Shown here: positions 1 through 64,000 of the stretch, in pieces
Numbering within the stretch: the first letter of the stretch is position 1
How the letters are laid out: every line of letters starts with the position of its first letter
Source: Rhodothermales bacterium
GTDB lineage: Bacteria; Bacteroidota; Rhodothermia; Rhodothermales; VXPQ01
Length of the DNA stretch: 64,000 nt
Assembly: GCA_951812335.1 (NCBI GenBank)
Contig: OX638293.1
Span: 700,501-764,500 of the forward strand
Reading direction: 5' to 3'
Position numbers and translations under genes: made by a program
The notes under the pieces: generated by a model
What the model saw: only the letters and a program-made list of their open reading frames with translations
What the model was told of the DNA's origin: nothing
Databases searched by the model: none

Positions 1-571
1 CCAGTCCCGGAATACGCATTTTCAGCCCGCGCAGGTCCTGGAGCGAACCGATCTCGCGGCGGAACCAGCCGCCCATCTGCGTACCCGTATTTCCCCCGGG
101 AAAGTTGATCACGTTGAAATCGGCGAACATTTCCCGCGTGAGCGCGAGACCGTCCCCGTAATAGAACCAGGCGTTGAGTTGCCGGGCCGACAGCCCGAAC
201 GGGATGGTGCAATCGAAGACGAGCGCCGGATTCCTTCCCTGAAAGTAGTAGCTTGCGCTGTGTCCCATCTGGATGGTTCCGTTCTGGACGGCGCTCAGCA
301 CCTCGAGAGCCGGGACGAGTTCTCCGGCAGGATAGGAACGGATGCGGAAACGTCCTTCCGTAAGCGCCTCCACGCGTCCGGCCAGAATCTCGGCCGCGCC
401 ATAGATCGTATCCAGCCCGTTAGGGAAGCTGGATGCGAGGCGCCACATGATGCGAGGCATGGTCTGCACGGCAGGCGCTTGTCCTGTAATTACCTGGTCG
501 GCGGCCGTTTCCGGATCCGGCGCATCTTGTGGGCCGGGCGCGGCGACACGAAGAAAATCGCGTCGTTTCAT
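1..571 (-). CDS. TRAP-type substrate-binding protein, second tandem copy (3' end outside window)
   Basis: Periplasmic solute receptor of the DctP/TRAP family; only the first 190 or so residues lie in the window and the gene continues past position 1. It is clearly paralogous to the protein encoded just upstream: both share VQT, MWRL/RWRL, EGRFRI, PAGEL, GHSASYY, IPFGL, DFNVINF, QMGGWFR and MRIPGLG blocks. Its ATG overlaps the stop of that gene in an ATGA, so the two are translationally coupled. The N-terminus begins MKRRDFLRVAA, like a twin-arginine signal, but runs straight into a Pro/Asp/Glu-rich segment (PGPQDAPDPET) instead of a hydrophobic core, so export is doubtful. TRAP membrane subunits may lie beyond the left edge; none are visible. 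The family assignment rests on the paralogue; the ligand is unknown. Confidence 0.8.
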   Translation of the reverse strand, partial: MKRRDFLRVAAPGPQDAPDPETAADQVITGQAPAVQTMPRIMWRLASSFPNGLDTIYGAAEILAGRVEALTEGRFRIRSYPAGELVPALEVLSAVQNGTIQMGHSASYYFQGRNPALVFDCTIPFGLSARQLNAWFYYGDGLALTREMFADFNVINFPGGNTGTQMGGWFRREIGSLQDLRGLKMRIPGL

Positions 572-1689
572 GATTCTTCCGGTCGGGGATACGCGAAGGA
601 GGCATAGGCATGTTCTGCGGTGCCGAACCAGCCGTGCGCATCTCTCCGAAAGGCGCGGAACGAGTCGTAAACCTGCCGGTAGGCGGCATCCTTTGCGGCG
701 TAGTTTTCCATCAGGTCCAGGGTAATGCGTTCCGCTTCCTGCATCGTGTCCGTGGGAAATGGCCTGATTTGGACGCTTTCTCCCTGCAATGCCCGAAACG
801 CTTCCTGATTACGGGCATCGTACCGTGCAAGCATGCTTAGACCCGCCTGCGCGGTGGCGGCTTCGAGGGCTTTCCGATAGATGAGCGGTAGGGCGTTCCA
901 GGCGTTCCGGTTGACCATGAAGGATATGCCCGGTCCGGGTTCCCACCATCCCGGGTAGTAATAATACGGAGCGATTTCGTGGAGGCCGAGTCGCATATCG
1001 TCGTACGGTCCGACCCACTCGGTAGCGTCGATCGTACCGCGTTCAAGCGCCTGGTAAAGTTCGCCGCCCGCCATGAGTTGCACGGTAACCCCGAGTTGGT
1101 GCATCACTTCGCCCCCGAGACCCGGGATGCGCATCTTGATTCCCTGAAGGTCTTCGAGGGTATTGATCTCGCCGCGGAACCAGCCGCCCATTTGCACCCC
1201 CGTGTTGCCCCCCAAAAAATTGATCACGTTGAAATCCGCGTAAAGCGAGCGTATCAGCTCCATGCCGCCGCCGTAGCGGAGCCAGGCCGTTTGCTGGCGC
1301 GAGGTGAGCCCGAACGGTATGCCCGTGTCGAAGACGAACGCCGGGTTGTGGCCCGTGTAGTAGTAACTGGCGGAATGGCCCATTTCCACGGCGCCTTTCT
1401 GCACGACTCCAAGCACCTCGGTAGCCGGCGCCAGTTCACCTGCCGGGAACGTTTGAATTCGGAAACGTCCTTCGGTAATCCTGGCCACCCGCCGGGCAAC
1501 CTCCTCCGAAGCCCCGAAAACCGTGTCGAGGGATCGGGGATAACTCGATACGAGGCGCCAGCGGACCTGCGGCCGGGTTTGCACGACCGGGGCATTGCCG
1601 GTTTCGCCGGTCCCCCCGCCGCATCCGGCGAGGAGGCTGCTCCCGGCTATTCCGGCAGCCGTCGTTTTGAGAAAAGCGCGACGTTTCAT
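568..1689 (-). CDS. TRAP transporter substrate-binding protein (DctP family), Tat/lipoprotein signal
   Basis: 373-residue periplasmic solute-binding protein of the DctP family, which deliver carboxylates or related solutes to TRAP permeases. The N-terminus MKRRAFLKTTAAGIAGSSLLAGCGG has a twin-arginine motif (RRAFLK), a hydrophobic core and a lipobox (LLAGC), so it is probably a Tat-exported lipoprotein. The body has the family pattern EGRFRIQTFPAGEL, GHSASYYY, MRIPGLGGEVM and ATEWVGPYDD, similar to alpha-keto-acid-binding members. It is first of a tandem pair with the truncated-edge paralogue, overlapping by 4 bases. It is divergent from the Gfo/Idh/MocA gene. No permease genes are in the window. 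Substrate is not deducible from sequence alone. Confidence 0.88.
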   Translation of the reverse strand: MKRRAFLKTTAAGIAGSSLLAGCGGGTGETGNAPVVQTRPQVRWRLVSSYPRSLDTVFGASEEVARRVARITEGRFRIQTFPAGELAPATEVLGVVQKGAVEMGHSASYYYTGHNPAFVFDTGIPFGLTSRQQTAWLRYGGGMELIRSLYADFNVINFLGGNTGVQMGGWFRGEINTLEDLQGIKMRIPGLGGEVMHQLGVTVQLMAGGELYQALERGTIDATEWVGPYDDMRLGLHEIAPYYYYPGWWEPGPGISFMVNRNAWNALPLIYRKALEAATAQAGLSMLARYDARNQEAFRALQGESVQIRPFPTDTMQEAERITLDLMENYAAKDAAYRQVYDSFRAFRRDAHGWFGTAEHAYASFAYPRPEES

Positions 1690-1853
1690 CGGGTTCGAAT
1701 CGGGGGCGGTCGGCGCAACGTCAGGGGCGGTTCTGCGTATGCATGCGGCGCGCCGACGAATTTTTTCCTTTAATTATACGCACGGGAACGCTCGGAATGC
1801 CTACTTTGTTGGCCGCATGCACACCATATTACACGAAAACCCGATTTTACGAC

Positions 1854-3095
1854 ATGGCTGGACGGCGACTTGGGGTAGGTTTCATCGGCAGTGGTTTCAT
1901 CACCCGGTTTCACTTGATGTCCTGGCAGGCGGTCCGTGAAGCGGATGTACTGGGCATCTGGAGTCCGAACCGCGGTCGCGCGGAAAGTACGGCGGCCTAT
2001 GCGCGGGAACTCCGCGTAGGCGAGGCGAAGGCCTACGACTCGATCACCGACATGGTGGCGGACCCGGCTATCGATGCGCTCTGGATATGCGGGCCAAACC
2101 ACAAACGCATCGAGAACATGGAGGAGATCGTGGCGGCGCTCAAGTCCGGGAAGGGCGAACTGGTTGGCATCGCCTGCGAAAAACCGCTGGCCCGTAACGT
2201 GCGGGAGGCGAAGCGCGTCGTCGAGCTGATCGAGGAAGCAGGGGTGCTGCACGGGTATCTCGAAGATCAACTGTTCGAGCCGGGTCTCGTGCGCGGCCAT
2301 GAAATCGCCTGGCGTCGGGCGGCGGCGATCACGGGTCGTCCCTACCTGGCCCGCGCTGCCGAGGAGCACAGCGGCCCGCATGCCCCCTGGTTCTGGCAGG
2401 GAGAAATGCAGGGCGGCGGCGTGCTGAACGACATGATGTGTCACAGCGTGGAGGTGGGGCGGTATCTGCTCACGGCCCCGGGCGCTCCGCGCGGCAGCAT
2501 TCGCCTGAAGAAAATCACGGCCCATATCGCCAGCCTGAAATGGTCGCGCCCGCATTATGTGGAGGACCTGAAAAACCGGTTCGGCCCGGAGGTGGATTAT
2601 GCGAATCGCCCGTCCGAGGACTTTGCGCGCGCCACGATGGAATACGAGGATGACGAGGGACACCCGTTGATTGCGGAAGTGACCACCTCGTGGAGTTTCG
2701 TCGGGGCGGGCCTGCGCCTCAGCTCGGAACTGCTGGGTCCCGAGTATTCCATGTACCACAACACGCTCGACGCCGGTACGAAGCTGTTCTTCAGCCGGGA
2801 AGTGACGGGTTCCCAGGGCGAAGATCTGGTCGAGAAGCAGAACGCCGAGCAGGGGCAGATGCCGGTGGTCGGCAACGAAGCTTCCGAATACGGCTACGAG
2901 AACGAGAATCGCTACTTCGTCCAGCAGTTTCTGGACGGAAAGCAGTCCGACGTGGATTTTTACGCCGGGCTCGAAGTGGTGGAACTCCTCATGACGGCGT
3001 ACATGAGCGCCGAACTGGAGCGCACCTTGCTCTGGAAACCGGAGGGTCTGGAAGATTTCGTGCCCGCCGTGGCAAAGGGGACGTGGAGGCCGTAG
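1854..3095 (+). CDS. Gfo/Idh/MocA-family NAD(P)-dependent oxidoreductase
   Basis: Cytosolic dehydrogenase of the Gfo/Idh/MocA family, acting on sugars, inositols or related hydroxy compounds. The N-terminal Rossmann fold starts at once with GVGFIGSGFI (GxGxxG-like), followed by the typical ACEKPLARN segment in which Lys is the usual catalytic residue; the C-terminal half is the alpha/beta substrate domain, with GGGVLNDMMCHSVE near the middle. An upstream in-frame start at 1743 would add 37 residues of non-conserved sequence, so I use the ATG giving MAGRRLGVGFIGSGF (413 aa). It is convergent with korB, 24 bases away. The neighbouring TRAP receptors may hint at carbohydrate or sugar-acid use, but that is inference. 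Confidence 0.87.
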   Translation: MAGRRLGVGFIGSGFITRFHLMSWQAVREADVLGIWSPNRGRAESTAAYARELRVGEAKAYDSITDMVADPAIDALWICGPNHKRIENMEEIVAALKSGKGELVGIACEKPLARNVREAKRVVELIEEAGVLHGYLEDQLFEPGLVRGHEIAWRRAAAITGRPYLARAAEEHSGPHAPWFWQGEMQGGGVLNDMMCHSVEVGRYLLTAPGAPRGSIRLKKITAHIASLKWSRPHYVEDLKNRFGPEVDYANRPSEDFARATMEYEDDEGHPLIAEVTTSWSFVGAGLRLSSELLGPEYSMYHNTLDAGTKLFFSREVTGSQGEDLVEKQNAEQGQMPVVGNEASEYGYENENRYFVQQFLDGKQSDVDFYAGLEVVELLMTAYMSAELERTLLWKPEGLEDFVPAVAKGTWRP

Positions 3096-3119
3096 GGGTG
3101 CAGCCAGGATTCCGAGGAC

Positions 3120-4397
3120 TCAGTTCTCGATCATCCACGTATCGCCCGCATTCAGCAGGTTGCTGAGGTCTCCCTTGCCGCGCTTGGCGGTGATTCCCTC
3201 GATTTGCTTCTCCAGGAGTTCCTCGTAGGCGGGCCGATCTTCCCGGAAGAACACCCCGAACGGGCGGGGCAGGTCTTCCTGCCACGACATCCGCGACACG
3301 ATGTTCGCCAGTTCGATGCTGCCTTCGTTGTATAAAAGGCAGTCGTCCACGGACCATTTCCCTGTGGACAGATCGATCGATTCGAGTTCGAATCCGTTGA
3401 GGCGCAGGCCGCGCTGCCCGTTGTCGTATACGAGCGGCTTGCCGTGTTCCAGAAAGATCGTGCTGTGCGCCTTCGTGCTCCTTTCCGTGAATTCGAAGAA
3501 GGCCCCGTCGTTGAAGATGTTGCAGTTCTGGTAGATTTCGAGGAACGCAGCGCCCCCGTGGCTGTGCGCCCGGCGCATCATCGCCTGCATATGCTTCGGA
3601 TCGCGGTCCATCGTGCGGGCGACGAACGTCGCGTCTGCGCCGAGCGCAAGCGGCACGGGATAGAATGGATGGTCGACGGACCCGTACGGCGTACTCTTCG
3701 TGACCTTGCCCTGCTCAGAGGTGGGGCTGTATTGCCCCTTCGTCAGGCCGTATATCTGGTTATTGAACAGCAGGAGCTGCACGTTTATGTTGCGGCGCAG
3801 CAGGTGGATCAGATGATTTCCCCCTATGGAGAGGGCGTCGCCGTCTCCCGTGACGATCCAAACATCCAGGTCCGGGCGGCTTGCCTTGAGTCCCGTGGCG
3901 ATGGCCGGGGCGCGTCCGTGGATGGAATGCAGCCCGTACGTGTTCATGTAGTACGGAAAGCGGCTCGAACAGCCGATCCCGCTGACGAAGACCGTCTTTT
4001 CCTTCGGCACGCCCAGTTCGGGCATGAGCCGCTGCATGGTGGCAAGGATCGCGTAATCTCCGCATCCCGGGCACCAGCGCACATCCTGATCGGTTGCGAA
4101 ATCCTTTCTGGTCAGCGTGGCGGGCGCTCCGTCGCCCCCTGCGCCTGCGGGGAGTGTCGGTTTCTTTCCTGCCAGCGGGCCGGTGGGCCTGCGACCGAGA
4201 GCGTCCGCGGGTTTCTTTCCGCCGGAAGGCATGACCGGCTTCTTTCCTCCCGTAGCAAGCGACGGTTTTTTGCCCGCTGCGGGGAGTGTGGGTTTCTTGC
4301 CCTTGGGGGGCATGACCGGTTTCTTTCCTGACGCAGGGATCGTCGGCTTTTTCCCGGCAAGCGGAACGTGATCGGATTTTCCGTTGGCGTTGTTCAT
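3120..4397 (-). CDS. korB: 2-oxoacid:ferredoxin oxidoreductase, beta subunit, with basic 9-residue repeat N-terminus
   Basis: Thiamine-diphosphate-binding beta subunit of a 2-oxoacid (probably 2-oxoglutarate):ferredoxin oxidoreductase, which makes acyl-CoA, CO2 and reduced ferredoxin. From about residue 100 the protein is standard: WCPGCGDYAIL, then the ThDP/Mg motif GDGDALSIGGNH and NNQIYGLTKGQ. Unusual is the N-terminus: residues 15-85 are eight imperfect copies of a GKKPxxPxx nonapeptide (one copy RRP), a Lys/Pro-rich, presumably disordered tail that the family lacks. There is no hydrophobic signal. It lies 49 bases after korA and is surely co-transcribed. Typical beta subunits are about 280-340 residues; this one is 425. 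Confidence 0.92.
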   Translation of the reverse strand: MNNANGKSDHVPLAGKKPTIPASGKKPVMPPKGKKPTLPAAGKKPSLATGGKKPVMPSGGKKPADALGRRPTGPLAGKKPTLPAGAGGDGAPATLTRKDFATDQDVRWCPGCGDYAILATMQRLMPELGVPKEKTVFVSGIGCSSRFPYYMNTYGLHSIHGRAPAIATGLKASRPDLDVWIVTGDGDALSIGGNHLIHLLRRNINVQLLLFNNQIYGLTKGQYSPTSEQGKVTKSTPYGSVDHPFYPVPLALGADATFVARTMDRDPKHMQAMMRRAHSHGGAAFLEIYQNCNIFNDGAFFEFTERSTKAHSTIFLEHGKPLVYDNGQRGLRLNGFELESIDLSTGKWSVDDCLLYNEGSIELANIVSRMSWQEDLPRPFGVFFREDRPAYEELLEKQIEGITAKRGKGDLSNLLNAGDTWMIEN

Positions 4398-4446
4398 GAC
4401 GGACAGGGAGCGGCGCTGCTCCCGTGCGGATTGCGGTGGCGGGGTC

Positions 4447-6324
4447 TCATGCAGCGGATATTCCGAGGATGTCGCAGATCTTTTCTTCGATCTCGCGCGC
4501 CTTGAAAGGCATCCCTTTTATTTTCTGGAGCGGAGCGATAGGCAGGAGGAACCGATCGCGCAACAGCCGGATCAACTGGCCGTTGTTCAGCTCGGGCGCC
4601 AGCACATGCTCGTATCGGCTGAGTATTTCACCCAGGTCGTTCGGCAACGGCGCAATGTGCCGAAGGTGCGTTGCACCGACCCTGAGGCCGCGCGACACGC
4701 AGGTGTCCACGGCGGTCTCGATCGCACCCTGCGTCGATCCCCAGCCGACAACCAGCAAATCCCCTTCCTGTTCGCCGAATACCTCCAGCGGCGCAATGTC
4801 CTGCGCGACGCGCTGCACCTTTTCGGCGCGCAGTTTCACCATGAATTCGTGGTTTTCCGGCTCGTACGAGACATTGCCCGTTTCGTGCTCTTTTTCCAGC
4901 CCGCCGAGGCGGTGTTCGAGACCCGCCGTTCCCGGTTTGGCCCAGGGCCGCGCCAGGGTCTTCTCGTCGCGTATATAGGGCAGGAAAACGTCTTCGCCGT
5001 CCACGGTCCGGTTCGTCGTCGAGGCGAAAGACGGCTCGAAATTCTCCAGATCGTCCACGTTCGGAATGAGCCAGGGCTCGGAGCCCGTGCCCAGGTAGCC
5101 GTCCGAGAGAAGGATGACCGGGGTCATGTATTTGACCGCAATGCGGCATGCCTCGTACGCGGCATAGAAGCAGTCGCCCGGCGTTCCCGGAGCGACGATC
5201 GGCAAGGGCGCTTCGCCGTTGCGTCCGAAGACAGCCTGCAACAGATCGGCCTGTTCGGTTTTCGTGGGAAGGCCGGTGGAGGGGCCGCCTCTTTGCATGT
5301 TCACGATGACCATCGGCAATTCCGCCATGACGGCCAGGGCGATCGTTTCGCTTTTCAGCGCCAGACCTGGGCCGCTCGTCGCCGTAATGCCGAGGTTGCC
5401 TCCGAAACTTGCGCCGAGCGCTGCGCCGGCCGCGGCGATCTCGTCCTCGGCCTGGAAGGTCTTCACCCCGAAATTCTTGTGACGGCTCAGTTCGTGCAGG
5501 ATTTCCGAAGCGGGCGTGATCGGATACGATCCGTAGAAAATGGGCAGGCCGCACTTCCGGCTCGCCGCGATCAGGCCCATGGCCAGTGCTTCCGTGCCGA
5601 TAATCGCCCGGTATTTGCCCGGCTTGAGCCTGGCCGGACGTACTTCATAGCGGACCGCGAATTCTTCTACCGTTTCCCCGTAGTGGCTGCCTTTTTTAAG
5701 CACCCGCTGGTTTGCCTCCAGAATCTCCGGCTTGCGGGCGAATTTTTTGCCCAACCATTCCATCGCCGGTTCGGTCGGCATGGAGTACATCCACAGGGCG
5801 AGGCCAAGCGCAAACATATTCTTGCACCGGTCCATCGTCTTTTTGTCGAGGCCGGTGTCGCTCAGCGTCTCGTGCGTCAGGGTCGTCAGCGGAATCCGGA
5901 CTACATGGAACGCCTTCAGCGAATCGTCTTCCAGTGGATTCTGGCTGTATCCCGCCAGATCGAGGTCCCTCTTTCCGAAGGAGTCCGCATTGACGATGAG
6001 CGTACCGCCCTTGCGCACGCGATCGGCGCTCACCTTGAGCGCCGCCGGGTTCATAGCCACCAGCACATCCACTTCGTCGCCCGGCGTACGCACGTTTACG
6101 GATCCGAAGTGCAGTTGGAAGCCGCTGACCCCATAGGTCGTGCCCGCCGGGGCGCGAATCTCCGCAGGGAAATCCGGCAGTGTCGCCAGATCGTTTCGTG
6201 CGTACGCACTGGCCAGCGTAAACTGACCACCGGTCAACTGCATTCCATCGCCGGAGTCGCCCGCGAAAAGAATAGTGGCTTCAGGAATTTCCTGGACAGT
6301 TTTTTCCTGCGTGTTGACTCCCAT
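4447..6324 (-). CDS. korA: 2-oxoacid:ferredoxin oxidoreductase, fused gamma-alpha subunit
   Basis: Large subunit (625 aa) of the same enzyme as the downstream beta subunit, with the gamma and alpha domains fused as is usual for KorA. The N-terminal gamma domain carries AGDSGDGMQLTGGQF; the alpha (pyrimidine-binding) part begins around residue 250 with YPITPASEILHELS and contains ATSGPGLALKSE and QRGGPSTGLPTKTEQADL, all hallmarks of the family. A short C-terminal domain ends the protein. In the cell the pair would run an oxidative or reductive step at the 2-oxoglutarate node with ferredoxin as electron acceptor. First gene of the korAB unit; about 550 bases without a convincing gene lie upstream. 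The substrate preference for 2-oxoglutarate rather than pyruvate is inferred from subunit layout. Confidence 0.93.
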   Translation of the reverse strand: MGVNTQEKTVQEIPEATILFAGDSGDGMQLTGGQFTLASAYARNDLATLPDFPAEIRAPAGTTYGVSGFQLHFGSVNVRTPGDEVDVLVAMNPAALKVSADRVRKGGTLIVNADSFGKRDLDLAGYSQNPLEDDSLKAFHVVRIPLTTLTHETLSDTGLDKKTMDRCKNMFALGLALWMYSMPTEPAMEWLGKKFARKPEILEANQRVLKKGSHYGETVEEFAVRYEVRPARLKPGKYRAIIGTEALAMGLIAASRKCGLPIFYGSYPITPASEILHELSRHKNFGVKTFQAEDEIAAAGAALGASFGGNLGITATSGPGLALKSETIALAVMAELPMVIVNMQRGGPSTGLPTKTEQADLLQAVFGRNGEAPLPIVAPGTPGDCFYAAYEACRIAVKYMTPVILLSDGYLGTGSEPWLIPNVDDLENFEPSFASTTNRTVDGEDVFLPYIRDEKTLARPWAKPGTAGLEHRLGGLEKEHETGNVSYEPENHEFMVKLRAEKVQRVAQDIAPLEVFGEQEGDLLVVGWGSTQGAIETAVDTCVSRGLRVGATHLRHIAPLPNDLGEILSRYEHVLAPELNNGQLIRLLRDRFLLPIAPLQKIKGMPFKAREIEEKICDILGISAA

Positions 6325-6880
6325 GGTGCAGGCGTCTTTGCGAGGGATTTCCGGGGCGAAGGTGCAACCTGATTACGGGCGAAATCGAATCGAGTCGATG
6401 GACGCGTTCCAGGGTAGCGTCAGCTCGGGGAAGGCCAGTTGCGGTTGCGGATCAGACAGTATAAAAAAACGTGCAACGCCGGAGGAGGCGGCATGTTCAA
6501 TATGGCAGGCCGAAACCGTCAAAAAGCAGACCGGGGCCGGTACTTTACGGCGTTGGGGGGCTGTTCGGGGGATAACGTATAGCCGCTATGCGGTAGGGGT
6601 TTGCGAACGGCTTGGTATGCAAGGTACGCCGGGAAACGGATAAAGTCGATTCTTTCGCGAAAAAATGTTACCGCAATGTTATCGGACCTCCTTCGGAGGG
6701 AATATTCGGTTTCCGGAGCCGGGGCGACACCTGTGAATCGAGCTTTGTACGGGAAGTTGTACCGGAAGAACTTTTGGGAGAATTTGAAATTCCGTTATTG
6801 CACGAACAATTTCGGCAATGCGCGGAAGCACGGAAAAACGCAGCGCCAGCAGGTATCGGGATTTTCGGTGAAATTGCGGA
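6325..6880. other. Non-coding stretch upstream of korA
   Basis: No convincing gene. Short open frames exist on the + strand (for example 6612-6908) but they lack family resemblance and overlap the antisense of the next gene. A small perfect hairpin CCTCC-TTC-GGAGG lies at 6687-6699. The part nearest 6325 must hold the korA promoter. Confidence 0.5.
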
Positions 6881-7141
6881 TCAGATCATCTCTACGTCGA
6901 TCAGGTAATCCTCCGTGTCGAGTTGGATGGTGCGGTACTCGTTCGTAATGCGGTATTTTTTGATCCTGTCCGGGATCATCTCCGCGGGCGTGTCCATCCT
7001 GAACAGCGCATCGGCGACGACCTGCCAATCCTCCGGCGTGAGATGCACCGTCGCCTGACCGCCTTCGGCGACGAACGGGGCATAGTCCAGCACCTTGTTC
7101 AGGTGATTGATGGCCTGTTTCTGATGCAGATTGGGATCCAT
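6881..7141 (-). CDS. Small conserved-looking hypothetical protein
   Basis: 86-residue acidic, cytosolic protein with no signal peptide or membrane segment. It begins MDPNLHQKQAINHLNKVLD and contains HLTPEDWQVVADALFRMDTP and RIKKYRITNEYRTIQLDTEDY. The predicted alternation of a helical N-terminal half and a strand-rich C-terminal tail, together with ordinary codon use, suggests a real gene. I recognise no family. It stands alone between korA and thyA, on the opposite strand to thyA. Confidence 0.6.
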   Translation of the reverse strand: MDPNLHQKQAINHLNKVLDYAPFVAEGGQATVHLTPEDWQVVADALFRMDTPAEMIPDRIKKYRITNEYRTIQLDTEDYLIDVEMI

Positions 7142-7335
7142 GGCGTGGTCGGGTAAGGCAAAAAGTCAGTCGGTATCGTGGATGCCGGGCTCTGTAGAGA
7201 CTCGTTCGCACCGGAAAATGCTCCTGCGCGTCCCCTGTGCGGGCCTCGGCCAATATGCGCACGGCGGCGTTCTTCGTCAAGGCGATTTTTCAGGGCCGCC
7301 TTGTGTCAATACGCGCCTCCCTTGTCTGTTCCCCG

Positions 7336-7430
7336 GCGCGCCCGGTCAGTTTTTCCCGCTGATTTCAACGATGCAATTATCGCACGAACGCGAAGTGCTG
7401 ATCGAAGCGGTTTTGATCAGAGTGTCCTCA
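7336..7430 (+). repeat. MITE-like element, copy A (right-hand part only)
   Basis: Right end of the dispersed repeat family described at 62171-62429. It matches from the internal GATTTCAACGATGCAA segment through CGAAGTGCTGATCGAAG to the right inverted end TTGATCAGAGTGTCCT. The left part is missing or too diverged to recognise. It lies about 270 bases upstream of thyA. Confidence 0.75.
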
Positions 7431-7699
7431 AGCAAAACCATGCGGCGGAAAACCGTGATTGTGGAAAAATATCATCACTGATCGATGATGAAAATGCGCG
7501 GCGGATTCCATACCTTGCACACCATGCCCCGGTATCCTCAAATGCGACTTGCGGACCGGGCTCATGCCGCGTCGCGGGGCGATACACGGGGGGATTATCG
7601 GGTCTGCACAGAGTAATTTCTTGCGGATTTTCGTTGCCCGGATTCCGCGCGCCGCCCGGCACCCAAGCGCCAACCTTCAACCTGGTCCATCCTTCCCCG

Positions 7700-8494
7700 A
7701 TGCGCCAGTACCTCGATTACCTCCAGCACATTCTGGATCGCGGCGTTCGCAAGGACGATCGTACGGGCACGGGCACGATCAGCACGTTCGGGTACCAGAT
7801 GCGCTTCGATCTGGCCGAGGGATTTCCTCTGCTGACGACCAAGAAGCTGCACCTGCGCAGCATTTTCCATGAGTTGTTCTGGTTTCTGAACGGGGATACG
7901 AACGTCCAGTACCTGAACGAGCATGGCGTTACGATATGGGACGAGTGGGCCGACGAGGACGGCGACCTCGGCCCGGTGTACGGGAAGCAATGGCGCCGCT
8001 GGGAAGGGGACAACGGGAGCATTCACGACCAGATCGACGCCGTGCTGCGGAGCTTGCGAGGGAATCCCGATTCCCGCCGTCACATCGTCAGCGCCTGGAA
8101 GGTGGACGAACTGGAGCACATGGCCCTGCCGCCTTGCCACGCGCTCTTCCAGTTCTATGTGGCCCAGGGGCGATTATCCTGCCAGCTTTACCAGCGGAGC
8201 GTGGACAGTTTTCTGGGCCTGCCTTTCAATATCGCGTCCTATGCGATCCTGACGCACATGTTTGCGGAGCAGTGCGACCTGAAGCCGGGGGAATTCGTAT
8301 GGACCGGCGGGGATTGCCACATTTACCTGAACCACCTGGATCAGGTCCGGGAACAACTCCAGCGCGAACCGGGGACGCTGCCGCGCCTTATCGTCCACCG
8401 CAAACCGCCTTCGATCTACGAGTATGCGTACGAGGATTTCGAGATCGTGGATTACTATCCCCATGCGCACATCCGGGCGCCGATTGCGGTGTGA
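7700..8494 (+). CDS. thyA: Thymidylate synthase
   Basis: Converts dUMP and 5,10-methylene-tetrahydrofolate to dTMP and dihydrofolate in the cytosol. The protein from [15 protein letters not shown] is 264 residues, exactly the classic ThyA length. It has DDRTGTGT near the N-terminus (phosphate-binding Arg), [12 protein letters not shown] with the catalytic Cys, [18 protein letters not shown] and the C-terminal IRAPIAV. The open frame extends 174 codons further upstream but that part is Arg-rich and non-conserved, runs through repeat copy A and should not be annotated as protein. Dihydrofolate reductase lies about 1.3 kb downstream, so the folate cycle pair is split by one inserted gene. Confidence 0.97.
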
Positions 8495-8871
8495 AGGGGG
8501 GTAAGGAATCCGATTTGACGGTTCGTTAGTAGCGGCTACAGGATGACGACAGCGAAGACTCTATCGGAATAATGTTGACGGAGAACGGCCTATGACGGCT
8601 GGGCAGGAAAAGCGGCGCCGACAGTTCGTTTTCTCGGCCCGCAATGCGAACATTCCGGTACTCTGCAATGCCGAACGGTTCATTGTACGATTATTTTCCG
8701 GGGGGTAAAAGGAGGTATGTAGGCTATTTCGGGCCATACGGCAAGGCCCCCCTCCGGAACCCCTCCTCCTGTTCTTCCGTAGCCATCCAAAGGCTCTTGT
8801 CACCGAGGTTATAAGGGCCTTCCCCCATCGCCTTTTCCTGCCGCCTTTCTCCCACCGCACGAGGACCTGCC
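8495..8871. other. Intergenic region between thyA and the metallo-hydrolase gene
   Basis: No gene is supported here. A 99-codon antisense frame (8561-8860) has low-complexity Arg/Ser composition and no family resemblance. Nothing resembling a strong terminator or an RNA gene was seen. Confidence 0.4.
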
Positions 8872-9741
8872 ATGACCCGATCCCTGCTTTTTGCGATGTT
8901 GTTTGCGGCGCTACCCGTCGCCCTGCCTGCCGCCGCCCAGGACCTTGCCGTTTCCCCTGTCGCCGGATCGATTCACATGATCAGCGGTCAGGGCGGCAAT
9001 ATCGGCGTCTCCGCCGGTGCGGACGGCTTCCTGATGGTCGACGACAAATTCGCCCCGCTGGCCGATCAAATTCGCGCCCGGCTCGAGGGGCTCGGCGAGG
9101 GCGAACTCAAATTCCTCCTCAATACCCATTTTCATGGCGACCATACCGGCGGCAACGAGGTGTTCGGCGCGGAAACCCCGATCATCGCCCACCGCAATGT
9201 CCGCGCCCGGCTGATGACGGAGCAGCGCCGCGGCGACCGGGTCACCCCACCAGCCCCGGCCGCAGCCTGGCCGGCGATCACCTTCGACGATGCGATCTCC
9301 ATCCACTTCAACGGCGAGGAAGTCAAGGTGCTGCACGTTCCCCATGCCCACACCGACGGAGACGCGCTCATTTTCTTCACCGGCTCCAATGTAGTCCATA
9401 TGGGCGATACCTTCTTCAACCCGCGCTTTCCCTTCGTCGATATAGACAGCGGCGGGACCGTCGAGGGGATCGTTGCGGCGGGCCGGGCAGTATTGGCGCA
9501 AGTCGACGCCGAAACCAGGATCATTCCGGGCCACGGTCCTATCGCCTCGCCGTCCGACCTCGAGACCTATCTGCGCATGATCGAGGAAACCTGGGCCGCC
9601 ATCGCTGCGGGGATCGAAGCGGGCCACAGCCTTGAGGAGTTACAGGCGGCGGGCGCGGGCGACGAATGGGCTTCTTGGGGCGACGGTTTCATTTCCACCG
9701 AGCGCTGGATCGCTACGCTGCACCGCGACCTGACCGAATGA
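8872..9741 (+). CDS. Secreted metallo-beta-lactamase-fold hydrolase
   Basis: 289-residue metallo-hydrolase with a cleavable signal peptide (MTRSLLFAMLFAALPVALPAAAQ). The metal-binding motif HFHGDHTGG (HxHxDH) is followed by HAHTDGD, GDTFF and PGHGP, giving the full set of zinc ligands; it should be periplasmic. This group includes lactamase-like and quinoprotein-relay-associated proteins, so a true beta-lactamase role is not implied. Base use differs from its neighbours: GCC/GGC/CTG codons dominate and the style recalls Alphaproteobacteria. It sits between thyA and folA in the same direction, so it may be a horizontally acquired insert in a folate unit. Substrate unknown. Confidence 0.88.
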   Translation: MTRSLLFAMLFAALPVALPAAAQDLAVSPVAGSIHMISGQGGNIGVSAGADGFLMVDDKFAPLADQIRARLEGLGEGELKFLLNTHFHGDHTGGNEVFGAETPIIAHRNVRARLMTEQRRGDRVTPPAPAAAWPAITFDDAISIHFNGEEVKVLHVPHAHTDGDALIFFTGSNVVHMGDTFFNPRFPFVDIDSGGTVEGIVAAGRAVLAQVDAETRIIPGHGPIASPSDLETYLRMIEETWAAIAAGIEAGHSLEELQAAGAGDEWASWGDGFISTERWIATLHRDLTE

Positions 9742-9796
9742 ACCAGCTCGGCTTGCCTGTGCGCAAAGCACCGCGACCTCATCCTGCTCCGCAACC

Positions 9797-10339
9797 ATGA
9801 CCGATACGCGCCGCGCCGGAGCAGAAATCGTCCTCATTGCCGCCGTGGCGGAGACGAACCGGATCATCGGCCAGGGAAACCGGCTGCCCTGGCGTCTCTC
9901 CGAAGACCTGAAACGGTTCAAACGATTGACCTCGGGCCATCCCATGATCATGGGCCGTCGTACGTTCGAATCGGTTGTAGATCAGTTCGGCGGGCCGCTG
10001 CCCGACCGGCGCTTGCTGGTCGTCACTTCCCGGGGGAAACTCAAAGGGTACCCCGATATCGAGACCTTTCCCGATCCCGAGGCTGCCCTGACTTCTGCGC
10101 AGGAGGCGCCGCGCGTCTTCATCGGCGGCGGCGCCACCATCTACGAACAATTTCTCGAACGCGCGGATCGGTGGGAATTAACCGTCGTGGAAGGGAATTA
10201 TCAGGGAGATACCTATTTCCCCCGATTCGAACACCTGATCGGAACCATGTTCAGGAAGACAGGCGAAGATCGCCGCGACGGGTTTCGTTTCTTGACTTGC
10301 GAACGCATACACGCTGCGGCGGGAAAAGTTACTTCCTGA
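9797..10339 (+). CDS. folA: Dihydrofolate reductase
   Basis: 180-residue cytosolic enzyme that reduces dihydrofolate to tetrahydrofolate with NADPH, regenerating the cofactor used by ThyA. Visible motifs: IAAVAETNRIIGQGNRLPWRLSEDLKRFK (substrate and nicotinamide region, with the acidic catalytic residue in SEDLKRF), HPMIMGRRTFES, then RLLVVTSR and FIGGGATIYEQFL for the NADPH site. It follows the metallo-hydrolase by 55 bases. The end converges on ilvD, with hairpins between. Confidence 0.96.
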   Translation: MTDTRRAGAEIVLIAAVAETNRIIGQGNRLPWRLSEDLKRFKRLTSGHPMIMGRRTFESVVDQFGGPLPDRRLLVVTSRGKLKGYPDIETFPDPEAALTSAQEAPRVFIGGGATIYEQFLERADRWELTVVEGNYQGDTYFPRFEHLIGTMFRKTGEDRRDGFRFLTCERIHAAAGKVTS

Positions 10340-10356
10340 ACAGAATCAAATACCCA

Positions 10357-10413
10357 ACTCTTCGAAGAGTCCCTCCGGCGTTTCGAAACTACAGAGGCCC
10401 TCCGGGTTCTCTG
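10357..10413. terminator. Putative bidirectional terminator hairpins between folA and ilvD
   Basis: Two hairpins lie between the convergent 3' ends: a perfect 14-base palindrome ACTCTTCGAAGAGT (10357-10370), and CAGAG...CTCTG (10392-10413) enclosing CCC-TCC-GGG. Neither has a long T tract, so termination is inferred from position and structure only. Confidence 0.4.
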
Positions 10414-10427
10414 CTTCCCTGATCGCC

Positions 10428-12131
10428 TTACTCGTCCGTCACGCAGCCGAGGCTCGCGGGCCGGACGCACTTGATGTACTTGTAGAGCGTGCCGCGGGTG
10501 GCCTTGAAGGCGGGCGCGGACCAATTTTCTTTCCTGCGGGCCAGTTCGTCCTCGCCGACATCCATGTCGATAGTGCGCTGCTCGGCGTCGATGGTTACGA
10601 TGTCGCCGTTCCGGACGAAGGCGATGGGGCCGCCTTCCTGGGCTTCCGGGCAGACATGCCCGATGATGAATCCGTGCGATCCGCCGCTGAAGCGCCCGTC
10701 GGTCATTAGCGCCACATCCTTGCCGAGGCCGGCGCCCATGATGGCGGATGTGGGGGTGAGCATTTCCGGCATGCCGGGGCCGCCTTTGGGCCCTTCGTAT
10801 CGGATGATCACGATGTCGCCCTTTTGTATCCGGCCGGCCTTCAGCCCGTCCAGCATGTCCTCCTCGGCGTCGAACACCCGGGCCGGGCCCTTGAAATAGG
10901 TGCCTTCCTTGCCGGTTATCTTGGCTACGGCTCCTTTGGGAGCCAGATTCCCGTAGAGAATCGTGAGGTGCCCTGTTTTTTTCAGGGGTTTTTCGAGCGA
11001 ATGCACGAGGTCCTGTCCTTCGGCAAGCCCCGGCAGCGGTTCGAGGTTCTCTGCAAGCGTTTTGCCGGTCACCGTCATGCAGGAGCCGTCGAGATAGCCT
11101 TCCTCGAGCAGGTACTTCATGACGGCAGGCGTCCCCCCGATCTCGTGCAGGTCCGCCATCACGTACTGGCCGCTGGGTTTCAGGTCCGCGAGGTACGGCA
11201 CGCGGTCGCTGACCCGCTGGAAATCGTCCATGGACAGGTCGATCTCCGAGGCGCGGGCCATCGCAATGAGATGCAGGACGGCATTCGTCGAGCCGCCCAG
11301 CGCCATCACGACCACCATGGCGTTCTCGAAAGCCTGCCGCGTCATGATGTCGCGGGGTTTGAGATTCTGCCGGAGCAATTCGCCCACGGCCTCGCCCGCC
11401 CGGCGGCATTCGTCCATTTTTTGGTCGTATACGGCGGGCGTGGAGGAAGAATAGGGAAGCGACATACCCAGCGCCTCGATGGCGCAGCCCATGGTGTTCG
11501 CCGTATACATGCCCCCGCATGCGCCTGCGCCCGGGCACGAGTGCCGGACAATGGTTTTGCGTTCCTCGTCGGTAATGGCGCCCGCAAGGTATTCGCCGTA
11601 AGATTGTGCGGCGGAGATGATGTCGCGCTTTTGCTCCCCGCCCCGCAGATACGTGCGCCCGGGAAGGATCGTGCCGCCGTAGACCACAATGCCCGGTCGG
11701 TTCAGCCGGCCCAGCGCCATGATGCAGCCGGGCATGTTCTTGTCGCAGCCCGGAATGGCCACTACGGCGTCGTACCACTGCGCCCGCACCACGGTCTCGA
11801 TCGAGTCGGCGATGAGGTCGCGGGACTGGAGCGAGAAGCTCATGCCGTCGGTGCCCATGCTGATGCCGTCGGAGACCCCGATCGTGTTGAACCGCAGCCC
11901 TACCAGACCGGATGCGACGACCGCCTCGCGCACCTGCGCGGCCAACTTGTCGAGGTGCATGTTGCAGGGATTGCCCTCCCACCAATTGGACACGATACCG
12001 ACCTGCGGCTTGTTCATATCCTCTTCGGTGAGCCCGGTGGCGTACAGCATGGCCTGCGAAATGCCCCGCGTAAGGGGCTGCGTGATCAGGCGGCTGTACC
12101 TGTTGGTTTCGGGGGCTGGCTGGTCGGGCAT
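10428..12131 (-). CDS. ilvD: Dihydroxy-acid dehydratase
   Basis: 567-residue Fe-S enzyme that dehydrates 2,3-dihydroxy-isovalerate and its homologue to the keto acids of valine, leucine and isoleucine synthesis. Cluster-binding and active-site motifs are present: [17 protein letters not shown] and [16 protein letters not shown]; the C-terminal half has [12 protein letters not shown] and the conserved Ser region. Length is normal for IlvD. It is a lone gene here; other ilv genes are not in the window. No clear Shine-Dalgarno precedes the ATG, as is common in Bacteroidota-like genomes. Confidence 0.97.
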
Positions 12132-12280
12132 GGTTAAGGAGAGGTCGTGTGATCGAACGGGTTATTGCACGAGGTCCTACCGCGTGCAGGCGGTTGGCGG
12201 GACCTTGTTCGGCGGTCGATCCCGTACGCGGACGATTCGATGCATTTGGCGCAAAGGAAGATATCCCTAATACCCTCTGG

Positions 12281-12307
12281 AATACCCTCCGGAACGCGGC
12301 GTTCCGG
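12281..12307. promoter_or_regulatory. Hairpin and short direct repeat in the divergent ilvD / flavodoxin-like intergenic region
   Basis: Between the divergent starts at 12131 and 12356 there is a strong stem CCGGAACG-CGG-CGTTCCGG at 12289-12307, directly preceded by a direct repeat AATACCCTCYGG (about 12269-12292). Placement suggests a regulatory role or a short attenuator-like structure ahead of the + strand gene; no regulator is identified. Confidence 0.35.
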
Positions 12308-12355
12308 TAAACGGTTGACGACCGGAAGGGATCCGATCACCACTCCTTTAACGCT

Positions 12356-13111
12356 ATGCCCGATCACACGTTATCCCCCATGCAAGAAGCGCTTTGCGCC
12401 TCGTACGAGGGGGATGTTTCGGACCTTCGCGCACTCTTTCTGAATTGCACGTTGAAGCCGTCCCCCGAACGATCCCACACGCAGGGGCTGATGGATGTGT
12501 CCATCGCCATCATGGAGAAGAACGGAATCGCGGTGGAATCGCTGCGCCCGGTGGATTATCGCCTTGCATTCGGAGTTTATCCCGACATGACCGAGCACGG
12601 AGCGGATCGGGACGACTGGCCCATGTTGTACGAGAAGGTGCGCGCCGCCGACATCCTCGTGATCGGTTCGTCCATCTGGCTGGGCGAGAAATCGTCCGTA
12701 TGTACGCAGGTCGTCGAGCGGCTCTATTCCTGCTCGGCGCTGCTTAACGACGCGGGCCAGTATGCCTATTACGGCAAGACAGGGGGCTGCCTCGTTACAG
12801 GCAACGAGGATGGCGCGAAGCATTGCTCCATGAGCATTCTGTACGCCTTGCAGCATGTGGGCTATACGATCCCGCCGCAGGCCGATGCGGGATGGATTGG
12901 CGAGGCGGGACCGGGGCCGTCATACCTTGACGAGGGGTCCGGCGGGCCGGAAAACGAGTTCACCCAGCGCAACACCACGTTCATGACGTGGAATCTGATG
13001 CATTTCGCCCGGATGCTCAAGGACGCCGGCGGCGTTCCGGCGCATGGGAACCGGCGCGCCGCCTGGGGCGCAGGGTGCCGGTTCGATCATGCGAACCCGG
13101 AGCACAGGTAA
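12356..13111 (+). CDS. Flavodoxin-like NAD(P)H-dependent FMN reductase family protein
   Basis: 251-residue protein of the flavodoxin/NADPH-dependent FMN reductase fold. The segment RALFLNCTLKPSPERSHTQ is the typical first strand and phosphate-binding loop; ADILVIGSSIWLGEKSS and YYGKTGGCLVTGNEDGAKHCS match the second and third FMN-contacting loops. No signal peptide, so cytosolic. The start MPDHTLSPMQEALCASYEGD gives a slightly long N-terminus and a later start is possible. The C-terminal tail (after about residue 225) is Gly/Arg-rich and not part of the fold. Alone in its transcription unit; physiological electron acceptor unknown. Confidence 0.82.
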   Translation: MPDHTLSPMQEALCASYEGDVSDLRALFLNCTLKPSPERSHTQGLMDVSIAIMEKNGIAVESLRPVDYRLAFGVYPDMTEHGADRDDWPMLYEKVRAADILVIGSSIWLGEKSSVCTQVVERLYSCSALLNDAGQYAYYGKTGGCLVTGNEDGAKHCSMSILYALQHVGYTIPPQADAGWIGEAGPGPSYLDEGSGGPENEFTQRNTTFMTWNLMHFARMLKDAGGVPAHGNRRAAWGAGCRFDHANPEHR

Positions 13112-13137
13112 GGGCTGGGGAGGGAACCGCAATCCCC

Positions 13138-13611
13138 TCAATCCGACCCTTCCAGCCGTTCCGCCAGCCACATCTTGATAAGCGATTGCCGCGTGACCCC
13201 CAAGCGGTCGGCTTCTTCTTCGACTCCTTCAATCATCCATACGGGACAATCGATGCTAATCCGCTTGCTCTTCCGTTTGGGCCGCTGCGCCTTGGCTATA
13301 TCCAGCGCGCCCGTTATATCCTCGCCCTTATCGAAAGCCGCGTCGAATTCGGCGGTATTCATACAGCGTTCCCCTCTTTTTTCCGATCGCCGCACCGAGA
13401 CGATGCGGATTGCCCGATCGCGATAGGCGATTATTGCCGACCATCGCGTACCTGCGATTTCGCCCGTAGCGAGCCATCTTGGCTCGCCCTCCGTTTTGAC
13501 AGGCGTCTCAAGCAGCGAGGGATCGTCCCATAAGGCTTGGGCCGACTGGAAGTCTATGCCGTGTTTGTGGAGATTGCGCTCGCTTTCTCCGGGGTCGAAT
13601 TCGAATTGCAT
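13138..13611 (-). CDS. BrnT-type toxin fused in frame to its ribbon-helix-helix antitoxin
   Basis: 157 residues in one frame. Residues 1-83 match the BrnT (DUF497) ribonuclease toxin pattern: FEFDPGESERNLHKHGIDFQSA near the start and RAIRIVSVRRSEKRGER at the end. Residues 84-157 look like a BrnA/CopG antitoxin, with RISIDCPVWMIEGVEEEADRLGVTRQSLIKMWL as the ribbon-helix-helix DNA-binding part. In ordinary systems these are two adjacent genes; here no stop separates them. An internal ATG at 13362 (residue 84) has a good Shine-Dalgarno (GAGGGG, 8-base spacing), so free antitoxin is probably also made from the same message. An operator-like palindrome lies right upstream of the first start. Alternatively the lost stop is a recent mutation that inactivates the toxin. 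Confidence 0.8.
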   Translation of the reverse strand: MQFEFDPGESERNLHKHGIDFQSAQALWDDPSLLETPVKTEGEPRWLATGEIAGTRWSAIIAYRDRAIRIVSVRRSEKRGERCMNTAEFDAAFDKGEDITGALDIAKAQRPKRKSKRISIDCPVWMIEGVEEEADRLGVTRQSLIKMWLAERLEGSD

Positions 13612-13614
13612 AAC

Positions 13615-13626
13615 GTATCGGGATAC
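13615..13626. promoter_or_regulatory. Operator-like palindrome upstream of the fused brnTA gene
   Basis: GTATC-GG-GATAC lies 4 bases upstream of the toxin start codon. Antitoxins with ribbon-helix-helix domains typically bind short inverted repeats at their own promoter, so autorepression is likely; this is inference from position and symmetry. Confidence 0.5.
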
Positions 13627-13684
13627 TTTGATAGAAGGAAGTCAGGTGCGCCCTTAATATACCCTTTTGAGTAAAAAGTATCCT
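13620..13684 (+). repeat. Possible diverged short MITE-like copy in the brnTA promoter
   Basis: The ends GGGATACTTTGAT (13620-13632) and AAAGTATCCT (13675-13684), the latter preceded by TTTTGA, resemble the ends of the dispersed repeat family (AGGATACTCTGAT / TTTTGATCAGAGTATCCT), and the C-to-T change is found at both ends. Size (65 bp) is near that of the minimal copy at 43899-43957. The interior is too diverged to be sure. Confidence 0.35.
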
Positions 13685-13737
13685 GAAAAGGTATATAAAT
13701 GGTGCTTAAAAGGTATAAAAATTACTCAAAAGATATA
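13658..13737. repeat. AT-rich direct/inverted repeat cluster upstream of brnTA
   Basis: AAAAGGTATA occurs at 13686-13695 and 13708-13717 and as AAAAGATATA at 13728-13737 (spacing 22 and 20 bases, about two helical turns); an inverted variant TATACCCTTTT is at 13658-13668. TTTTGAGTAA (13665-13674) is inverted as TTACTCAAAA (13722-13731). The island is far more AT-rich than the surroundings and looks like a promoter/operator array or a small transferred segment. Confidence 0.6.
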
Positions 13738-13740
13738 AAA

Positions 13741-13858
13741 ACGGATCATTGCGTCCCCTTTCCCTCTACCCCTTCTTCAATGGATCAGTGCGCCTCGTCT
13801 CCCTCTTTCTCCTCCTTCAACGGATCAGTGCGCACCGTTTCTTTTCCCCCTTCCTTCA
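13741..13858. repeat. Three tandem copies of a 39-40 bp unit at the 3' end of a membrane-protein gene
   Basis: Units 13741-13779, 13780-13819 and 13820-13858 each start with A(C/T)GGATCAKTGCG and end with TTCTTCA or CCTTCA. The middle unit is 40 bp, so the frame shifts there; on the minus strand the gene reads through the third unit and stops at TGA inside the second. Confidence 0.75.
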
Positions 13859-14162
13859 ACTGCCCCCGGATTTTTTTCAGGGTGGAGAATACCCCGAAGA
13901 CGACCATGGCGCCGACGAAGAAGTACACCCAGACGGGGATGTCGCGTCCGACGACGATCAGATACAGGTAGGCCGATACGAAGAAGAACGAAGCGGACAA
14001 TACGGGGGCCACGATCGACCGGCGGCGGCGCAGGTTCCGAACGAGCCAGGCGATGGAGGCCGTAAAGAAAGGAATGGCGCCCACGTAAATCGATCCGAAG
14101 ACGATCGGATTGACGTTGTAGCGTTCCCCAAGCCCCATAAACCAATCGACAAATGCTTCCAC
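13785..14162 (-). CDS. Small membrane protein with charged repeat-derived tail
   Basis: 125 residues with three predicted membrane segments (around residues 18-37, 50-72 and 77-95), then an Arg/Lys-rich linker and a highly charged tail ending TDPLKEEKEGDEAH. The tail is made by the tandem 39-40 bp repeats that also set the stop codon. It starts 75 bases after the RND efflux pump gene on the same strand and may be the last gene of that operon. No family is recognised; a role in metal resistance is only suggested by position. Confidence 0.65.
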   Translation of the reverse strand: MEAFVDWFMGLGERYNVNPIVFGSIYVGAIPFFTASIAWLVRNLRRRRSIVAPVLSASFFFVSAYLYLIVVGRDIPVWVYFFVGAMVVFGVFSTLKKIRGQLKEGGKETVRTDPLKEEKEGDEAH

Positions 14163-14237
14163 GGGGTGTACAGTTATGGTCCGAAAAAACTGGACAACCC
14201 CTTACGTGTACGGTCGCATTTGGTTCATGCGCCCTGG

Positions 14238-17200
14238 TCAGAGACTTGCGTGCCTCTTCAACGCCTGGCTTTTCCATAGATAGTAAATGACCGGGATGAC
14301 GACCAGCGTCAGGATCGTCGACGAAATCATCCCCCCGACCATCGGCGCCGCGATGCGTTTCATTACCTGGGAGCCCGTACCGTGCCCCCATAAAATGGGC
14401 AACAGGCCGGCCATGATGGCCATGACGGTCATCATCTTGGGACGCACCCGCTCGACGGCGCCCACAATGATGGCTTCGTACAGATCCTTCAACGAGGTCA
14501 TCTGTCCGCGCAAGAGCCTCTCCTTATAGGCCTGATCGAGATAGATCAACATGATCACGCCGGTTTCCGCGGCGACGCCGGCCAGCGCAATGAAGCCGAC
14601 CCCGACAGCTACGCTCAGGTTGTAGTCGAACAGATACAGCAACCAGACCCCGCCGACAAGCGAAAACGGCAGCGACAACATCACGATCAGGCTCTCGGTA
14701 ATGTTCTTGAAGTTCAGGTAGAGCAGCAGAAAGACGATTACGAGCGTCAGCGGAATAACGATCTGCAGGCGCTGCCGGGCCCGTTCCATGTATTCGTACT
14801 GTCCGCTCCAGACCATGCTGTATCCCTCCGGCAGGTCTACCTGCTCGTGCACGACAGCGCGGGCGTTCTTCACGTAGGTGCCCACATCGATGTCGCGGAT
14901 GTCCACATAGACCCAGGACGTCGTGCGCGCATTTTCGCTCTTGATGACCGGCGGCCCATTGACAATGCTGAAATCGGCTACATAGCTCAGCGGGACCTGC
15001 GCCCCCGTAGGGGTAGGAATCAGTACCCGCCGGAGCGCCGGCAGATTATCGCGCAACTCGCGGCTGTAACGGACGTTGACCGGATACCGCTCAAGACCCT
15101 CGACGGTCTGTGTGACATTCATCCCGCCGATGGCCGACATGATCACATCCTGCACGTCGCCCACCGTCAGGCCGTAGCGGGCGGCTTCTTCGCGGTTTAT
15201 GCGATAGTCGATAAAGTTGCCGCCGACGGTCTTGTCCGGGAAGGCGCTCAATGTGCCCGGCGTCGTCTGCAGGATGGCCGCAACGCGTTGCCCCAGGTCG
15301 GAAAGCACATTCAGGTCGGGTCCCATCAGTTTGACGCCCACCGGCGTCTTGATGCCTGTCGAGAGCATATCGATGCGTGTTTTGATGGGCATGGTCCAGG
15401 CGTTGGTGAGGCCCGGAAAGTCGATCGCGGCGTCGAGTTCCCGGACGAGTTTGTCCAAGGTCATGCCTTCTCGCCACTCGCTTTCCGGTTTCAGGGTGAT
15501 CGTGGTTTCTATCATGGACAATGGCGCCGGGTCCGTCGCCGTTTCGGCCCGCCCCACCTTGCCGAAAGCATGATTCACCTCGGGGAAGCTCTTGATGATC
15601 TTGTCCGTTTGTTGCAGGAGTTCCCTGGCCTTGGTAATGCTGATGCCCGGATCGGTGGTGGGCATGTAGAGCAGATCCCCCTCGTTCAACGGCGGCATAA
15701 ATTCGGAGCCGAGCTTGCCGAGGGGATAGGCCGTTGCTCCCAGGATGACCAGCGCTGCCGCAATGGTTATCCATTTGAACCGGAGTACGGCGTGAATCAC
15801 CGGGCGATAGACGCCAATCAGAAACCGATTGATGGGATTCTTTTTCTCCGGCAGGATATTGCCGCGTATGAAGTAGCCCATCAGCACCGGCACCACCGTA
15901 ATGGCCAGTAGCGCCGAGGCCGCCATGGCGTAGGTTTTCGTGAAAGCCAGCGGCTTGAAGAGGCGGCCTTCCTGCGCCTCAAGCGTGAATACGGGCAGAA
16001 AGGAGAGCGTGACGATCAGCAGCGAATAGAACAACGCCGGCCCGACTTCTTTGGATGCATCGGTAATGATGCGCCATCGGTCTTTCTTTCCGGCGTCCCG
16101 CTCCAGGTGTTTGTGGGCGTTTTCGATCATCACGATCGCTGCGTCGACCATCGCGCCGATGGCGATGGCGATGCCGCTGAGCGACATGATGTTCGCATTG
16201 AGGCCCTGGTAATGCATGATCAGGAACGCGATCAGAATCCCCATCGGGAGGGTGAAGATCGCCACGAAGGCGCTGCGGACGTGCAGCAGGAAAAGGATGG
16301 TCACCAGCGCGACGATGAGGCTCTCCTCGAGAAGCTTTCCTTTCAGATTGTCGATAGCGCGCTCGATGAGGTTGCTGCGGTCGTAGACGGCCTGGATGGT
16401 TACTCCTTCCGGCAATCCCGCCTTCAGTTCCTCCAGTTTCGCCTTGACGGCGTCGATCGTCGTGAGGGCGTTTTCTCCGTAGCGCATGACGACGATCCCG
16501 CCGACGGTTTCGCCTTCGCCGTCCAGGTCCACCAGACCGCGGCGCAGCTCGGGCCCCAGGTGTACATGGGCGATGTTCCGGATCAGGATGGGCGTGCCGT
16601 TCTCGTCCACCCCGACGGGCGTGTTCTCTATGTCCTCGATGGATTGGATGTAGCCCAGACCTCGCACCATGAACTCGGTCTCGCCCATCTCGACCAGTCT
16701 GCCGCCCACGTCGTTGTTGCTGCGTTGCAGGGCCGTGCGTACTTTCGACAGGGGAATGTTGTAGGCCAGCAGCTTGTTGGGATCGACCTCGACCTGGTAC
16801 TGCTTGACGTAACCGCCGATGGAAGCCACTTCGGCCACCCCGGGCACGCTCATCAGCTCATAGCGCAGAAACCAGTCCTGGATGGAGCGCAGCTGTTGAA
16901 GGTCGTACCGGTCTCCGCCGTCGATCACATATTCGAAGGCCCAGCCTACGCCGGTGGCGTCCGGCCCCAGGGTGGGCGTCACGCCGCCGGGAAGCCGATT
17001 CGCCACATAGTTGAGATATTCCAGGACCCGGCTGCGGGCCCAGTACATGTCCGTGCCGTCTTCGAAGATGATGTAGACGAACGAGTAGCCGAAGAACGAA
17101 TAGCCGCGCACGGCTTTCGCGAAGGGCACCCCCAACATGGCCGTCGTGAGCGGATACGTGACCTGGTCTTCGACGACCTGCGGAGCCTGGCCCGGATATT

Positions 17201-17354
17201 CGGTGAAGACGATTACCTGCACGTCGCTCAGGTCGGGGATGGCGTCTACGGGCGTGCGGAGCATCGCCCAGACTCCGGCCAGTGCGATCAGCAGGGTGAA
17301 GACGATCACCAGCAGGCGGTTATTGACCGAGGCTTCTATGATCTTTTCCAGCAT
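14238..17354 (-). CDS. Heavy-metal efflux RND transporter, inner-membrane pump (CusA/CzcA family)
   Basis: 1038-residue inner-membrane proton-driven pump of the heavy-metal (HME) RND class, which exports Cu/Ag or Zn/Co/Cd through a tripartite channel. It opens MLEKIIEASVNNRLLVIVFTLLIALAGVWA, has DAIPDLSDVQVIVFTEYPGQ typical of HME-RND, the TM4 region GIAIAIGAMVDAAIVMIENAHKHLE with the conserved acidic residue for proton coupling, and ends in the second membrane bundle (LPFSLVGGVW, GVAAETGVIMLIYLD, RPKMMTV). Length and layout (TM1, large loop, TM2-6, repeated) are normal. It follows the adaptor gene by 59 bases. Metal specificity cannot be fixed from sequence reading; the His/Cys-rich protein heading the operon suggests Cu/Ag or Zn. 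Confidence 0.95.
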   Translation of the reverse strand: MLEKIIEASVNNRLLVIVFTLLIALAGVWAMLRTPVDAIPDLSDVQVIVFTEYPGQAPQVVEDQVTYPLTTAMLGVPFAKAVRGYSFFGYSFVYIIFEDGTDMYWARSRVLEYLNYVANRLPGGVTPTLGPDATGVGWAFEYVIDGGDRYDLQQLRSIQDWFLRYELMSVPGVAEVASIGGYVKQYQVEVDPNKLLAYNIPLSKVRTALQRSNNDVGGRLVEMGETEFMVRGLGYIQSIEDIENTPVGVDENGTPILIRNIAHVHLGPELRRGLVDLDGEGETVGGIVVMRYGENALTTIDAVKAKLEELKAGLPEGVTIQAVYDRSNLIERAIDNLKGKLLEESLIVALVTILFLLHVRSAFVAIFTLPMGILIAFLIMHYQGLNANIMSLSGIAIAIGAMVDAAIVMIENAHKHLERDAGKKDRWRIITDASKEVGPALFYSLLIVTLSFLPVFTLEAQEGRLFKPLAFTKTYAMAASALLAITVVPVLMGYFIRGNILPEKKNPINRFLIGVYRPVIHAVLRFKWITIAAALVILGATAYPLGKLGSEFMPPLNEGDLLYMPTTDPGISITKARELLQQTDKIIKSFPEVNHAFGKVGRAETATDPAPLSMIETTITLKPESEWREGMTLDKLVRELDAAIDFPGLTNAWTMPIKTRIDMLSTGIKTPVGVKLMGPDLNVLSDLGQRVAAILQTTPGTLSAFPDKTVGGNFIDYRINREEAARYGLTVGDVQDVIMSAIGGMNVTQTVEGLERYPVNVRYSRELRDNLPALRRVLIPTPTGAQVPLSYVADFSIVNGPPVIKSENARTTSWVYVDIRDIDVGTYVKNARAVVHEQVDLPEGYSMVWSGQYEYMERARQRLQIVIPLTLVIVFLLLYLNFKNITESLIVMLSLPFSLVGGVWLLYLFDYNLSVAVGVGFIALAGVAAETGVIMLIYLDQAYKERLLRGQMTSLKDLYEAIIVGAVERVRPKMMTVMAIMAGLLPILWGHGTGSQVMKRIAAPMVGGMISSTILTLVVIPVIYYLWKSQALKRHASL

Positions 17355-17413
17355 GATTTTCTCTGTAAACGGTCGGGGAATGCCCTAAGGCGAATCAGGG
17401 ATGAGGCCCCGAC

Positions 17414-18841
17414 TCAATGCGGATGATCCATTTGCGCATCCGATTCGTCGGACGCTGTGGATACCATTTCCGGGATGGCTCCCGGCTCTCCGCCGGCAGG
17501 CTGTGCGTCCGATTGCGTCCGCTCTTGCAACATTTTCCGGATAACCTCCTGCAAGCGGCTTTCGCTATCCAGCATGAATTGGGCTGACGTGACGACTTCT
17601 TCGTCGCCCAACAGGCCGGAGAGCACCCGTACCAGGCTATTCCCCGCACCGCCTTCTTCGCCAATCCGGATTTCGCGCGGCTCGAATCGACCTTCTCCGT
17701 GGGCCACGAAGACGATCGCACGCGTGCCGGAACGAATCACGGCCTCGGAGGGCACGACCAACGCATCGGGTATGACCTTGCCCTGGAGCCGGATATTGGC
17801 GTACATCCCCGGCTTGAGGTCCAGATCCGGATTGGAAAAGATCAGGCGCACATGCACATCGCGGGCTTTCTCGCGCAGATAGGGGTAGATGTAGGAAACC
17901 TGTCCTGTATAGGTCTTTCCCGGTAAGTAGGATAGTTCCATCTCGACCGGTTGTCCCTCACTGATCCACGGCGCCTCGTTGTCGTAGAAGCTGGCATGCA
18001 CCCACACCGTCCGCAGATCGGCGATTTCGAAGAGGTCCATTCCAGCCTCGATATAGGCGCCTTCCATGGCGTCTCTTTTCACGACGATGCCGGTGGCAGG
18101 GGCTTCGAGCAGGGTGGTCTTCTTCACCTCGCCGGTTTGCTCCAGACGCTCGATCTCCGAGGGGGGGATGTCCCAGTATTCAAGGCGGGTGCGAGCCGAG
18201 GCCAGTAATTTTTGGGCGTCTTCCCGGACCGAAGGAACGCTGCTTTCGACCAGCATCCGGTAGTTTTTGAGCGCCAGCAGATATTCCTGCTGGGTGGCGA
18301 CCAGTTCCGGGGAGTAGATTTCCATCAACGGGTCTCCCTGCCGGACCTGATCGCCGATGAAGTTGACGTAAAGCTTTTCGATCCAGCCGGAGATCTTGGC
18401 GTTGACCAGATAGAGACGCTCCTCGTCGTACCGGACCTCGCCGACGGTGCGGATCATGCGGGAAAAGTCCATCTGCCGGGCGTGATCGGTGCGTACACCC
18501 ATGTTCTGTACGGTCGCCGGGTCGATGGACACCGTACTGCCCGATTCCATTCCGGCTTCGTCCTCGTAGACGGGGATCAGATCCATGCCCATCTTCGACT
18601 TGCCGGGCCGGTCGTACATCTCCGTCGGGTCCATAGGCGCTTGCCAGTAGAGGATCTTGCGCTCGCCTTCGGCGATGGACATCTCGTGCCGAGCGACGGT
18701 TGTCGTTCCGTCCGTGGTGATGCGCCCGAGAAAAAAACCCCCGGCAGCAAGCGCCGCAAGTAGCAGCGGGATCCCGAGCCATTTGATGAATCGTTGTATG
18801 TTCATAGTATTCAGGGTTTGGCTGGATGCCGGATTAGGCAT
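17414..18841 (-). CDS. Efflux RND periplasmic adaptor subunit with heavy-metal-binding domain
   Basis: 475-residue membrane-fusion protein linking the RND pump to the outer-membrane channel. An N-terminal membrane anchor (WLGIPLLLAALAAGGFFLG) is followed by a heavy-metal-binding segment, YWQAPMDPTEMY...KSKMGMDLIPVYED, characteristic of CusB-type adaptors, then the barrel-sandwich, helical hairpin and beta-barrel domains (KISGWIEKLYVNFIGDQVRQGDPL; GIVVKRDAMEGAYIEAG). The C-terminus is Met/Asp/His-rich (SDAQMDHPH). The start abuts the stop of the TolC-like gene with no gap; an internal start MNIQRF 12 codons later would also give an intact anchor. Co-transcribed with the pump. Confidence 0.93.
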   Translation of the reverse strand: MPNPASSQTLNTMNIQRFIKWLGIPLLLAALAAGGFFLGRITTDGTTTVARHEMSIAEGERKILYWQAPMDPTEMYDRPGKSKMGMDLIPVYEDEAGMESGSTVSIDPATVQNMGVRTDHARQMDFSRMIRTVGEVRYDEERLYLVNAKISGWIEKLYVNFIGDQVRQGDPLMEIYSPELVATQQEYLLALKNYRMLVESSVPSVREDAQKLLASARTRLEYWDIPPSEIERLEQTGEVKKTTLLEAPATGIVVKRDAMEGAYIEAGMDLFEIADLRTVWVHASFYDNEAPWISEGQPVEMELSYLPGKTYTGQVSYIYPYLREKARDVHVRLIFSNPDLDLKPGMYANIRLQGKVIPDALVVPSEAVIRSGTRAIVFVAHGEGRFEPREIRIGEEGGAGNSLVRVLSGLLGDEEVVTSAQFMLDSESRLQEVIRKMLQERTQSDAQPAGGEPGAIPEMVSTASDESDAQMDHPH

Positions 18842-20155
18842 CTAAAGCGTGTCAAGGTCTGCAAGCGAGCGGATGCCCAGCGCTCGTTCGAGAGCCGCGG
18901 CCGTCTTCAGGTAGCGCGCGAACGTGTCTTCGTAGCCGGTTCCCAACGAGAAGAGCATGCGCTCGGCGTCGAGGAGGTCAAGGAAATCGGTGCGACCGGT
19001 GGTGTAGGCGCCGAGCGTAGCCTGAAGTGTGGTCTCAGCTTGGGGAATAAGGGCTTCCCGATAGAGGGCGAGTTGTTGCGCTTCCCCGCGCAGCCGGCTT
19101 ACCAGATCGGCGATCTGCGTCCGGAACGAGGTCTCAAGCGCTTCCTGTCGCGCCTCGACCTGGATGCGGCGTACGCGGGTTTCCTCCAACCGGGCCCGTA
19201 GGCTCCCGCGCTGGAGCGGTACTTTGATGGTGGCCCCGATCGCGACGGCGTCGCGCCCCGTGGCCGTCGGCGGCGTGTCGGCGCTGCCTATATCGAACCA
19301 GGTGATGTTCAGGCCGAAGTCGGGCATGAACTGCTTGCGGGCCAGTGCGATCCGGGCATCGGCGCGTCGCGCTGCAGCGTCGAGCGCATCGGCTTCGGGC
19401 CGCTCCCTCAGGGCGATCTCCAACAATGCGGCTTTATCAAGGCGGGGGATGGGCGGCGCCTCGATCCGGATGCCGGCCATAAAGGCGTCGGATGTGGGCC
19501 GGTTGAGCAGGCGCGCCAGGGTTTCGGCCGCTGTACGGCGACGCTCTGCAAGTTCAAGCTGCACGCGCGCGAGTGTGTTTTTCTCCAGTTGCGCTTTCAG
19601 GATGGCTTGTTGCATGCCGGTACCCACTTCGTATTGCGCGGCGGCGGCTTCTTCAAAGTTCTCCAATCTGTCCCGGAAAGCGAGGATGAGCTGCTCCTGT
19701 TGCTGGATCCGATAGAGTTCGTAGTACGCCTGCTTGGCTTCGAAAAGCAGGTCCTCTTCGAAGGTATCCGCTTCAAAGCCTGCGACTTCGGCGCTCAGGT
19801 CGGCGATGGCGCCCTGGAGACCGAGTTTGCCGGGGTACGGCGCCATCTGCTCGATGCGCCATTGGCTGCGCTGTGCGCCGCGCGCCGTCAGGAGCGGGTA
19901 CGGTTGGTAACCGATCGTCACGGAAGGATCCGGCAAGACGGACACCTGGCGGCTTCGGGTGGCCTGTGCTTCTGCTTCCAGTCGGGACACTCGCAGGGAC
20001 GGGTTGTTGACCCGTACCTCCGTTAAGAGATCGTCGAGGCTTAGGAGCGTGTCGGCCGGTACAAGCGGTCGATGCTTTGCATGCGCAATCGCCGGGAGCA
20101 GAAGCAGGGCGACGAGTATGGCGCGGACTGCGCCAATGGATTGAATCAGCTTCAT
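18842..20155 (-). CDS. TolC-family outer-membrane efflux channel
   Basis: 437-residue outer-membrane factor of the metal efflux system. A signal peptide (AILVALLLLPAIAHA) is followed by two OEP repeats of long alpha-helical hairpins with typical Ala/Glu/Arg-rich heptads (for example SLRVSRLEAEAQATRSRQVSVLPDPSVTIGYQPYP and the duplicate near residue 260, DAAARRADARIALARKQFMPDFGLNITW). Upstream of the adaptor with no gap, completing channel-adaptor-pump order. Usual length for CusC/CzcC. Confidence 0.92.
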   Translation of the reverse strand: MKLIQSIGAVRAILVALLLLPAIAHAKHRPLVPADTLLSLDDLLTEVRVNNPSLRVSRLEAEAQATRSRQVSVLPDPSVTIGYQPYPLLTARGAQRSQWRIEQMAPYPGKLGLQGAIADLSAEVAGFEADTFEEDLLFEAKQAYYELYRIQQQEQLILAFRDRLENFEEAAAAQYEVGTGMQQAILKAQLEKNTLARVQLELAERRRTAAETLARLLNRPTSDAFMAGIRIEAPPIPRLDKAALLEIALRERPEADALDAAARRADARIALARKQFMPDFGLNITWFDIGSADTPPTATGRDAVAIGATIKVPLQRGSLRARLEETRVRRIQVEARQEALETSFRTQIADLVSRLRGEAQQLALYREALIPQAETTLQATLGAYTTGRTDFLDLLDAERMLFSLGTGYEDTFARYLKTAAALERALGIRSLADLDTL

Positions 20156-20245
20156 GGATTTCCTGACCTGTTAAGACTTCCTGTTGCAAACACGAGAGGT
20201 ACGGTCGATCCGGACCTCAAGGAGTAGTGGGAAGCAACAAGCCTG

Positions 20246-20719
20246 TCAGATCAGGAACGTAGCGAGAAGGGCCTGCCTATCGATGAGAGGAAAGCCGGTA
20301 AAGAATGGCGAAGCGGAGATGCGCGGGGGTGCGGATACCTTGTCCGGTACTTCGTATCGGGTATGGGGAAGGAGAGCAAGGGAAAGATTGCTCGCATCCC
20401 GCCATGAGGTCCTGGAAAGAAGCGCTACGGCCTCGCCGGTCGAAGCCGATTCGAATGCGCAGCATGGCCGGGTATCCAACGAAGAGGGGACAACTCCTTC
20501 ATGCGTTGCTTCCCCTTCGTGTTCGTGCGGGCAGGGAGGCGCCGGCGCCTCGGCAGACGCATGGGAATGCGTGTTTTCGGAATGGCAGTCGTGGGCTCCG
20601 TGCCGGTCGTTTTGCCCCATGGCGCAGGTCGTTTGCACCAAAGGCGTCGCCACGCCGAACAGCAAACTCAGGCCGAGCAGCGTGGAAAGAAGCCTGTATG
20701 TCCTCAGTGCAGAGAGCAT
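20246..20719 (-). CDS. Secreted His/Cys-rich protein heading the metal-efflux operon
   Basis: 157 residues from the ATG at 20719. The start is followed by a signal-like hydrophobic stretch (LLSTLLGLSLLFGVATPLVQTTCA); then comes a His/Cys-rich segment, about residues 35-75, with HGAHDCH, THSHAS, CPHEHEGEATHE and later RPCCAF, a composition typical of metal-binding or metal-sensing periplasmic proteins. The remainder is low in recognisable motifs. It precedes the TolC-like gene by 90 bases in the same direction. The frame is open 62 codons further upstream, but that part runs through the terminator hairpin of the DUF1016 gene and is unlikely to be translated. Function inferred from composition and context only. 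Confidence 0.65.
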   Translation of the reverse strand: MLSALRTYRLLSTLLGLSLLFGVATPLVQTTCAMGQNDRHGAHDCHSENTHSHASAEAPAPPCPHEHEGEATHEGVVPSSLDTRPCCAFESASTGEAVALLSRTSWRDASNLSLALLPHTRYEVPDKVSAPPRISASPFFTGFPLIDRQALLATFLI

Positions 20720-20816
20720 GAAACGGAACGAGCAGCGACGTGCATTATCCGGATTGCTTGTTGTTCGTAAAACGACAAAGCCGGAAATGGTTTCGTGAAA
20801 CGGAAGGGTCTGTGCA

Positions 20817-20855
20817 TAAAAAAATCGGCCCAAACGACGATGTTTAGGCCGATTT
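20817..20855 (-). terminator. Rho-independent terminator of the DUF1016 gene
   Basis: On the minus strand a 13-bp stem (AATCGGCC-T-AAAC pairing with GTTT-G-GGCCGATT, one mismatch) with a 6-base loop is followed directly by seven T. It lies about 80 bases after the DUF1016 stop and separates that gene from the metal-efflux operon. Confidence 0.85.
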
Positions 20856-20937
20856 CCGAGGGTAGGGGCTCCTTGTCGATATGCGAACCTGTTTCGTGTA
20901 CACAATCACGGCGAGGATCCGCCCATAATGGTCTTGT

Positions 20938-22080
20938 TCATGACTTATCCCCTTCGTTCTCGGAGCGCCATTCCAGAAGCAATCTGTACAGCTCTTCCTT
21001 GGTCGGAAGTTCCAGCTTGTAACGATTGGCGACAATATGTTCGTTGTCCTTGTCGAGCACGTATTCGACGACGGCGTCGTCCTTGTCGGTGCAGAGGATC
21101 AAGCCAATCGTAGGGTTGTCCTCCCGGGTGCGTACTTTACGATCAAAATAGTGAACGTACATCCGCATCTGGCCGATGTCGCCATGAGTGAGCTTTTCTG
21201 TTTTCAAGTCAATGATTACATAGCACTTCAGGCGCACGTGATAGAAGACCAGGTCCGCATAGAAGCGATCTCCATCCAGCGTCAGCCGTTTCTGTCGGGC
21301 CACGAAGGCAAGTCCAGCCCCTGATTCCAGCAGAAACTCCTGCATGCGGGTTGCAAGAGCCGCCTCCGGATCGCTTTCGAGCAATCGATGCGACTCGGGA
21401 AGCCCCAGGAACTCCAGGGCATAAGGATCTTTGATGGTGTCTATGGGGTGTTCGATCGCCTGTCCTTCATTGGCGAGTTGCAACACACCGTTCTTGTCGC
21501 GGCTTTTGAGCAGACGTTCAAAGAGCAGGGTGTTGATCTGTCGTTCAAGTCGCCGCTTGTCCCAGTGTTTCCGAGCGGCCTCCTGTTCATAGAACTGCCG
21601 CGCCTCCTCGTTCTCGACGCGCATCAGCGCGCGATAGTGCGACCAGGACAGATCGGGATGAAACCCGGTTGCGGATTCAACGCCCGTTGGGTGCTGTTTA
21701 TGCATGGATTCGCCACCCATTGGGCAACCTTCCTCAGATTCACCACCCGCCGGGTAGCGAATCTCCGGAATGCGTTGTTGATAAACCAGGTAGAACTGCC
21801 GAAAATTGCGCACGTTCGGAACAGAAAACCCTCTGCCATATCGCTCTGTGAGCCGGCGAGACAGATCGGCAATGACCTGTTTTCCGTATTCGGCTTTGTC
21901 CGCTCCCCCTTGCAGTTCCTGCACAATTTCCCGCCCAATCAGCCAATACGCGACAACCATTGCGTTTTTGACCGTCCGCGCTACGTGGCGTCGGGCGTCT
22001 TCGAGAATAACTACGACCCGGTGCGCAGTCGTATCCGAACCGACGACTGCCGACATATGGGATTTGCTTTTCTCAGGCAT
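20938..22080 (-). CDS. DUF1016 (YhcG-like) PD-(D/E)XK nuclease family protein
   Basis: 380-residue cytosolic protein. The N-terminal DUF1016 helical domain is recognisable by MVVAYWLIGREIVQELQGG, YGKQVIADLSRRLTERYGRGFSVPNVRNFRQFY and SWSHYRALMRVEN; the C-terminal domain has the PD-(D/E)XK nuclease signature FYADLVFYHVRLKCYVIIDLKTEKLTHGDIGQM. Members often accompany restriction-modification or defence genes. Between the two N-terminal halves, about residues 108-145, is an unusual insertion of degenerate repeats (GGESEEG, GGESMHK, GVESATG). The start codon overlaps the end of the type III restriction remnant by 8 bases, so it was probably coupled to it. A terminator follows. Confidence 0.85.
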   Translation of the reverse strand: MPEKSKSHMSAVVGSDTTAHRVVVILEDARRHVARTVKNAMVVAYWLIGREIVQELQGGADKAEYGKQVIADLSRRLTERYGRGFSVPNVRNFRQFYLVYQQRIPEIRYPAGGESEEGCPMGGESMHKQHPTGVESATGFHPDLSWSHYRALMRVENEEARQFYEQEAARKHWDKRRLERQINTLLFERLLKSRDKNGVLQLANEGQAIEHPIDTIKDPYALEFLGLPESHRLLESDPEAALATRMQEFLLESGAGLAFVARQKRLTLDGDRFYADLVFYHVRLKCYVIIDLKTEKLTHGDIGQMRMYVHYFDRKVRTREDNPTIGLILCTDKDDAVVEYVLDKDNEHIVANRYKLELPTKEELYRLLLEWRSENEGDKS

Positions 22081-22515
22081 GCATCACTCCTTTGGCGCGA
22101 TCCTTGAAGACAGGATATTCCTTGACGGGCGCGTTGTAGTTGACATGGGCATCTACCCCCGGCGCATCGAAGTGCTTCATCGCGCACTTGATCTTGTAGA
22201 CCTCGCTCTCACGAAGCGCCTTCTTGTCCATAAGCTCGTTCGTGCCCTTTTTTTCAACAACGAAGTAGAACTCGCCCTCTTTGCCGTCCCGCAGGCGCTT
22301 CCGTCGAAGAACAACGCCGAAATCAGGATTGCATGGGCCTATGGGCGTTGGAATCTGGCAGAAGGCCGGAAGCCTGAGAAATTCCGCTCAATATTGCTTC
22401 GCACACCTTCGCGGCAAGCCATATCGAACGTGTTGCGCGCCTGCGTCTCAAAAAGGCGTGCGACGGCATCGATAGCTTCGCACTGATATGAGAGTTCCTC
22501 AAGTTTCAGTTCCAT
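22073..22515 (-). pseudogene. Internally deleted type III restriction (Res)/DEAD-box helicase gene
   Basis: The start region encodes MELKLEELSYQCEAIDAVARLFE, like the N-terminus of type III restriction/helicase subunits, for about 50 codons and then stops in frame near 22350. Beyond this, another frame encodes the family's C-terminus: NPDFGVVLRRKR, GEFYFVVEKKGTNE, SEVYKIKCAMKHFDA and YNAPVKEYP, ending 8 bases inside the DUF1016 start. Full genes are about 900-1000 codons, so most of the gene, including helicase motifs and nuclease, is deleted. Upstream, a 21-codon frame (22522-22587, minus) followed by a perfect 21-base palindrome may be the leftover of a methyltransferase gene. Assignment rests on pattern recognition. 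Confidence 0.65.
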
Positions 22516-22592
22516 AGCCGCTCACTTGTCCCGTTTTTCAACTTCGCCCGCCTCTCTTGCTCGGACCCGGTCATTCACTTCGGACATTTGGA

Positions 22593-22613
22593 ATTTCCGG
22601 CGTCGCCGGAAAT
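22593..22613. repeat. Perfect palindrome near the restriction-gene remnant
   Basis: ATTTCCGGCG-T-CGCCGGAAAT, a 10-bp perfect stem with one-base loop. It may be a terminator-like hairpin or a recombination scar; there is no T tract. Confidence 0.5.
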
Positions 22614-22719
22614 CGCGGTCAAGGTGGGCTGACAGGCCGTTTCCCGAAGCCGTGGTCAATCATCGCGTACGCCGCCCTCCGCTGATGCGCAGGGCGGCGA
22701 AATCACCGGCAATATGGAA

Positions 22720-22796
<77 letters not shown>

Positions 22797-22870
22797 AAAA
22801 GCCAGCTCCGCTTCCACGAAGCCGAAAGCGGATAAAAAACTGCTTGTAACGCACGCCCCCCTGCCGGGTT

Positions 22871-24874
22871 TCACCGCCCCCACTTCTCGTACATGTCTGC
22901 GATCAACGCAGCATAGTGCGCCTCGATCCGGGATCGGCGCGGCTTCAGCGTGGGCGTGAGGAGTCCGTTTTCTACGGAGAACGGCTCGTCCAGTAGCCGG
23001 AACGCTCGAATTTTTTCGTGGGCGGCAGCGGTGCGGGAGTATTCCCGGAACGCCCGGTCGAACAGACCGAACACCTTTTCGTGAGCGATCAGCGGCGTGC
23101 TCTCTCCGGCCGCCAGTCCCTGATCCGCGGCGTACGTTTCGAGAAAATCCCGGTTCGGCATCACAAGCGCAGCCAGAAATTCCCGTCCCTCTCCCAGCAC
23201 TACGATCTGGTCGATAAACGGCGCCGTCTTGAAGACATCTTCGATAGGCCCCGGATAGATATTCTTCCCGCCCGCCGAAACGATCATATGCTTGATCCGG
23301 TCGGTGATCACGAGGTAGCCCTTCTCGAACCGGCCCACGTCGCCGGTGTGGCACCAACCGTCGGCGTCGATGACTTGCCGGGTCGCTTCGGGGTTGTTCC
23401 AGTAGCCTTTCATCACGTTTGGCCCCCGGGCTACAATTTCTCCTGCGCCGGTTGTCAGGTCGGAAGGGTACTCGTCTCCGGTCAACTGCCCGACGATATG
23501 ACCGTTGTCGAGATCCTGGATGCCGACGGTCGTTCCGGGAATGATGCGCCCGACGGTTCCGTACCGGGGGCGCTCCACCGGATTGAACGAAAGGGCAGGG
23601 GCGGTCTCGGTCAGGCCATATCCCTCGATAATCGGAATGCCGGCGGCCTGAAAGAACATCCCGATCTCCCCTGGAAGCGCAGCTCCCCCCGAAAAGGCGA
23701 GCCGTAGTTTTCCTCCGAGTTTTCGATGCAATTTCGAGAAGACCAGCCGATGAGCCAGCGTGTATTGTATACCGAGAAGCGGCCCCACTGCTTTTTTCCT
23801 CATCTGCCGTTCGGCGGCCTTGGCGCCTGTGGCCACCGCCCAGGAGAACACCTTTTTCTGCATCGCGGATCCCTCTTCCACCGATTTAAGGATGGCATGG
23901 TACAGGCGCTCGAAGACACGCGGCACAGAGAGCAGAATGGTTGGGGACACCTCCGGCAAATTCCTGTTCAGCGCATCGATGCTTTCCGCGTAAGACACGG
24001 TGGCGCCGCAGGCCATGGTCGCCAGATATCCCCCGGTACGCTCCAGCGCATGAGAAAGCGGCAGAAAAGAAAGGTGGCGGTCGTTCGCCGTGATCGGCAA
24101 CAGGCCGAGCACGGCTTTCGCATTCGAGCAGAAGTTGCGATGCGTGAGCATGACCCCCTTGGGCCGCCCCGTCGTGCCGCTCGTGTATATAAGAGCGGAC
24201 AGGTCGCCCGGAGTCACGTCCGCGAACAGCGTCGCTCCGGGTTGTTCAGCCAGTGCACTTCTGTACGTCCGCCCGGCTTGCAACGCGTTGTCCCACGACA
24301 ACATACGTTCCGTTTCTCCCTCGGCGCCGCTTTTTTTACTATTCGCGCTCATGGAAACAATCCGGCGAAGATCGGGGCATTCGTCAAAAATTTTCTCGGC
24401 CTTGCGCTGCTGAATAGAGGTAGATACCACAAAAACGGACGCGCCGGAATCCTGAAGAATCCAGGCTGCCTGATCGGCGGGAAGGGATGTGTAGAGAGAC
24501 ACATTCACCGCACCGAGCAACTGCGTGGCCAGATCCGTAACGGCCCATTCCGGGCGGTTTTCCGACAGGATGGCTACGCGCGCTCCTTTTTCGATACCTT
24601 CTTGCCGGAGGAACCCCGCCATGTCGTGGACACGTTCTTCCAGTTCCTCCCACGATATGTCCACCCACGTGCGGGCTATGCGGTCTTTGTACCGCAATGC
24701 CGCGCGGTTTCCTCCCCGGTACGAGGACACGACCCCATGGAAGAGTTCCGGAACCGTTTCAAAATCAAGGAGAGCGGGCATGGTATAAGAGGCTTTGAAA
24801 CCCCGCGTTATCGAAGCCGGCCCGGCAACCGGAATCATCTGCATTACCCCAAAAACACCCCGTTTGCGGCACAT
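22871..24874 (-). CDS. Long-chain fatty-acid--CoA ligase (AMP-forming)
   Basis: Cytosolic or membrane-associated adenylate-forming enzyme that activates long-chain fatty acids to acyl-CoA. It has the P-loop-like [18 protein letters not shown], the A5 motif [15 protein letters not shown] and [23 protein letters not shown] near the C-terminus, all in canonical order, and the ACSL/FadD15-type length. The first ATG overlaps the pyrD stop (TAATG), consistent with coupling; a more family-like start is [14 protein letters not shown] at 24781 (636 aa). No acyl-CoA dehydrogenase or other beta-oxidation gene is nearby. Confidence 0.93.
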
Positions 24875-25980
24875 TACACGGCGTCGATACCCACCACATC
24901 CGCGATCGAATCGAACCCGTCTCTTTCGAGCAGTTGGACCAACCCTTTCTTGATGTCGCGCACTACCCCCGGGCCGCGGTAAATGAGCGCGGTGTAAATC
25001 TGCACGAGCGAGGCCCCGGCGCGTAGTTTCCGATAGGCATCCTTTGCGGAAAATACGCCTCCCACGCCGATAATGGGCAAAGCCCCTTCCGTGAGGCGGT
25101 ACAGGTGCCGTACAAGGTGCGTGGCGCGGGCTTCGAGTGGCCGCCCACTGAGTCCACCCCTGCCGATGGCGCGCAACCGGGCCGGGTGTGCGGTGAGCCC
25201 CTCGCGGTCGGGCGCCGTGTTGGTGGCCACGAATCCTGCGATTCCGTATTCCAGGGCAAGGCGCACGGTTTCCCGAACGTTGCTGTCGAACACGATCCGG
25301 TCGGAAACCGGCGGCGGCATTTTCAGCAGTACGGGTACGTTAGGCGCCGATTTTTTTCGTTGTTTCATGATGATCTTCAGCAGGATTTCAAGGAATTCAG
25401 GGTCCTCGAACGTTTTGCCGTCGCGCGTATTCGGACAGGAAATATTCAGCGCGATGTAGGCCGCCTGATCCGCAATGGTCTTGAAGCTTATGCGGAAATC
25501 TTCCACGGCGGAGTTGCCCGTAACCTTGCGGTCGGGTGTGCTGGCAATATTGATACCTATGGGAATCCGACTTCGGGGGGCGGTTCGTCGAAGCCGCCGG
25601 GCAATGTTGCACACCCCCTTGTTGTTGAGGCCCATCCGGTTGATGAGCGCCTCGTCTTCGATCAGGCGAAAGGCGCGTGGTCGGGGGTTGCCCCGGGAGG
25701 GATGAGCTGTGACCGAGCCGACTTCCGCAAAGCCGAATCCCAGCGTGGGCCAGAATGGCGCCAGAGAGGCGTTCTTGTCGAAACCGGCGGCAAGACCGAT
25801 CGGGGAAGCAAAGGTATTGCCCCACAGGGCCTGTTCGAGGCGTATATCCTCGAACGCGAACATCTTTTCCAGTGCCCCCCCTGCCCGCACGAATTGTACG
25901 CTTCGGGCGGTGCAAGCGGCTGCGTAATGGGCCTGTTCAGGGTCTATTCTGAACAGCGCGGATCGAAGAATGTCGTACAT
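24874..25980 (-). CDS. pyrD: Dihydroorotate dehydrogenase (quinone), class 2
   Basis: 368-residue membrane-associated flavoenzyme that oxidises dihydroorotate to orotate with quinone, step four of pyrimidine synthesis. It starts MYDILRSALFRIDPEQAHYAA, the membrane-binding helix pair of class 2 enzymes, then NTFASPIGLAAGFDKNA, EVGSVTAHPSRGNPRPR, RLIEDEALINRMGLNNKG, ALNISCPNTRDGK (catalytic Ser region) and GGLSGRPL plus GVGGVFSAKDAYRKLRAGASLVQIYTALIYRGP. The open frame extends 109 codons upstream into the preceding gene; that part is not PyrD. It begins 16 bases after the large outer-membrane protein gene. Confidence 0.96.
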   Translation of the reverse strand: MYDILRSALFRIDPEQAHYAAACTARSVQFVRAGGALEKMFAFEDIRLEQALWGNTFASPIGLAAGFDKNASLAPFWPTLGFGFAEVGSVTAHPSRGNPRPRAFRLIEDEALINRMGLNNKGVCNIARRLRRTAPRSRIPIGINIASTPDRKVTGNSAVEDFRISFKTIADQAAYIALNISCPNTRDGKTFEDPEFLEILLKIIMKQRKKSAPNVPVLLKMPPPVSDRIVFDSNVRETVRLALEYGIAGFVATNTAPDREGLTAHPARLRAIGRGGLSGRPLEARATHLVRHLYRLTEGALPIIGVGGVFSAKDAYRKLRAGASLVQIYTALIYRGPGVVRDIKKGLVQLLERDGFDSIADVVGIDAV

Positions 25981-25996
25981 CTGGGGCGAGAAATCC

Positions 25997-28900
25997 TTAC
26001 CAGCCAGGCGTCGCCCGGAATCCCAACTGCCAGCCGGCGTCCGGTCGCTGGAAAGGAAATGCGTAGTACGTTTCCAGCACAATGTACCCCAAAATATTGA
26101 CGCGCGCAGACACCCCGGCACTGAATACGGGCACGCGCTCGCTTGAAGTTCGATCGAATTTAAGCACGGGCAAATTTTCGGCGGTCCATGCCACGCCGCC
26201 GTCCACGAACGCCGCCAATTCGGTCGGGAGATACGGAAACGGAATGAGTCCCAACTGCTCGGTGCCCAGGAACGGGACGCGCACCTCCACGCTCGACAGG
26301 GCGACATGCGTACCTTGCAAGCGACTCATCGAGGGGCACGGGGCTCCGGGGCTGCTTGCGTCAACCCGGCATTCCGACGCCTCGAACGACTGGAAATTGT
26401 ATCCCCGGATAAAACCGGGGTAGTAGGAATAACCGAGGTATTGCGTGGTGAACAGATCTCCCGCCGACTCGGCGCCGTAGTTGCCGATGTGCAGTCCGCG
26501 CACGGCCAGCGTTACCGGCTGTATATGCAGGTATTGCCGGTAATCGACGAGTCCTGTCACAAACGTCGAGCTCCCGATTTTCGGAGCGATTTCGAGGCGG
26601 TAGCGCCCTCCGCTGATCGGCGAGGTGAATCCGGTAAAGGAATAGTCTCCGACAAAGGCCAGCCCGGCCTGGAAGAAATAAATGGGTTCCTGTTCGGTAA
26701 TGCCCTGGAAAAAGAAGGAGTCGTCGGTGTCGATACGGTTTCGACCGAATGCGAAGCCCCCTCCAACGAACTGTTCCACTTCGTTGTCGAATCCGTATCG
26801 CACAAAGCCGACATTCGCTTCGACCCGGCGCGTTTGACTGAAAGGATACTGGGCAATGCCCGACACCTGGTCGATGAAGATGCGTTGCTGGAGCTGTTCG
26901 ACCACCTGCAAGCCATTTACGAATCCGCCTACGGAATAGGCGTACCGAAGCGGGATGTGCCCTGCCGTGGCGCCGAGGTTGATTCGTTGTCCGAGGTCGA
27001 TGTACGAGACTTGTCCTCCGATGTCCTTGAATGTGCCCTGGGCCTGCGCCACGAGGTACAGGTTCCGATCGCCGAGCATGTCCGAGAACGCAAAGCCGAT
27101 GCCGCCGGCGACTTGTGTTCCGTACAATCCGCCGACCGCTGCGCCGATGGTCGGGGGCGCCACGTAATCCAGTTCGAGATTCGACCGGTAATCCTTTCCG
27201 GGCCATTGCAGGCCGAGGCGGGGAAGGCCCGTCATCGAATCGTCGAGGTAGTTGCCCACCAGTCCTTCGTTGAGCGGCCGGATTGGAGGCAGGATGCCCG
27301 CCGTAGCGACATGGCCGGCAGGCCGGAGTTGCACGGACTCGCCCGTCAGTTCATCGGGTTCGCGCATATACACCGTGTAGGCGTTGTCCGAGAATACCGA
27401 GAAGGACATCTGGCCGGTGCGGTCGGCCACGGACATCGCCGGAGACAGTGCGGTGATGCCACTGACCCCTGTCGCCAGGTTCGTAAGCCGGTACGCCTGC
27501 TCTGAGGAAAGGTCGAGGCGGTAGACATCCTTGAACCCGTTTTGATCGCTGATGAAATACAGATCCTTTCCGTCCGGCGAGAACTGCGGATTGTGGTGCA
27601 GCACATCCCCGAAGGGTCTCAAGGGACGTATTTCGTTGCGCTCCAGGTCGAACAGCGCAAGGCCGTTTTCCTGATACTTAAGTTGTTCGAAATCTGTGTT
27701 GTCTCCACCGCGATCGGTCGTAAAAGCAATGTATCTTCCATCCGGTGACCAGTCCGGTTGCAGGTCCGCATACCGATCGTTTGTCAACTGGCGCACGGCG
27801 CTTGTTTCCATATTCAGGACATACAGGTCGCTGATGCCGCCTTCGAGGCCGGTAAACGCAATGGACGATCCGTCCGGCGACCAGGAGAGGTTCGTCAGCG
27901 CGGTGACCCCCTCCACGGCGATGTTTTGCCACACCTTGCGCCGTCTGACGTCGAAAATGGATATCCGGTTGTCCCCGCCCGCGAACGAAACGAAGGCCAA
28001 CTGTTTTCCATCCGGCGACCAGGACCCGGCCGACTGGATGAATCGCAGCGCATCCATGTGGGGATTCGCCGCCGGGTTTTTCAGGCTCGTGATGACCTCG
28101 CCCGTCTTTGCATCCGCCACGAACAGGTTGATCGAGAACAGATCTCTTTCCGACAGGAAGGCAATGTATGCGCCGTCGGGGCTGAGTGCAGGGGAAAGAT
28201 TGACTTCGCCCGCGTCGATTTCAGGAGCCAGAATGCGCTGTCCCGATTCTTCGGGGGGCGTTTTGTCCTCCATGAACGGTTCGTAGGTTTTGCGGACCAC
28301 CTGCTTCCATTCCGTGGACAGCGAGTCGGTCGTGATGCCGAGCGTATACACGAATGCAGAGTCCACGCCGGCGCGCCCGGCCATTTTGAACAGGTTCGCC
28401 ACGGCGGCGTCGCCGTATTTCCCGCCGATGTAGGCCATGTACGCCTGTCCGAAGCGGTACGGGAAATAGCGCTGGTCGCGCGTCAATTGCTCGATCGTAG
28501 GCAGATCGTCACGGAGCAACGCATCCCGAAGCCACATGGCCGTATGGGGATCGGATCGCCCTACGGAGAGGTATTCCGCCGTGCCTTCGATCATCCACAA
28601 TGGCAAGAGCGCCAGATTGAACCGGATCGGGTCCTGGTCGCTGAGGCCTATGTCGTACTGGAAGGAGTGGACGAGTTCATGTCCCAGTACGTGGTCCGTT
28701 TCGGCGTAGCTGCCGGTAAGCGGCATGATGACACGCTGCTTGATCGATTCGGTGACGCCCCCCGTGCCTTCGCCGATGAGTCCCCCGATCACATTGGTCT
28801 GGTGAAAATCGGCGTCGTTCGCATAGAAGATAAGGGGCTTCTTTTCCTTGAATTCCCGGAGGTACGTGCGGGAATGCCGGCTGTACCAGCGCTCGGCCAT

Positions 28901-29101
28901 GCGTCCGGCGTCGCGAACCGCCTGTTCCTCTTCCGGGTAATAGTAAATAATGAAATGCTCGGTCTCGAAGTGCTTGAAGTCGAAATGATCGTACTGGACC
29001 TTGTTTCGACCGAAGTACTGTGCGCTGGTCGGCGTGGGCGCCAAAACCGCGCACGTGAGAAAAATTGGTATATATGGAAGCAGGGAAGCGGTTCGAAACA
29101 T
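25997..29101 (-). CDS. Secreted HExxH peptidase-like / beta-propeller / outer-membrane barrel protein
   Basis: 1034 residues. A signal peptide ends near AQYFG (residue 28). Residues 40-270 resemble a peptidase MA-like gluzincin with the zinc motif HELVH at 141-145 and a downstream EGTAEYLS. Residues 280-620 are a six- or seven-bladed WD40-like (PD40) propeller: repeated SPDGxxIAFxS units such as LSPDGAYIAFLSE, WSPDGKQLAFVS, WSPDGRYIAFTT and FSPDGKDLYFIS. Residues about 640-1034 are rich in alternating aromatic strands and end in FQRPDAGWQLGFRATPGW, an outer-membrane beta-barrel signature (surface-antigen/BamA-like). It should sit in the outer membrane with peptidase and propeller attached. 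Family members occur in Rhodothermota and Gemmatimonadota; substrate unknown. Divergent from mrdA. Confidence 0.85.
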   Translation of the reverse strand: MFRTASLLPYIPIFLTCAVLAPTPTSAQYFGRNKVQYDHFDFKHFETEHFIIYYYPEEEQAVRDAGRMAERWYSRHSRTYLREFKEKKPLIFYANDADFHQTNVIGGLIGEGTGGVTESIKQRVIMPLTGSYAETDHVLGHELVHSFQYDIGLSDQDPIRFNLALLPLWMIEGTAEYLSVGRSDPHTAMWLRDALLRDDLPTIEQLTRDQRYFPYRFGQAYMAYIGGKYGDAAVANLFKMAGRAGVDSAFVYTLGITTDSLSTEWKQVVRKTYEPFMEDKTPPEESGQRILAPEIDAGEVNLSPALSPDGAYIAFLSERDLFSINLFVADAKTGEVITSLKNPAANPHMDALRFIQSAGSWSPDGKQLAFVSFAGGDNRISIFDVRRRKVWQNIAVEGVTALTNLSWSPDGSSIAFTGLEGGISDLYVLNMETSAVRQLTNDRYADLQPDWSPDGRYIAFTTDRGGDNTDFEQLKYQENGLALFDLERNEIRPLRPFGDVLHHNPQFSPDGKDLYFISDQNGFKDVYRLDLSSEQAYRLTNLATGVSGITALSPAMSVADRTGQMSFSVFSDNAYTVYMREPDELTGESVQLRPAGHVATAGILPPIRPLNEGLVGNYLDDSMTGLPRLGLQWPGKDYRSNLELDYVAPPTIGAAVGGLYGTQVAGGIGFAFSDMLGDRNLYLVAQAQGTFKDIGGQVSYIDLGQRINLGATAGHIPLRYAYSVGGFVNGLQVVEQLQQRIFIDQVSGIAQYPFSQTRRVEANVGFVRYGFDNEVEQFVGGGFAFGRNRIDTDDSFFFQGITEQEPIYFFQAGLAFVGDYSFTGFTSPISGGRYRLEIAPKIGSSTFVTGLVDYRQYLHIQPVTLAVRGLHIGNYGAESAGDLFTTQYLGYSYYPGFIRGYNFQSFEASECRVDASSPGAPCPSMSRLQGTHVALSSVEVRVPFLGTEQLGLIPFPYLPTELAAFVDGGVAWTAENLPVLKFDRTSSERVPVFSAGVSARVNILGYIVLETYYAFPFQRPDAGWQLGFRATPGW

Positions 29102-29302
29102 CGGCGGTCCCGATAGGGTCGGAGAGTGGAGGTTTCGGCAAGGGTGTGCTCTGGAGGCGGTATTGTACTTACGCGCTATTCACGAAAGGTTCGTTTGCGG
29201 CCTGCGTAGTAAGGTTGTTTACGAGCATAAACGTTTCCGGTTCGCACATTCGGACAAGAATCCGTCATGGCGGGATATTTCAGCACATTGCCGGGTTGAG
29301 AA

Positions 29303-29339
29303 GAGTATCCCTAGGTACGTTAGACCTCTCGGGATACTC
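29303..29339. promoter_or_regulatory. Hairpin in the divergent intergenic region before mrdA
   Basis: GAGTATCCC (29303-29311) and GGGATACTC (29331-29339) form a 9-bp stem with a 19-base loop, itself containing AGGT/ACCT. Located between the divergent outer-membrane protein gene and mrdA (29102-29389 otherwise holds no gene). The arms resemble the ends of the dispersed repeat but in outward-facing order. Confidence 0.4.
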
Positions 29340-29389
29340 GTACATTCCATAGTATGCCGGTGCGCGGTTCATGAAGGGGGCGCAAGGCC

Positions 29390-31270
29390 ATGTATGATTA
29401 CAAACTACGCGGGCGCGTTTTTATCGGCGTTATCGTCGTTGCGATGGGTCTCTTGAGTTTGCGGCTTGCGCAACTCCAGTTGATCCAGACCGACAATTAT
29501 ACCGTCGAATCCGAAACCAATGCGCTTCAGGAGCGCAGGGTGTTGCCGGCGCGCGGTGCGATCTATGATCGGGCCGGCAGGGTGTTGGTGAACAACGAGC
29601 CCAGTTACACGATTACTATTACCCCGCGCAATTTCGATCGCGCCAACATTCCCCTTCTGGCTGATTTGCTGGAGATTCCCGACAGTGTGGTTTCCGCAAG
29701 ATTCACGGAACTTCGCCGCTACAGCGCCTTCCAGTCCGGCAAGGCGTTCCGGGATGTGCCGGAAGATGTTTTCAGCCGCGTGGCGGAAAATTTCTATCGG
29801 TTACCGGGCGTGGGATATGACCGGGATTTTCGCCGTCGGTATCATACGGAAGCCACCGCCGCACACGTCCTTGGATACGTGCGGGAGATCACGGACAACG
29901 AGCTGGTTCGTTTGGGCGGGGAAGGATACCGTCAAGGCGACCTGATTGGCAAGTCCGGCCTCGAAAGCGGATACGAGTCCAGGCTGCGAGGCCGCCTGGG
30001 CTCCGAAATCAAAATCGTCAACGTACATGGCCTGGAAGTTAAGTCCTGGCAGGACGGCGCATTCGACAATGCTCCGAAAAACGGGTACGACATTCACCTC
30101 GGTCTCGATAGCGACTTGCAGGCGCTGGCGGAGTCCCTCTTTGTCGGCAAACGAGGCGGGGCCGTCGCACTCGACGTGAACAGCGGGGATATTCTTGCGC
30201 TCGTAAGCATGCCGGACTACGAACCGGACGTTTTTACCGAGTCCATGGATCCTGCAACCTGGAATAATCTCGTAACCAGCCCGGAGAAGCCGTTGTACAA
30301 TCGGGCAACCATGAATCGGTTAGCCCCCGGCTCGACATGGAAGCCGTTCATGGCGCTGATGGCCCTTCAGGAAGGGAAGATCACCCCGACGGAACACATA
30401 TATTGCCCGGGCTATCATCGACTTGGCGGTCCGAACGTCTTCCGCGATATGCACGTACACGGGAGCATCGCGATGGAAGAGGCTATCGAACAGTCGTGCA
30501 ATACGTTCTTCTTCGAATTGATGATGCGCACGGACGTGGAGGTCTTCAGCAAGTATGCGCATATGTTCGGGTTCGGCCAGCGGGTGTCCGCGGATATCGG
30601 CGAACAAGGGGCCGGGTTGATTCCCGATTCCGCCTACTTTAATCAGCGTTTTCCCGGATGGGGCCCCGGTTTTACGATCAATCTCGGCGTCGGGCAGGGA
30701 GATATGGGGGTGACGCCCTTGCAATTGGCCCGGTACGTGGCCGCGGTGGCCAACCGGGGCATGTTGTATACGCCCCATCTCGTAACCCGGATGGTGCACC
30801 AGGAGACGGGAGAAACGCTCTATCCAAAGATTCCTGCTCCCGAAAAGCTGCCGATAGACGAGGCGCATTTCGATGTGGTGCGCGAAGGCATGAAACGGGT
30901 GATGGAGGCCGGGACCGGAAAGTGGATTCAGATTCCCGGTATTCCCAGCGGCGGGAAAACCGGTACGGCCCAGGCTTCCCATGGGCGGAAGGACGACTCC
31001 GTATTTATCCTGTTTGCACCCTACGACAATCCGCAGATAGCCGTGGCGGTTCAGGTGGAGAATGCCGGCTTTGGGGCTGTCGCCGCCGGCCCGATCGGGT
31101 CGTTGATGGCGGAACAATACCTGACCGGCTCCATTTCCTCGAGTCCCGAGAGGCAATCGATACTTCGATCCGTACTTGCGGTGCAGAGCGAGTTGTTGTA
31201 CAAGGAAGATGACGAGCACGGCGAGGCCGACGGCGAATCGGCGGAAAGCGAACCCGGCGACGATGCATAA
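29390..31270 (+). CDS. mrdA: Penicillin-binding protein 2 (elongasome transpeptidase)
   Basis: 626-residue class B PBP that cross-links peptidoglycan during rod-shaped growth, anchored in the inner membrane by the N-terminal segment VFIGVIVVAMGLLSLRLAQL. After the dimerisation domain (LPARGAIYDRAGRVLVNNEP; GYVREITDNEL; IGKSGLESGYE) the transpeptidase domain shows the catalytic SxxK (GSTWKPF, near residue 315), SxN (EQSCNTFF) and KTGT (GGKTGTAQ). The C-terminus carries an acidic tail (GEADGESAESEPGDDA). rodA follows after 68 bases, as in most elongation operons. Confidence 0.97.
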   Translation: MYDYKLRGRVFIGVIVVAMGLLSLRLAQLQLIQTDNYTVESETNALQERRVLPARGAIYDRAGRVLVNNEPSYTITITPRNFDRANIPLLADLLEIPDSVVSARFTELRRYSAFQSGKAFRDVPEDVFSRVAENFYRLPGVGYDRDFRRRYHTEATAAHVLGYVREITDNELVRLGGEGYRQGDLIGKSGLESGYESRLRGRLGSEIKIVNVHGLEVKSWQDGAFDNAPKNGYDIHLGLDSDLQALAESLFVGKRGGAVALDVNSGDILALVSMPDYEPDVFTESMDPATWNNLVTSPEKPLYNRATMNRLAPGSTWKPFMALMALQEGKITPTEHIYCPGYHRLGGPNVFRDMHVHGSIAMEEAIEQSCNTFFFELMMRTDVEVFSKYAHMFGFGQRVSADIGEQGAGLIPDSAYFNQRFPGWGPGFTINLGVGQGDMGVTPLQLARYVAAVANRGMLYTPHLVTRMVHQETGETLYPKIPAPEKLPIDEAHFDVVREGMKRVMEAGTGKWIQIPGIPSGGKTGTAQASHGRKDDSVFILFAPYDNPQIAVAVQVENAGFGAVAAGPIGSLMAEQYLTGSISSSPERQSILRSVLAVQSELLYKEDDEHGEADGESAESEPGDDA

Positions 31271-31338
31271 TAGCCCCTGTTCCGGCCGTACGGGCCGTAC
31301 ATCCCGCTTCTTGCACGCTGTTTCGTAAGGCTTGTCCT

Positions 31339-32598
31339 ATGCGCATCTGGTATCGGAATCTGGATTATCTCACGATCTTTGCCTGGGCGTTCCTGGTGGC
31401 GATCGGTCTGGTAGCCATCTACAGCACCACGAATGGTCCTTCTGCGGAGTATCTTCTCGAGTCCGTCCGAAACAATTTCTGGCGCCAGTTGACATGGGTC
31501 GCCATATCGCTGGGCGCCGGTCTGGCTTGCCTGTTTCTTCCGGTGCATTTTTTCCAGCGCATCGCCTGGGTCGCATATCTCGGCACGTTGATATTGCTCG
31601 CCGTGGCTCTTTTGTACGGACGCGAAGTCAATGGAGCGAGGAGTTGGTTACACATAGGGGGGCTGAGTCTGCAAGTATCTGAAGTGGCCAAGGTAGGCGC
31701 CGTCCTGGCGGGGGCCCAACTGATTTCCACCATGCGGCCCAATTCGAGCAGGGTGAAATATGCGGTTTTTCTGCTCGGTGTTTTTCTAACCCCCATGGCG
31801 TTGATCCTGCTTCAGAACGATGCCGGAACCGCCCTGGTATTCTTCGCCGTCGCGCCCATTGCATTATTCTGGTCGATCTGGCCGGCGGGCATGTCCATCG
31901 TGATGGCCGCCACGGGGGTTGCGGGCTATTTTTCGGTCGTGCATCTTCCGACGGCGATCGCTTTCTCGGTGCTGTTTACGCTCCTTGTATTGTGGCAAGC
32001 GCGGGAGCGCTTGTACGGCGTCATGGCTGCGGTATTTTCCTTTGGCTCGATTGTTGCCGTGCTGTTTGCGCTGAACAAGATATTTCGTCCTCATCAGGTG
32101 GCTCGCATCCTTTCTTTTACGAACCCCGGCGCGGAGGAATTCCGGTCGGGCGTAGGTTTTCACCTCGTGCAGTCGAAGGCGGCCATCGGCTCAGGGGGTT
32201 TGGCCGGTAAGGGATTCATGGAAGGGACTCAGACGCAGGGAGCCTACGTACCTGAGCAATCGACGGATTTTGTGTTCAGTATCATTGGAGAAGAATGGGG
32301 ATTTATCGGCTCGATGGTGGTCATCTCCATGTTTGCACTCCTGCTCGTTCGAGCGATCCGGATGGGCATCCATATCAAGCATCCTTTCGGGAGCATGGCT
32401 GCCGTAGGGATCGCGGGGATTTTTCTCGTGCATGTTTTTGTGAATATCGGGATGGTGGTGGGTCTGCTGCCGGTCATCGGCATTCCATTGCCTTTCGTTT
32501 CCTATGGAGGATCGGCCATGCTCGCCAACACGGTGCTCCTGGCGATTCTGCTGAATCTGCACATGCGGCGCGACGATTTTCCCATCTACGTATATTGA
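31339..32598 (+). CDS. rodA: Rod-shape-determining peptidoglycan glycosyltransferase RodA
   Basis: 419-residue polytopic SEDS-family glycosyltransferase that polymerises lipid II together with PBP2. About ten membrane segments; conserved features include WRQLTWVAISLGAGL, NGARSWLHIGGLSLQVSEVAKVG (the SEDS signature with the catalytic-region motifs), QNDAGTALVFFAVAP, and the C-terminal VVGLLPVIGIPLPFVSYGGSAMLAN. Lies between mrdA and argS in one unit. Slightly longer than Proteobacterial RodA, as in Bacteroidota. Confidence 0.96.
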   Translation: MRIWYRNLDYLTIFAWAFLVAIGLVAIYSTTNGPSAEYLLESVRNNFWRQLTWVAISLGAGLACLFLPVHFFQRIAWVAYLGTLILLAVALLYGREVNGARSWLHIGGLSLQVSEVAKVGAVLAGAQLISTMRPNSSRVKYAVFLLGVFLTPMALILLQNDAGTALVFFAVAPIALFWSIWPAGMSIVMAATGVAGYFSVVHLPTAIAFSVLFTLLVLWQARERLYGVMAAVFSFGSIVAVLFALNKIFRPHQVARILSFTNPGAEEFRSGVGFHLVQSKAAIGSGGLAGKGFMEGTQTQGAYVPEQSTDFVFSIIGEEWGFIGSMVVISMFALLLVRAIRMGIHIKHPFGSMAAVGIAGIFLVHVFVNIGMVVGLLPVIGIPLPFVSYGGSAMLANTVLLAILLNLHMRRDDFPIYVY

Positions 32599-32642
32599 CG
32601 TTCGCAAATCGTTTTGGTACGGATCGGAGATTTTTGTACACG

Positions 32643-34334
32643 GTGAAAGAATATCTTGCAAGAGAACTGGTTGCGTCCCTGGCCGATTTCGATGGCGTGC
32701 CGCAGGATTTCGTGCCGGAGTTCGAGAAACCCAAAAATCCCGAGCACGGCGATCTGGCCACGAATGCGGCCATGCAGCTGGCGCGGTATCTGCGCCGCGC
32801 TCCTCGCAGTATCGCCGGAGCACTGGCGGAACATCTGCTTGCCCGTCCGCTGGACCCTGCGCGGATTGCCTCTGTGGAGGTGGCCGGTTCCGGATTTATC
32901 AATTTTCGTTTTTCGACCGAATATCTGATCGGGGAGTTGCGGGAGTTGCTCAAAGCCGGGGAGGCGTTTGGTCGCTCGACGACAGGGCATGGGAAACGGG
33001 CCCTGGTTGAGTACGTGAGTGCAAACCCCACGGGACCGCTGACGGTCGGCCACGGACGAAACGCGGTGCTCGGCGACACGGTAGCCAACCTGCTGGCGTG
33101 GAATGGCTACGACGTGACGCGCGAGTATTATTTCAACGACGCCGGGCGCCAGATGCGGGTACTGGGCGAGTCGGTGCGGGCGCGGTACCAGGCGGTCGTC
33201 GATCCGGAAACGCCGCGCAAGCGGATAGAATCCGGTGATGTTTCTGTCGAGGTGCCTGCGTCGTTTCCGGAGGACGGCTACCTTGGCGCCTACATTACCG
33301 ACATTGCGGAGCGCCTTCACTCCCGGGCAAAGGGCGCTCCCGATCTTTCCGGCGATGTCGCTCCTTTCAAGGAGGCCGCCGAACAGGCGATCTTCGCCGA
33401 CATCGAGCGTACGCTGACCCGTCTCGGTATCCACATGGATACGTATTTCAACGAGCGGAGTCTGTACGAGAACGATACGGTATGGAAAACACTGGAACAG
33501 TTACGGGACAAGGGCCATTGCTATGACCGGGACGGAGCCGTGTGGTTCAGAACCACGGCATTCGGCAAGGAACAGGATACGGTGCTGGTCAAGAGCAGCG
33601 GCGAGCCGACCTATCGCCTTCCCGATATCGCCTACCATGCAGGAAAGTGCGATCGGGGCTTCGATCGGATCGTCGACATTCTCGGCGCAGATCATATTGC
33701 AACGTACCCCGATGTGTTGCATGGTCTGCGGGCGTTGGGGTACGACGCCGACCGCGTGGAGGTCATTGTTCACCAATTCGTTACGCTTGTACGCGGGGGA
33801 GCGCCTGTGAAGATGAGCACCCGCAGGGCGACCTATGTGACGTTGGACGACTTAATGGATGAAGTGGGCGAAGATGTAACGCGGTTTTTCTTTTTGATGC
33901 GGTCGCCCAATGCCCATCTCGAATTCGATCTGGACCTGGCGAAAGAAGCCAGCGAGAAGAACCCGGTGTTTTACTTGCAGTATGCGCATGCGCGCATTTG
34001 CTCCATTCTTCGCAAAGCGGAAGAAGTGGGTTTTCACGGTGCGGCCGGCGCCGACTTGTCGTTGCTTGGGCATGCCGCCGAGATTACGCTGATGAAGGCG
34101 CTGTTGCGGCTGCCGGAGGTCCTTGAGTATGCCGCAGCAATGTGCGAGCCGCACCAGGTGGCCAATTATTTACGCGAAGTGGCCGTTTCTTTTACGCAGT
34201 TCTATGGACACTGCCGTATTATCGGGGAAGAATATGATCTGGCGGCTGCCCGCATGCAGTTGGCGCACGCTGCGCGGATTGTACTCGCGAACGGCTTGCA
34301 CGTACTCGGCATTTCCAGACCGGAGCGCATGTGA
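32643..34334 (+). CDS. argS: Arginyl-tRNA synthetase
   Basis: 563-residue class I aminoacyl-tRNA synthetase charging tRNA-Arg. I choose the GTG at 32643 (VKEYLARELVASL): it gives the expected N-terminal tRNA D-loop-recognition domain, while the frame upstream runs inside rodA. SANPTGPLTVGHGRNAVLGD is the HIGH-type signature, the catalytic half continues through REYYFNDAGRQM, the KMSTR loop follows in PVKMSTRRATYVTLDDL, and the C-terminal helical anticodon-binding domain ends AHAARIVLANGLHVLGISRPERM. The stop overlaps the pheA start (TGATG). Confidence 0.96.
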   Translation: MKEYLARELVASLADFDGVPQDFVPEFEKPKNPEHGDLATNAAMQLARYLRRAPRSIAGALAEHLLARPLDPARIASVEVAGSGFINFRFSTEYLIGELRELLKAGEAFGRSTTGHGKRALVEYVSANPTGPLTVGHGRNAVLGDTVANLLAWNGYDVTREYYFNDAGRQMRVLGESVRARYQAVVDPETPRKRIESGDVSVEVPASFPEDGYLGAYITDIAERLHSRAKGAPDLSGDVAPFKEAAEQAIFADIERTLTRLGIHMDTYFNERSLYENDTVWKTLEQLRDKGHCYDRDGAVWFRTTAFGKEQDTVLVKSSGEPTYRLPDIAYHAGKCDRGFDRIVDILGADHIATYPDVLHGLRALGYDADRVEVIVHQFVTLVRGGAPVKMSTRRATYVTLDDLMDEVGEDVTRFFFLMRSPNAHLEFDLDLAKEASEKNPVFYLQYAHARICSILRKAEEVGFHGAAGADLSLLGHAAEITLMKALLRLPEVLEYAAAMCEPHQVANYLREVAVSFTQFYGHCRIIGEEYDLAAARMQLAHAARIVLANGLHVLGISRPERM

Positions 34335-35197
34335 TGCAATCCCCCCCCGCCATACGGATTGCTTTTCAGGGAGAAACGGGCGCTTTCAGTGAGGAAGCGT
34401 TGCGAGTTTTCCTTGCGGGCGCCGAAGGAATTCCCTTGTCGTCCTTCGAGAAGGTGTTCGAGGCGCTGGAAAGCGAAGCGGTCGATCGGGCGGTCGTTCC
34501 TATCGAAAACTCGCTGTTCGGTAGCGTACATGAGTGCTACGACCTGCTGCGTATGCACGATGTGTCCATTATCGGCGAGTTGCAGTTGCGGATCCGGCAC
34601 AATCTGATCGGTCTTCCGGGCGCTTCCCTTGAAGATATTCGCGTGGTGCGTTCTCACCCGCAAGCGCTTGGTCAGTGCCAGCGTTTTCTCAGGATGCGTC
34701 TGTCATCCGCTGACGTGATGGCCGCATACGACACGGCGGGCGCCGTACGGGAACTTGCCCGGAACGGCCGCCCGAACGAAGCCGCCATCGGAAGTGCGCG
34801 CGCAGCGGCTGTGTATGGGCTCGACATTGTCGAAGCCGATATCGAGAGCAATCATCAGAATTATACGCGGTTTCTGCTTCTTTCGCGCAAAAAGGAAATG
34901 CCGCCGCCGGGTCCTGACATCCGGAGGGATTGGAAAACGTCCATCGTGTTTTCGATGCGAACCAATGTCCCCGGGGCGCTTTTCAAGAGCCTTGCCGTGT
35001 TTGCACTCCGGGAACTTGATCTGTTCAAGATAGAAAGCCGTCCTCTCGCAGGGAGTCCGGGCAATTATCGTTTCTACCTCGATGTGCTCGGTGCTGCGTC
35101 GGACAAACCCGTGGAACGGGCACTGGATCATCTCCGGGAAATCGCGTCGTACCTCAAGGTACTGGGGTCGTACAGGAGCGGAAAAACGCAAGACTAA
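34334..35197 (+). CDS. pheA: Prephenate dehydratase (monofunctional, with ACT domain)
   Basis: 287-residue enzyme converting prephenate to phenylpyruvate in phenylalanine synthesis. The N-terminal PDT domain shows IAFQGETGAFSEEA, VVPIENSLFGSVHECYDLL and AAIGSARAAAVYGLDI, with the catalytic-site motif NYTRFLLLS; the C-terminal ACT domain (FSMRTNVPGALFKSLAVFALRELDLFKIESRPLAGSPGNYRFYLDV) has the ESRP motif used for feedback inhibition by phenylalanine. Start and stop both overlap neighbours (TGATG with argS, TAATG with ftsX), so it is translationally coupled on both sides. Confidence 0.96.
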   Translation: MQSPPAIRIAFQGETGAFSEEALRVFLAGAEGIPLSSFEKVFEALESEAVDRAVVPIENSLFGSVHECYDLLRMHDVSIIGELQLRIRHNLIGLPGASLEDIRVVRSHPQALGQCQRFLRMRLSSADVMAAYDTAGAVRELARNGRPNEAAIGSARAAAVYGLDIVEADIESNHQNYTRFLLLSRKKEMPPPGPDIRRDWKTSIVFSMRTNVPGALFKSLAVFALRELDLFKIESRPLAGSPGNYRFYLDVLGAASDKPVERALDHLREIASYLKVLGSYRSGKTQD

Positions 35198-36078
35198 TGC
35201 GGATACCGTACAGCATTCGGGAAGGACTGGTCGGGTTTTTCCGGGCCAAGGTCTCGGCGTTTACTTCAATCAGCGCAATGACGGTAGCGCTGACCATGAT
35301 CGGATTGTTCGGGTTGCTCGCCTACGAGGCGCAGCAGGTATCGACATGGTTGCGTCAACGCGTCGGCGAACTGGAGATTTTTCTGGAAGAAACTGCGGAG
35401 GACGCTGTAGTTGCCGCCATACACCTGCAGGTCGACGGAATGCGGGGCGTTGCCGAGACCGAATTTGTGTCCCAAAGCGATGCCCGGATTGTTTTCCGGG
35501 AAGAATTCGGAGAAGGCGCCGATGTATTTCTGGATGCGCCTTTTCTTCCGGCCTCCATCAAGGTTCGCGTGTTGCCTGCATATGTGCATCCGGATAGTCT
35601 TGCGGCGCTCACCGAAGAATTCAATTCGTGGGATCATGTGGACGAAGTGATTTTTAACCGTGCTCTGCTCGCTAAAGTGCAGGAAAATCTACGTCTCCTG
35701 ACCATGATCGGCATGGTGATCGCGGGTATTGTCGTACTGACTTCCATATTTCTGGTCGCCAACACGATTCGCTTCACCATGTATGCTCGCCGCCTACTCA
35801 TTCGCACCATGAAACTGGTTGGAGCTACGGAGCGCTTTATTCGCCGGCCGTTTGTGGTGGAAGGCGTGGTGCAGGGTATTGTGTCCGGAACTCTTGCCGC
35901 TCTCGTACTCTCGGGTTTACATGTGCTTGCTCAGAGTTATCTCCCGCAAACGAGCACGTTGTCGAATGCCTCCCTTCTTTTCGCGTTCGGTGGATTGACG
36001 GCATGCGGCATTGTGCTTGGATGGATTGGTTCTCGCTTTGCATTTCGCAAGGTGATAGGAAACATAGCATTGCATTAG
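35197..36078 (+). CDS. ftsX: Cell-division protein FtsX (permease-like)
   Basis: 293-residue inner-membrane protein with the FtsX topology: a cytosolic start, one membrane helix (AMTVALTMIGLFGLLAYE), a large periplasmic domain with VFLDAPFLPASIKVRV and SWDHVDEVIFN, then three more helices (MIGMVIAGIVVLTSIFLVANTIRFTMYARRLLIRTMKLVGAT is typical). FtsEX regulates peptidoglycan hydrolases at division. FtsE is not adjacent, as is usual in this phylum. The start overlaps the pheA stop. Confidence 0.93.
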   Translation: MRIPYSIREGLVGFFRAKVSAFTSISAMTVALTMIGLFGLLAYEAQQVSTWLRQRVGELEIFLEETAEDAVVAAIHLQVDGMRGVAETEFVSQSDARIVFREEFGEGADVFLDAPFLPASIKVRVLPAYVHPDSLAALTEEFNSWDHVDEVIFNRALLAKVQENLRLLTMIGMVIAGIVVLTSIFLVANTIRFTMYARRLLIRTMKLVGATERFIRRPFVVEGVVQGIVSGTLAALVLSGLHVLAQSYLPQTSTLSNASLLFAFGGLTACGIVLGWIGSRFAFRKVIGNIALH

Positions 36079-36112
36079 CAATTAAGCGGCGGCATGCTTT
36101 TCCCTGACGTCG

Positions 36113-36275
36113 ATTACACGGCCAGCGTACCCCTCGCAGCCTCCCGAAGGGCGCGTCGCGCCCGCACTGCCCGGAATCCACAGTGTTTCCGCTAATTCCG
36201 ACGATGCAATTACGGTATCCCTATACGCACGAACGTGAAGCGCCGGTCGAAGCGGTTTTGATCAGAGTATCCTTA
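36113..36275 (+). repeat. MITE-like element, copy B (left end missing)
   Basis: Aligns to the dispersed family from the ACGGCCAGCGTACCCCTCGCAGCCTCCCG block through GATGCAATTA and CGTGAAGCGCCGGTC to the right end TTGATCAGAGTATCCTT. The left end and first stem arm are absent. It lies just after ftsX; the rest of 36079-36395 has no gene. Confidence 0.85.
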
Positions 36276-36395
36276 AGACTTGTTGATATTATCTATACGG
36301 TTTCGTAGATTACTTACGGCATGCTGTTTCCACCCAATACGGTGCCCTATCTGTCTCGTTTTCATTCCCCGTTCACTGGCGGTATATGACAGGAT

Positions 36396-37772
36396 ATGTT
36401 CCGTATTCTTTTTGTCATCGTGGCGGTGGTGGCCGCCGTGCTGGCGTTGGTCATTGAACAACCTTTATTATTTGTAGCGGCCGGCGCTTCACTGAGCATC
36501 GCCTTGAGTATGGCGATAGTTTATGTCGTGCGTCGACATCGGCGGCGCAACAGGTATATGGAGAAGCCGGAACCCCTGCCCGATATTACAGCCGATACTT
36601 CAGAAGAAGACAAGCAAAAAGCTCTTGCCTCGCTGGGTATTCTGGAAATTCGTCCGAAAGGTTCGGCCAACGGACCCGGAGAGAATGAAGCAGGTTCTCC
36701 GGCGGTGGCCGTTTCGGGAAATGGGTCGAATGGGTCGATGGCGTCCGGGACGAACGGCGCTCCGAAGACGACTGGAAACGCTATCGACGCACCTGTGCAG
36801 GGCGCCCTGGATTTTTCTATTCAGGAACAGCCTCAGAGCGTTCGGATATCCGTCAACGAGTCGGTGCACAAATCGCTGCGCGAGGTGCTCCTTCCCTATT
36901 TGCAGGCGTACCGCGCCATTGCCCAGGCCAATACGGTTTGTTTGTTGAGGCAGCCGAAGAGAGCGCCGCAATACCATATCGAGGCTATCGTCAGCCTCAA
37001 CGGCAACGCCCGCGGTAACGGTCTTTTTATATCGAAAACGCCTCTCTTGCAATGGGAGCATCGGCGGCCGGGGGTGCATGTGCTCCGTGCATCCGAAGAC
37101 CAACTTTCAGGGAATGTGTGTGGATATTACCGGCAACGGGTTGCGGTGAAGGAAGTGGTTCTTTTACCGGTACCGGTTCCTTCGTCGCTGGCCCAATACG
37201 TGCTGCTTGCCGATGCGATGCGGGAACACATACTCGATTCCGAGGAGAAACAGGCATTGTCTACTCATTTTGCCCATCTCCTGGGCAACATTCTCGAGAT
37301 GGGGATATGCGACGAACTGTTGCAGGAATCGAAAGAAGACGTTCGTCTGCGCAGTGAAATCATCGACGAAGAGATATCGCAGGCGCGTGATCGGGGCACA
37401 CCCCTTGCACTGGCTCTCGTTTACTTGAATCGCGCCGAGGAGGTCGCCGACGAAGGAGGTAAGCGGGTGGTCATGCAAGCCGAGAGCTTGTTGGTGCAGA
37501 GGCTAAGAGAGACCGTCCAGGGCGCTCGCGTCGAACGGTTCGGCGAACTTATGTTCGGCGTGTTCTTCAGGGAAGAGGCTGTAGCCGTGGAGCAGTGGGC
37601 GATCAGGCTCCAGCAGGATATGCCCGGTTATTCCGGGCTGCTGGAAGATGGAGTGAGCATAGGTATCGCCTTGCTGCATGAGGGCAATGCCAGTTCGGAA
37701 GCCCTTCGCAAGGAAGCCACGGAAGCGCTTCGGGAGGCCTTCGACAGCGGCATGTGCACCATCGTCGAGTAG
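36396..37772 (+). CDS. Membrane-anchored protein with degenerate GGDEF-like domain
   Basis: 458 residues. Two membrane helices (FRILFVIVAVVAAVLALVI and LLFVAAGASLSIALSMAIVYVV) are followed by a basic stretch, a Gly/Asn/Ser-rich linker (about residues 85-140), a GAF-like middle part (residues about 155-310) and a C-terminal domain patterned like GGDEF cyclases: ERFGELMFGVFF stands where RxGGDEF would be, and SIGIALLHEGNASSEALRKEATEALREAFDSG matches the last helices. The catalytic GG[DE]EF and Mg-binding residues are missing, so a cyclase role is unlikely; a sensory or scaffold role is inferred. Followed 6 bases after its stop by repeat copy C. Confidence 0.65.
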   Translation: MFRILFVIVAVVAAVLALVIEQPLLFVAAGASLSIALSMAIVYVVRRHRRRNRYMEKPEPLPDITADTSEEDKQKALASLGILEIRPKGSANGPGENEAGSPAVAVSGNGSNGSMASGTNGAPKTTGNAIDAPVQGALDFSIQEQPQSVRISVNESVHKSLREVLLPYLQAYRAIAQANTVCLLRQPKRAPQYHIEAIVSLNGNARGNGLFISKTPLLQWEHRRPGVHVLRASEDQLSGNVCGYYRQRVAVKEVVLLPVPVPSSLAQYVLLADAMREHILDSEEKQALSTHFAHLLGNILEMGICDELLQESKEDVRLRSEIIDEEISQARDRGTPLALALVYLNRAEEVADEGGKRVVMQAESLLVQRLRETVQGARVERFGELMFGVFFREEAVAVEQWAIRLQQDMPGYSGLLEDGVSIGIALLHEGNASSEALRKEATEALREAFDSGMCTIVE

Positions 37773-37778
37773 GCCTGT

Positions 37779-37968
37779 AGGATACTCTGATTGAGTCCGC
37801 GAAGTTCAGAGGCTTGCGAGGGGTGCGCTGGCAAGGAATGACGAAGCAATGTGGCAGGCCCCACATAATGAGAAATGACGCAGCTAGCGTGCCCCTCGCA
37901 GCCTCCCGAAGGGCGCTTCACGTGCAAACGTGAAGTGCTGAGCGAAGCGGTTTTAGTCAGAGTATCCT
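37779..37968 (+). repeat. MITE-like element, copy C (internally shortened, both ends present)
   Basis: Inverted ends AGGATACTCTGATT and AGTCAGAGTATCCT bracket 190 bp. The first internal stem arm TTGCGAGGGGTGCGCTGGC pairs with GCTAGCGTGCCCCTCGCAG; the TGTGG/CCACA hairpin lies between. GCGCTTCACGT pairs with ACGTGAAGTGC across only four bases, so about 70 bp present in the long copies are deleted. Its right end contains the stop codon of pcm. Confidence 0.9.
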
Positions 37969-38635
37969 ACAGCCCTCCCTGCTTTCCGATCAGCGGGACG
38001 AACTTGAAACTCCTGCTGGTCGTCCGCTCGTAATTGTCTTCGCCGAGACGCCTGTACAGATTCATGCTCTGCGTGCGGCGGTCGCCTACAGGTATTACCA
38101 GCCGCCCGGCCGGCTTGTCGTCTTCTCCTTCGATGCGAAGTTGTCGCAGGAGTGCTTCCGGCGCTTCCGATGCCCCGGCAGTGACCACAATGCCATCGAA
38201 AGGAGCCTTGGATGCCCATCCCAGGGTGCCGTCCCCGGTTCTGAGCACGACCCGGTACCCGAGCGGTTCAAGAATGCTGCGCGTACGGATCAGCAGCGGC
38301 CTGTGGCGCTCGATGGAAAATACGCGGGCGCCCATTTCACAGAGTACGGCCGCCTGATACCCGCTTCCGGTGCCGACTTCGAGAATTCGATCTCCCGGAT
38401 GCGGATTCAGCAGCATGGTCTGATACGCTACCGTAAAAGGCTGCGATATTGTTTGCTTCATGCCGATCGGCAGCGCCTCGTCTTCGTAGGCGCGCGGCCT
38501 GAACGCCCCTTCCACAAACAGGTGCCGATGCACGGAGCCGATGGCGGCCAGCACGCGCTCGTCGGTAATACCGTTCTCCCGCATCTGATCTACAAGCCGC
38601 TGCCGTCGCCGGTCGAATACGCCGTCAAGTAGCAT
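37967..38635 (-). CDS. pcm: Protein-L-isoaspartate O-methyltransferase
   Basis: 222-residue cytosolic SAM-dependent repair enzyme that methylates isoaspartyl residues in damaged proteins. MKQTISQPFTVAYQTMLLNP and the SAM-binding ILEVGTGSGYQAAVLCEMGARVFSIERH are diagnostic, followed by GDGTLGWASKAPFDGIVVTAGASEAPEALLRQL. It is the third gene of a folP-cdaA-pcm unit, starting 2 bases after cdaA. Its TAG stop uses bases of repeat copy C, so the last residues may differ from the ancestral ones. Confidence 0.96.
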   Translation of the reverse strand: MLLDGVFDRRRQRLVDQMRENGITDERVLAAIGSVHRHLFVEGAFRPRAYEDEALPIGMKQTISQPFTVAYQTMLLNPHPGDRILEVGTGSGYQAAVLCEMGARVFSIERHRPLLIRTRSILEPLGYRVVLRTGDGTLGWASKAPFDGIVVTAGASEAPEALLRQLRIEGEDDKPAGRLVIPVGDRRTQSMNLYRRLGEDNYERTTSRSFKFVPLIGKQGGL

Positions 38636-38637
38636 GA

Positions 38638-39432
38638 TTACGTCTCGACAGGGGCTGGTTCATGCTCGGGGCTCTGGGTAAACGCCTCGGCGAGGCTTGT
38701 CCGCAGGTCGTTGGCGGACAGGTTTTGTCGCAATTCGCCATCCACCGATACGGAAATGGCGCCCGTTTCCTCGGAAACGACGATGACGAAAGCATCCGTC
38801 TGTTCGGAAAGGCCAATGGCTGCACGATGACGCAACCCCATGGGCGTACCCGGTTTTATGTTGCTCGAAACCGGCAAGATGCATCGTGCAGCTTCCACGC
38901 GGCGACCGCTTATGACGACGGCGCCGTCATGGAGGGGATTTTGTCCCTGAAAGATAGTGACCAGCAAGTCGCGCGAGATATTTCCCTCAATCCCAATGCC
39001 TGTTTCGGTGTAGTTCCGCAGGCCCGAGGAGCGTTCGAATGCGATCAATGCGCCGACGCGGTCCTTGCTCATTTTCTCCACGGCGGCAATGACTTCCAGT
39101 ATCGTTTTTTCCTGTGCGGGCGAACGGACGAAGCGTCTTATCAGCGGATTACGCCCCAGCAAGAGCAGTACGCGCCGTATTTCCGGCTGAAACAGAATGA
39201 TGACCGCCAGCACGGCCACCTCGCCGATCGACGAAAAAAGGGCCGGGAGCATGGTCATATCTACCGCCGTCACGATCACCTGCACGACGTACAGCGCAAT
39301 AAGTCCGATCAATATCTGCAAGGCGATCGTACCCCGCATGAATCGGTAGAGCTTGTACAGGATGTACGACACCGCTGCGATTTCGACGAAATCGACGATA
39401 CGAAGCGGTATGACCCAATCGGTTATCTGCAC
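38638..39432 (-). CDS. cdaA: Diadenylate cyclase CdaA (membrane c-di-AMP synthase)
   Basis: 264-residue inner-membrane enzyme making cyclic di-AMP from two ATP. Three N-terminal membrane helices (around IVDFVEIAAVSYILYKL, IALQILIGLIALYVVQVIV and ALFSSIGEVAVLAVIILF) precede the DAC domain, which has the active-site motifs NPLHDGAVVISG (DGA) and GLRHRAAIGLSEQTDAFVIVVSEETG (RHR). Between folP and pcm. No GlmM or CdaR homologue is nearby, unlike Firmicutes. Confidence 0.95.
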   Translation of the reverse strand: MQITDWVIPLRIVDFVEIAAVSYILYKLYRFMRGTIALQILIGLIALYVVQVIVTAVDMTMLPALFSSIGEVAVLAVIILFQPEIRRVLLLLGRNPLIRRFVRSPAQEKTILEVIAAVEKMSKDRVGALIAFERSSGLRNYTETGIGIEGNISRDLLVTIFQGQNPLHDGAVVISGRRVEAARCILPVSSNIKPGTPMGLRHRAAIGLSEQTDAFVIVVSEETGAISVSVDGELRQNLSANDLRTSLAEAFTQSPEHEPAPVET

Positions 39433-39456
39433 GATGTTATCGTATTCCGGTGTTGC

Positions 39457-40380
39457 TTATGCATACAGGGCAGCGCCCATGCCCTTGAGCAATTCCACGG
39501 TAGGTCGTACGTCGTGGGTGCGTACGATGGAGGCGCCGCGCAGGACCCCGACCGCCGTGGCGCCCAGGGATCCGAAAAGCCGTTTCCCGACCGGGGCGGG
39601 ATCATCGGGTGTGCCGAGGATTGCCCCGATAGCGCTTTTCCGCGATACGCCGATCATGACCGGGCGGCCCATTTCCAATATATCTCCCACCGCACCAAGC
39701 AGTTGCAAGTTTTCTTCGTGGCGTTTTCCGAAACCGAAACCGGGATCGACCACAATGTGCCGCACTCCCGCCGTTTCCGCTCGTTCCACGCTGGCGGCCA
39801 ACGAAGCCGTGACTTCGCGCACGACATCCGCATACTCGTGTCGGGCCGGCATAGCGCCCGGTTTACCGATCGAGTGCATGATGACGAGCGGGGCATTGTA
39901 CCCGGCTGCTACGGTTGCCGTTTCCCCGGTATATCGAAGTCCGGTGACATCGTTAATGATGTGCGCCCCCGCTGCGAGTGCCGCCTCCGCCACTTCCGGC
40001 TTCCAGGTGTCGATGGAAAGAATAGCTTCGGGAAAGCGCTCGACCACGGCTTCCACGACAGGAAGCACCCGATCTATTTCTTCGCGAATCGGAACGGCGG
40101 AGGCCCCTTCGCCATACACAGTGCCGCGCGGACGGGACGATTCCCCGCCTATGTCGATGAGCGAAGCGCCTTCGTCGAGCATTTTCTCGACGCGGCGCAA
40201 CGCCGCCGGTACGGAGGTGTACGCTCCGCCGTCCGAAAACGAATCCGGGGTTACGTTCAGAATGCCCATGACACGTGCCCCGGAGGCCGTCCCTGGCATG
40301 CAGTCCAGCGTATGCCCGCGTATGCGCAAAAGGAACGCATCGGGGTCGAATATCGTTTTTGCGGAGGATATTTCGGACAT
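39457..40380 (-). CDS. folP: Dihydropteroate synthase
   Basis: 307-residue TIM-barrel enzyme joining dihydropterin pyrophosphate and p-aminobenzoate, the sulfonamide target. Starting at MSEISSAKTIFDPDAF, it has VMGILNVTPDSFSDGG, LIDIGGESSRPRG, SIDTWKPEVAEAALAAGAHIINDVTG, IVDPGFGFGKRHEEN and IGVSRKSAIG, all in the right order. An upstream frame extension of 97 codons overlaps the divergent GH3 gene and is rejected. First gene of folP-cdaA-pcm; only 28 bases separate its start from that of the GH3 gene, so the promoters overlap. Confidence 0.96.
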   Translation of the reverse strand: MSEISSAKTIFDPDAFLLRIRGHTLDCMPGTASGARVMGILNVTPDSFSDGGAYTSVPAALRRVEKMLDEGASLIDIGGESSRPRGTVYGEGASAVPIREEIDRVLPVVEAVVERFPEAILSIDTWKPEVAEAALAAGAHIINDVTGLRYTGETATVAAGYNAPLVIMHSIGKPGAMPARHEYADVVREVTASLAASVERAETAGVRHIVVDPGFGFGKRHEENLQLLGAVGDILEMGRPVMIGVSRKSAIGAILGTPDDPAPVGKRLFGSLGATAVGVLRGASIVRTHDVRPTVELLKGMGAALYA

Positions 40381-40408
40381 AAAGACCTGTTTCGGACGTT
40401 GTCTTAGT

Positions 40409-42025
40409 ATGTTTACCTGGTCCGGCGCAATCGGTGCCGATGTACACCATTCTCCAAATGCCGCTGCAAAACCGGCGGTTCGGCTTCCCTCACGAACGCT
40501 CGCGAAAGTGGAAGGGTTTTTAAAGGACCCGGTGCATGTGCAGCATACCCTGTTGCGAAGCCTCTTGCAGCAGGCCGCCGGTACGGAGTGGGGCCGCCGG
40601 TACGGGTTCGGGGAGATCGCCCGCACCCGGGATGTGGTTGCAGCGTATCGGGCCCGCGTTCCGCTCCACACCTACGGCGACTTCGAGGAGGATATACGTC
40701 GTATCCGGGGCGGAGCGCAAGATGTTATATGGCCTGGCGCGTTCCGGCACTTCGCGGTATCGAGCGGGACGACATCCACCGGCAAGATCATCCCGGTGAG
40801 TCCGGAAATGCTTGCCGCGAATCGCCGCTTCACGCTTTCTGTCGGGATGACGTATTTGGCCCGGACGGGCAATGTCGGGTACCTGCTGGGCAAGCATGTT
40901 GCGCTTCCCGGTCGCATTGAAGAGGATCCGGCTTATCCCGGCATGAAGATTGGAGAGGTGAGTGGGCTTCAGGCGGCACATGTGCCTTTTTTGTACCGGC
41001 ATATTCTTCAGGCTGTCCCCAACGAATTAGCCTTTCTGCCGAATTGGGAAGAAAAGTTGCGTGCGGTCGCCCGACGGACCGTAGGCATGGACGTGCGGTG
41101 TCTGATTATGGTCCCATCATGGTCTATGGTTTTTTTCGACGAACTCATCCGGCAGCATCGGGAGCGGTTCGGTTCCGACGCCAAAACGGTCGCCGACGTA
41201 TGGCCCCGGTTGCGGGTATTCATTGCGGGGGGCGTAGCGCTGAGTTCCTATCGGGAATTGCTCCGGGAAAAGATCGCCTTGCCGAAACTACAGTTTTTGG
41301 AGGTGTATGGCGCCTCGGAAGGATTTTTTTCCTTTCAGGACGACGCGAACGATCCGGCCATGCTCCTGCACCTCGACAACGGCGTGTTTTTCGAATTTGT
41401 CCGGATGGACGAGATCGATAATCCGAATGCGCGTCGATATACGGTCGGCGAGGTGGAAACCGATGTGCGGTACGGACTTTTCGTTTCCACATGCAGCGGA
41501 CTCTGGGGTTACCCTGTCGGGGATATCGTGCGTTTTACGGATACCTCTCCGCATAAAATCTTTGTGGCGGGGCGTACGAACGAGATGATAGACAAGTACG
41601 GAGAGGCCGTTTTCAGCGAGGAAGCCCGCCATGCGTTGCGCGTTGCCTGCGAGCGTACGGGTGCGCAGGTGCGTGATTTTCATGTTGCTCCGAATCCCCC
41701 GGCAACGGACCGCTCCCCGTCCCACCAGTGGCTGGTGGAATTCGAACGGGCGCCGGACAGCATGGATCGTTTTTCGAACGAAATAGACGATTACCTCAAC
41801 GAGTTTAACCGGCATTACCGGATTCGCCGCGAGGCACGGGCGTTCGAGCGGCCCGAGGTATTGGCGCTGCCTCCCGGTACGTTTCATGCGTGGCTCCGGG
41901 AAACGCGGAAGCAGGTGAGCGGTCAAACCAAAGTGCCGCGCATGTGCGAGCATCGCGAGATCGCCGACGCCGTGATCGCTTTGCTCAAGGACACTCCGAT
42001 TAAGTCCGCAAAGCTCAGAGGCTGA
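40409..42025 (+). CDS. GH3-family acyl-acid-amido synthetase-like protein
   Basis: 538-residue adenylate-forming enzyme homologous to plant GH3 (auxin/jasmonate amido synthetases). Conserved features include RVPLHTYGDFEEDIRRI, the ATP loop AVSSGTTSTGKIIPVS, the LEVYGASEGFFSFQ motif and FTDTSPHKIFVAGRTNEMIDKYGEAV. From MFTWSGAIG the N-terminus is family-like; an apparent extension to 39353 lies within folP/cdaA antisense and is not real. Bacterial GH3 proteins are common in Bacteroidota but their substrates are not established. The last residues (DTPIKSAKLRG) and stop are encoded by repeat copy D. Confidence 0.88.
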   Translation: MFTWSGAIGADVHHSPNAAAKPAVRLPSRTLAKVEGFLKDPVHVQHTLLRSLLQQAAGTEWGRRYGFGEIARTRDVVAAYRARVPLHTYGDFEEDIRRIRGGAQDVIWPGAFRHFAVSSGTTSTGKIIPVSPEMLAANRRFTLSVGMTYLARTGNVGYLLGKHVALPGRIEEDPAYPGMKIGEVSGLQAAHVPFLYRHILQAVPNELAFLPNWEEKLRAVARRTVGMDVRCLIMVPSWSMVFFDELIRQHRERFGSDAKTVADVWPRLRVFIAGGVALSSYRELLREKIALPKLQFLEVYGASEGFFSFQDDANDPAMLLHLDNGVFFEFVRMDEIDNPNARRYTVGEVETDVRYGLFVSTCSGLWGYPVGDIVRFTDTSPHKIFVAGRTNEMIDKYGEAVFSEEARHALRVACERTGAQVRDFHVAPNPPATDRSPSHQWLVEFERAPDSMDRFSNEIDDYLNEFNRHYRIRREARAFERPEVLALPPGTFHAWLRETRKQVSGQTKVPRMCEHREIADAVIALLKDTPIKSAKLRG

Positions 42026-42239
42026 AAGGAGTGCGCTGGCAAGGAATGACGAAGCAGTGTGGCAGGCCCCACACAATGAGGAATGACACGGCCAGCGTGC
42101 TCCTCTCTGCCTCCCGAAGGGCGCTTCACGCCGCATTGCCCCGCATCCACAGCGTTGATGATTTCAACAATGGAATCGTGACATCCTTTACGCACGAAAG
42201 TGAAGTGCTGAGCGAAGTGGATTTGATCAGAGTGTCCTT
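41987..42239 (+). repeat. MITE-like element, copy D (full length)
   Basis: 253 bp with inverted ends AAGGACACTCCGATTAA and TTGATCAGAGTGTCCTT; note GACACTC/GAGTGTC at both ends where other copies have GATACTC/GAGTATC. First stem GGAGTGCGCTGGC/GCCAGCGTGCTCC shows a change matched on both arms. It overlaps the last 13 codons of the GH3 gene and supplies their stop. The remaining sequence to 42510 has no gene; a small ATGCG-TCTTT-CGCAT hairpin is near 42312. Confidence 0.92.
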
Positions 42240-42510
42240 AATTCATCGGAAACCCATGCGAGGGAACGCCGGTAGGATTTCCGTATTCAATGCTATACGC
42301 ATCTTGTAACGAATGCGTCTTTCGCATCGAAATCGGGGAGTATCCGGAACTTTTTTTGTTTGCAGGCATGGATTGTAGCCGACTCGATACGATAGGACGT
42401 CAGGAGGGCCAATGCTTTTCCGGCCTTGTGGCGCACAGGGCGCTTTGTCCAGGTTTTTTCAAGTAAACGGCAAACCATTCCGCACTACCGCTACAACCCC
42501 GGCTTGACCT

Positions 42511-43350
42511 ATGTATGTCCCCCGTCAGCAGCGGATGCTGGACCAGTATCTCCAGGAGATCGGTTGCATCCCGCTTCTTGAACCGGATGAAGAGGTATAT
42601 CTGGCCCAGCGCATCCATGGTGGAGATCAGGAAGCATTGCACAAACTGACCCGTGCGAATCTGCGCTTCGTGGTCTCCGTGGCCAAAAAATATCAAGGGC
42701 AGGGATTGTCCCTCGCCGACCTGATCAACGAAGGTAATTACGGGCTTATCAAGGCGGCTCAGCGGTTCGACGAGACCCGCGGATTCAAGTTTATCTCCTA
42801 TGCTGTCTGGTGGATTCGCCAGGCTATTTTGCAAGCCCTGGCCGAACAAAGCCGCGTAGTGCGATTGCCGCTGAACCGTATCGGTACGATCTCGAAGATT
42901 CGCAAGACCAGTGCCCGGCTTTCGCAGGAGCACGAACGAGCGCCCAACATCGAGGAATTGGCCGAGGAGCTCGAAATCGACGTCCACAAGGTTCGCGAGG
43001 CCATGCAGCATACGGGGCGTCACCTTTCGATGGATGCACCGTTCAATGAGGACGACGACAATAGTTTACTGGATATATTTTCTGACGACGAAGATATTTC
43101 CCCGGACGAAACCCTTCTGGAAGAGTCCATAAAAATAGATATCGAATGTGCGCTGGGGCTGTTGCAGGAACGTGAAGCGGAGATCACCCGCCTTTATTTC
43201 GGGATCGGGCGCGAGCATCCCCTGACGCTCGAAGAAATAGGCCAGCGCTTCGACCTGACCCGCGAGCGCGTTCGTCAGATCAAGGAAAAAGCTCTTCGCA
43301 AACTGCGCCAGAAACACCGGCGCGAGGAATTGCAGATGCACATCGGGTAG
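42511..43350 (+). CDS. rpoD: Primary RNA polymerase sigma factor (RpoD/SigA)
   Basis: 279-residue sigma-70 factor. It lacks region 1.1 and the large non-conserved insert, as in Bacteroidota housekeeping sigma factors. Region 1.2 starts at [13 protein letters not shown]; region 2 has [61 protein letters not shown] (core binding and -10 recognition); region 3 with [15 protein letters not shown]; region 4 has [15 protein letters not shown] (-35 recognition). Promoters in this genome are thus expected to follow the Bacteroidota -7/-33 pattern rather than the E. coli one. Confidence 0.97.
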
Positions 43351-43419
43351 CGGGAGGAAATCTGCGCCATAGCGCATCCGTCCGGGCATACCCCTTGTAC
43401 GTGCGTATTCACGCAGGGC

Positions 43420-43806
43420 CTATCCCTGCACGTTTCCCGGTTGGTCGAAGGAAATGATGCGCCCGTCGATGTCGCGAATCATGAATTGGGCAGCCCCGAA
43501 CAGCGTGGGCTCGAGCGCTTTCACCACTTCCACCCGGCTCTCCCTGATACGGTCGTACAAGACGAGAATGTCGTTCACCTGAATGTGCAGGATGACTTGG
43601 TTCGTCAGGAACGGGCCGGGAAACGGGAGCGGCGCCTCCGGGTCGCAGGAACGGAAAATGATTTCTGCCCCGCCTCTGTGCAGGTGCGCCCGCGCCATTT
43701 CGCCGCGTCCCCGTATGTTGACCATCTCGAAGCCGAGAACATCCAGATAAAACTCGACGGAGCGTTCAAGATCTGCCACCGGGATGTTCGGGATAATCTT
43801 CAGCAT
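43420..43806 (-). CDS. VOC-superfamily (glyoxalase/bleomycin-resistance fold) protein
   Basis: 128-residue cytosolic protein with the paired beta-alpha-beta-beta-beta modules of the vicinal oxygen chelate fold: IIPNIPVADLERSVEFYLDVLGFEMV at the N-terminus and QVILHIQVNDILVLYDRIRESRVEVVKA, then FMIRDIDGRIISFDQP. The usual metal-ligand pattern is not complete, so it may be a binding (resistance-type) protein rather than an enzyme. Convergent with rpoD. Three GTATAC palindromes lie shortly upstream. Confidence 0.85.
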   Translation of the reverse strand: MLKIIPNIPVADLERSVEFYLDVLGFEMVNIRGRGEMARAHLHRGGAEIIFRSCDPEAPLPFPGPFLTNQVILHIQVNDILVLYDRIRESRVEVVKALEPTLFGAAQFMIRDIDGRIISFDQPGNVQG

Positions 43807-43844
43807 GGGGTTGCCGGGTTGCCTCGGGACCTGTTCGCATTCCA

Positions 43845-43868
43845 GTATACCGTATGTATACAGTATAC
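43845..43868. promoter_or_regulatory. Three GTATAC palindromes upstream of the VOC gene
   Basis: GTATAC occurs at 43845-43850, 43856-43861 and 43863-43868, the first and last as AGTATACC direct repeats, flanked by ATTCC/GGAAT. This compact array about 40 bases from the start codon looks like an operator or promoter region. Confidence 0.4.
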
Positions 43869-43898
43869 CAAGGAATCGGGAAATAACGAATAATGCAC

Positions 43899-43957
43899 AG
43901 GATACGCTGATTAAGTCCGCAAAGCGCCGGTCGAAGCGGTTTTGATCAGCGTATCCT
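43899..43957 (+). repeat. MITE-like element, copy E (minimal, 59 bp)
   Basis: Only the two ends are left: AGGATACGCTGATTAAGTCC and GGTTTTGATCAGCGTATCCT, joined through CGCAAAGCGCCGGTCGAAGC. The G in ACGCTG is mirrored by C in CAGCGT at the other end, unlike all other copies. Located about 100 bases upstream of purL. Confidence 0.9.
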
Positions 43958-44056
43958 GATATTACGTTGAAGTAACGATTTCTCCATATGAAACCGGTCG
44001 CCTGCGGGCTATATTTCCACGGGCATAGCAGAGACGTATTACCGATTCATGCAAGT

Positions 44057-46336
44057 ATGGCGGAAACAAGGCCGGATCAGCCGGATGCAACCCCGGAAGT
44101 CACCATAGAGATGGCCCGGGATCATGGATTGACGGACGAGGAATATGGATGGATCCTCGACAGACTCGGTCGTACGCCAACCTTCGTCGAGTTGGGTATT
44201 TATTCCGTCATGTGGAGCGAACACTGTTCCTACAAGAACTCCATTGCTCTGCTGAAGACGCTGCCTCGCGAGGGCGAAGCGCTTCTCGCGGAAGCCGGAG
44301 AAGAAAACGCCGGTCTCGTCGATATCGGAGACGGTCTTGCGGTCGCGTTCAAAATCGAATCGCATAATCATCCGTCGGCGGTGGAGCCCTATCAGGGGGC
44401 CGCTACCGGTGTGGGCGGCATCCAGCGCGACATCTTCACGATGGGCGCCCGCCCCATCTGTTCGCTCAATTCACTCCGGTTCGGTTCGCTGGACAACCCC
44501 CGCGTGCGCTATCTCTTCGACGGCGTGGTGCGCGGAATCGGGGACTACGGCAATTCCTTCGGCGTGCCCACCGTGGCCGGCGAGGTGTATTTCGATCCGT
44601 CCTATGAGGGGAATCCTCTTGTCAACGCTATGAGCGTGGGGGTGGCGAAAATCGGACAAACCGCTTCGGCCATTGCCGAGGGTGCGGGAAATCCGGTGTA
44701 TATCGTAGGGTCCTCGACCGGACGGGACGGTATTCATGGCGCTACTTTCGCCTCCGAGGAAATTGCGGAAGGGAGCGAGGCGAAGCGCCCCAGCGTCCAG
44801 GTGGGCGACCCATTCACCGAAAAGCTTTTGCTGGAAGCCACGCTGGAGGCCATCGCCAGCGGCGCGATCGTGGGTATTCAGGATATGGGGGCCGCCGGGC
44901 TTACCTGTTCTTCCTGCGAAATGAGCGCGAAGGGCGAGTGCGGCATGATTGTTCATGTGGACAAGGTGCCGCAGCGGGAAGCGGGGATGACTCCCTACGA
45001 GATCATGCTTTCGGAGAGCCAGGAACGGATGCTGCTCGTGTGCGAGCAAGGCCGTGAGGATGAGGTCGAGGCCATTTTCCGCAAATGGGACCTGCATGCG
45101 GAATGTATAGGAGAGGTCGTTCGCGAACCCCGCGTAAAGATTTTCTGGCGAGGCGCGCTGGTTGCGGACGTGGAAGCCGATCATCTCGTGCTGGGAGGCG
45201 GAGCGCCTGTATACCACCGGAAAACGCGCCGTCCGGCCCGGCTCGACGATATCGCGCTGGACCTTGCCGACGTGCCCGATGTGCCGGCGACAGACGCCGG
45301 CGCGGTGTTGCTCGACCTGCTCGGCTCTCCGAATATCGCCTCGAAACGCTGGGTGTTCGAGCAGTACGATACGATGGTTCGGACAAACACGCTGGCGGGC
45401 CCGGGGCCGAGCGACGCTGCTGTGGTGCGTATCAAGGGCACGAACAAGGGACTGGCCGTAAAGACCGACTGTAACGGACGGTATGTGTATCTCGACCCGC
45501 GTCAGGGTGGACGCATCGCCGTGGCGGAGGCGGCCCGGAACGTGGTGTGCGCCGGGGGCAACCCGGTGGCTATCACGAACTGTCTTAATTTCGGCAATCC
45601 GTACAAGCCGGAGGTCTACTGGGCTTTTACGGAGGCGGTCGGGGGCATGGGCGACGCCTGCCGGACCTTCGGCACGCCGGTGACAGGCGGCAATGTGTCC
45701 TTCTACAACGAAAATCCGGAAAGCGCCGTCTACCCTACCCCGACGATCGGCATGCTGGGCATCGTGGAGGATATCGAGACCGGCATCGTTACCGTGCCGT
45801 TCCGGGAGACCGGCGATGTGGTGTATCTGCTTAGCCCGGCAGAGTGGGCGCACCGGGAAGACATCAATGGCTCCGAGTATCTGGCGCGCCGGCACGGGCT
45901 GGTGCGGGGCGGCGCCCCGTATATGCTGCTGGAGGAAGAAGCGGCGGTGCAGGAGGCGATGCTACGCCTTGTCAAGGCGGGCCTCGTGCGCAGCGCGCAC
46001 GACGTTTCCGACGGAGGACTGGCCGTGGCGCTGGCCGAGTGTGTGCTTCATACGGAAGCATCTGGCGTGGAGATCGATCTGGTTGCGCCGGGGATGAGAC
46101 GGGACGCGGTGTTGTTCGGCGAGGCGCAATCCCGCATCGTGTTCAGTGCGTTGGCGGAACGAGCCGTCGAGATCGAACACGCCGTCGAGGCAGTTCCCGT
46201 TCGCCTTACGCGACTGGGCGTTGTGCGCCCCGGCAATCTGACGATTCTTCTGGACGGTGAGCCGGTTGTCGACCTGCCCCCGGAAGACCTTCGCCGTTCG
46301 TACGAACACGCTATCCCCAGCTATATGAACCAGTAG
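44057..46336 (+). CDS. purL: Phosphoribosylformylglycinamidine synthase subunit PurL (small type)
   Basis: 759-residue ATP-dependent synthetase of purine synthesis; the small PurL works with PurQ and PurS, neither in the window. Starting at [15 protein letters not shown], it contains [64 protein letters not shown] and the second half duplicate [20 protein letters not shown] plus [25 protein letters not shown]. The in-frame start 23 codons earlier (43988) adds non-conserved residues. Repeat copy E lies just upstream. Confidence 0.96.
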
Positions 46337-46456
46337 GCGCCGCGGCGGAACAGGGAAACCAACGCCCCCTTTTTCTGTTGTATGCTGTGCAACGCGCGCC
46401 CGGGATTGCGCCGACGAAAGAATCCCTGATTACGCCCCAATTTCCGGAGAAAAAAC

Positions 46457-46798
46457 ATGGATACGCATAACGCACTGGCGGTTACGGACAGCAGTTTCAA
46501 GGAGGAAGTGCTCGACTCCGACGTGCCGGTGCTCGTGGATTTCTGGGCCGCCTGGTGCGGGCCGTGCCGTATGATTGCCCCGATAGTCGAGGAACTGGCC
46601 GGGGAATTTTCCGGACGCGCGAAGGTGGTCAAGATGGATGTCGATCACAATACGGAGACGCCGATGCAGTACGGAATCCGGTCGATTCCGACCCTGCTTT
46701 TTTTCAAGGACGGGCAGGTTGCGGATCAACTGGTCGGGGTTTCTCCCAAAAAGGATCTGGTTGACCGGCTTGATGCGCTTGCTGCGCAAGCTGTCTGA
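46457..46798 (+). CDS. trxA: Thioredoxin
   Basis: 113-residue cytosolic redox protein with the WCGPC active site ([19 protein letters not shown]) and the cis-Pro loop [16 protein letters not shown]. It reduces protein disulfides using electrons from the thioredoxin reductase encoded 51 bases downstream. No signal peptide. Confidence 0.97.
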
Positions 46799-46849
46799 CG
46801 GCCCTGTGTCTTTTTCCTTTTCCTGATCGCTCCGATCACTCTTTTCTCC

Positions 46850-47863
46850 ATGACCGAGCGCGCCGCACCGGATATCTCCGCTTTCGACGGGATCGATTTT
46901 TCCGGGGCGGAGTTCCGGAACGTTGTGATTGTCGGAACGGGACCCGCCGGGCTGACCGCCGCTCTGTATGCGGCCCGTGCGAATCTCGAACCGGTCGTGT
47001 TTCAGGGGCCCGAGCCCGGCGGCCAGTTGATGACCACGACGGATGTGGAGAATTATCCGGGATTCCCCGAGGGCGTGTTGGGGCCCGACATGATGCAACT
47101 CTTCGACGGGCAGGCCACCCGATTCGGGGCCGATCTTCGCTACGGCACGGTGAACGCGGTGGATCTTTCGCAGCGTCCGTTCCGGTTGCTTGTGGATGGG
47201 GAAGTGCCCATACTGGCGGAAACGGTTATCGTATCCACGGGAGCTTCCGCACGGTATCTGGGTCTCGAAAACGAGAAACGTCTGCTGGGACGCGGCGTGT
47301 CGGCCTGCGCAACCTGTGACGGGGCGTTTTTCCGCAATGTGGTGGTGGCCGTCGCCGGGGGCGGCGACTCCGCGATGGAAGAAGCCCTGTTTCTGACCCG
47401 CTTTGCGTCGAAGGTATACGTCATTCATCGCCGGGGCTGCCTGCGCGCCTCGAAGATCATGCAGGACCGGGCGTTCGCAAACGAAAAGATCGAGTTTATC
47501 TGGAACACGGTGGTGGAGGATGTACTGGGCGACGACGAGGTGACAGGCCTCGCCTTGCGCAACAGGGAAACGGGCGCTGTCTCCGAACTGGCGGTGGGCG
47601 GATTCTTCGTGGCCATCGGGCATACGCCTAATACACAGGTGTTCAAGGGGTGGCTCGATATGGATTCCCAGGGGTATATCCTGACGGAAGGCAAATCCAC
47701 GTATACGAATATCCCCGGCGTGTTCGCATGCGGCGATGCGCAGGATCATGTGTACCGGCAGGCGGTCACGGCCGCCGGCACAGGGTGTATGGCGGCGATC
47801 GATGCGGAGCGCTGGTTTGCGAAACATGCCGAGACTTCCGGAGACGTGCGGAAGCATGCGTAA
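46850..47863 (+). CDS. trxB: Thioredoxin-disulfide reductase
   Basis: 337-residue FAD enzyme passing electrons from NADPH to TrxA. FAD-binding VIVGTGPAGLTAALYAARANLEPVVFQG, the redox motif CATC in GVSACATCDGAFF, NADPH-binding AVAGGGDSAMEEALFL and the C-terminal GVFACGDAQDHVYRQAVTAAGTGCMAA are all present. The N-terminus has about 20 extra residues before the FAD strand. Its last codons overlap the possible start of the LysM lipoprotein gene, making trxA-trxB-lipoprotein one unit. Confidence 0.97.
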   Translation: MTERAAPDISAFDGIDFSGAEFRNVVIVGTGPAGLTAALYAARANLEPVVFQGPEPGGQLMTTTDVENYPGFPEGVLGPDMMQLFDGQATRFGADLRYGTVNAVDLSQRPFRLLVDGEVPILAETVIVSTGASARYLGLENEKRLLGRGVSACATCDGAFFRNVVVAVAGGGDSAMEEALFLTRFASKVYVIHRRGCLRASKIMQDRAFANEKIEFIWNTVVEDVLGDDEVTGLALRNRETGAVSELAVGGFFVAIGHTPNTQVFKGWLDMDSQGYILTEGKSTYTNIPGVFACGDAQDHVYRQAVTAAGTGCMAAIDAERWFAKHAETSGDVRKHA

Positions 47864-48596
47864 GATGTCCTGGGCAAGCCCGAATTACTTAGCGCCGGGA
47901 AGGGTCGTTCTCGGTGCGCTGTGCTGCGGTTTGTTGTTTTCGTCCGGTTGCACAAGCAATCCGGCGCCGGAAGAAGAGGCGCTTGCGTCGGCATCCGGTG
48001 TTGAAGGCGCTGTCGACGTGGGCGAGATGCCTGAAACGACGATGGATGCGAGCGCCGATGGCGTCACGGGGGTGTCTTCGATAGAACGTTATGCAGACCG
48101 AAGCCGGTCGGTCGCCGGAAAAATACGCGATGCTTCGCTGGCCGCCAAGGTGCACCTTGCGCTCGTGGATACGCGCGATCTGCGGGCGCATAGGTTCGAC
48201 CCGGAAGCGGTAGCCGGGCACGTTATCCTGCACGGTCATGTGGATACCTGGGCGCAGCGCGCGCGTGCTGCCGAGGTGGCGGCGCGCGTACCGGGTGTGG
48301 TATCCGTCTCGAACGAACTCACCTCGACGGAGGAAAAACCGACAAGTCTTACGGAAGCAACCGGGCTTTCCGGGGATGCGCCGGACGGCGCCTTGGGCGG
48401 CGGTGGAAACGGGTCGTTCGGAGAGGGCGCTTCGCCGGGAGGCGGTGCGGAAGGACCCGAGTATCACACCGTGACGCGCGGCGAGAGTCTTTGGACCATC
48501 TCCCGGAAATACGGCGTGCGCATCGACCGGATCAAGGCCATGAACGGGTTGACGTCCGACGCGGTCAAATCGGGGCAGCGGCTGCGGGTCCGCTGA
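47856..48596 (+). CDS. Lipoprotein with BON-like and C-terminal LysM domains
   Basis: 246 residues. The N-terminus ends in a lipobox (GALCCGLLFSSGC), so it should be a lipid-anchored periplasmic protein. Residues about 85-155 resemble a BON domain (KIRDASLAAKVHLALVDTRDLRAHRFDPEAVAGHVILHGHVDTWAQRARAAEVAARVPGVVSVSNEL). A Gly-rich linker precedes a single LysM peptidoglycan-binding domain (YHTVTRGESLWTISRKYGVRIDRIKAMNGLTSDAVKSGQRLRV). The start overlaps trxB by 8 bases; MSWAS 3 codons later is an alternative. BON-LysM proteins of this sort sit at the envelope; the precise role is unknown. Confidence 0.87.
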   Translation: MRKMSWASPNYLAPGRVVLGALCCGLLFSSGCTSNPAPEEEALASASGVEGAVDVGEMPETTMDASADGVTGVSSIERYADRSRSVAGKIRDASLAAKVHLALVDTRDLRAHRFDPEAVAGHVILHGHVDTWAQRARAAEVAARVPGVVSVSNELTSTEEKPTSLTEATGLSGDAPDGALGGGGNGSFGEGASPGGGAEGPEYHTVTRGESLWTISRKYGVRIDRIKAMNGLTSDAVKSGQRLRVR

Positions 48597-48641
48597 TCGG
48601 GTCCGGCGAAGCGGGTAAGCGTACCCGTACGCTCTGCATTT

Positions 48642-49505
48642 CTATGTGCGGACAAGATTCCGCAGTACAAACCACACGTTTTCTTTCCGTTCGTGCAGCC
48701 GCCGAGCGAAATACGGCGCCCATTGCGTGCCGAAGGGTACGTAGACTCTCATGCCGTACCCCTCGTTTACGATCTGTTCCTGGGTCTGCGGGCGTATGCC
48801 ATAGAGCATCTGAAATTCGAACCGGTCCCGGACTATGCCGCGATTCGCGACAAAGATTTTCGTGGCGGAAATCAGTCGGTCGTCGTGCGTGGCGATGCCG
48901 GGATACCGCCCGTGTGCGATGAGTTCGTGCGCACAGGCCATGAAGCGCTCGCGGATAATGTCCATGTTCCGCCAGGCGATTTCCGAAGGTTCCTTGTAGG
49001 CCCCCTTGCACAGCCGGACCTGCGCTTTCAGGGCGCACATGCGTTCCACATCCCGCTCCGTGCGTTTCAGGTACGCTTGCAGCACGATCCCCACATGATC
49101 GGGGTATTCGGGGAAAGTTTCCTCAAAGAGGGATAGTGTGGACGCCGTCGTGTCGCTGCCTTCCATGTCCAGGCGGATGAACACATTGCACTCTTTTGCC
49201 GCCGCGAGCAACAGGTGCAGGTTTTGCAGGCAGTAGTCTTCGTCGATTTTCTGCCCGATCATCGACAATTTGATGGATATGCCGGCCTGCATGGCACGCC
49301 GGTCGCGTTCCCTGGCAATGATGCGGACAAGCCGTATGTAGTCGTCCCGGCTTGTCTCGGCGACCTTGCGTTTTGTGACGTGTTCGCCCAGCAGGTCGAG
49401 AGTGACGCTCAGACCCTTTCGGTTCAGGGCGCGAATAACGGGAAGTGCTTCCCGGAACGATTCTCCCGCAACGAAGCGGCGCGCCAGAAAATAGGGAAGA
49501 CGCAT
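48642..49505 (-). CDS. Proline dehydrogenase
   Basis: 287-residue FAD-dependent monofunctional proline dehydrogenase, oxidising proline to pyrroline-5-carboxylate. TIM-barrel motifs are visible: SIKLSMIGQKID, NVFIRLDMEGSDTT, VGIVLQAYLKRTERD, VRLCKGAYKEP, ATHDDRLI and EFQMLYGIRP, ending with the flavin-site segment MRVYVPFGTQWAPYFARRLHER. Typical length for the short (non-PutA) type. The P5C dehydrogenase partner is not in the window. Start MRLPYFLARRF is at the edge of an intergenic region containing a repeat fragment. Confidence 0.94.
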   Translation of the reverse strand: MRLPYFLARRFVAGESFREALPVIRALNRKGLSVTLDLLGEHVTKRKVAETSRDDYIRLVRIIARERDRRAMQAGISIKLSMIGQKIDEDYCLQNLHLLLAAAKECNVFIRLDMEGSDTTASTLSLFEETFPEYPDHVGIVLQAYLKRTERDVERMCALKAQVRLCKGAYKEPSEIAWRNMDIIRERFMACAHELIAHGRYPGIATHDDRLISATKIFVANRGIVRDRFEFQMLYGIRPQTQEQIVNEGYGMRVYVPFGTQWAPYFARRLHERKENVWFVLRNLVRT

Positions 49506-49579
49506 CGGGCGTAGTATGCACTATCGAAGTGCGTGGCGGATACGGTGCGCAGAATGACCGGGAAAAACGTAGCGCGGGC

Positions 49580-49625
49580 GCCCCTCTCAGCCTCTGAACT
49601 TCGCGGACTTAATCAGAGTATCCTA
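49580..49625 (-). repeat. MITE-like element, copy F (left end only, reversed)
   Basis: On the minus strand it reads AGGATACTCTGATTAA followed by the GTCCGCGAAGTTCAG and AGGCTGAGAGGGGCG blocks, the left 45 bp of the family. The rest is missing. It lies between the divergent proline dehydrogenase and pdxH genes. Confidence 0.85.
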
Positions 49626-49687
49626 TTTAACGTTCGGGGCGGCCAGGGATCCGGGTTTGCACGTCTAATCATACAAGATTCGGGAAA

Positions 49688-50329
49688 ATGGATGTAAGCG
49701 GGCTGAGGCGCGAATATCGTGGGGACAACTTCGATGCGGTCGATAACGACCCGATGGCGTTGTTCGGCGCATGGTTCGGGGAGGCGGTGCAGGCTGCGCA
49801 TGCAAAGAGCCGCGATCCGAACGCGATGTCGCTCGGCACGGTCGATGCCCAGGGTCGTCCTTCCGGGCGTATTGTGCTTCTGAAAGGGTATGACCGGCAG
49901 GGCTTCGTCTTCTACACGAATTACGGCAGCCGAAAGGCGCGCGACCTGGAGGCAAATCCGTGGGCGTCGTTGACGTTCTGGTGGGACGAACTGGACCGGC
50001 AGGTGCGTGTCGAGGGGCGGACGGAACGAACGGATCGGGCTATCTCGGAGGCGTATTTCGCATCGAGGCCGCGAGAGAGTCAACTAGCTGCAGTGGCTTC
50101 CTCGCAGAGTCGTCCTCTTGCAGACCGGGCAGCCCTGCTTGCCGCCGTGGAAGCGGCGCGTAAGAAGTACGAAGGGCGCGATGTGCCCTGCCCCGAAGAA
50201 TGGGGTGGGTATCTCCTTCGGCCTCACGCGATGGAGTTCTGGCAAGGCCGCTCGAATCGCCTGCATGATCGCCTGGCGTACCGGCTCGACGAGACGGGTG
50301 TGTGGAAGGCGGATCGGCTGGGGCCGTGA
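49688..50329 (+). CDS. pdxH: Pyridoxamine 5'-phosphate oxidase
   Basis: 213-residue FMN enzyme completing pyridoxal-phosphate synthesis and salvage. Motifs: AMSLGTVDAQGRPSGRIVLLKGYDRQGFVFYTNYGSRKARDLEANP (FMN and PLP phosphate contacts), WDELDRQVRVEGRTE, YFASRPRESQL, and the C-terminal WGGYLLRPHAMEFWQGRSNRLHDR. Normal length and order. Alone; convergent with the secreted unknown. Confidence 0.97.
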   Translation: MDVSGLRREYRGDNFDAVDNDPMALFGAWFGEAVQAAHAKSRDPNAMSLGTVDAQGRPSGRIVLLKGYDRQGFVFYTNYGSRKARDLEANPWASLTFWWDELDRQVRVEGRTERTDRAISEAYFASRPRESQLAAVASSQSRPLADRAALLAAVEAARKKYEGRDVPCPEEWGGYLLRPHAMEFWQGRSNRLHDRLAYRLDETGVWKADRLGP

Positions 50330-50551
50330 GGGAGTAAGCCGCCGGGTTGTCGTATAGCCCTGTGACGCGCATTTGCACGCAACGTAAACTGCGGCATTCT
50401 ACCGATTCGCAGGCGTTTCTCGGGCTCTGCGTTACGTGAAAGTGCGCGACCACAGAGCCTTGCGCAAGGTTGTCGCTTGGCCCCATACGGACGACGGTTG
50501 ACGAGGCGGCGCCAGGAAAAGCCATGTTTTTGTACGAAGCCCTGTCCATCG

Positions 50552-51025
50552 TCACCTATAGGCCCTGTCCGTGTATTCGCTCACGGTGGTCCGGTCGATA
50601 ACGCGCCAGGAGGGCGGTCCCAGTGCCCCGCTTTTGCCTCGGCGGAACGTGGCGCGGAGATAGACTTCTTTTTTCTCCGGCGCCGCCCCGGCGAAACTGA
50701 ACGATCCCCAGTGGAAAATCCAGAAGGCCGAGTCCGGTCGTACGGGAAAACTCCGCGACAGCATTTCTGCAAGATGCGGCGCATCGTCGAGCGTGGACCG
50801 GCCCCGGTTCTCGGCGAGTTCGTCGAGGACTACGGTCATGGGGCGCGCGGCCTTTGGGGCCGAGCGGTAGATGCGCACGCGGCAGGTCGAAACGTTGCGG
50901 TATCCCCGCCAACTGAACGTCGTGTCGGCAACCATCTGCCCGGCGGCGGGCGTGGCGACGGCAAGCGTCAGCAGGGCGGCAAGGAGCAGGGCCGACCGTA
51001 GCGACGGGGTGGCGAATGGCCGCAT
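50552..51025 (-). CDS. Secreted hypothetical protein
   Basis: 157 residues from the ATG at 51025, giving a clean signal peptide (RSALLLAALLTLAVATPAAGQ). The mature part has short strand-rich segments (DTTFSWRGYRNVSTCRVRIYRSA; MTVVLDELAENRGRSTLDDA; FWIFHWGSFSFAGAAPEKKEVYLRATFRRG) suggestive of a small beta protein in the periplasm. Longer starts at 51070 or 51160 would bury the signal. I do not recognise a family. Confidence 0.65.
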   Translation of the reverse strand: MRPFATPSLRSALLLAALLTLAVATPAAGQMVADTTFSWRGYRNVSTCRVRIYRSAPKAARPMTVVLDELAENRGRSTLDDAPHLAEMLSRSFPVRPDSAFWIFHWGSFSFAGAAPEKKEVYLRATFRRGKSGALGPPSWRVIDRTTVSEYTDRAYR

Positions 51026-51128
51026 GGTCGTACGCGCCAGCGGGGCAATGATGCAAAGGGTCGTCCTCATGCGGATATAGACACGCTGAATGGGGAGATG
51101 TAACCTGGTGGGGAGGGAAATTTTGAAA

Positions 51129-51217
51129 GTGCGAATTGCGTAGGATACGCCTCCGTGCAATTATGCGCGCAGTTATTGACACAATTGCACGCGGTGCAAT
51201 TATCCGGGGCAATTATT
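51129..51217. promoter_or_regulatory. GCAATTAT repeat cluster between the secreted-protein gene and katG
   Basis: GTGCAATTAT occurs at 51155-51164 and 51194-51203, GCAATTATT at 51209-51217, and the inverse AATTGCAC at 51183-51190. A looser GTGCGAATTGCG is near 51130. The clustered, AT-rich palindromic units in a GC-rich background, about 300 bases before katG, resemble a regulator-binding array. The rest of 51026-51498 has no gene. Confidence 0.45.
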
Positions 51218-51414
51218 GGTGGCATGGCGTGCGATGCAGGAGGCAGGTACGGGAGGCGGTGTGAAATGACGCAGAAATCTGTCCAATCAAACCGAACCGC
51301 CTCTAGCGTCTCCGCCAGCGTCTTGACAGCCAATTGCCCGCAGCGTATTCTTCGGACGCAAACCGCTCGCGAAAGAGGCATAACCCGACGTAGACACACG
51401 AAAAACCGGGATAG

Positions 51415-53715
<2,301 letters not shown>

Positions 53716-53735
53716 TTTAGCACCCTGCCGTCCAC

Positions 53736-53814
53736 CTGCCACACTGCTTCGTCATTCCTTGCCAGCGCACCCCTCTCAGCCTCTGAGCTTTGAGGACGTA
53801 ATCAGAGTATCCTA
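53736..53814 (-). repeat. MITE-like element, copy H (left part, reversed)
   Basis: On the minus strand: AGGATACTCTGATTACGTCC, then GCTCAGAGGCTGAGAGGGG, GCGCTGGCAAGGAATGACG and AGCAGTGTGGCAGG, i.e. the left 79 bp of the family. The right part is missing. It lies between katG and a DinB remnant, and a GATTTAG/CTAAATC inverted pair (53714-53720, 53812-53818) frames it. Confidence 0.85.
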
Positions 53815-53821
53815 AATCGAT

Positions 53822-53932
53822 ATGACACTGGAAGCACTGCTCACCCTGCTCGACTATCACTATTGGGCCCGGGACCGGCTGCTCGATGCGGTCGAGAAGA
53901 TCGCGCCGAGCCGCCGGATAGCCAGGACCTGA
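53822..53932 (+). pseudogene. DinB-family protein remnant (N-terminal 36 codons)
   Basis: The frame MTLEALLTLLDYHYWARDRLLDAVEKIAPS matches the first helix of DinB/YfiT-type four-helix proteins (the YxxWARDRLL pattern), then runs into SRRIART and a stop. DinB proteins are about 150-170 residues, so over three quarters is missing. It abuts repeat copy H, which may have taken part in the deletion. Confidence 0.55.
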
Positions 53933-53948
53933 TTGCGTTTTATCGCTT

Positions 53949-54956
53949 ATGATCGAAAAGCCGCCATACGCGATTACAACAGACATTCTTTCCCTCGTTG
54001 AACGCATCGGCGAGGTGATCGGCCGGGCGGAGGCCGCGGGTGTCTCGCGCGATGTGCGCCTGCGGCGAAACAATCGCATCCGTGCGATTCGCGGTTCGCT
54101 GGCCATAGAAGGCAATACCCTCAGCGAGGAAGAAATTTCCACGATCCTCGACGGCAAGCCGGTCGCCGCCCCGCTGAGAGATATTCAGGAGGCCCGCAAC
54201 GCGATAAAAGCCTATGATCGATATCAGCAATGGAATCCCGCCGGCGAGAGCGATCTTCTGCAGGCCCACCGGATTCTGATGGCCGGATTGCTGGATGCGC
54301 CCGGACAGTATCGCCGTACCGGCGTGGGCGTTATGGGCGGCGGCGTGATTCATCACATCGGCCCGCCTGCGGAATCCGTGCCGTCGCACATGGCGAACCT
54401 GTTGGCATGGCTTGGCGATACCGACGAGCATCCGCTCATTGCCAGTTCGGTCTTTCATTACGAGTTCGAGTTCATTCACCCTTTCGAGGATGGCAACGGA
54501 CGCATGGGGCGGCTTTGGCAGACGCTGATTCTGACCCGCTGGAAATCCCTTTTCGCCAGTATTCCCGTAGAAAGTCTGGTCCATGCTCGTCAGGACGATT
54601 ATTACGGAGCCATCAGGAAGAGTTCGGCGGAGGGAGCGAGTACGTCGTTTGTTGTATTTATGCTGGAGATTATTCTGGAGGCCCTCCGGGTTTCCGGGGT
54701 AAGCGACCAAGTAAGCGACCAAGTAAGCGACCAAGTAGCACAGTTGGTCGCCGCCTTGGGGACGGGGGCGAAATCCGCTGTGGAGCTTATGGGGGCAATG
54801 GGGTTGTCGCATCGCCCTACCTTTCGCCAAAACTACCTCCACCCGGCCATGGCCGCCGGGCTGGTGGAAATGACACATCCCGAATCGCCCACGGCGAAGA
54901 ATCAGAAGTATCGGTTGACGATTAGAGGGAAGGAGGTTTTGGAAAGGTTGGGGTGA
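53949..54956 (+). CDS. Fic-domain protein (class II, self-inhibited AMP transferase)
   Basis: 335-residue cytosolic protein with the Fic motif HPFEDGNGRMGR at 177-188, which catalyses transfer of AMP (or another nucleotide) to target proteins. Residues 50-55, SLAIEG, fit the (S/T)xxxE(G/N) inhibitory helix placed before the Fic core, making it a class II Fic with built-in control. The N-terminal Fic_N-like part, about residues 40-90, is present. A C-terminal winged-helix-like domain (about 265-335) is joined by a linker containing a VSDQ repeat encoded by a 12-bp tandem repeat. Stands alone, no separate antitoxin. Confidence 0.93.
   Translation: MIEKPPYAITTDILSLVERIGEVIGRAEAAGVSRDVRLRRNNRIRAIRGSLAIEGNTLSEEEISTILDGKPVAAPLRDIQEARNAIKAYDRYQQWNPAGESDLLQAHRILMAGLLDAPGQYRRTGVGVMGGGVIHHIGPPAESVPSHMANLLAWLGDTDEHPLIASSVFHYEFEFIHPFEDGNGRMGRLWQTLILTRWKSLFASIPVESLVHARQDDYYGAIRKSSAEGASTSFVVFMLEIILEALRVSGVSDQVSDQVSDQVAQLVAALGTGAKSAVELMGAMGLSHRPTFRQNYLHPAMAAGLVEMTHPESPTAKNQKYRLTIRGKEVLERLG
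54699..54734 (+). repeat. Three perfect tandem copies of a 12-bp unit in the Fic gene
   Basis: GTAAGCGACCAA three times, encoding VSDQ-VSDQ-VSDQ in the linker between Fic core and C-terminal domain. Multiples of three, so copy-number changes keep the frame. Confidence 0.9.
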
Positions 54957-55033
54957 GGCAGTGATTTTTGGTTGGGTGGGGGGTATTGGGGGAAGGCGGG
55001 TTGCAGAGGTGCTTTGGGATAGCGTAATCTACA

Positions 55034-55351
55034 TTGATCGAAAATTACTCAGCAAATTTGTTGACAACGAAATTGTTGAGCGCTTCGGCGCATGACCTTG
55101 TCGAGATATTTTCGAGCGACATCATGAAAGCCAGTGCGCTGTTGCCCCTCATCGTTGCCCTTCGCCAACGTACCGGCGAAGCGGTTCGCGTGCCTGTGGA
55201 AGTTCTTGAGGTCGCGGCGGATATCCGGGAACGGATTGAGGAAAGGATGGCGGGGGGTGCTGGCGCCGGTTTTCCGCTGTTTCGCGGAACCGGACTCATG
55301 CCCGGCGTGGACCTGAGCGATTCGGCCTCCTTGCGTGATTCAATGGAGTAG
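55034..55351 (+). CDS. Small antitoxin-like orphan protein
   Basis: 105 residues from a TTG start, or 75 from the ATG at 55124. The C-terminal half (VRVPVEVLEVAADIRERIEERM, then GFPLFRG and MPGVDLSDSASLRDSME) looks like small antitoxin-type proteins with a hydrophobic strand, a helix and a disordered acidic tail, but I cannot name a family. A TTGACA-like box lies in the region. No clear toxin follows; the next frame on the strand (from GTG near 55354) is short and unrecognised, so if this was a toxin-antitoxin pair the toxin has been lost. Confidence 0.4.
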   Translation: MIENYSANLLTTKLLSASAHDLVEIFSSDIMKASALLPLIVALRQRTGEAVRVPVEVLEVAADIRERIEERMAGGAGAGFPLFRGTGLMPGVDLSDSASLRDSME

Positions 55352-55490
55352 GATGTGGCCTATCGGTTCAAGCTGGTCGACAAGGCGCAGAAAAACCAGC
55401 ACTCTCAGCATAGGCTTCCGCCACATTATGTCATCCCACACGATCAAGGAATGGCCCGCACCGCCACGCCAAACCTTTCCCCACGTCACC

Positions 55491-56474
55491 ATGACCCTTC
55501 CCGTTTTTTCCTTGTTGATGAGCCTGCTGAGTCTGACGGGTCTTGTGCTTACGGGAGGCAAGACAGAGACCGGAATAGCCCCTGCAAGCACCTCGACAAA
55601 GGCAGGCTCGCTTGCCGCCGCGGGCATCGAACCCGCAGGCCAAGGGTTGGCCGCAGGCGATACGCTCCGAGTTCTGTCGTTCAATATCCGGTACGACAAC
55701 CCGGGAGACGGGCAGGATGCCTGGCCGCATCGCAAGGAGGCCGTGGCGGAGATGATCCGGTCCCAAGCGGTGAATGTCGCGGGACTTCAGGAAGCGCTGA
55801 AGGGGCAGATCGACGATTTGCAAGCGCTGCTACCCGAATACGCATGGCTGGGCGTAGGTCGCGAGGACGGCATGGAACAGGGAGAATTCGCTCCGATTTT
55901 CTACCGGCGCGACCGCCTCGATACCCTGCGGTGGGGTACATTCTGGCTGTCCGAAACGCCGGATATCCCCGGGAGCCGGTCATGGGATGCAGCGCTGGAG
56001 CGCATCGCAACCTGGGTGGTGCTGCGCGACCGGCAGACGAGCGAGGCGTTTCTGGCGGTCAACACGCATTTCGATCACCGGGGCGCGGAGGCCCGGACCC
56101 GCAGCGCGGAACTGATTGTCGAACGCCTCGACGAACTAGCGACTGCGCAGTCGGGGGAACAGGATAACGAGGGGGCCGGGAGCCTGCCTGTCGTGCTTTC
56201 GGGGGATTTCAATGTGAGAGAGGATAGCGCACCCTACGCCGTGCTCACGGATGCCCTGTCCGATGCCCTGTACGCTTCGGAGCAGCCCCACGAAGGACCG
56301 ATGTCCACCTGGAACGGTTTCGAGGCCATTGTGCCTGGTCATCGCATCGACTACATCTTCGTCGGCGCCGGCGTGCACGTATACGCCCATCGCATTCTGT
56401 CGGATAAGATCGCCAACGGTCGCTTCCCGTCCGATCATCTGCCGGTGCTGGCGGAAATTGGATTTGGAAAGTAG
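55491..56474 (+). CDS. Secreted endonuclease/exonuclease/phosphatase-family protein
   Basis: 327 residues. MTLPVFSLLMSLLSLTGLVLTGG is a signal sequence; the mature protein from about residue 60 is an EEP-fold hydrolase with LRVLSFNIRYDNPGDGQDAW (Asn in FNIR), AGLQEALKGQ (catalytic Glu), NTHFDHRGAEAR, VVLSGDFNVRE (DxN) and FPSDHLPVLAEIGF (terminal Asp-His). The full catalytic set is present, giving metal-dependent phosphodiesterase or phosphatase activity in the periplasm or outside the cell. The frame extends 52 codons upstream without conservation, so the signal start is preferred. Confidence 0.88.
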   Translation: MTLPVFSLLMSLLSLTGLVLTGGKTETGIAPASTSTKAGSLAAAGIEPAGQGLAAGDTLRVLSFNIRYDNPGDGQDAWPHRKEAVAEMIRSQAVNVAGLQEALKGQIDDLQALLPEYAWLGVGREDGMEQGEFAPIFYRRDRLDTLRWGTFWLSETPDIPGSRSWDAALERIATWVVLRDRQTSEAFLAVNTHFDHRGAEARTRSAELIVERLDELATAQSGEQDNEGAGSLPVVLSGDFNVREDSAPYAVLTDALSDALYASEQPHEGPMSTWNGFEAIVPGHRIDYIFVGAGVHVYAHRILSDKIANGRFPSDHLPVLAEIGFGK

Positions 56475-56756
56475 GGGCGATCAGGGATTTCGCTTGATTG
56501 CGTGGGCGACATCCTCAAACAGTGAAAATTCCATGAACGCAAGTTATTTCCGTTATTGACAAAAACACCCTACACCCAACCATTATAACCGTGAACCGTT
56601 ATCCGGATTCGGGCATCGGTGGGGGGCAAAAAGCTCATTTCCGGAATTTTTTTCGCGGATTTGCGTAATATGGTGGAAGCATTGGGGATTCCCATCCACA
56701 ACGCGCCCCGATGTTATGCCTCAGGGACTATCCCTGAAATGCAATCAGGCACCACC
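56475..56756. other. Intergenic stretch before the unknown two-gene unit
   Basis: No supported gene. It is somewhat AT-richer than the surroundings and has TTGACA (about 56556) with weak -10-like sequences downstream; promoter assignment is uncertain. Confidence 0.35.
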
Positions 56757-56975
56757 ATGCGCTCTCCTCTCGCAATTCTAAAAAACGTATTCACTTTAAC
56801 GCCCTTGCCCCCAAGTCTGGCAAAACAGGAAAAGGCCCGCCAGGAATCCGATAGACGGATCGTTGCCAAGCATTCTTCCGGCAACGTTCTCTTGCAGCAA
56901 GGGAAATATGCCACCCGGGAAGAACTCGACGCGGAGCGTGAACGCGCCTTGGCTTTCCGTTGGGACGATGCCTAA
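56757..56975 (+). CDS. Small protein of unknown function, first gene of a coupled pair
   Basis: 72 residues starting MRSPLAILKNVFTLTP. The middle is basic and helical (SLAKQEKARQESDRRIVAKH) and the C-terminus reads SGNVLLQQGKYATREELDAERERALAFRW, a pattern I associate with small uncharacterised Bacteroidota proteins. No signal peptide or membrane segment. The stop overlaps the start of the next gene by 8 bases (ATGCCTAA), so they are coupled. Function unknown; an antitoxin-like or accessory role to the second gene is possible. Confidence 0.5.
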   Translation: MRSPLAILKNVFTLTPLPPSLAKQEKARQESDRRIVAKHSSGNVLLQQGKYATREELDAERERALAFRWDDA

Positions 56976-57594
56976 GAACGTCGATCCCACACCTGAGCAG
57001 TATCGCGACCTCTACGATAGGGCAGATTCTTTTGCTCGTGAGGTTTGGCAGTTTCGCGGTTCGGTTGCACTTCCCGCTCACAATCAACTGCGGTATGCCG
57101 GGCATCATCTTTTAAAGTCGCTTGGACCCGACGGAAAGATCGCAGACATTGAGAAACTCCGCGAGGCCATATCGCACTGTGAACGTGCAATGTATGAGGC
57201 CGCAGAGGCGGGTATTGGTGCGGCTATCAACCGGATCGAAGGTTTCAAGGAGGACCACCAGCGTATCGCTATCGGTAAGATTGTCCCGGAAATTCGTGAT
57301 GCTCCCCGACTGATTCGCGAAGCGCAAGGCATGATTTCAGCGCCTCGCTCCGAAGACTTGTCGGTCCCGGAGGAAACAGCGCGGTATATGGAAGTTTTCA
57401 GAGCATTGCGCGATCTCGTTGACCTCCTTGACGGTAGCCACGACGATCTCGTCATTGAGGCGCGCCGACAATGTTCTGGGTATTCTCGGTGTGGTTACTG
57501 GCGCTATCGCTGCTTGCGCCGTGGTATTCCGTTTATTTTTCTGTTGAGGAGATCGGCCCTGGTCCTGACGACAATAGAATGCCGAAGCGGATGA
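56968..57594 (+). CDS. Unknown helical protein with possible +1-frame transmembrane tail
   Basis: 208 residues in the listed frame. The body (to about residue 165) is a charged, helix-rich protein: DPTPEQYRDLYDRADSFAREVW, IADIEKLREAISHCERAMYEAAEAG, INRIEGFKEDHQRIAIGKIVPEIRDAPRLIREAQG. After VIEARR the frame changes character, giving Cys/Arg-rich sequence. The +1 frame from 57458 instead encodes RRADNVLGILGVVTGAIAACAVVFRLFFC and stops at 57547, a credible membrane helix. Either a one-base insertion spoils the tail or a frameshift makes two forms. No family recognised. Confidence 0.55.
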   Translation: MPKNVDPTPEQYRDLYDRADSFAREVWQFRGSVALPAHNQLRYAGHHLLKSLGPDGKIADIEKLREAISHCERAMYEAAEAGIGAAINRIEGFKEDHQRIAIGKIVPEIRDAPRLIREAQGMISAPRSEDLSVPEETARYMEVFRALRDLVDLLDGSHDDLVIEARRQCSGYSRCGYWRYRCLRRGIPFIFLLRRSALVLTTIECRSG

Positions 57595-57992
57595 GTTAAT
57601 CTGGGGTTCTGCCAGCCCAACACCTTCCGCATCCTTTCAAAAGGTCATGGGGGGCGCATTTTCAGACAATGCAGGGCCCGAGACACGCCTGCGAACAGGT
57701 AGCATGCCGCACGTTTACGTTGTATGAAAATGCGCATCGCATGACCAGACAGCGCAGCCCCCGAGAAACGTCTGCGCGCCGGAAATTGCGCACGTTGAAC
57801 CATGCCCCCATATTTTTCCCGTACATGCATTCCCCATAAACGGCACGCGTCCCATAGCGGTGGATAAATACGTGGACAACCGGTGGAGAAAGAGTGAAAA
57901 AACCGGGTAAAACGGAATATTACTGGCGCGTACCTTTCGAAATACGGATTTTTCCGAGCGTCTGCTCCCATTAATCCTCTCGTCAATAAATT
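57595..57992. other. Intergenic region before xylA
   Basis: No gene or RNA recognised. The last 100 bases are AT-richer (GTGAAAAAACC, GGAATATTACTGG) and must contain the xylA promoter. Confidence 0.4.
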
Positions 57993-59162
57993 ATGTCCGA
58001 TTCGTACCGTCCGCAACCTGAAGACAAGTTCACGTTCGGTCTCTGGACCGTCGGCAACGTGGGCCGGGACCCGTTCGGAGAACCGGTCCGCGCCCCGTTC
58101 TCTCCCGTCGAAATCGTCCGCATGCTGGCCGATGTGGGCGCCTACGGGGTCAATTTCCATGACAACGACCTGGTGCCCATCGATGCGACGGCCCGGGAAC
58201 GGGACGAGATCGTACGATCCTTCAAGGAGGCTCTCGACGAGCGGGGCCTGAAGGCGCCTATGGCTACCACGAACCTGTTCACGGACCCGGCCTTCCGGGA
58301 CGGAGCTTTTACCGCCAACGACCCGGCGGTCCGGGCGTACGCCATCCACAAGACCATGCGCGCCATGGACCTCGGCGTAGAGTGCGGGGCCACGACGTAT
58401 GTCTTCTGGGGAGGGCGCGAAGGGACCGAATCCGACGCCACGAAGAGCCCCGTGGACGCCTTGGCCTGGATGCGGGAGGCCCTGAACTTCCTGTGCGAAT
58501 ATGCGGTGGATCAGGGGTACGACCTTCGCTTCGCGCTGGAGCCGAAACCCAACGAGCCGCGCGGCGACATCTATTTTCCCACGGTGGGCTCCATGCTGGG
58601 ATTCATCGGTACGCTGGATCGCCCCGACATGGTGGGCCTGAATCCCGAGGTCGCCCACGAACACATGGCCGGGCTGAACTTCACGCATGCCGTGGCGCAG
58701 GCGTGGGATGCGGGCAAGCTCTTCCATATTGATCTCAACGATCAGAATCCGGGCCGCTACGACCAGGATTTCCGTTTCGCCGCACACAACCTCAAGCCTG
58801 CGTTTTTCCTCGTGAAACTTCTTGAGGAGGTCGGCTACGACGGCCCGCGTCATTTCGACGCCCATGCCTATCGTACCGAGGATGCCGAGGGGGTCAGGGA
58901 CTTCGCGCGGGGGTGCATGAGGAGTTATCTGATCCTGAAGGAGAAGGCGCAGGCGTTCGCACAAGACGAGGCCATTCAGGGGCTGCTTGCCGAGGCGCAG
59001 CAAGCCTCCGCCGAATTTCCGTCGTATGCAGGGGGTTATTCCCGGCAGGCGGCGGAAGCCCTCCGGGAGCATTCCTTTGATCGGGGCCAGTTGGCCTCCC
59101 GGGGCCTGGCCTACGAAAAAATCGACCAACTTCTTACCGATCTCCTGCTCGGCGTACGTTGA
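57993..59162 (+). CDS. xylA: Xylose isomerase (class I, Actinobacteria/Thermus-type)
   Basis: 389-residue TIM-barrel enzyme interconverting D-xylose and D-xylulose (and glucose/fructose). [27 protein letters not shown] (active-site His), [27 protein letters not shown] (metal ligands), [16 protein letters not shown] and [18 protein letters not shown] are all intact. The short length and motif forms match the Streptomyces/Thermus group rather than the long class II enzymes usual in Bacteroides. Lacks an adjacent xylulokinase, so its pathway partner must be elsewhere. Confidence 0.97.
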
Positions 59163-59249
59163 GCGCGCCGATTTCCTGTTTCATTTGCTGTGCCGCCGCA
59201 CCTGCCCGATCTGCCGCCCATTCCGGTTTTATCCCACACAAACACCGCC

Positions 59250-59642
59250 ATGCCGTCTCATTCCTTGTCCAGCTATCAGTCCGACGCCCTGCGCACCTTG
59301 TCCCGGCAGTTTCACATAGGAAACGGCAGCGACGAAGGCGCCGTGTCGCCCGAACTCCTGCACGGGGCCATCGGCCTTGCCACCGAGGCGGGCGAGTTGC
59401 TGGACGCCATAAAGCGCGCGCTCTACTACGGGGGCACGCTCGACAAACCCAATCTGGTCGAGGAATTGGGAGACCTCGAATGGTACATGGCCGTGATTCG
59501 GGATGCGCTTGGCGTCGATCAGGAAGAAGTGCAGCGCATCAACATTGCGAAACTGCGGGCGCGCTATCCGGAGAAGTTCACCACGGAAGAGGCCTACAAC
59601 CGGGATCTCGACCGCGAACGGGAGATTGTGGAAAGGGGCTGA
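59250..59642 (+). CDS. MazG-like nucleotide pyrophosphohydrolase
   Basis: 130 residues from MPSHSLSSYQSDA. Helical NTP-pyrophosphohydrolase fold with GLATEAGELLDAIKRALYYGG and EELGDLEWYMAVI, giving the paired acidic motifs (EAGEL and EExxD) that bind Mg. Such proteins hydrolyse non-canonical or excess nucleoside triphosphates. It starts about 90 bases after xylA on the same strand, and converges with the next gene. Substrate unknown. Confidence 0.87.
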   Translation: MPSHSLSSYQSDALRTLSRQFHIGNGSDEGAVSPELLHGAIGLATEAGELLDAIKRALYYGGTLDKPNLVEELGDLEWYMAVIRDALGVDQEEVQRINIAKLRARYPEKFTTEEAYNRDLDREREIVERG

Positions 59643-59654
59643 CCCCATGTCCTG

Positions 59655-60491
59655 CTATGTCCTTAATTCCTTGAACCGCCTTGCCTGCGCCTCGATGGCC
59701 GGTTCGGTGGCGAGCCGCTCCACGCTGGACGCGCCGAAGAACCCGACGATGCCTTCCGTGTGGTCGAAGATGTACTGCACATCGTCCGGTTCGGCGATGG
59801 GGCCGCCGTGGCATAGCACGAGCACCTCGGCATTGACGGCTTTCGCCGCGTCGTGAATGGCCTGTACGCGCTTTGCGGATTCCGCGAGCGTCGGCGCCGT
59901 ATCGGGATTCACTCCGATCGATCCCTTCACTGTCGTGTTCATGTGCGCCACGACGATGTCTGCGCCAGCCTCGGTCAGGGCGGTGGCCTGGGCTTCGTCG
60001 AAGGCGTACGGACAGGTGAGCATGTCGAGTTCGTGGGCCAGGCGGATCATCTCGATTTCGAGGTCGAAACTCATGCCCGTCTCCTCCAGAATCTGCCGAA
60101 AATTCCCGTCGATCACTCCCACGGTAGGGAAGTTCTGAACCCCGTCGAACCCCGCTTCCTTGAGTTGCTTCAGGAAGACAGGCATCAGCCGGAAAGGATC
60201 GGTGCCGCATACGCCCGCCAGCACCGGGGTATCCTCGACGACCGGTAGGACTTCGCCGGCCATGTCCATGACGATGGCGTTTGCATCGCCATAGGCCATC
60301 AGGCCCGCCGCGCTGCCCCGGCCCGCCATGCGGTAGCGCCCGGAATTATAGATGATGATGAGATCGACGCCGCCGCGCTCGGCGAACTTGGCGGAAATGC
60401 CGGTTCCGGCGCCGGCGCCTATGATCGGTTTGCCTGTTGCTACCTGATTGCGAAGGCGTTGCAGGCACTCCTCGTATGGAATGAATGACAT
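59655..60491 (-). CDS. PEP-hydrolase-family TIM-barrel protein (Tm-1 C-terminal-like)
   Basis: 278-residue cytosolic protein of the phosphoenolpyruvate hydrolase-like/TIM-barrel family. It begins MSFIPYEECLQRLRNQVATGKPIIGAGAGTGISAKFAERGGVDLIIIYNSGRYRMAGRGS; later FPTVGVIDGNFRQILEETGM, DIVVAHMNTTVKGSIG and LVLCHGGPIAEPDDVQYI. In plants and fungi this domain is fused to the UPF0261 domain as in tomato Tm-1; here it is a separate gene 13 bases after the UPF0261 gene. Precise reaction unknown. Confidence 0.88.
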   Translation of the reverse strand: MSFIPYEECLQRLRNQVATGKPIIGAGAGTGISAKFAERGGVDLIIIYNSGRYRMAGRGSAAGLMAYGDANAIVMDMAGEVLPVVEDTPVLAGVCGTDPFRLMPVFLKQLKEAGFDGVQNFPTVGVIDGNFRQILEETGMSFDLEIEMIRLAHELDMLTCPYAFDEAQATALTEAGADIVVAHMNTTVKGSIGVNPDTAPTLAESAKRVQAIHDAAKAVNAEVLVLCHGGPIAEPDDVQYIFDHTEGIVGFFGASSVERLATEPAIEAQARRFKELRT

Positions 60492-60504
60492 GGGTTTATG
60501 TGTT

Positions 60505-61710
60505 TTACGTCATCAGGGCGGTCAGCCGTTCGAAGACTGCGTCGGCGAAGGCCGTATCGTTGATGTGGAGGTCCAGTTCCACGAGTTCGACAGGAGGGCG
60601 TACGTGCCGGCGCAGCGCGTCGAACAGGGCCGCGTTCGCTTCGGGATCATGGAACGGTTCGCCTTCCCGGTCGAGCATACTGACTCCCTTGAGCGGCAGC
60701 ATGAGTACCGTCGGGCCCGTGGCCTTGTTCAGGTTTTCCGCAATGCGCCGCCCGATTTCCCGGCATTCTTCGGCGGTCGTGCGCATCAGCGTTACGTTGG
60801 GGTTGTGCCGGTACAGCGTACGCCCGCGAAAAGGTTCGGACACGGTATGCATGGCCCGGAAATTCACCATATCGAGCGCTCCGCACGAGACGACCTGGGG
60901 AATGCCCGTTTCGCCCGCTGCTGTCAGCCGATCGGGACCGGCGGAAAGCACGCCGCCCACCACCTCGTCGCACCATTCCGTGGTGGTCATATCGGCCACG
61001 CCGGCCACGTAGCCGTCCCGGATCAGTCCTTCCATGGAGCGTCCTCCGGAGCCGGTGGCGTGGAAGACGAGCATCTCGTACCCGGATTTTTCCATGCGCT
61101 CGCGGATTCTGTTTACGCAGGGGGTCGTCACGCCGAACATGGAGGCGGCCACGATGGGACGGTCTTTCGCCGCAGGCACGTCCTGGCCGACCATGCCGCA
61201 GATGGCGCCGGCGGCATTGGCGAGAATACGGCGCGACAACGGGTTGAGGCCCGCAATATCGACCGCCGAATACATCAGCGTTACGTCCTTTATGCCGACA
61301 TAAGGGGCTACATCTCCCGAGACGACCGTCGAAACCATCAGTTTCGGAACGCCGACCGGCAGCGTCTGCATCGCTGCTGCGGCGATGTTCGTGCCGCCGC
61401 CTCCGCCGAGCGCCAGCACCCCGTGAAACCGACCCGCCTCGTACACTTCCGGCGTGAGGCGGCAAACGCCGCGAATCATGACATCGACGGCTTCTCCCCG
61501 ATCTCCTCGTTCCCGCAGCGCTGCCAGAGAACCGCCTCCGGCAACCGCTACCTCGTCCGCCGCAATGTCCGGGGAAAAGTTAGGTTCGCCAAGCACGCCC
61601 GCATCCATCGTCAGCGTTCCGAACCCCCGATCCCGGATGAGATCGCGCACGTACTCGTATTCCGTGCCTTTCGTGTCGAGCGTACCGATGAGCAGAATGG
61701 TCCGGGGCAT
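60505..61710 (-). CDS. Tm-1-like ATP-binding protein (UPF0261)
   Basis: 401 residues. The start RTILLIGTLDTKGTEYEYVRDLI and the internal FHGVLALGGGGGTNIAAAAMQTLPVGVPKLMVSTVVSGDV and MFGVTTPCVNRIRE plus LVFHATGSGGRSMEGLI are the conserved ATP- and ligand-binding blocks of the family. Homologue of the N-terminal half of tomato Tm-1, a protein that binds a viral replication protein; in bacteria the family's role is not settled. Co-transcribed with the TIM-barrel partner and probably the cupin upstream. Confidence 0.9.
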   Translation of the reverse strand: MPRTILLIGTLDTKGTEYEYVRDLIRDRGFGTLTMDAGVLGEPNFSPDIAADEVAVAGGGSLAALRERGDRGEAVDVMIRGVCRLTPEVYEAGRFHGVLALGGGGGTNIAAAAMQTLPVGVPKLMVSTVVSGDVAPYVGIKDVTLMYSAVDIAGLNPLSRRILANAAGAICGMVGQDVPAAKDRPIVAASMFGVTTPCVNRIRERMEKSGYEMLVFHATGSGGRSMEGLIRDGYVAGVADMTTTEWCDEVVGGVLSAGPDRLTAAGETGIPQVVSCGALDMVNFRAMHTVSEPFRGRTLYRHNPNVTLMRTTAEECREIGRRIAENLNKATGPTVLMLPLKGVSMLDREGEPFHDPEANAALFDALRRHVRPPVELVELDLHINDTAFADAVFERLTALMT

Positions 61711-61725
61711 GACCGCCGCGAGAGA

Positions 61726-62160
61726 TCAGTTCGACGAGGGGTAGTCGATGGGCGTTTTGAGGGAACGCCAGGGTTCTTCCTCATGCATATCCACCAGGGC
61801 AGGTCCTTCGAAGGTTGCGGGGGACAGGATAGCGAGAAAAACGAGCGGTCCGTCTCCCGCATTCCAGGTGGCGTGCACTACATCTTTCGGAATGTGGGCC
61901 ATTTCGCCGGGGCCGAGCAGACGCTTTTCTTCGTCCACCCATTGCTCCGCCATCCCGGAAATCACGTAGATGATTTCTTCGAGGGCCGGATGGCGGTGAA
62001 ACTGGTGCGCATCCCCGGGCGGCATATGCACCCGCACCATGAGGAGGTCTTCGGCCTCGGTCAGTCCGGGGCGGCACAGCCAGTGATGCGGCCCCCAGGG
62101 GGCTTCTTCCACTTCCGCTTCCGTGGCGGTGACGAAACGCAGGGTTCGGTCGTCGGGCAT
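61726..62160 (-). CDS. Cupin-domain protein
   Basis: 144-residue single-domain cupin: VHMPPGDAHQFHRHPALEEIIYVISGMAEQWVDEEKRLLGPGEMAHIPKDVVHATWNAGDGPLVFLAI has the metal-binding His/Glu set of motif 1 (HxHxxxxEE-type) and His of motif 2. Likely a small-molecule-binding or dioxygenase-like protein. It precedes the Tm-1-like pair by 15 bases in the same direction. The ATG lies only 11 bases from repeat copy G, so its promoter must be in or beyond the element. The apparent 75-codon extension upstream is made of repeat sequence. Confidence 0.88.
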   Translation of the reverse strand: MPDDRTLRFVTATEAEVEEAPWGPHHWLCRPGLTEAEDLLMVRVHMPPGDAHQFHRHPALEEIIYVISGMAEQWVDEEKRLLGPGEMAHIPKDVVHATWNAGDGPLVFLAILSPATFEGPALVDMHEEEPWRSLKTPIDYPSSN

Positions 62161-62170
62161 GGTTTTTGTT

Positions 62171-62429
62171 AAGGATACTCTGATTAAATCCGCAAAGTTC
62201 AGAGGCTGAAAGGGGTGCGCTGGCAAGGAATGACGAAGCAATGTGGCAGGCCCCACATAATGAGGAATGACACAGCCAGCGTGCCCCTCTCTGCCTCCCG
62301 AAGGGCGCTTCACGCCCGCCGACGCCCGGAATCTGCGGTGTTTTCCACTAATTTCAATGATGCAAATACAATATCTTTTACGCACGAGCGTGAAGCGCTG
62401 GTCAAAGTGGATTTGATCAGAGTATCCTT
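62171..62429 (+). repeat. MITE-like structured element, copy G (full length, reference copy)
   Basis: 259 bp. Ends AAGGATACTCTGATTAA (62171-62187) and TTGATCAGAGTATCCTT (62413-62429) form an inverted repeat with one mismatch. Inside are GGGGTGCGCTGGC (about 62212) pairing with GCCAGCGTGCCCC (about 62275), a TGTGG/CCACA hairpin between them, and GCGCTTCACGC pairing with GCGTGAAGCGC near the right end. No open frame of a transposase. Its right end overlaps the stop codon of the large protein to its right, and its left end abuts the cupin start. Confidence 0.93.
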
Positions 62430-64000
62430 AATTATCTCCTTCCGGCTCCTTTTCCGGATCCAGCGAAACCAGCACGCCCTGCATCGCCACATAGTGGCCC
62501 GCGTACGTGCAGATGAACGGGTAGTCGCCGGGCGGCGGCATGGTGAAGGTTACCTCTACGGTTTCCCCGGGTCCCGCCGTGGCGGTGTACGCAATGATTT
62601 TCTCGTCGTGTTCCGGCGGAATGTAGTCGTGTTTTGCGGCGGTGAGGCCCGCCATGCCCACCGGGTTGATGTATTCCCAGTGTTCCAGCACGACCACGTT
62701 GTGCGTCATGGCCGGCGAGGTGGCGTTGTTCACGAAGCGGATAGTGACAAGTTCGCCGGCTACAGCCTCGATGAACCGGGTGTCGAAGGCCATCTCATCC
62801 CCTACGGAAGCGATCGTAATCACCCCGTCCCGGTCCGGGCGCGTACCTCCCCTCGAAGCGCCCGCTTCTTCCTCTGCACCCCCGGTCATGTCCATCGTCG
62901 TTATTTCCCCGGTCAGGATGCCGCTCATCCGGTGGAACGCGACATGACCTACGGCTTCCTTGACGGCGCCCGTCATGGCGTCCGCGTTGTTCGCGGCCCG
63001 CAGGAATCCTCGCGCGTGTTTCGCGCCCGCAGCCGTGGCGGCGTGCGGAATCCATGCATCCCGGGCGTTTTCGGGCGCGGTGAGCATGGCGAATACGGCT
63101 GCCCCCGTCTCGTCGGAGGGAGGAGCATCCGCGAGGGCGAGCAAGGCGGCAAGCCGCACGCGCGCGTCTTCATCTTCCAGCACATTACTTGCCATCAAGG
63201 CGTCGCGTGAGGCGTCGGTCGGCGGCAGAACGCTTGCGGCGGCTCGACGCACGGCTGCGGAGGGATGGTTCAGCGCTTCCGCAGCGGCGCCGAAGGCTTC
63301 GTTATGGGCGCCGTCCAGCATGCCCAGGCCGTGCAGTGTCCACAAGGCATGCAATGCGCCCGGATTGAGGCCGAGGGAATCCATGGACGTATCGCGCACA
63401 AGGCCGTACAGGTCCATCGCCACATCCTGTTCGCCCCGCTCCACAAGGAGCCGCTGGGCCGTTTGCCGCCAGAACATGTTGTCGTGCCGGAGTGCGGCGA
63501 CGAGTTCCTGCGGCGAAGCGCCGGAGAGGTCCATGGTTTCGTCCGAAGCGGCATCCTTATGCACGATGCGATAGATGCGGCCGTGCTCGCGGTCCCGCAG
63601 ATCGGTCACGTACGCATTGTTTTGTCCGTGCTCCCAACCTTCCCGGAACGGACCGAGGTTATGTTGCGGGATGTAGTTGTACCAGTCGACCATCCAAAGT
63701 GCGCCGTCGGGGCCTACCTCGGCAAGGATGGGAATGGTCCACTCGTCGTCGCTGGCGAGCATGTTCCACTTGTTGAGCGCCTTGTAGTCGCTGCCGTCGG
63801 GCTCGATAGCGAATCGCCCCAGTGTGCGGACGGTCGGCCCGGCGACGAATGCGATGCGATTCCAGTATTCTTCGGGGAAATCGCGCGCCGTGTACAAGGC
63901 ATGTCCGGATGCGGCCGTGTAATTGCCTTTCCAGTCTCCCTGACGGGTGCGGGTCGTTACGGGGTGTACGCGCCGGTCTTCGGCAATAGTGCCGAGCCGG
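62428..64000 (-). CDS. Large secreted protein with HEAT-like and C-terminal blue-copper domains (5' end outside window)
   Basis: The frame is open to the right edge, so about 523 C-terminal residues are seen. The first part (GHALYTARDFPEEYWNRIAFVAGPTVRTLGRF and WMVDWYNYIPQHN) matches the beta-propeller end of PVC-type membrane-bound dehydrogenase/PQQ-like proteins. Residues after about 160 are HEAT-like Ala-rich helices (AVRRAAASVLP, VRLAALLALADAPP). The final 130 residues form an azurin/plastocyanin-type domain with copper ligands in MTHNVVVL, CTYAGHYVAMQG (Cys, His, Met). It would work as a periplasmic oxidoreductase passing electrons to its own copper site. Its TAA stop is shared with repeat copy G. 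Confidence 0.85.
   Translation of the reverse strand, partial: RLGTIAEDRRVHPVTTRTRQGDWKGNYTAASGHALYTARDFPEEYWNRIAFVAGPTVRTLGRFAIEPDGSDYKALNKWNMLASDDEWTIPILAEVGPDGALWMVDWYNYIPQHNLGPFREGWEHGQNNAYVTDLRDREHGRIYRIVHKDAASDETMDLSGASPQELVAALRHDNMFWRQTAQRLLVERGEQDVAMDLYGLVRDTSMDSLGLNPGALHALWTLHGLGMLDGAHNEAFGAAAEALNHPSAAVRRAAASVLPPTDASRDALMASNVLEDEDARVRLAALLALADAPPSDETGAAVFAMLTAPENARDAWIPHAATAAGAKHARGFLRAANNADAMTGAVKEAVGHVAFHRMSGILTGEITTMDMTGGAEEEAGASRGGTRPDRDGVITIASVGDEMAFDTRFIEAVAGELVTIRFVNNATSPAMTHNVVVLEHWEYINPVGMAGLTAAKHDYIPPEHDEKIIAYTATAGPGETVEVTFTMPPPGDYPFICTYAGHYVAMQGVLVSLDPEKEPEGDN

Follow-up and report, generated by a model that had tools for sequence, protein, structure and literature searches.

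The window analysed here, a 64,000-nt stretch of a Rhodothermales bacterium genome, carries several copies of a small repeat, among which the 190-nt copy C (37779..37968, + strand) lies between convergent genes and overlaps the last bases of the downstream gene. Copy C represents a subtype of the element without the variable middle. It begins with a left terminal inverted repeat (TIR; 37779..37800, +) and ends with a right one (37947..37968, +), which was located by the paired-copy search; the two form the TIR helix, and the partner bases 37779 and 37968 are better assigned to the target site. Between them, also on the + strand, lie two arms, P1 and P3, which the first-pass annotation had called stem 1 and stem 3. 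The 5' and 3' arms of P1 (37809..37832 and 37883..37905) follow from the consensus fold and covariation. They enclose the 5' strand of an internal core, AAGGAATGACGAAGCA (37833..37848; consensus positions 54-69), a small TGTGG/CCACA hairpin (37850..37865, arms 37850-37854/37861-37865) that was read from the sequence and has covarying pairs, and the 3' strand of the core (37870..37882), which is GAGAAATGACGCA in copy C and GAGGAATGACGCA in the family. The 5' and 3' arms of P3 (37913..37923 and 37928..37938) were identified from the sequence and from covariation. Two further copies are of the full-length type, copy D (251 nt; 41988..42238, +), which is identical at the same site in the congeneric genome G004, and copy G (257 nt; 62172..62428, +). 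A 59-nt relic (43899..43957, +) has kept both TIRs and lost most of its interior. The partial copies comprise a 3' part with the right TIR (36113..36273, +; repeat families D2-D4), a right end (7351..7428, +; repeat families D2 and D3) and two 5' ends on the - strand (49578..49624, I3 and I5; 53735..53814, I1, I2 and I7).

The genome holds about 200 copies of this gene-less mobile element, whose consensus is about 256 nt long. The TIR pattern AGGATACTCTGATYAARNCCGC, with up to three mismatches, gave 421 matches in the 2.69-Mb single-contig genome, compared with none for the reversed control pattern. Among the first 153 paired copies that were pulled, 112 measured 240-263 nt and 16 measured 180-199 nt; this sample was drawn from stretches of the genome and is hence partial. 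Distinct subfamilies are present, e.g., one with AGGATGC..GCATCCT. The core motif AGGAATGACG also occurs at 31 sites beyond the called elements, and each of the 15 listed lies within a partial or uncalled copy. In a DNA search, the element was present in all five congeners and absent from all 24 genomes of other genera, and a covariance model built on P1 plus the core gave hits in six of the 114 genomes from the order that were searched, every one of them in the element's own genus. A pattern scan of genome contigs gave matches in at least the Rhodothermales MAGs of congeners, including OX638295.1. In G001, G002 and G005, many short-read contigs start or stop within a copy, i.e., the repeat fragments these assemblies. 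The phage collection and viral contigs that were searched contained no match to the element. With Rfam 15, a tRNA was the sole match over the window, and nothing was reported around copies C and D up to E = 5. The antisense frames through positions 1-146 had no synonymous excess and thus no coding signal.

The repeat is a non-autonomous IS5-family MITE, and it was filed as such because it shares its TIRs with IS5 remnants, has empty sites and is flanked by a 4-bp target duplication. In G004, three degraded DDE_Tnp_1 genes end in the TIR of the element, one of which (L187) is flanked by it on both sides, and the IS5 remnants bear AGGATACTCTGATY-type ends. An intact homologue from another family of the order, with similar ends, is 68% identical to the L184 fragment and is an IS5-family transposase (NCBIfam NF033581, 336 bits). 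Apart from the TIRs, the element has no convincing similarity to the IS5 remnants in its interior; L184 does contain a strong match, but this comes from a second copy of the element that adjoins the IS. An intact IS5 transposase with matching ends was not found in G004, G001 or G000, where only degraded pieces were seen, the one in G000 being a short remnant. We infer that the element was mobilised in the past by an IS5-family transposase; as this transposase survives in the genus only in pieces (L180, L184 and L187 in G004; L193 in G000), the element may no longer move. A search for an IS630-type origin found no DDE_3 transposase in the six genomes of the genus. A 1.9-kb candidate for an autonomous form in G004 (L062:7904-9832) was also rejected: instead of a transposase, its lone TIR and its half element flank two ORFs of metabolic genes, one phosphate-synthase-like and the other alcohol-dehydrogenase-like.

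Filled and empty sites align cleanly across congeners in many cases. An exact 4-bp target duplication was found in 26% of the full-length copies compared with 9.5% in shuffled flanks (z about 7), and it was non-palindromic in nine cases; TTAA is the commonest, followed by TATA and TAAA. We favour a 4-bp duplication around an element that spans GG to CC, which superseded our first reading of a 2-bp TA duplication. The terminal pair was therefore removed from the fold. Because the target is often palindromic, the outermost base frequently complements its partner for a reason that has nothing to do with folding, and this outermost ‘covarying’ pair belongs to the target site. These ends also bear on the suggestion of the first-pass annotation that the folded strand might be the excised DNA strand. 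An element that moves as an excised single strand, like IS200/IS605 or REP/RAYT, would use its fold for excision, and REPINs, which are likewise hairpin-forming and present in many copies per genome, rely on RAYT, move as excised hairpins and commonly have compensatory hairpin changes (PMC3116915). Such a form of movement is, however, extremely improbable for the present element given its long TIRs of the IS5 transposase type, its duplicated target and the absence of a Y1 (HUH) transposase domain (PF01797) from G000 and G004, for which control genomes were positive.

The consensus fold, which was derived from 110-163 copies using covariation-aware scoring, consists of the TIR stem and two arms, P1, with the core and the small hairpin, and P3. 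The folding energy of copy C is -110.3 kcal/mol (z -11.5) on the + strand and -84.4 kcal/mol (z -6.7) on the opposite strand, and that of copy G is -116.5 kcal/mol (z -8.0). The first-pass annotation had described paired base changes between copies C, D and G, and most of its readings hold. In stem 1, copy D has GGAG..CTCC and copy G has GGGG..CCCC, both read and aligned, and the TGTGG/CCACA hairpin is nested in this stem. In stem 3, GCGCTTCACGC/GCGTGAAGCGC in G corresponds to GCGCTTCACGT/ACGTGAAGTGC in C; the change from C-G to T-A is matched, while that from G-C to G.T is one-sided. For the extension of stem 1, the sequences were given correctly (TTGCGAGG/CCTCGCAG in C and TGAAAGG/CCTCTCTG in G), but they are not a matched double change: the extension is paired with one bulged T in C and has A.C and T.T mismatches in G, which amounts to a gain or loss of pairing.

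In the covariation alignment of 110 distinct copies, standard pairs made up 94.8% of the paired cells of the whole structure. Thirty-one of the 74 pairs were altered on both sides (shuffled mean 15.2), with 197 double-change cells compared with 64 in shuffled alignments; the interior alone had 155, compared with 59.8 when columns were shuffled and 20-40 when partners were slid. The covariation score of 0.145-0.150 fell to 0.03-0.06 when the partners were slid by 1-3 columns. Ranking every column pair by covariation, with the terminal pair left out, put structural pairs in each of the first five places (0.012 expected). On the tree, both partners changed in 70 branch-pair cases, 59 of which ended paired, compared with 8-16 cases for slid partners. 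When the substitutions were relocated to same-base sites within their domain, stability was lost by 14.4 kcal/mol on the + strand and 12.6 kcal/mol on the - strand. The claim that the matched changes are more than sequence relics is thus borne out by the shuffled and slid controls, the tree cases and the stability gain. The check on aligned copies that had been proposed came out in two ways, as these controls were exceeded and our own R-scape-like, tree-based null gave no pair below E = 0.05, its tail being heavier than the data and too broad. Because the two sides of the stems change together far above chance, we hold with moderate confidence that the hairpin fold has been preserved as the family spread. 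Spurious covariation could arise if many copies had inherited the patterns of a few subfamilies and gene conversion had mixed them, which we consider very improbable here. Clear subfamilies do exist, the tree null was not beaten, and the site of copy C is occupied in G004 (L057:9219-9475) by a different, 257-nt paralogue in the opposite orientation, as element exchange would give; the slid partners, however, share the same relatedness and linkage and yielded far fewer double changes and far lower scores. The site of copy C is empty in G003, G005, G001 and G002, and the paralogues of opposite orientation might reflect an exchange through the inverted ends.

The positions of the copies also bear on what the fold might do. 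Of 117 copies placed, three lie inside an ORF call, one lies at the edge of one and the others are intergenic. In the spacers, 24 copies in tandem arrangements are sense and 37 antisense, 21 are between convergent and 31 between divergent genes, with no clear preference. Turnover between genomes is high: 21 copies in G000 (15 full-length and six short) have an empty partner site in G004, and 12 copies in G004 have an empty partner site in G000. The 11 full-length copies shared by both differ at 17 of 2727 positions (0.6%), while their adjacent flanks differ at 154 of 2174 (7.1%), and at L043, L048 and L054 the first flank differences occur 0-12 nt from the element on both sides. This low divergence of the shared copies could reflect either constraint or recent exchange. 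It would be expected if each resident copy were a host RNA element, such as a terminator, an mRNA stabiliser or a small RNA, under local purifying selection. Such domestication is, however, unlikely: presence is highly variable between G000 and G004, other shared sites carry deletion relics, orientation and gene arrangement follow no preference, and recent exchange between lineages could also account for the identity at some sites. Moreover, after G000 and G004 diverged, the shared copies have changed at 9 of 1326 paired and 7 of 881 unpaired positions, a comparison that is based on few events and leaves out two pairs inside near-identical blocks. Changes were therefore equally frequent at unpaired positions, the outcome that the first-pass annotation had named as speaking against a selected fold, at these shared sites.

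The least variable part of the element is internal. The mean minor-allele frequency is 0.018 in the 5' core strand, 0.045 and 0.094 in the two TIRs and 0.196 in the variable middle. On visual inspection, the opposed core strands show G.A/A.G steps between standard pairs. We consider it doubtful, though worth stating, that the interior works as a genuine module of structured RNA, with a G.A-rich core that is bound, as RNA, by a host protein or the transposase and on which the spread or tolerance of the family depends; were that so, this would be a DNA transposon with an RNA-level function. The core strands repeat AGGAATGACG in direct orientation, with the two occurrences in each element at a distance of about 37 nt, and so could also be a site in double-stranded DNA. 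The direct repeat and the palindromic arms would then bind the transposase or a host protein, with the fold as a by-product. Such a site would agree with the low variability of the 5' core copy and with a stability gain on both strands; it predicts conserved sequence, however, whereas the stems change their sequence and keep their pairing, and it does not explain a G.U bias that is strand-specific. We therefore regard a purely DNA-level role as improbable.

This bias was counted as events. Changes from Watson-Crick pairs to G.U outnumbered those to A.C by 191 to 126, which is only slightly above the 241 to 195 counted where identical base changes affected unpaired sites. The G.U changes fell more often on internal branches (50 of 187) than the A.C changes (19 of 124), which indicates that G.U persists longer (Fisher p = 0.018; every p value given here is optimistic, as the copies are related), and the equivalent changes at unpaired sites differed little in this respect (86 of 241 and 64 of 195). 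The + strand had the more stable fold in 89 of 110 copies. The raw cell counts of G.U and A.C in the TIR stem (367 and 55) were discarded as strong strand evidence, because they consist mostly of ancestral G.U pairs and the event counts shrink the signal. Together, the strand biases modestly favour a fold of the sense strand.

Our preferred explanation, which we hold with no more than middling confidence, is that of an IS5-type MITE with matched stem changes whose fold is filtered during spread, most likely through a sense-strand RNA. The transcribed sense strand would most likely fold into a compact RNA, copies that keep the fold would leave more descendants, and the fold would thereby be filtered as the family spreads. 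Against a role of the sense strand stands the nearly equal stability gain on the opposite strand, and the explanation is further weakened by the lack of a gene-orientation preference, the equal change at paired and unpaired positions of the shared copies and the unbeaten tree null. A different origin of the matched changes is mutational: a nascent strand that switches template within a hairpin copies one arm onto the other, a mechanism described for RNA genes that can yield matched changes (PMC8794818) and involves no selection for a fold. Because several double changes are without intermediates, template switching is a serious rival, and we consider it a real, if lesser, possibility. Many double changes fall on the same branch, some of them of the transversion type or lacking intermediates (pairs 138/222, T-A to G-C; 38/119, C-G to A-T; 71/86; 6/251), and both strands show the gain of stability. 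Template switching does not, however, explain the persistence of G.U over A.C, the larger gain on the + strand or the 5' core strand, which is nearly invariant and mostly forms no standard pairs with the bases opposite. Under the preferred explanation of a filtered fold, template switching in the hairpin probably supplies part of the double changes, which selection would then retain. The proposal of the first-pass annotation that a folded single strand is under selection thus gains from the covariation and the modest sense-strand bias; these do not amount to proof, since the opposite strand gains nearly as much stability and template switching could also yield matched changes.

The element represents a new family within a known type; less usual are a covariation that has been put to the test and a conserved core in the interior. 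In Porphyromonas gingivalis, BrickBuilt and other IS5-related MITEs also have IS5-matching TIRs and predicted stem-loops, and the authors mentioned possible compensatory mutations (PMC4596501); compared by description rather than by sequence, BrickBuilt is built on an internal minisatellite, whereas the present element has a unique interior of P1, core and P3. The Correia elements of Neisseria are similarly small, folding, intergenic MITEs, and RNase III cuts the transcripts that contain them at the TIRs (PMC10969869); they belong to a different host lineage, and the present element has no Rfam match. BOX, RUP and SPRITE of pneumococcus (PMC3049150) and ERIC (PMC10969869) are high-copy, folding, intergenic repeats as well, some of which are expressed together with neighbouring genes (PMC3049150, PMC10969869), whereas the genomes searched contain the present family in one genus only, and its TIRs link it to the IS5 family. 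With the IS5-family insertion sequences (NF033581), it shares the TIR and a short AT-rich target duplication, but it lacks a transposase gene, and between its TIRs it is not related to the IS remnants. Folding MITEs are common and the importance of their fold is rarely tested. With about 200 copies here and many in congeners, the family offers natural data with which to set selection on a folded strand against arm-to-arm template switching, and it singles out an internal core, not the ends, as the least variable part.

Some individual copies deserve mention. At L221:1831-2089, L228:1205-1462, L044:743-998 and other sites compared with G004, a full-length copy in one species corresponds to a stretch of 31-126 nt in the other. 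Relics of 39 nt (L041:13396-13434, L053:718-756, L061:10372-10410 and L114:11295-11333) resemble, by eye, deletions between CTGA repeats at the hairpin base. A cluster of tandem and partial copies is found at L017 (G000, ~1184172-1184702). Three copies shared by G000 and G004 are identical, namely, copy D in the window (0/251), L022:4838-5092 (0/255) and L047:152-396 (0/245), with flanks that differ by 8-19%. Immediately to the right of the last of these lies a TGTTTCACGTGAAACA palindrome that resembles a ParB parS site.

Follow-up and report, generated by a model that had tools for sequence, protein, structure and literature searches.

Matched ends in an IS5-derived MITE family of a Rhodothermales genus, and the probable origin of one matched copy by template switching at a hairpin

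A 59-bp palindromic copy in the genome of a Rhodothermales bacterium, with the same base change at both of its ends, belongs to a new and abundant IS5-derived MITE family of one Rhodothermales genus. We suggest, from comparison of sequences and with a probability of roughly 0.6, that its left end was overwritten in place from its right end by template switching at the hairpin. The two ends of one copy match in excess across the family, the same insertion in a congener has one changed end, sub-families with matched ends are mobile, and copies at shared sites occur in opposite orientations. From these observations we infer the direction of change at the 59-bp copy and the replication mechanism behind it.

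Results

An abundant family in one genus

The window, a stretch of 64,000 nucleotides (G000:C1:700501-764500), is part of a 2.69-Mb single-contig genome (G000), in which the 13-mer AGGATACTCTGAT with at most two mismatches occurs at 524 sites, against 10 for a reversed control. A longer end pattern was found in 6 of the 40 genomes searched, its own genome included, and all six are of one genus. Among the 78 matches listed in named genomes, 77 are in Rhodothermales MAGs and one is in a contig filed as Latescibacterota (JAGWBX010000099.1; a single exact end pattern at L072 2449-2470), which reflects either horizontal spread or a mis-binned contig.

The genome was sampled as 40 evenly spaced stretches of 20 kb plus the window (864 kb, about 30% of the genome), and this sample holds 60 end pairs and 167 ends with at most two mismatches, 113 of the latter in pairs. 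The commonest full length is 254-258 bp; a complete element measures about 256 bp and takes up a hairpin fold with several stems. Its inverted end core of 12 bp, GGATACTCTGAT, adjoins two unlike inner ends, giving one A-end, AGGATACTCTGATTAAGTCCGCAA, and one B-end, AGGATACTCTGATCAAAACCGCTT or ...CAAGTCCACTT. Among the shorter forms are those of 24, 39, 59, 65 and 84-93 bp, the 59-bp form being found at five sites in all sequence examined, three of them in G000. Identity between copies of the samples is about 83% (40 random pairs), a difference of about 17%. The following copies lie in the window:

7393-7428, + strand: copy A, solo B-type right end with C at position 5
36113-36278, + strand: copy B, partial, B-end at right
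37779-37968, + strand: copy C, 190 bp, A-end left in G000, flanks TGTA and TACA inverted
41988-42238, + strand: copy D, 251 bp, both ends with C at position 5
43895-43898, no strand: left flank of copy E, ...gcac before AGG in G000, ...gcaat in G004
43899-43957, + strand: copy E, the 59-bp minimal copy, A-end left, B-end right, G at position 8 of both ends
43900-43956: element proper of copy E, GGATAC...GTATCC, with 43899 and 43957 in the target-duplication zone
49578-49625, + strand: copy F, solo A-type end, inverted
53767-53814, + strand: copy G, solo A-type end, inverted
62172-62428, + strand: copy H, full-length, 257 bp, target duplication TTAA

At two sites of the congener G004 (L184 8408 and L192 5967) the element is a collapsed palindrome of 24 bp, the G000 copies there being 93 and 134 bp, and the element can, to judge from such forms, shrink to two fused arms. 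A reading of the 39-bp copies as extended palindromes was rejected, as the pair L105/L169 (G000/G004) looks like a deletion between CTCTGA repeats. Elsewhere in the genus, a G8 end of G001 is accompanied by 15-bp units (AGGATACGCCGATTA) in a short array (L207 505-595), with five end-like sites at 15-bp spacing plus one more. A search of the window against Rfam at gathering thresholds returned tRNA only, and the short imperfect repeats at 13771-13841 and 4145-4347 of the window are unrelated to the MITE.

Relation to IS5

The end core GGATACTCTGAT is common to the MITE and to IS5-type relics (NF033581, PF01609, PF05598) in G004. Three PF01609 transposase relics there each end at the end core GGATACTCTGATCAATCCGG, and an internally deleted relic (L242) has an end on both sides, GGATACTCTGATTTAATCC and GGATACTCTGATCAATCCGG. 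The transposase scores 73.6 bits against PF01609; for the two readable relic pieces the best model is NF033581 (IS5_4), with 129.9 bits for a 137-aa fragment, under the model's cut-off of 140 bits. In G000 itself there is one 87-bp stretch similar to the transposase, and the single PF01609 match has no such ends nearby. A search with one fragment and one family found no active transposase of the matching IS in G000, and inspection by eye of eight long, ORF-bearing end-to-end pairs, two of which share a site, found no transposase-like sequence that would mark an autonomous element.

A 4-bp target duplication is given for IS5 in PMC11677980, and the 4-bp duplication of the MITE fits it. The family thus resembles IS5-family MITEs in its end core, its 4-bp target duplication and its empty sites in relatives; it differs in that the IS is known here only as broken relics, and in that the inner ends of the MITE are unlike those of the IS, so that the 12-bp core is the one feature that points to descent of the MITE from the IS. 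As to mobility, 13 of 21 located rows were scored empty in the other genome, including two nested composites and also L109 14900, of which G004 actually has a truncated copy.

Ends of one copy match more often than chance

The original prediction held that both ends of the 59-bp copy carry the same private base change, and the shared change is there: AGGATACGCTGAT starts at 43899 and ATCAGCGTATCCT ends at 43957, which places G at position 8 (G8) in both ends of the copy (full sequence, AGGATACGCTGATTAAGTCCGCAAAGCGCCGGTCGAAGCGGTTTTGATCAGCGTATCCT). The change is not private, as the exact G8 pattern occurs at 10 ends of nine G000 sites, among which 43899-43957 is the only one with both ends. Exact C at position 5 (C5), the change said to mark copy D, occurs similarly at 11 ends of 10 G000 sites with only D matched at both ends; these exact counts exclude ends with a second mismatch. 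Copy D does have C5 at both ends, but its left end has an extra, unmatched C at position 10, and its change too is found elsewhere, with the same matched ends in a second G004 copy (L286). That the two ends of an element change together is therefore no general rule, since 8 of the 9 exact G8 sites and 9 of the 10 exact C5 sites in G000 are unmatched, some being solo ends without a partner.

An excess of matching is nonetheless real. When ends were compared within copies and in shuffled pairs, the comparison that the original prediction had proposed, G000 gave 14 shared variant cells against 1.82 expected (p at most 1e-4; 53 copies, 53 of the 60 pairs being used and 7 with a three-mismatch end dropped) and G004 gave 7 against 1.95 (p 0.001; 31 pairs), in shuffles that ignore the relatedness of copies. 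With position 1 left out, the two genomes together gave 14 against 2.35, and with position 1 and the copies beginning GGATGC left out, 6 against 1.41 (p 0.001; 76 pairs). By length, matching is strong at 240-300 bp, mostly in GGATGC copies, reaches p 0.04 at 30-60 bp and is not significant at 60-130 and 130-240 bp; short copies show no concentration. The greater part of the matching is thus one sub-family, GGATGC, and three contributors can be told apart: a palindromic target duplication, the GGATGC sub-family and a remaining residue.

Could the 59-bp copy simply have mutated twice, independently, and been picked out after the fact? With 0.10 matched G8 pairs expected by chance, and with many variants that could have drawn notice, one such pair would not be extremely unlikely. 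For matched G8 or C5 pairs, two variants likewise chosen after the fact, the expectation from the 524 ends is 0.21, and the probability of at least two is about 0.02. Set against the family-wide excess of matching in two genomes, we consider coincidence highly improbable.

Target duplication and mirror flanks

In 76 copies, a diagonal scan for direct repeats gives the target duplication (TSD) a length of 4 bp and the consensus TTAA, which rules out a 2-bp TA duplication, our first reading. Because this duplication includes 'position 1', the element proper starts at GGATAC, and the matched first bases (C/C, T/T, G/G) cannot be counted as changes of the element. Over 159 copies, palindromic TSDs number 20 against 10.31 expected, direct-only TSDs 18 against 2.18, and inverted-only TSDs show a weak excess (6 against 2.62, p 0.044), with 1 against 1.13 expected in the 71 copies outside the G000 and G004 samples. 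In the same 159 copies there are 5 inverted runs of at least 7 bp against 0.41 expected; two of these runs come from a single site. The flanks of L109 14899 mirror each other over 11 bp, in a repeat that apparently takes in the last bases of the reading frame upstream, and those of L120 19254 over 8 bp; at both sites the TSD is inverted and not direct. Mirror flanks around a palindromic TSD, as at L123 5137, could stem from an insertion preference for palindromes.

Matched-end sub-families

The suggestion that sub-families with matched ends have been mobilised is borne out by the GGATGC copies, by copy D and by a set of G8/G8 copies that G001 and G002 contain. The GGATGC end, GGATGCTCTGAT, occurs at 43 ends in G000, which form 10 pairs with lengths of 243-257 bp and two further pairs 516 bp long, and at 31 ends in G004, which form 5 pairs; these pairs were assembled by hand from coordinates. 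The 516-bp pairs are composites in which one MITE is nested in another with GGATGC outer ends, and they are 98.9% identical over 526 bp at two sites, a non-autonomous element that took its passenger along when it moved:

L258 430-946 (G000:C1:563530-564045): 516-bp composite
L259 486-1002 (G000:C1:1303986-1304501): 516-bp composite

Seven GGATGC pairs were sampled; the corresponding G004 site was found for five of them, and all five are empty. GGATGC is a young mobile sub-family whose ends are alike. Copy D belongs to a two-site sub-family, showing 0/251 differences from its G004 ortholog and 97.6% identity to L286. Full-length G8/G8 copies form three pairs in G001 and two in G002, one G002 copy being at the same site as a G001 copy, and G003 has a 104-bp G8/G8 copy elsewhere than at the site of the 59-bp copy.

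The 59-bp copy and its counterpart in G004

Copy E sits between a putative VOC-type gene (- strand) and a putative purL (+ strand), both named from a reading of their ORFs. Its predicted RNA hairpin has -32.7 kcal/mol on the + strand (z -7.1, with no shuffle equally good) and -26.9 on the other. The site is without the element in G001, G002 and G003. G004 has the same insertion as a copy of about 125 bp, in identical orientation, with T8 at the left end and G8 at the right. From flank base 0 to position 13, the arms in G000 match without a break, whereas those in G004 mismatch exactly at bases 0 and 8; these are the bases at which the two genomes differ, and both match in G000. Flank base 43898 C is thus complementary to 43958 G in G000, and this complementarity is absent in G004.

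The nearest interior relatives of the G004 form are T8/T8 in 13 of 13 cases (the best 13 listed, the G004 form itself excluded), and positions 19-22 read CCGC in E and CCAC in the G8/G8 set of G001 and G002. As G004 has the one-end state, as these interiors are T8/T8 and as the inner bases differ in this way, T8/G8 would be the older state and the left G8 a base copied in place. Further supporting copying in place, G000 has no second exact G8/G8 pair from which E could have come by transposition. A third arm difference between G000 and G004, at position 21, looks like a change in G004. Within the inner B arm, 5 of 16 bases are different in the two species, more than the background of about 9%, and given this excess part of E may derive from another source. 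Comparison with outgroups leaves the polarity of the left flank base ambiguous, because the target duplication is scrambled.

The clean evidence for copying in place is thus one site, at which polarity is likely but not certain. G004 could be the changed one, with an ancestral G8/G8 state and a reverted left end, and E would then come from an older mobile sub-family that was already G8/G8. The full-length G8/G8 copies of G001 and G002 speak for such a history, as do the GGATGC and C5 copies, which show that matched sub-families arise and move. Against it stand CCAC in that set where E has CCGC, the T8/T8 state of the nearest interiors among those listed, and the lack of a second exact G8/G8 pair in G000, and we regard it as possible but distinctly less probable than overwriting of the left end from the right. 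End-to-end copying, as the original prediction had offered, is accordingly the best reading for the 59-bp copy, mainly through this one shared insertion.

Other insertion sites shared between species

At the site of copy C, G004 holds a 257-bp copy whose orientation is opposite to that in G000 at both ends, and at L120 19254 the orientations are again opposite, the G004 copy being truncated. The stretch between the arms is thus inverted at two sites, and other causes, such as recombination between repeats or separate insertion, may account for this. L090 7523 has an A-end in one genome and a B-end in the other at one outer flank, both copies being truncated. Among typed shared ends, 26 agree and 3 are flipped, with 13 untypable in G004. 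Eight of 18 shared G000/G004 rows have unchanged arm cores, and three of the 18 (L094 6622, L095 8869 and L120 17659) were judged to be chance or without a real G004 end pair.

At L124 7307, a 39-bp copy in G000 has A/A at position 6 and a 257-bp copy in G004 has G/G; these may be separate insertions. At L100 7102, G000 has T8/G8, and in G004 an outer T8 end adjoins an 88-bp G8/G8 inner copy, one end of which has C10; in our reading two neighbouring ends have fused in the G000 form, the matched state being lost or separate there.

Rearranged shared copies diverge like their flanks: at six alignable sites 73/584 bases differ (12.5%) against 9.4% in flanks, ten sites having been tried, three of them without an alignment and one with a flank not found. 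The full-length shared copies are different:

Window 41988-42238 and 62172-62428: full-length copies shared by G000 and G004
L093 1860, L097 12412, L112 9583 and L123 5137: full-length copies shared by G000 and G004
L198/L270: full-length copy shared by G001 and G002

All seven have diverged by 0-2%, the flanks of these same copies by about 6-10%. The six G000/G004 copies differ at 13/1529 bases against 276/3564 in 300-bp flanks, and the G001/G002 copy at 3/254 against 22/378. Left out of these counts as chance or half-chance pairs were L097 9209, L109 3295 and L079 342; with the first two kept, intact G000/G004 rows give 47/2038 against 390/4760 in flanks. A shorter intact shared copy, L112 14233, departs from this pattern (4/159 against 8/591). 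Next to the element, at 1-4 bp, flank divergence is 1/56, and it has reached 6% by 5-10 bp. Arms were not seen to be more conserved than flanks over 54 'shared' ends (7.5% at arm positions 2-13, 6-7% in flanks), a set that includes chance end-like words. We offer as a tentative and rather doubtful extension that full-length copies are functional hairpins maintained one by one or are copied afresh into their existing sites from one species to another, and that new sub-families with matched ends are founded by end-to-end copying and spread afterwards.

A maintained structure and possible selection on it

Thirty-five aligned full-length copies (of 51 found) share a multi-stem structure in which 98.1% of cells are paired. 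Ten pairs show double changes, in four of seven helices and in inner as well as terminal stems, and 0 of 500 shuffles, which ignore relatedness, are as high. The structure is maintained, and the original prediction had listed hairpin selection as one cause of matched ends: if an RNA or DNA structure is to stay paired, a base changed in one arm would put the other arm under selection to follow. The covariation, which extends beyond the ends, is in keeping with this, as is the better folding of the A-to-B strand in 30 of 35 copies and the lean of single-end arm variants to G-U over A-C (36 to 19 cells).

The wobble signal is reduced, however, when it is taken apart. Counted by arm position, single-end variants are 6 to 4. 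G-U exceeds A-C by 21 to 7 pairs on the structure of the A-to-B strand but by 10 to 6 on pairs common to the structures of both strands, and the structure of the other strand leans the opposite way (13 to 14 pairs, 34 to 73 cells). The A-to-B strand was not found to be co-oriented with genes, 15 of 39 copies between co-directional genes being so placed by a simple ORF-based gene call, and the unmatched state of most G8 and C5 sites also argues against selection for equal ends. As the source of the matched ends, selection on the hairpin therefore seems to us improbable. Of the other two mechanisms first put forward, mobilisation of sub-families acts and end-to-end copying probably does, in different copies.

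Discussion

Matched ends would, as we see it, come from three sources. The target duplication is often palindromic and would supply matching bases at the border of the element; sub-families whose ends already match would be multiplied by transposition; and in a resident copy, replication would at times switch template at the hairpin, so that one arm is overwritten from the other, as in quasipalindrome correction. For the 59-bp copy, the right end would have gained G8 while the lineages of G000 and G004 were still one. Conversion of the left end to G8, which took in the neighbouring flank base as well, would have followed in the G000 lineage. The flipped elements and mirror-image flanks at other sites fit template switching.

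Comparable events are described in experimental systems. In E. coli, quasipalindrome template switching perfects an imperfect inverted repeat by arm-to-arm copying (PMC7202029). The likeness is that one arm is copied into the other and the repeat becomes more perfect; the differences from the system in that paper are that the event here is inferred from species comparison and not measured, and that the arms of a full-length MITE are more than 200 bp apart. Template switching between inverted repeats is given two signatures, homogenisation of the arms and inversion of the spacer (PMC8604942; also PMC8794818 and PMC7202029). Both arm matching and inversion between arms are seen here, as in the homogenisation of inverted-repeat arms in yeast, although the spacers listed there are 2-5 bp (PMC8604942), whereas the inversions here span about 190-257 bp. 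Among the literature matches listed, none dealt with this MITE family, and none described end-to-end copying for a MITE of bacteria.

Correia, ERIC, RUP and REP-type palindromic repeats of bacteria are high-copy, hairpin-forming, small and mobile, as is the MITE described here; compared by description, they differ from it in their ends and target duplication, which is TA for the Correia type. RUP and REP are among the palindromic repeats named in PMC10969869.

How a mobile element regains equal ends after one of them has mutated is rarely visible. In this genus the one-end state, the matched copy and spreading sub-families with matched ends can be seen side by side, and template switching thereby becomes testable as a founding step of transposon sub-families. 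Covarying ends of palindromic repeats do not, on their own, prove selection on an RNA.
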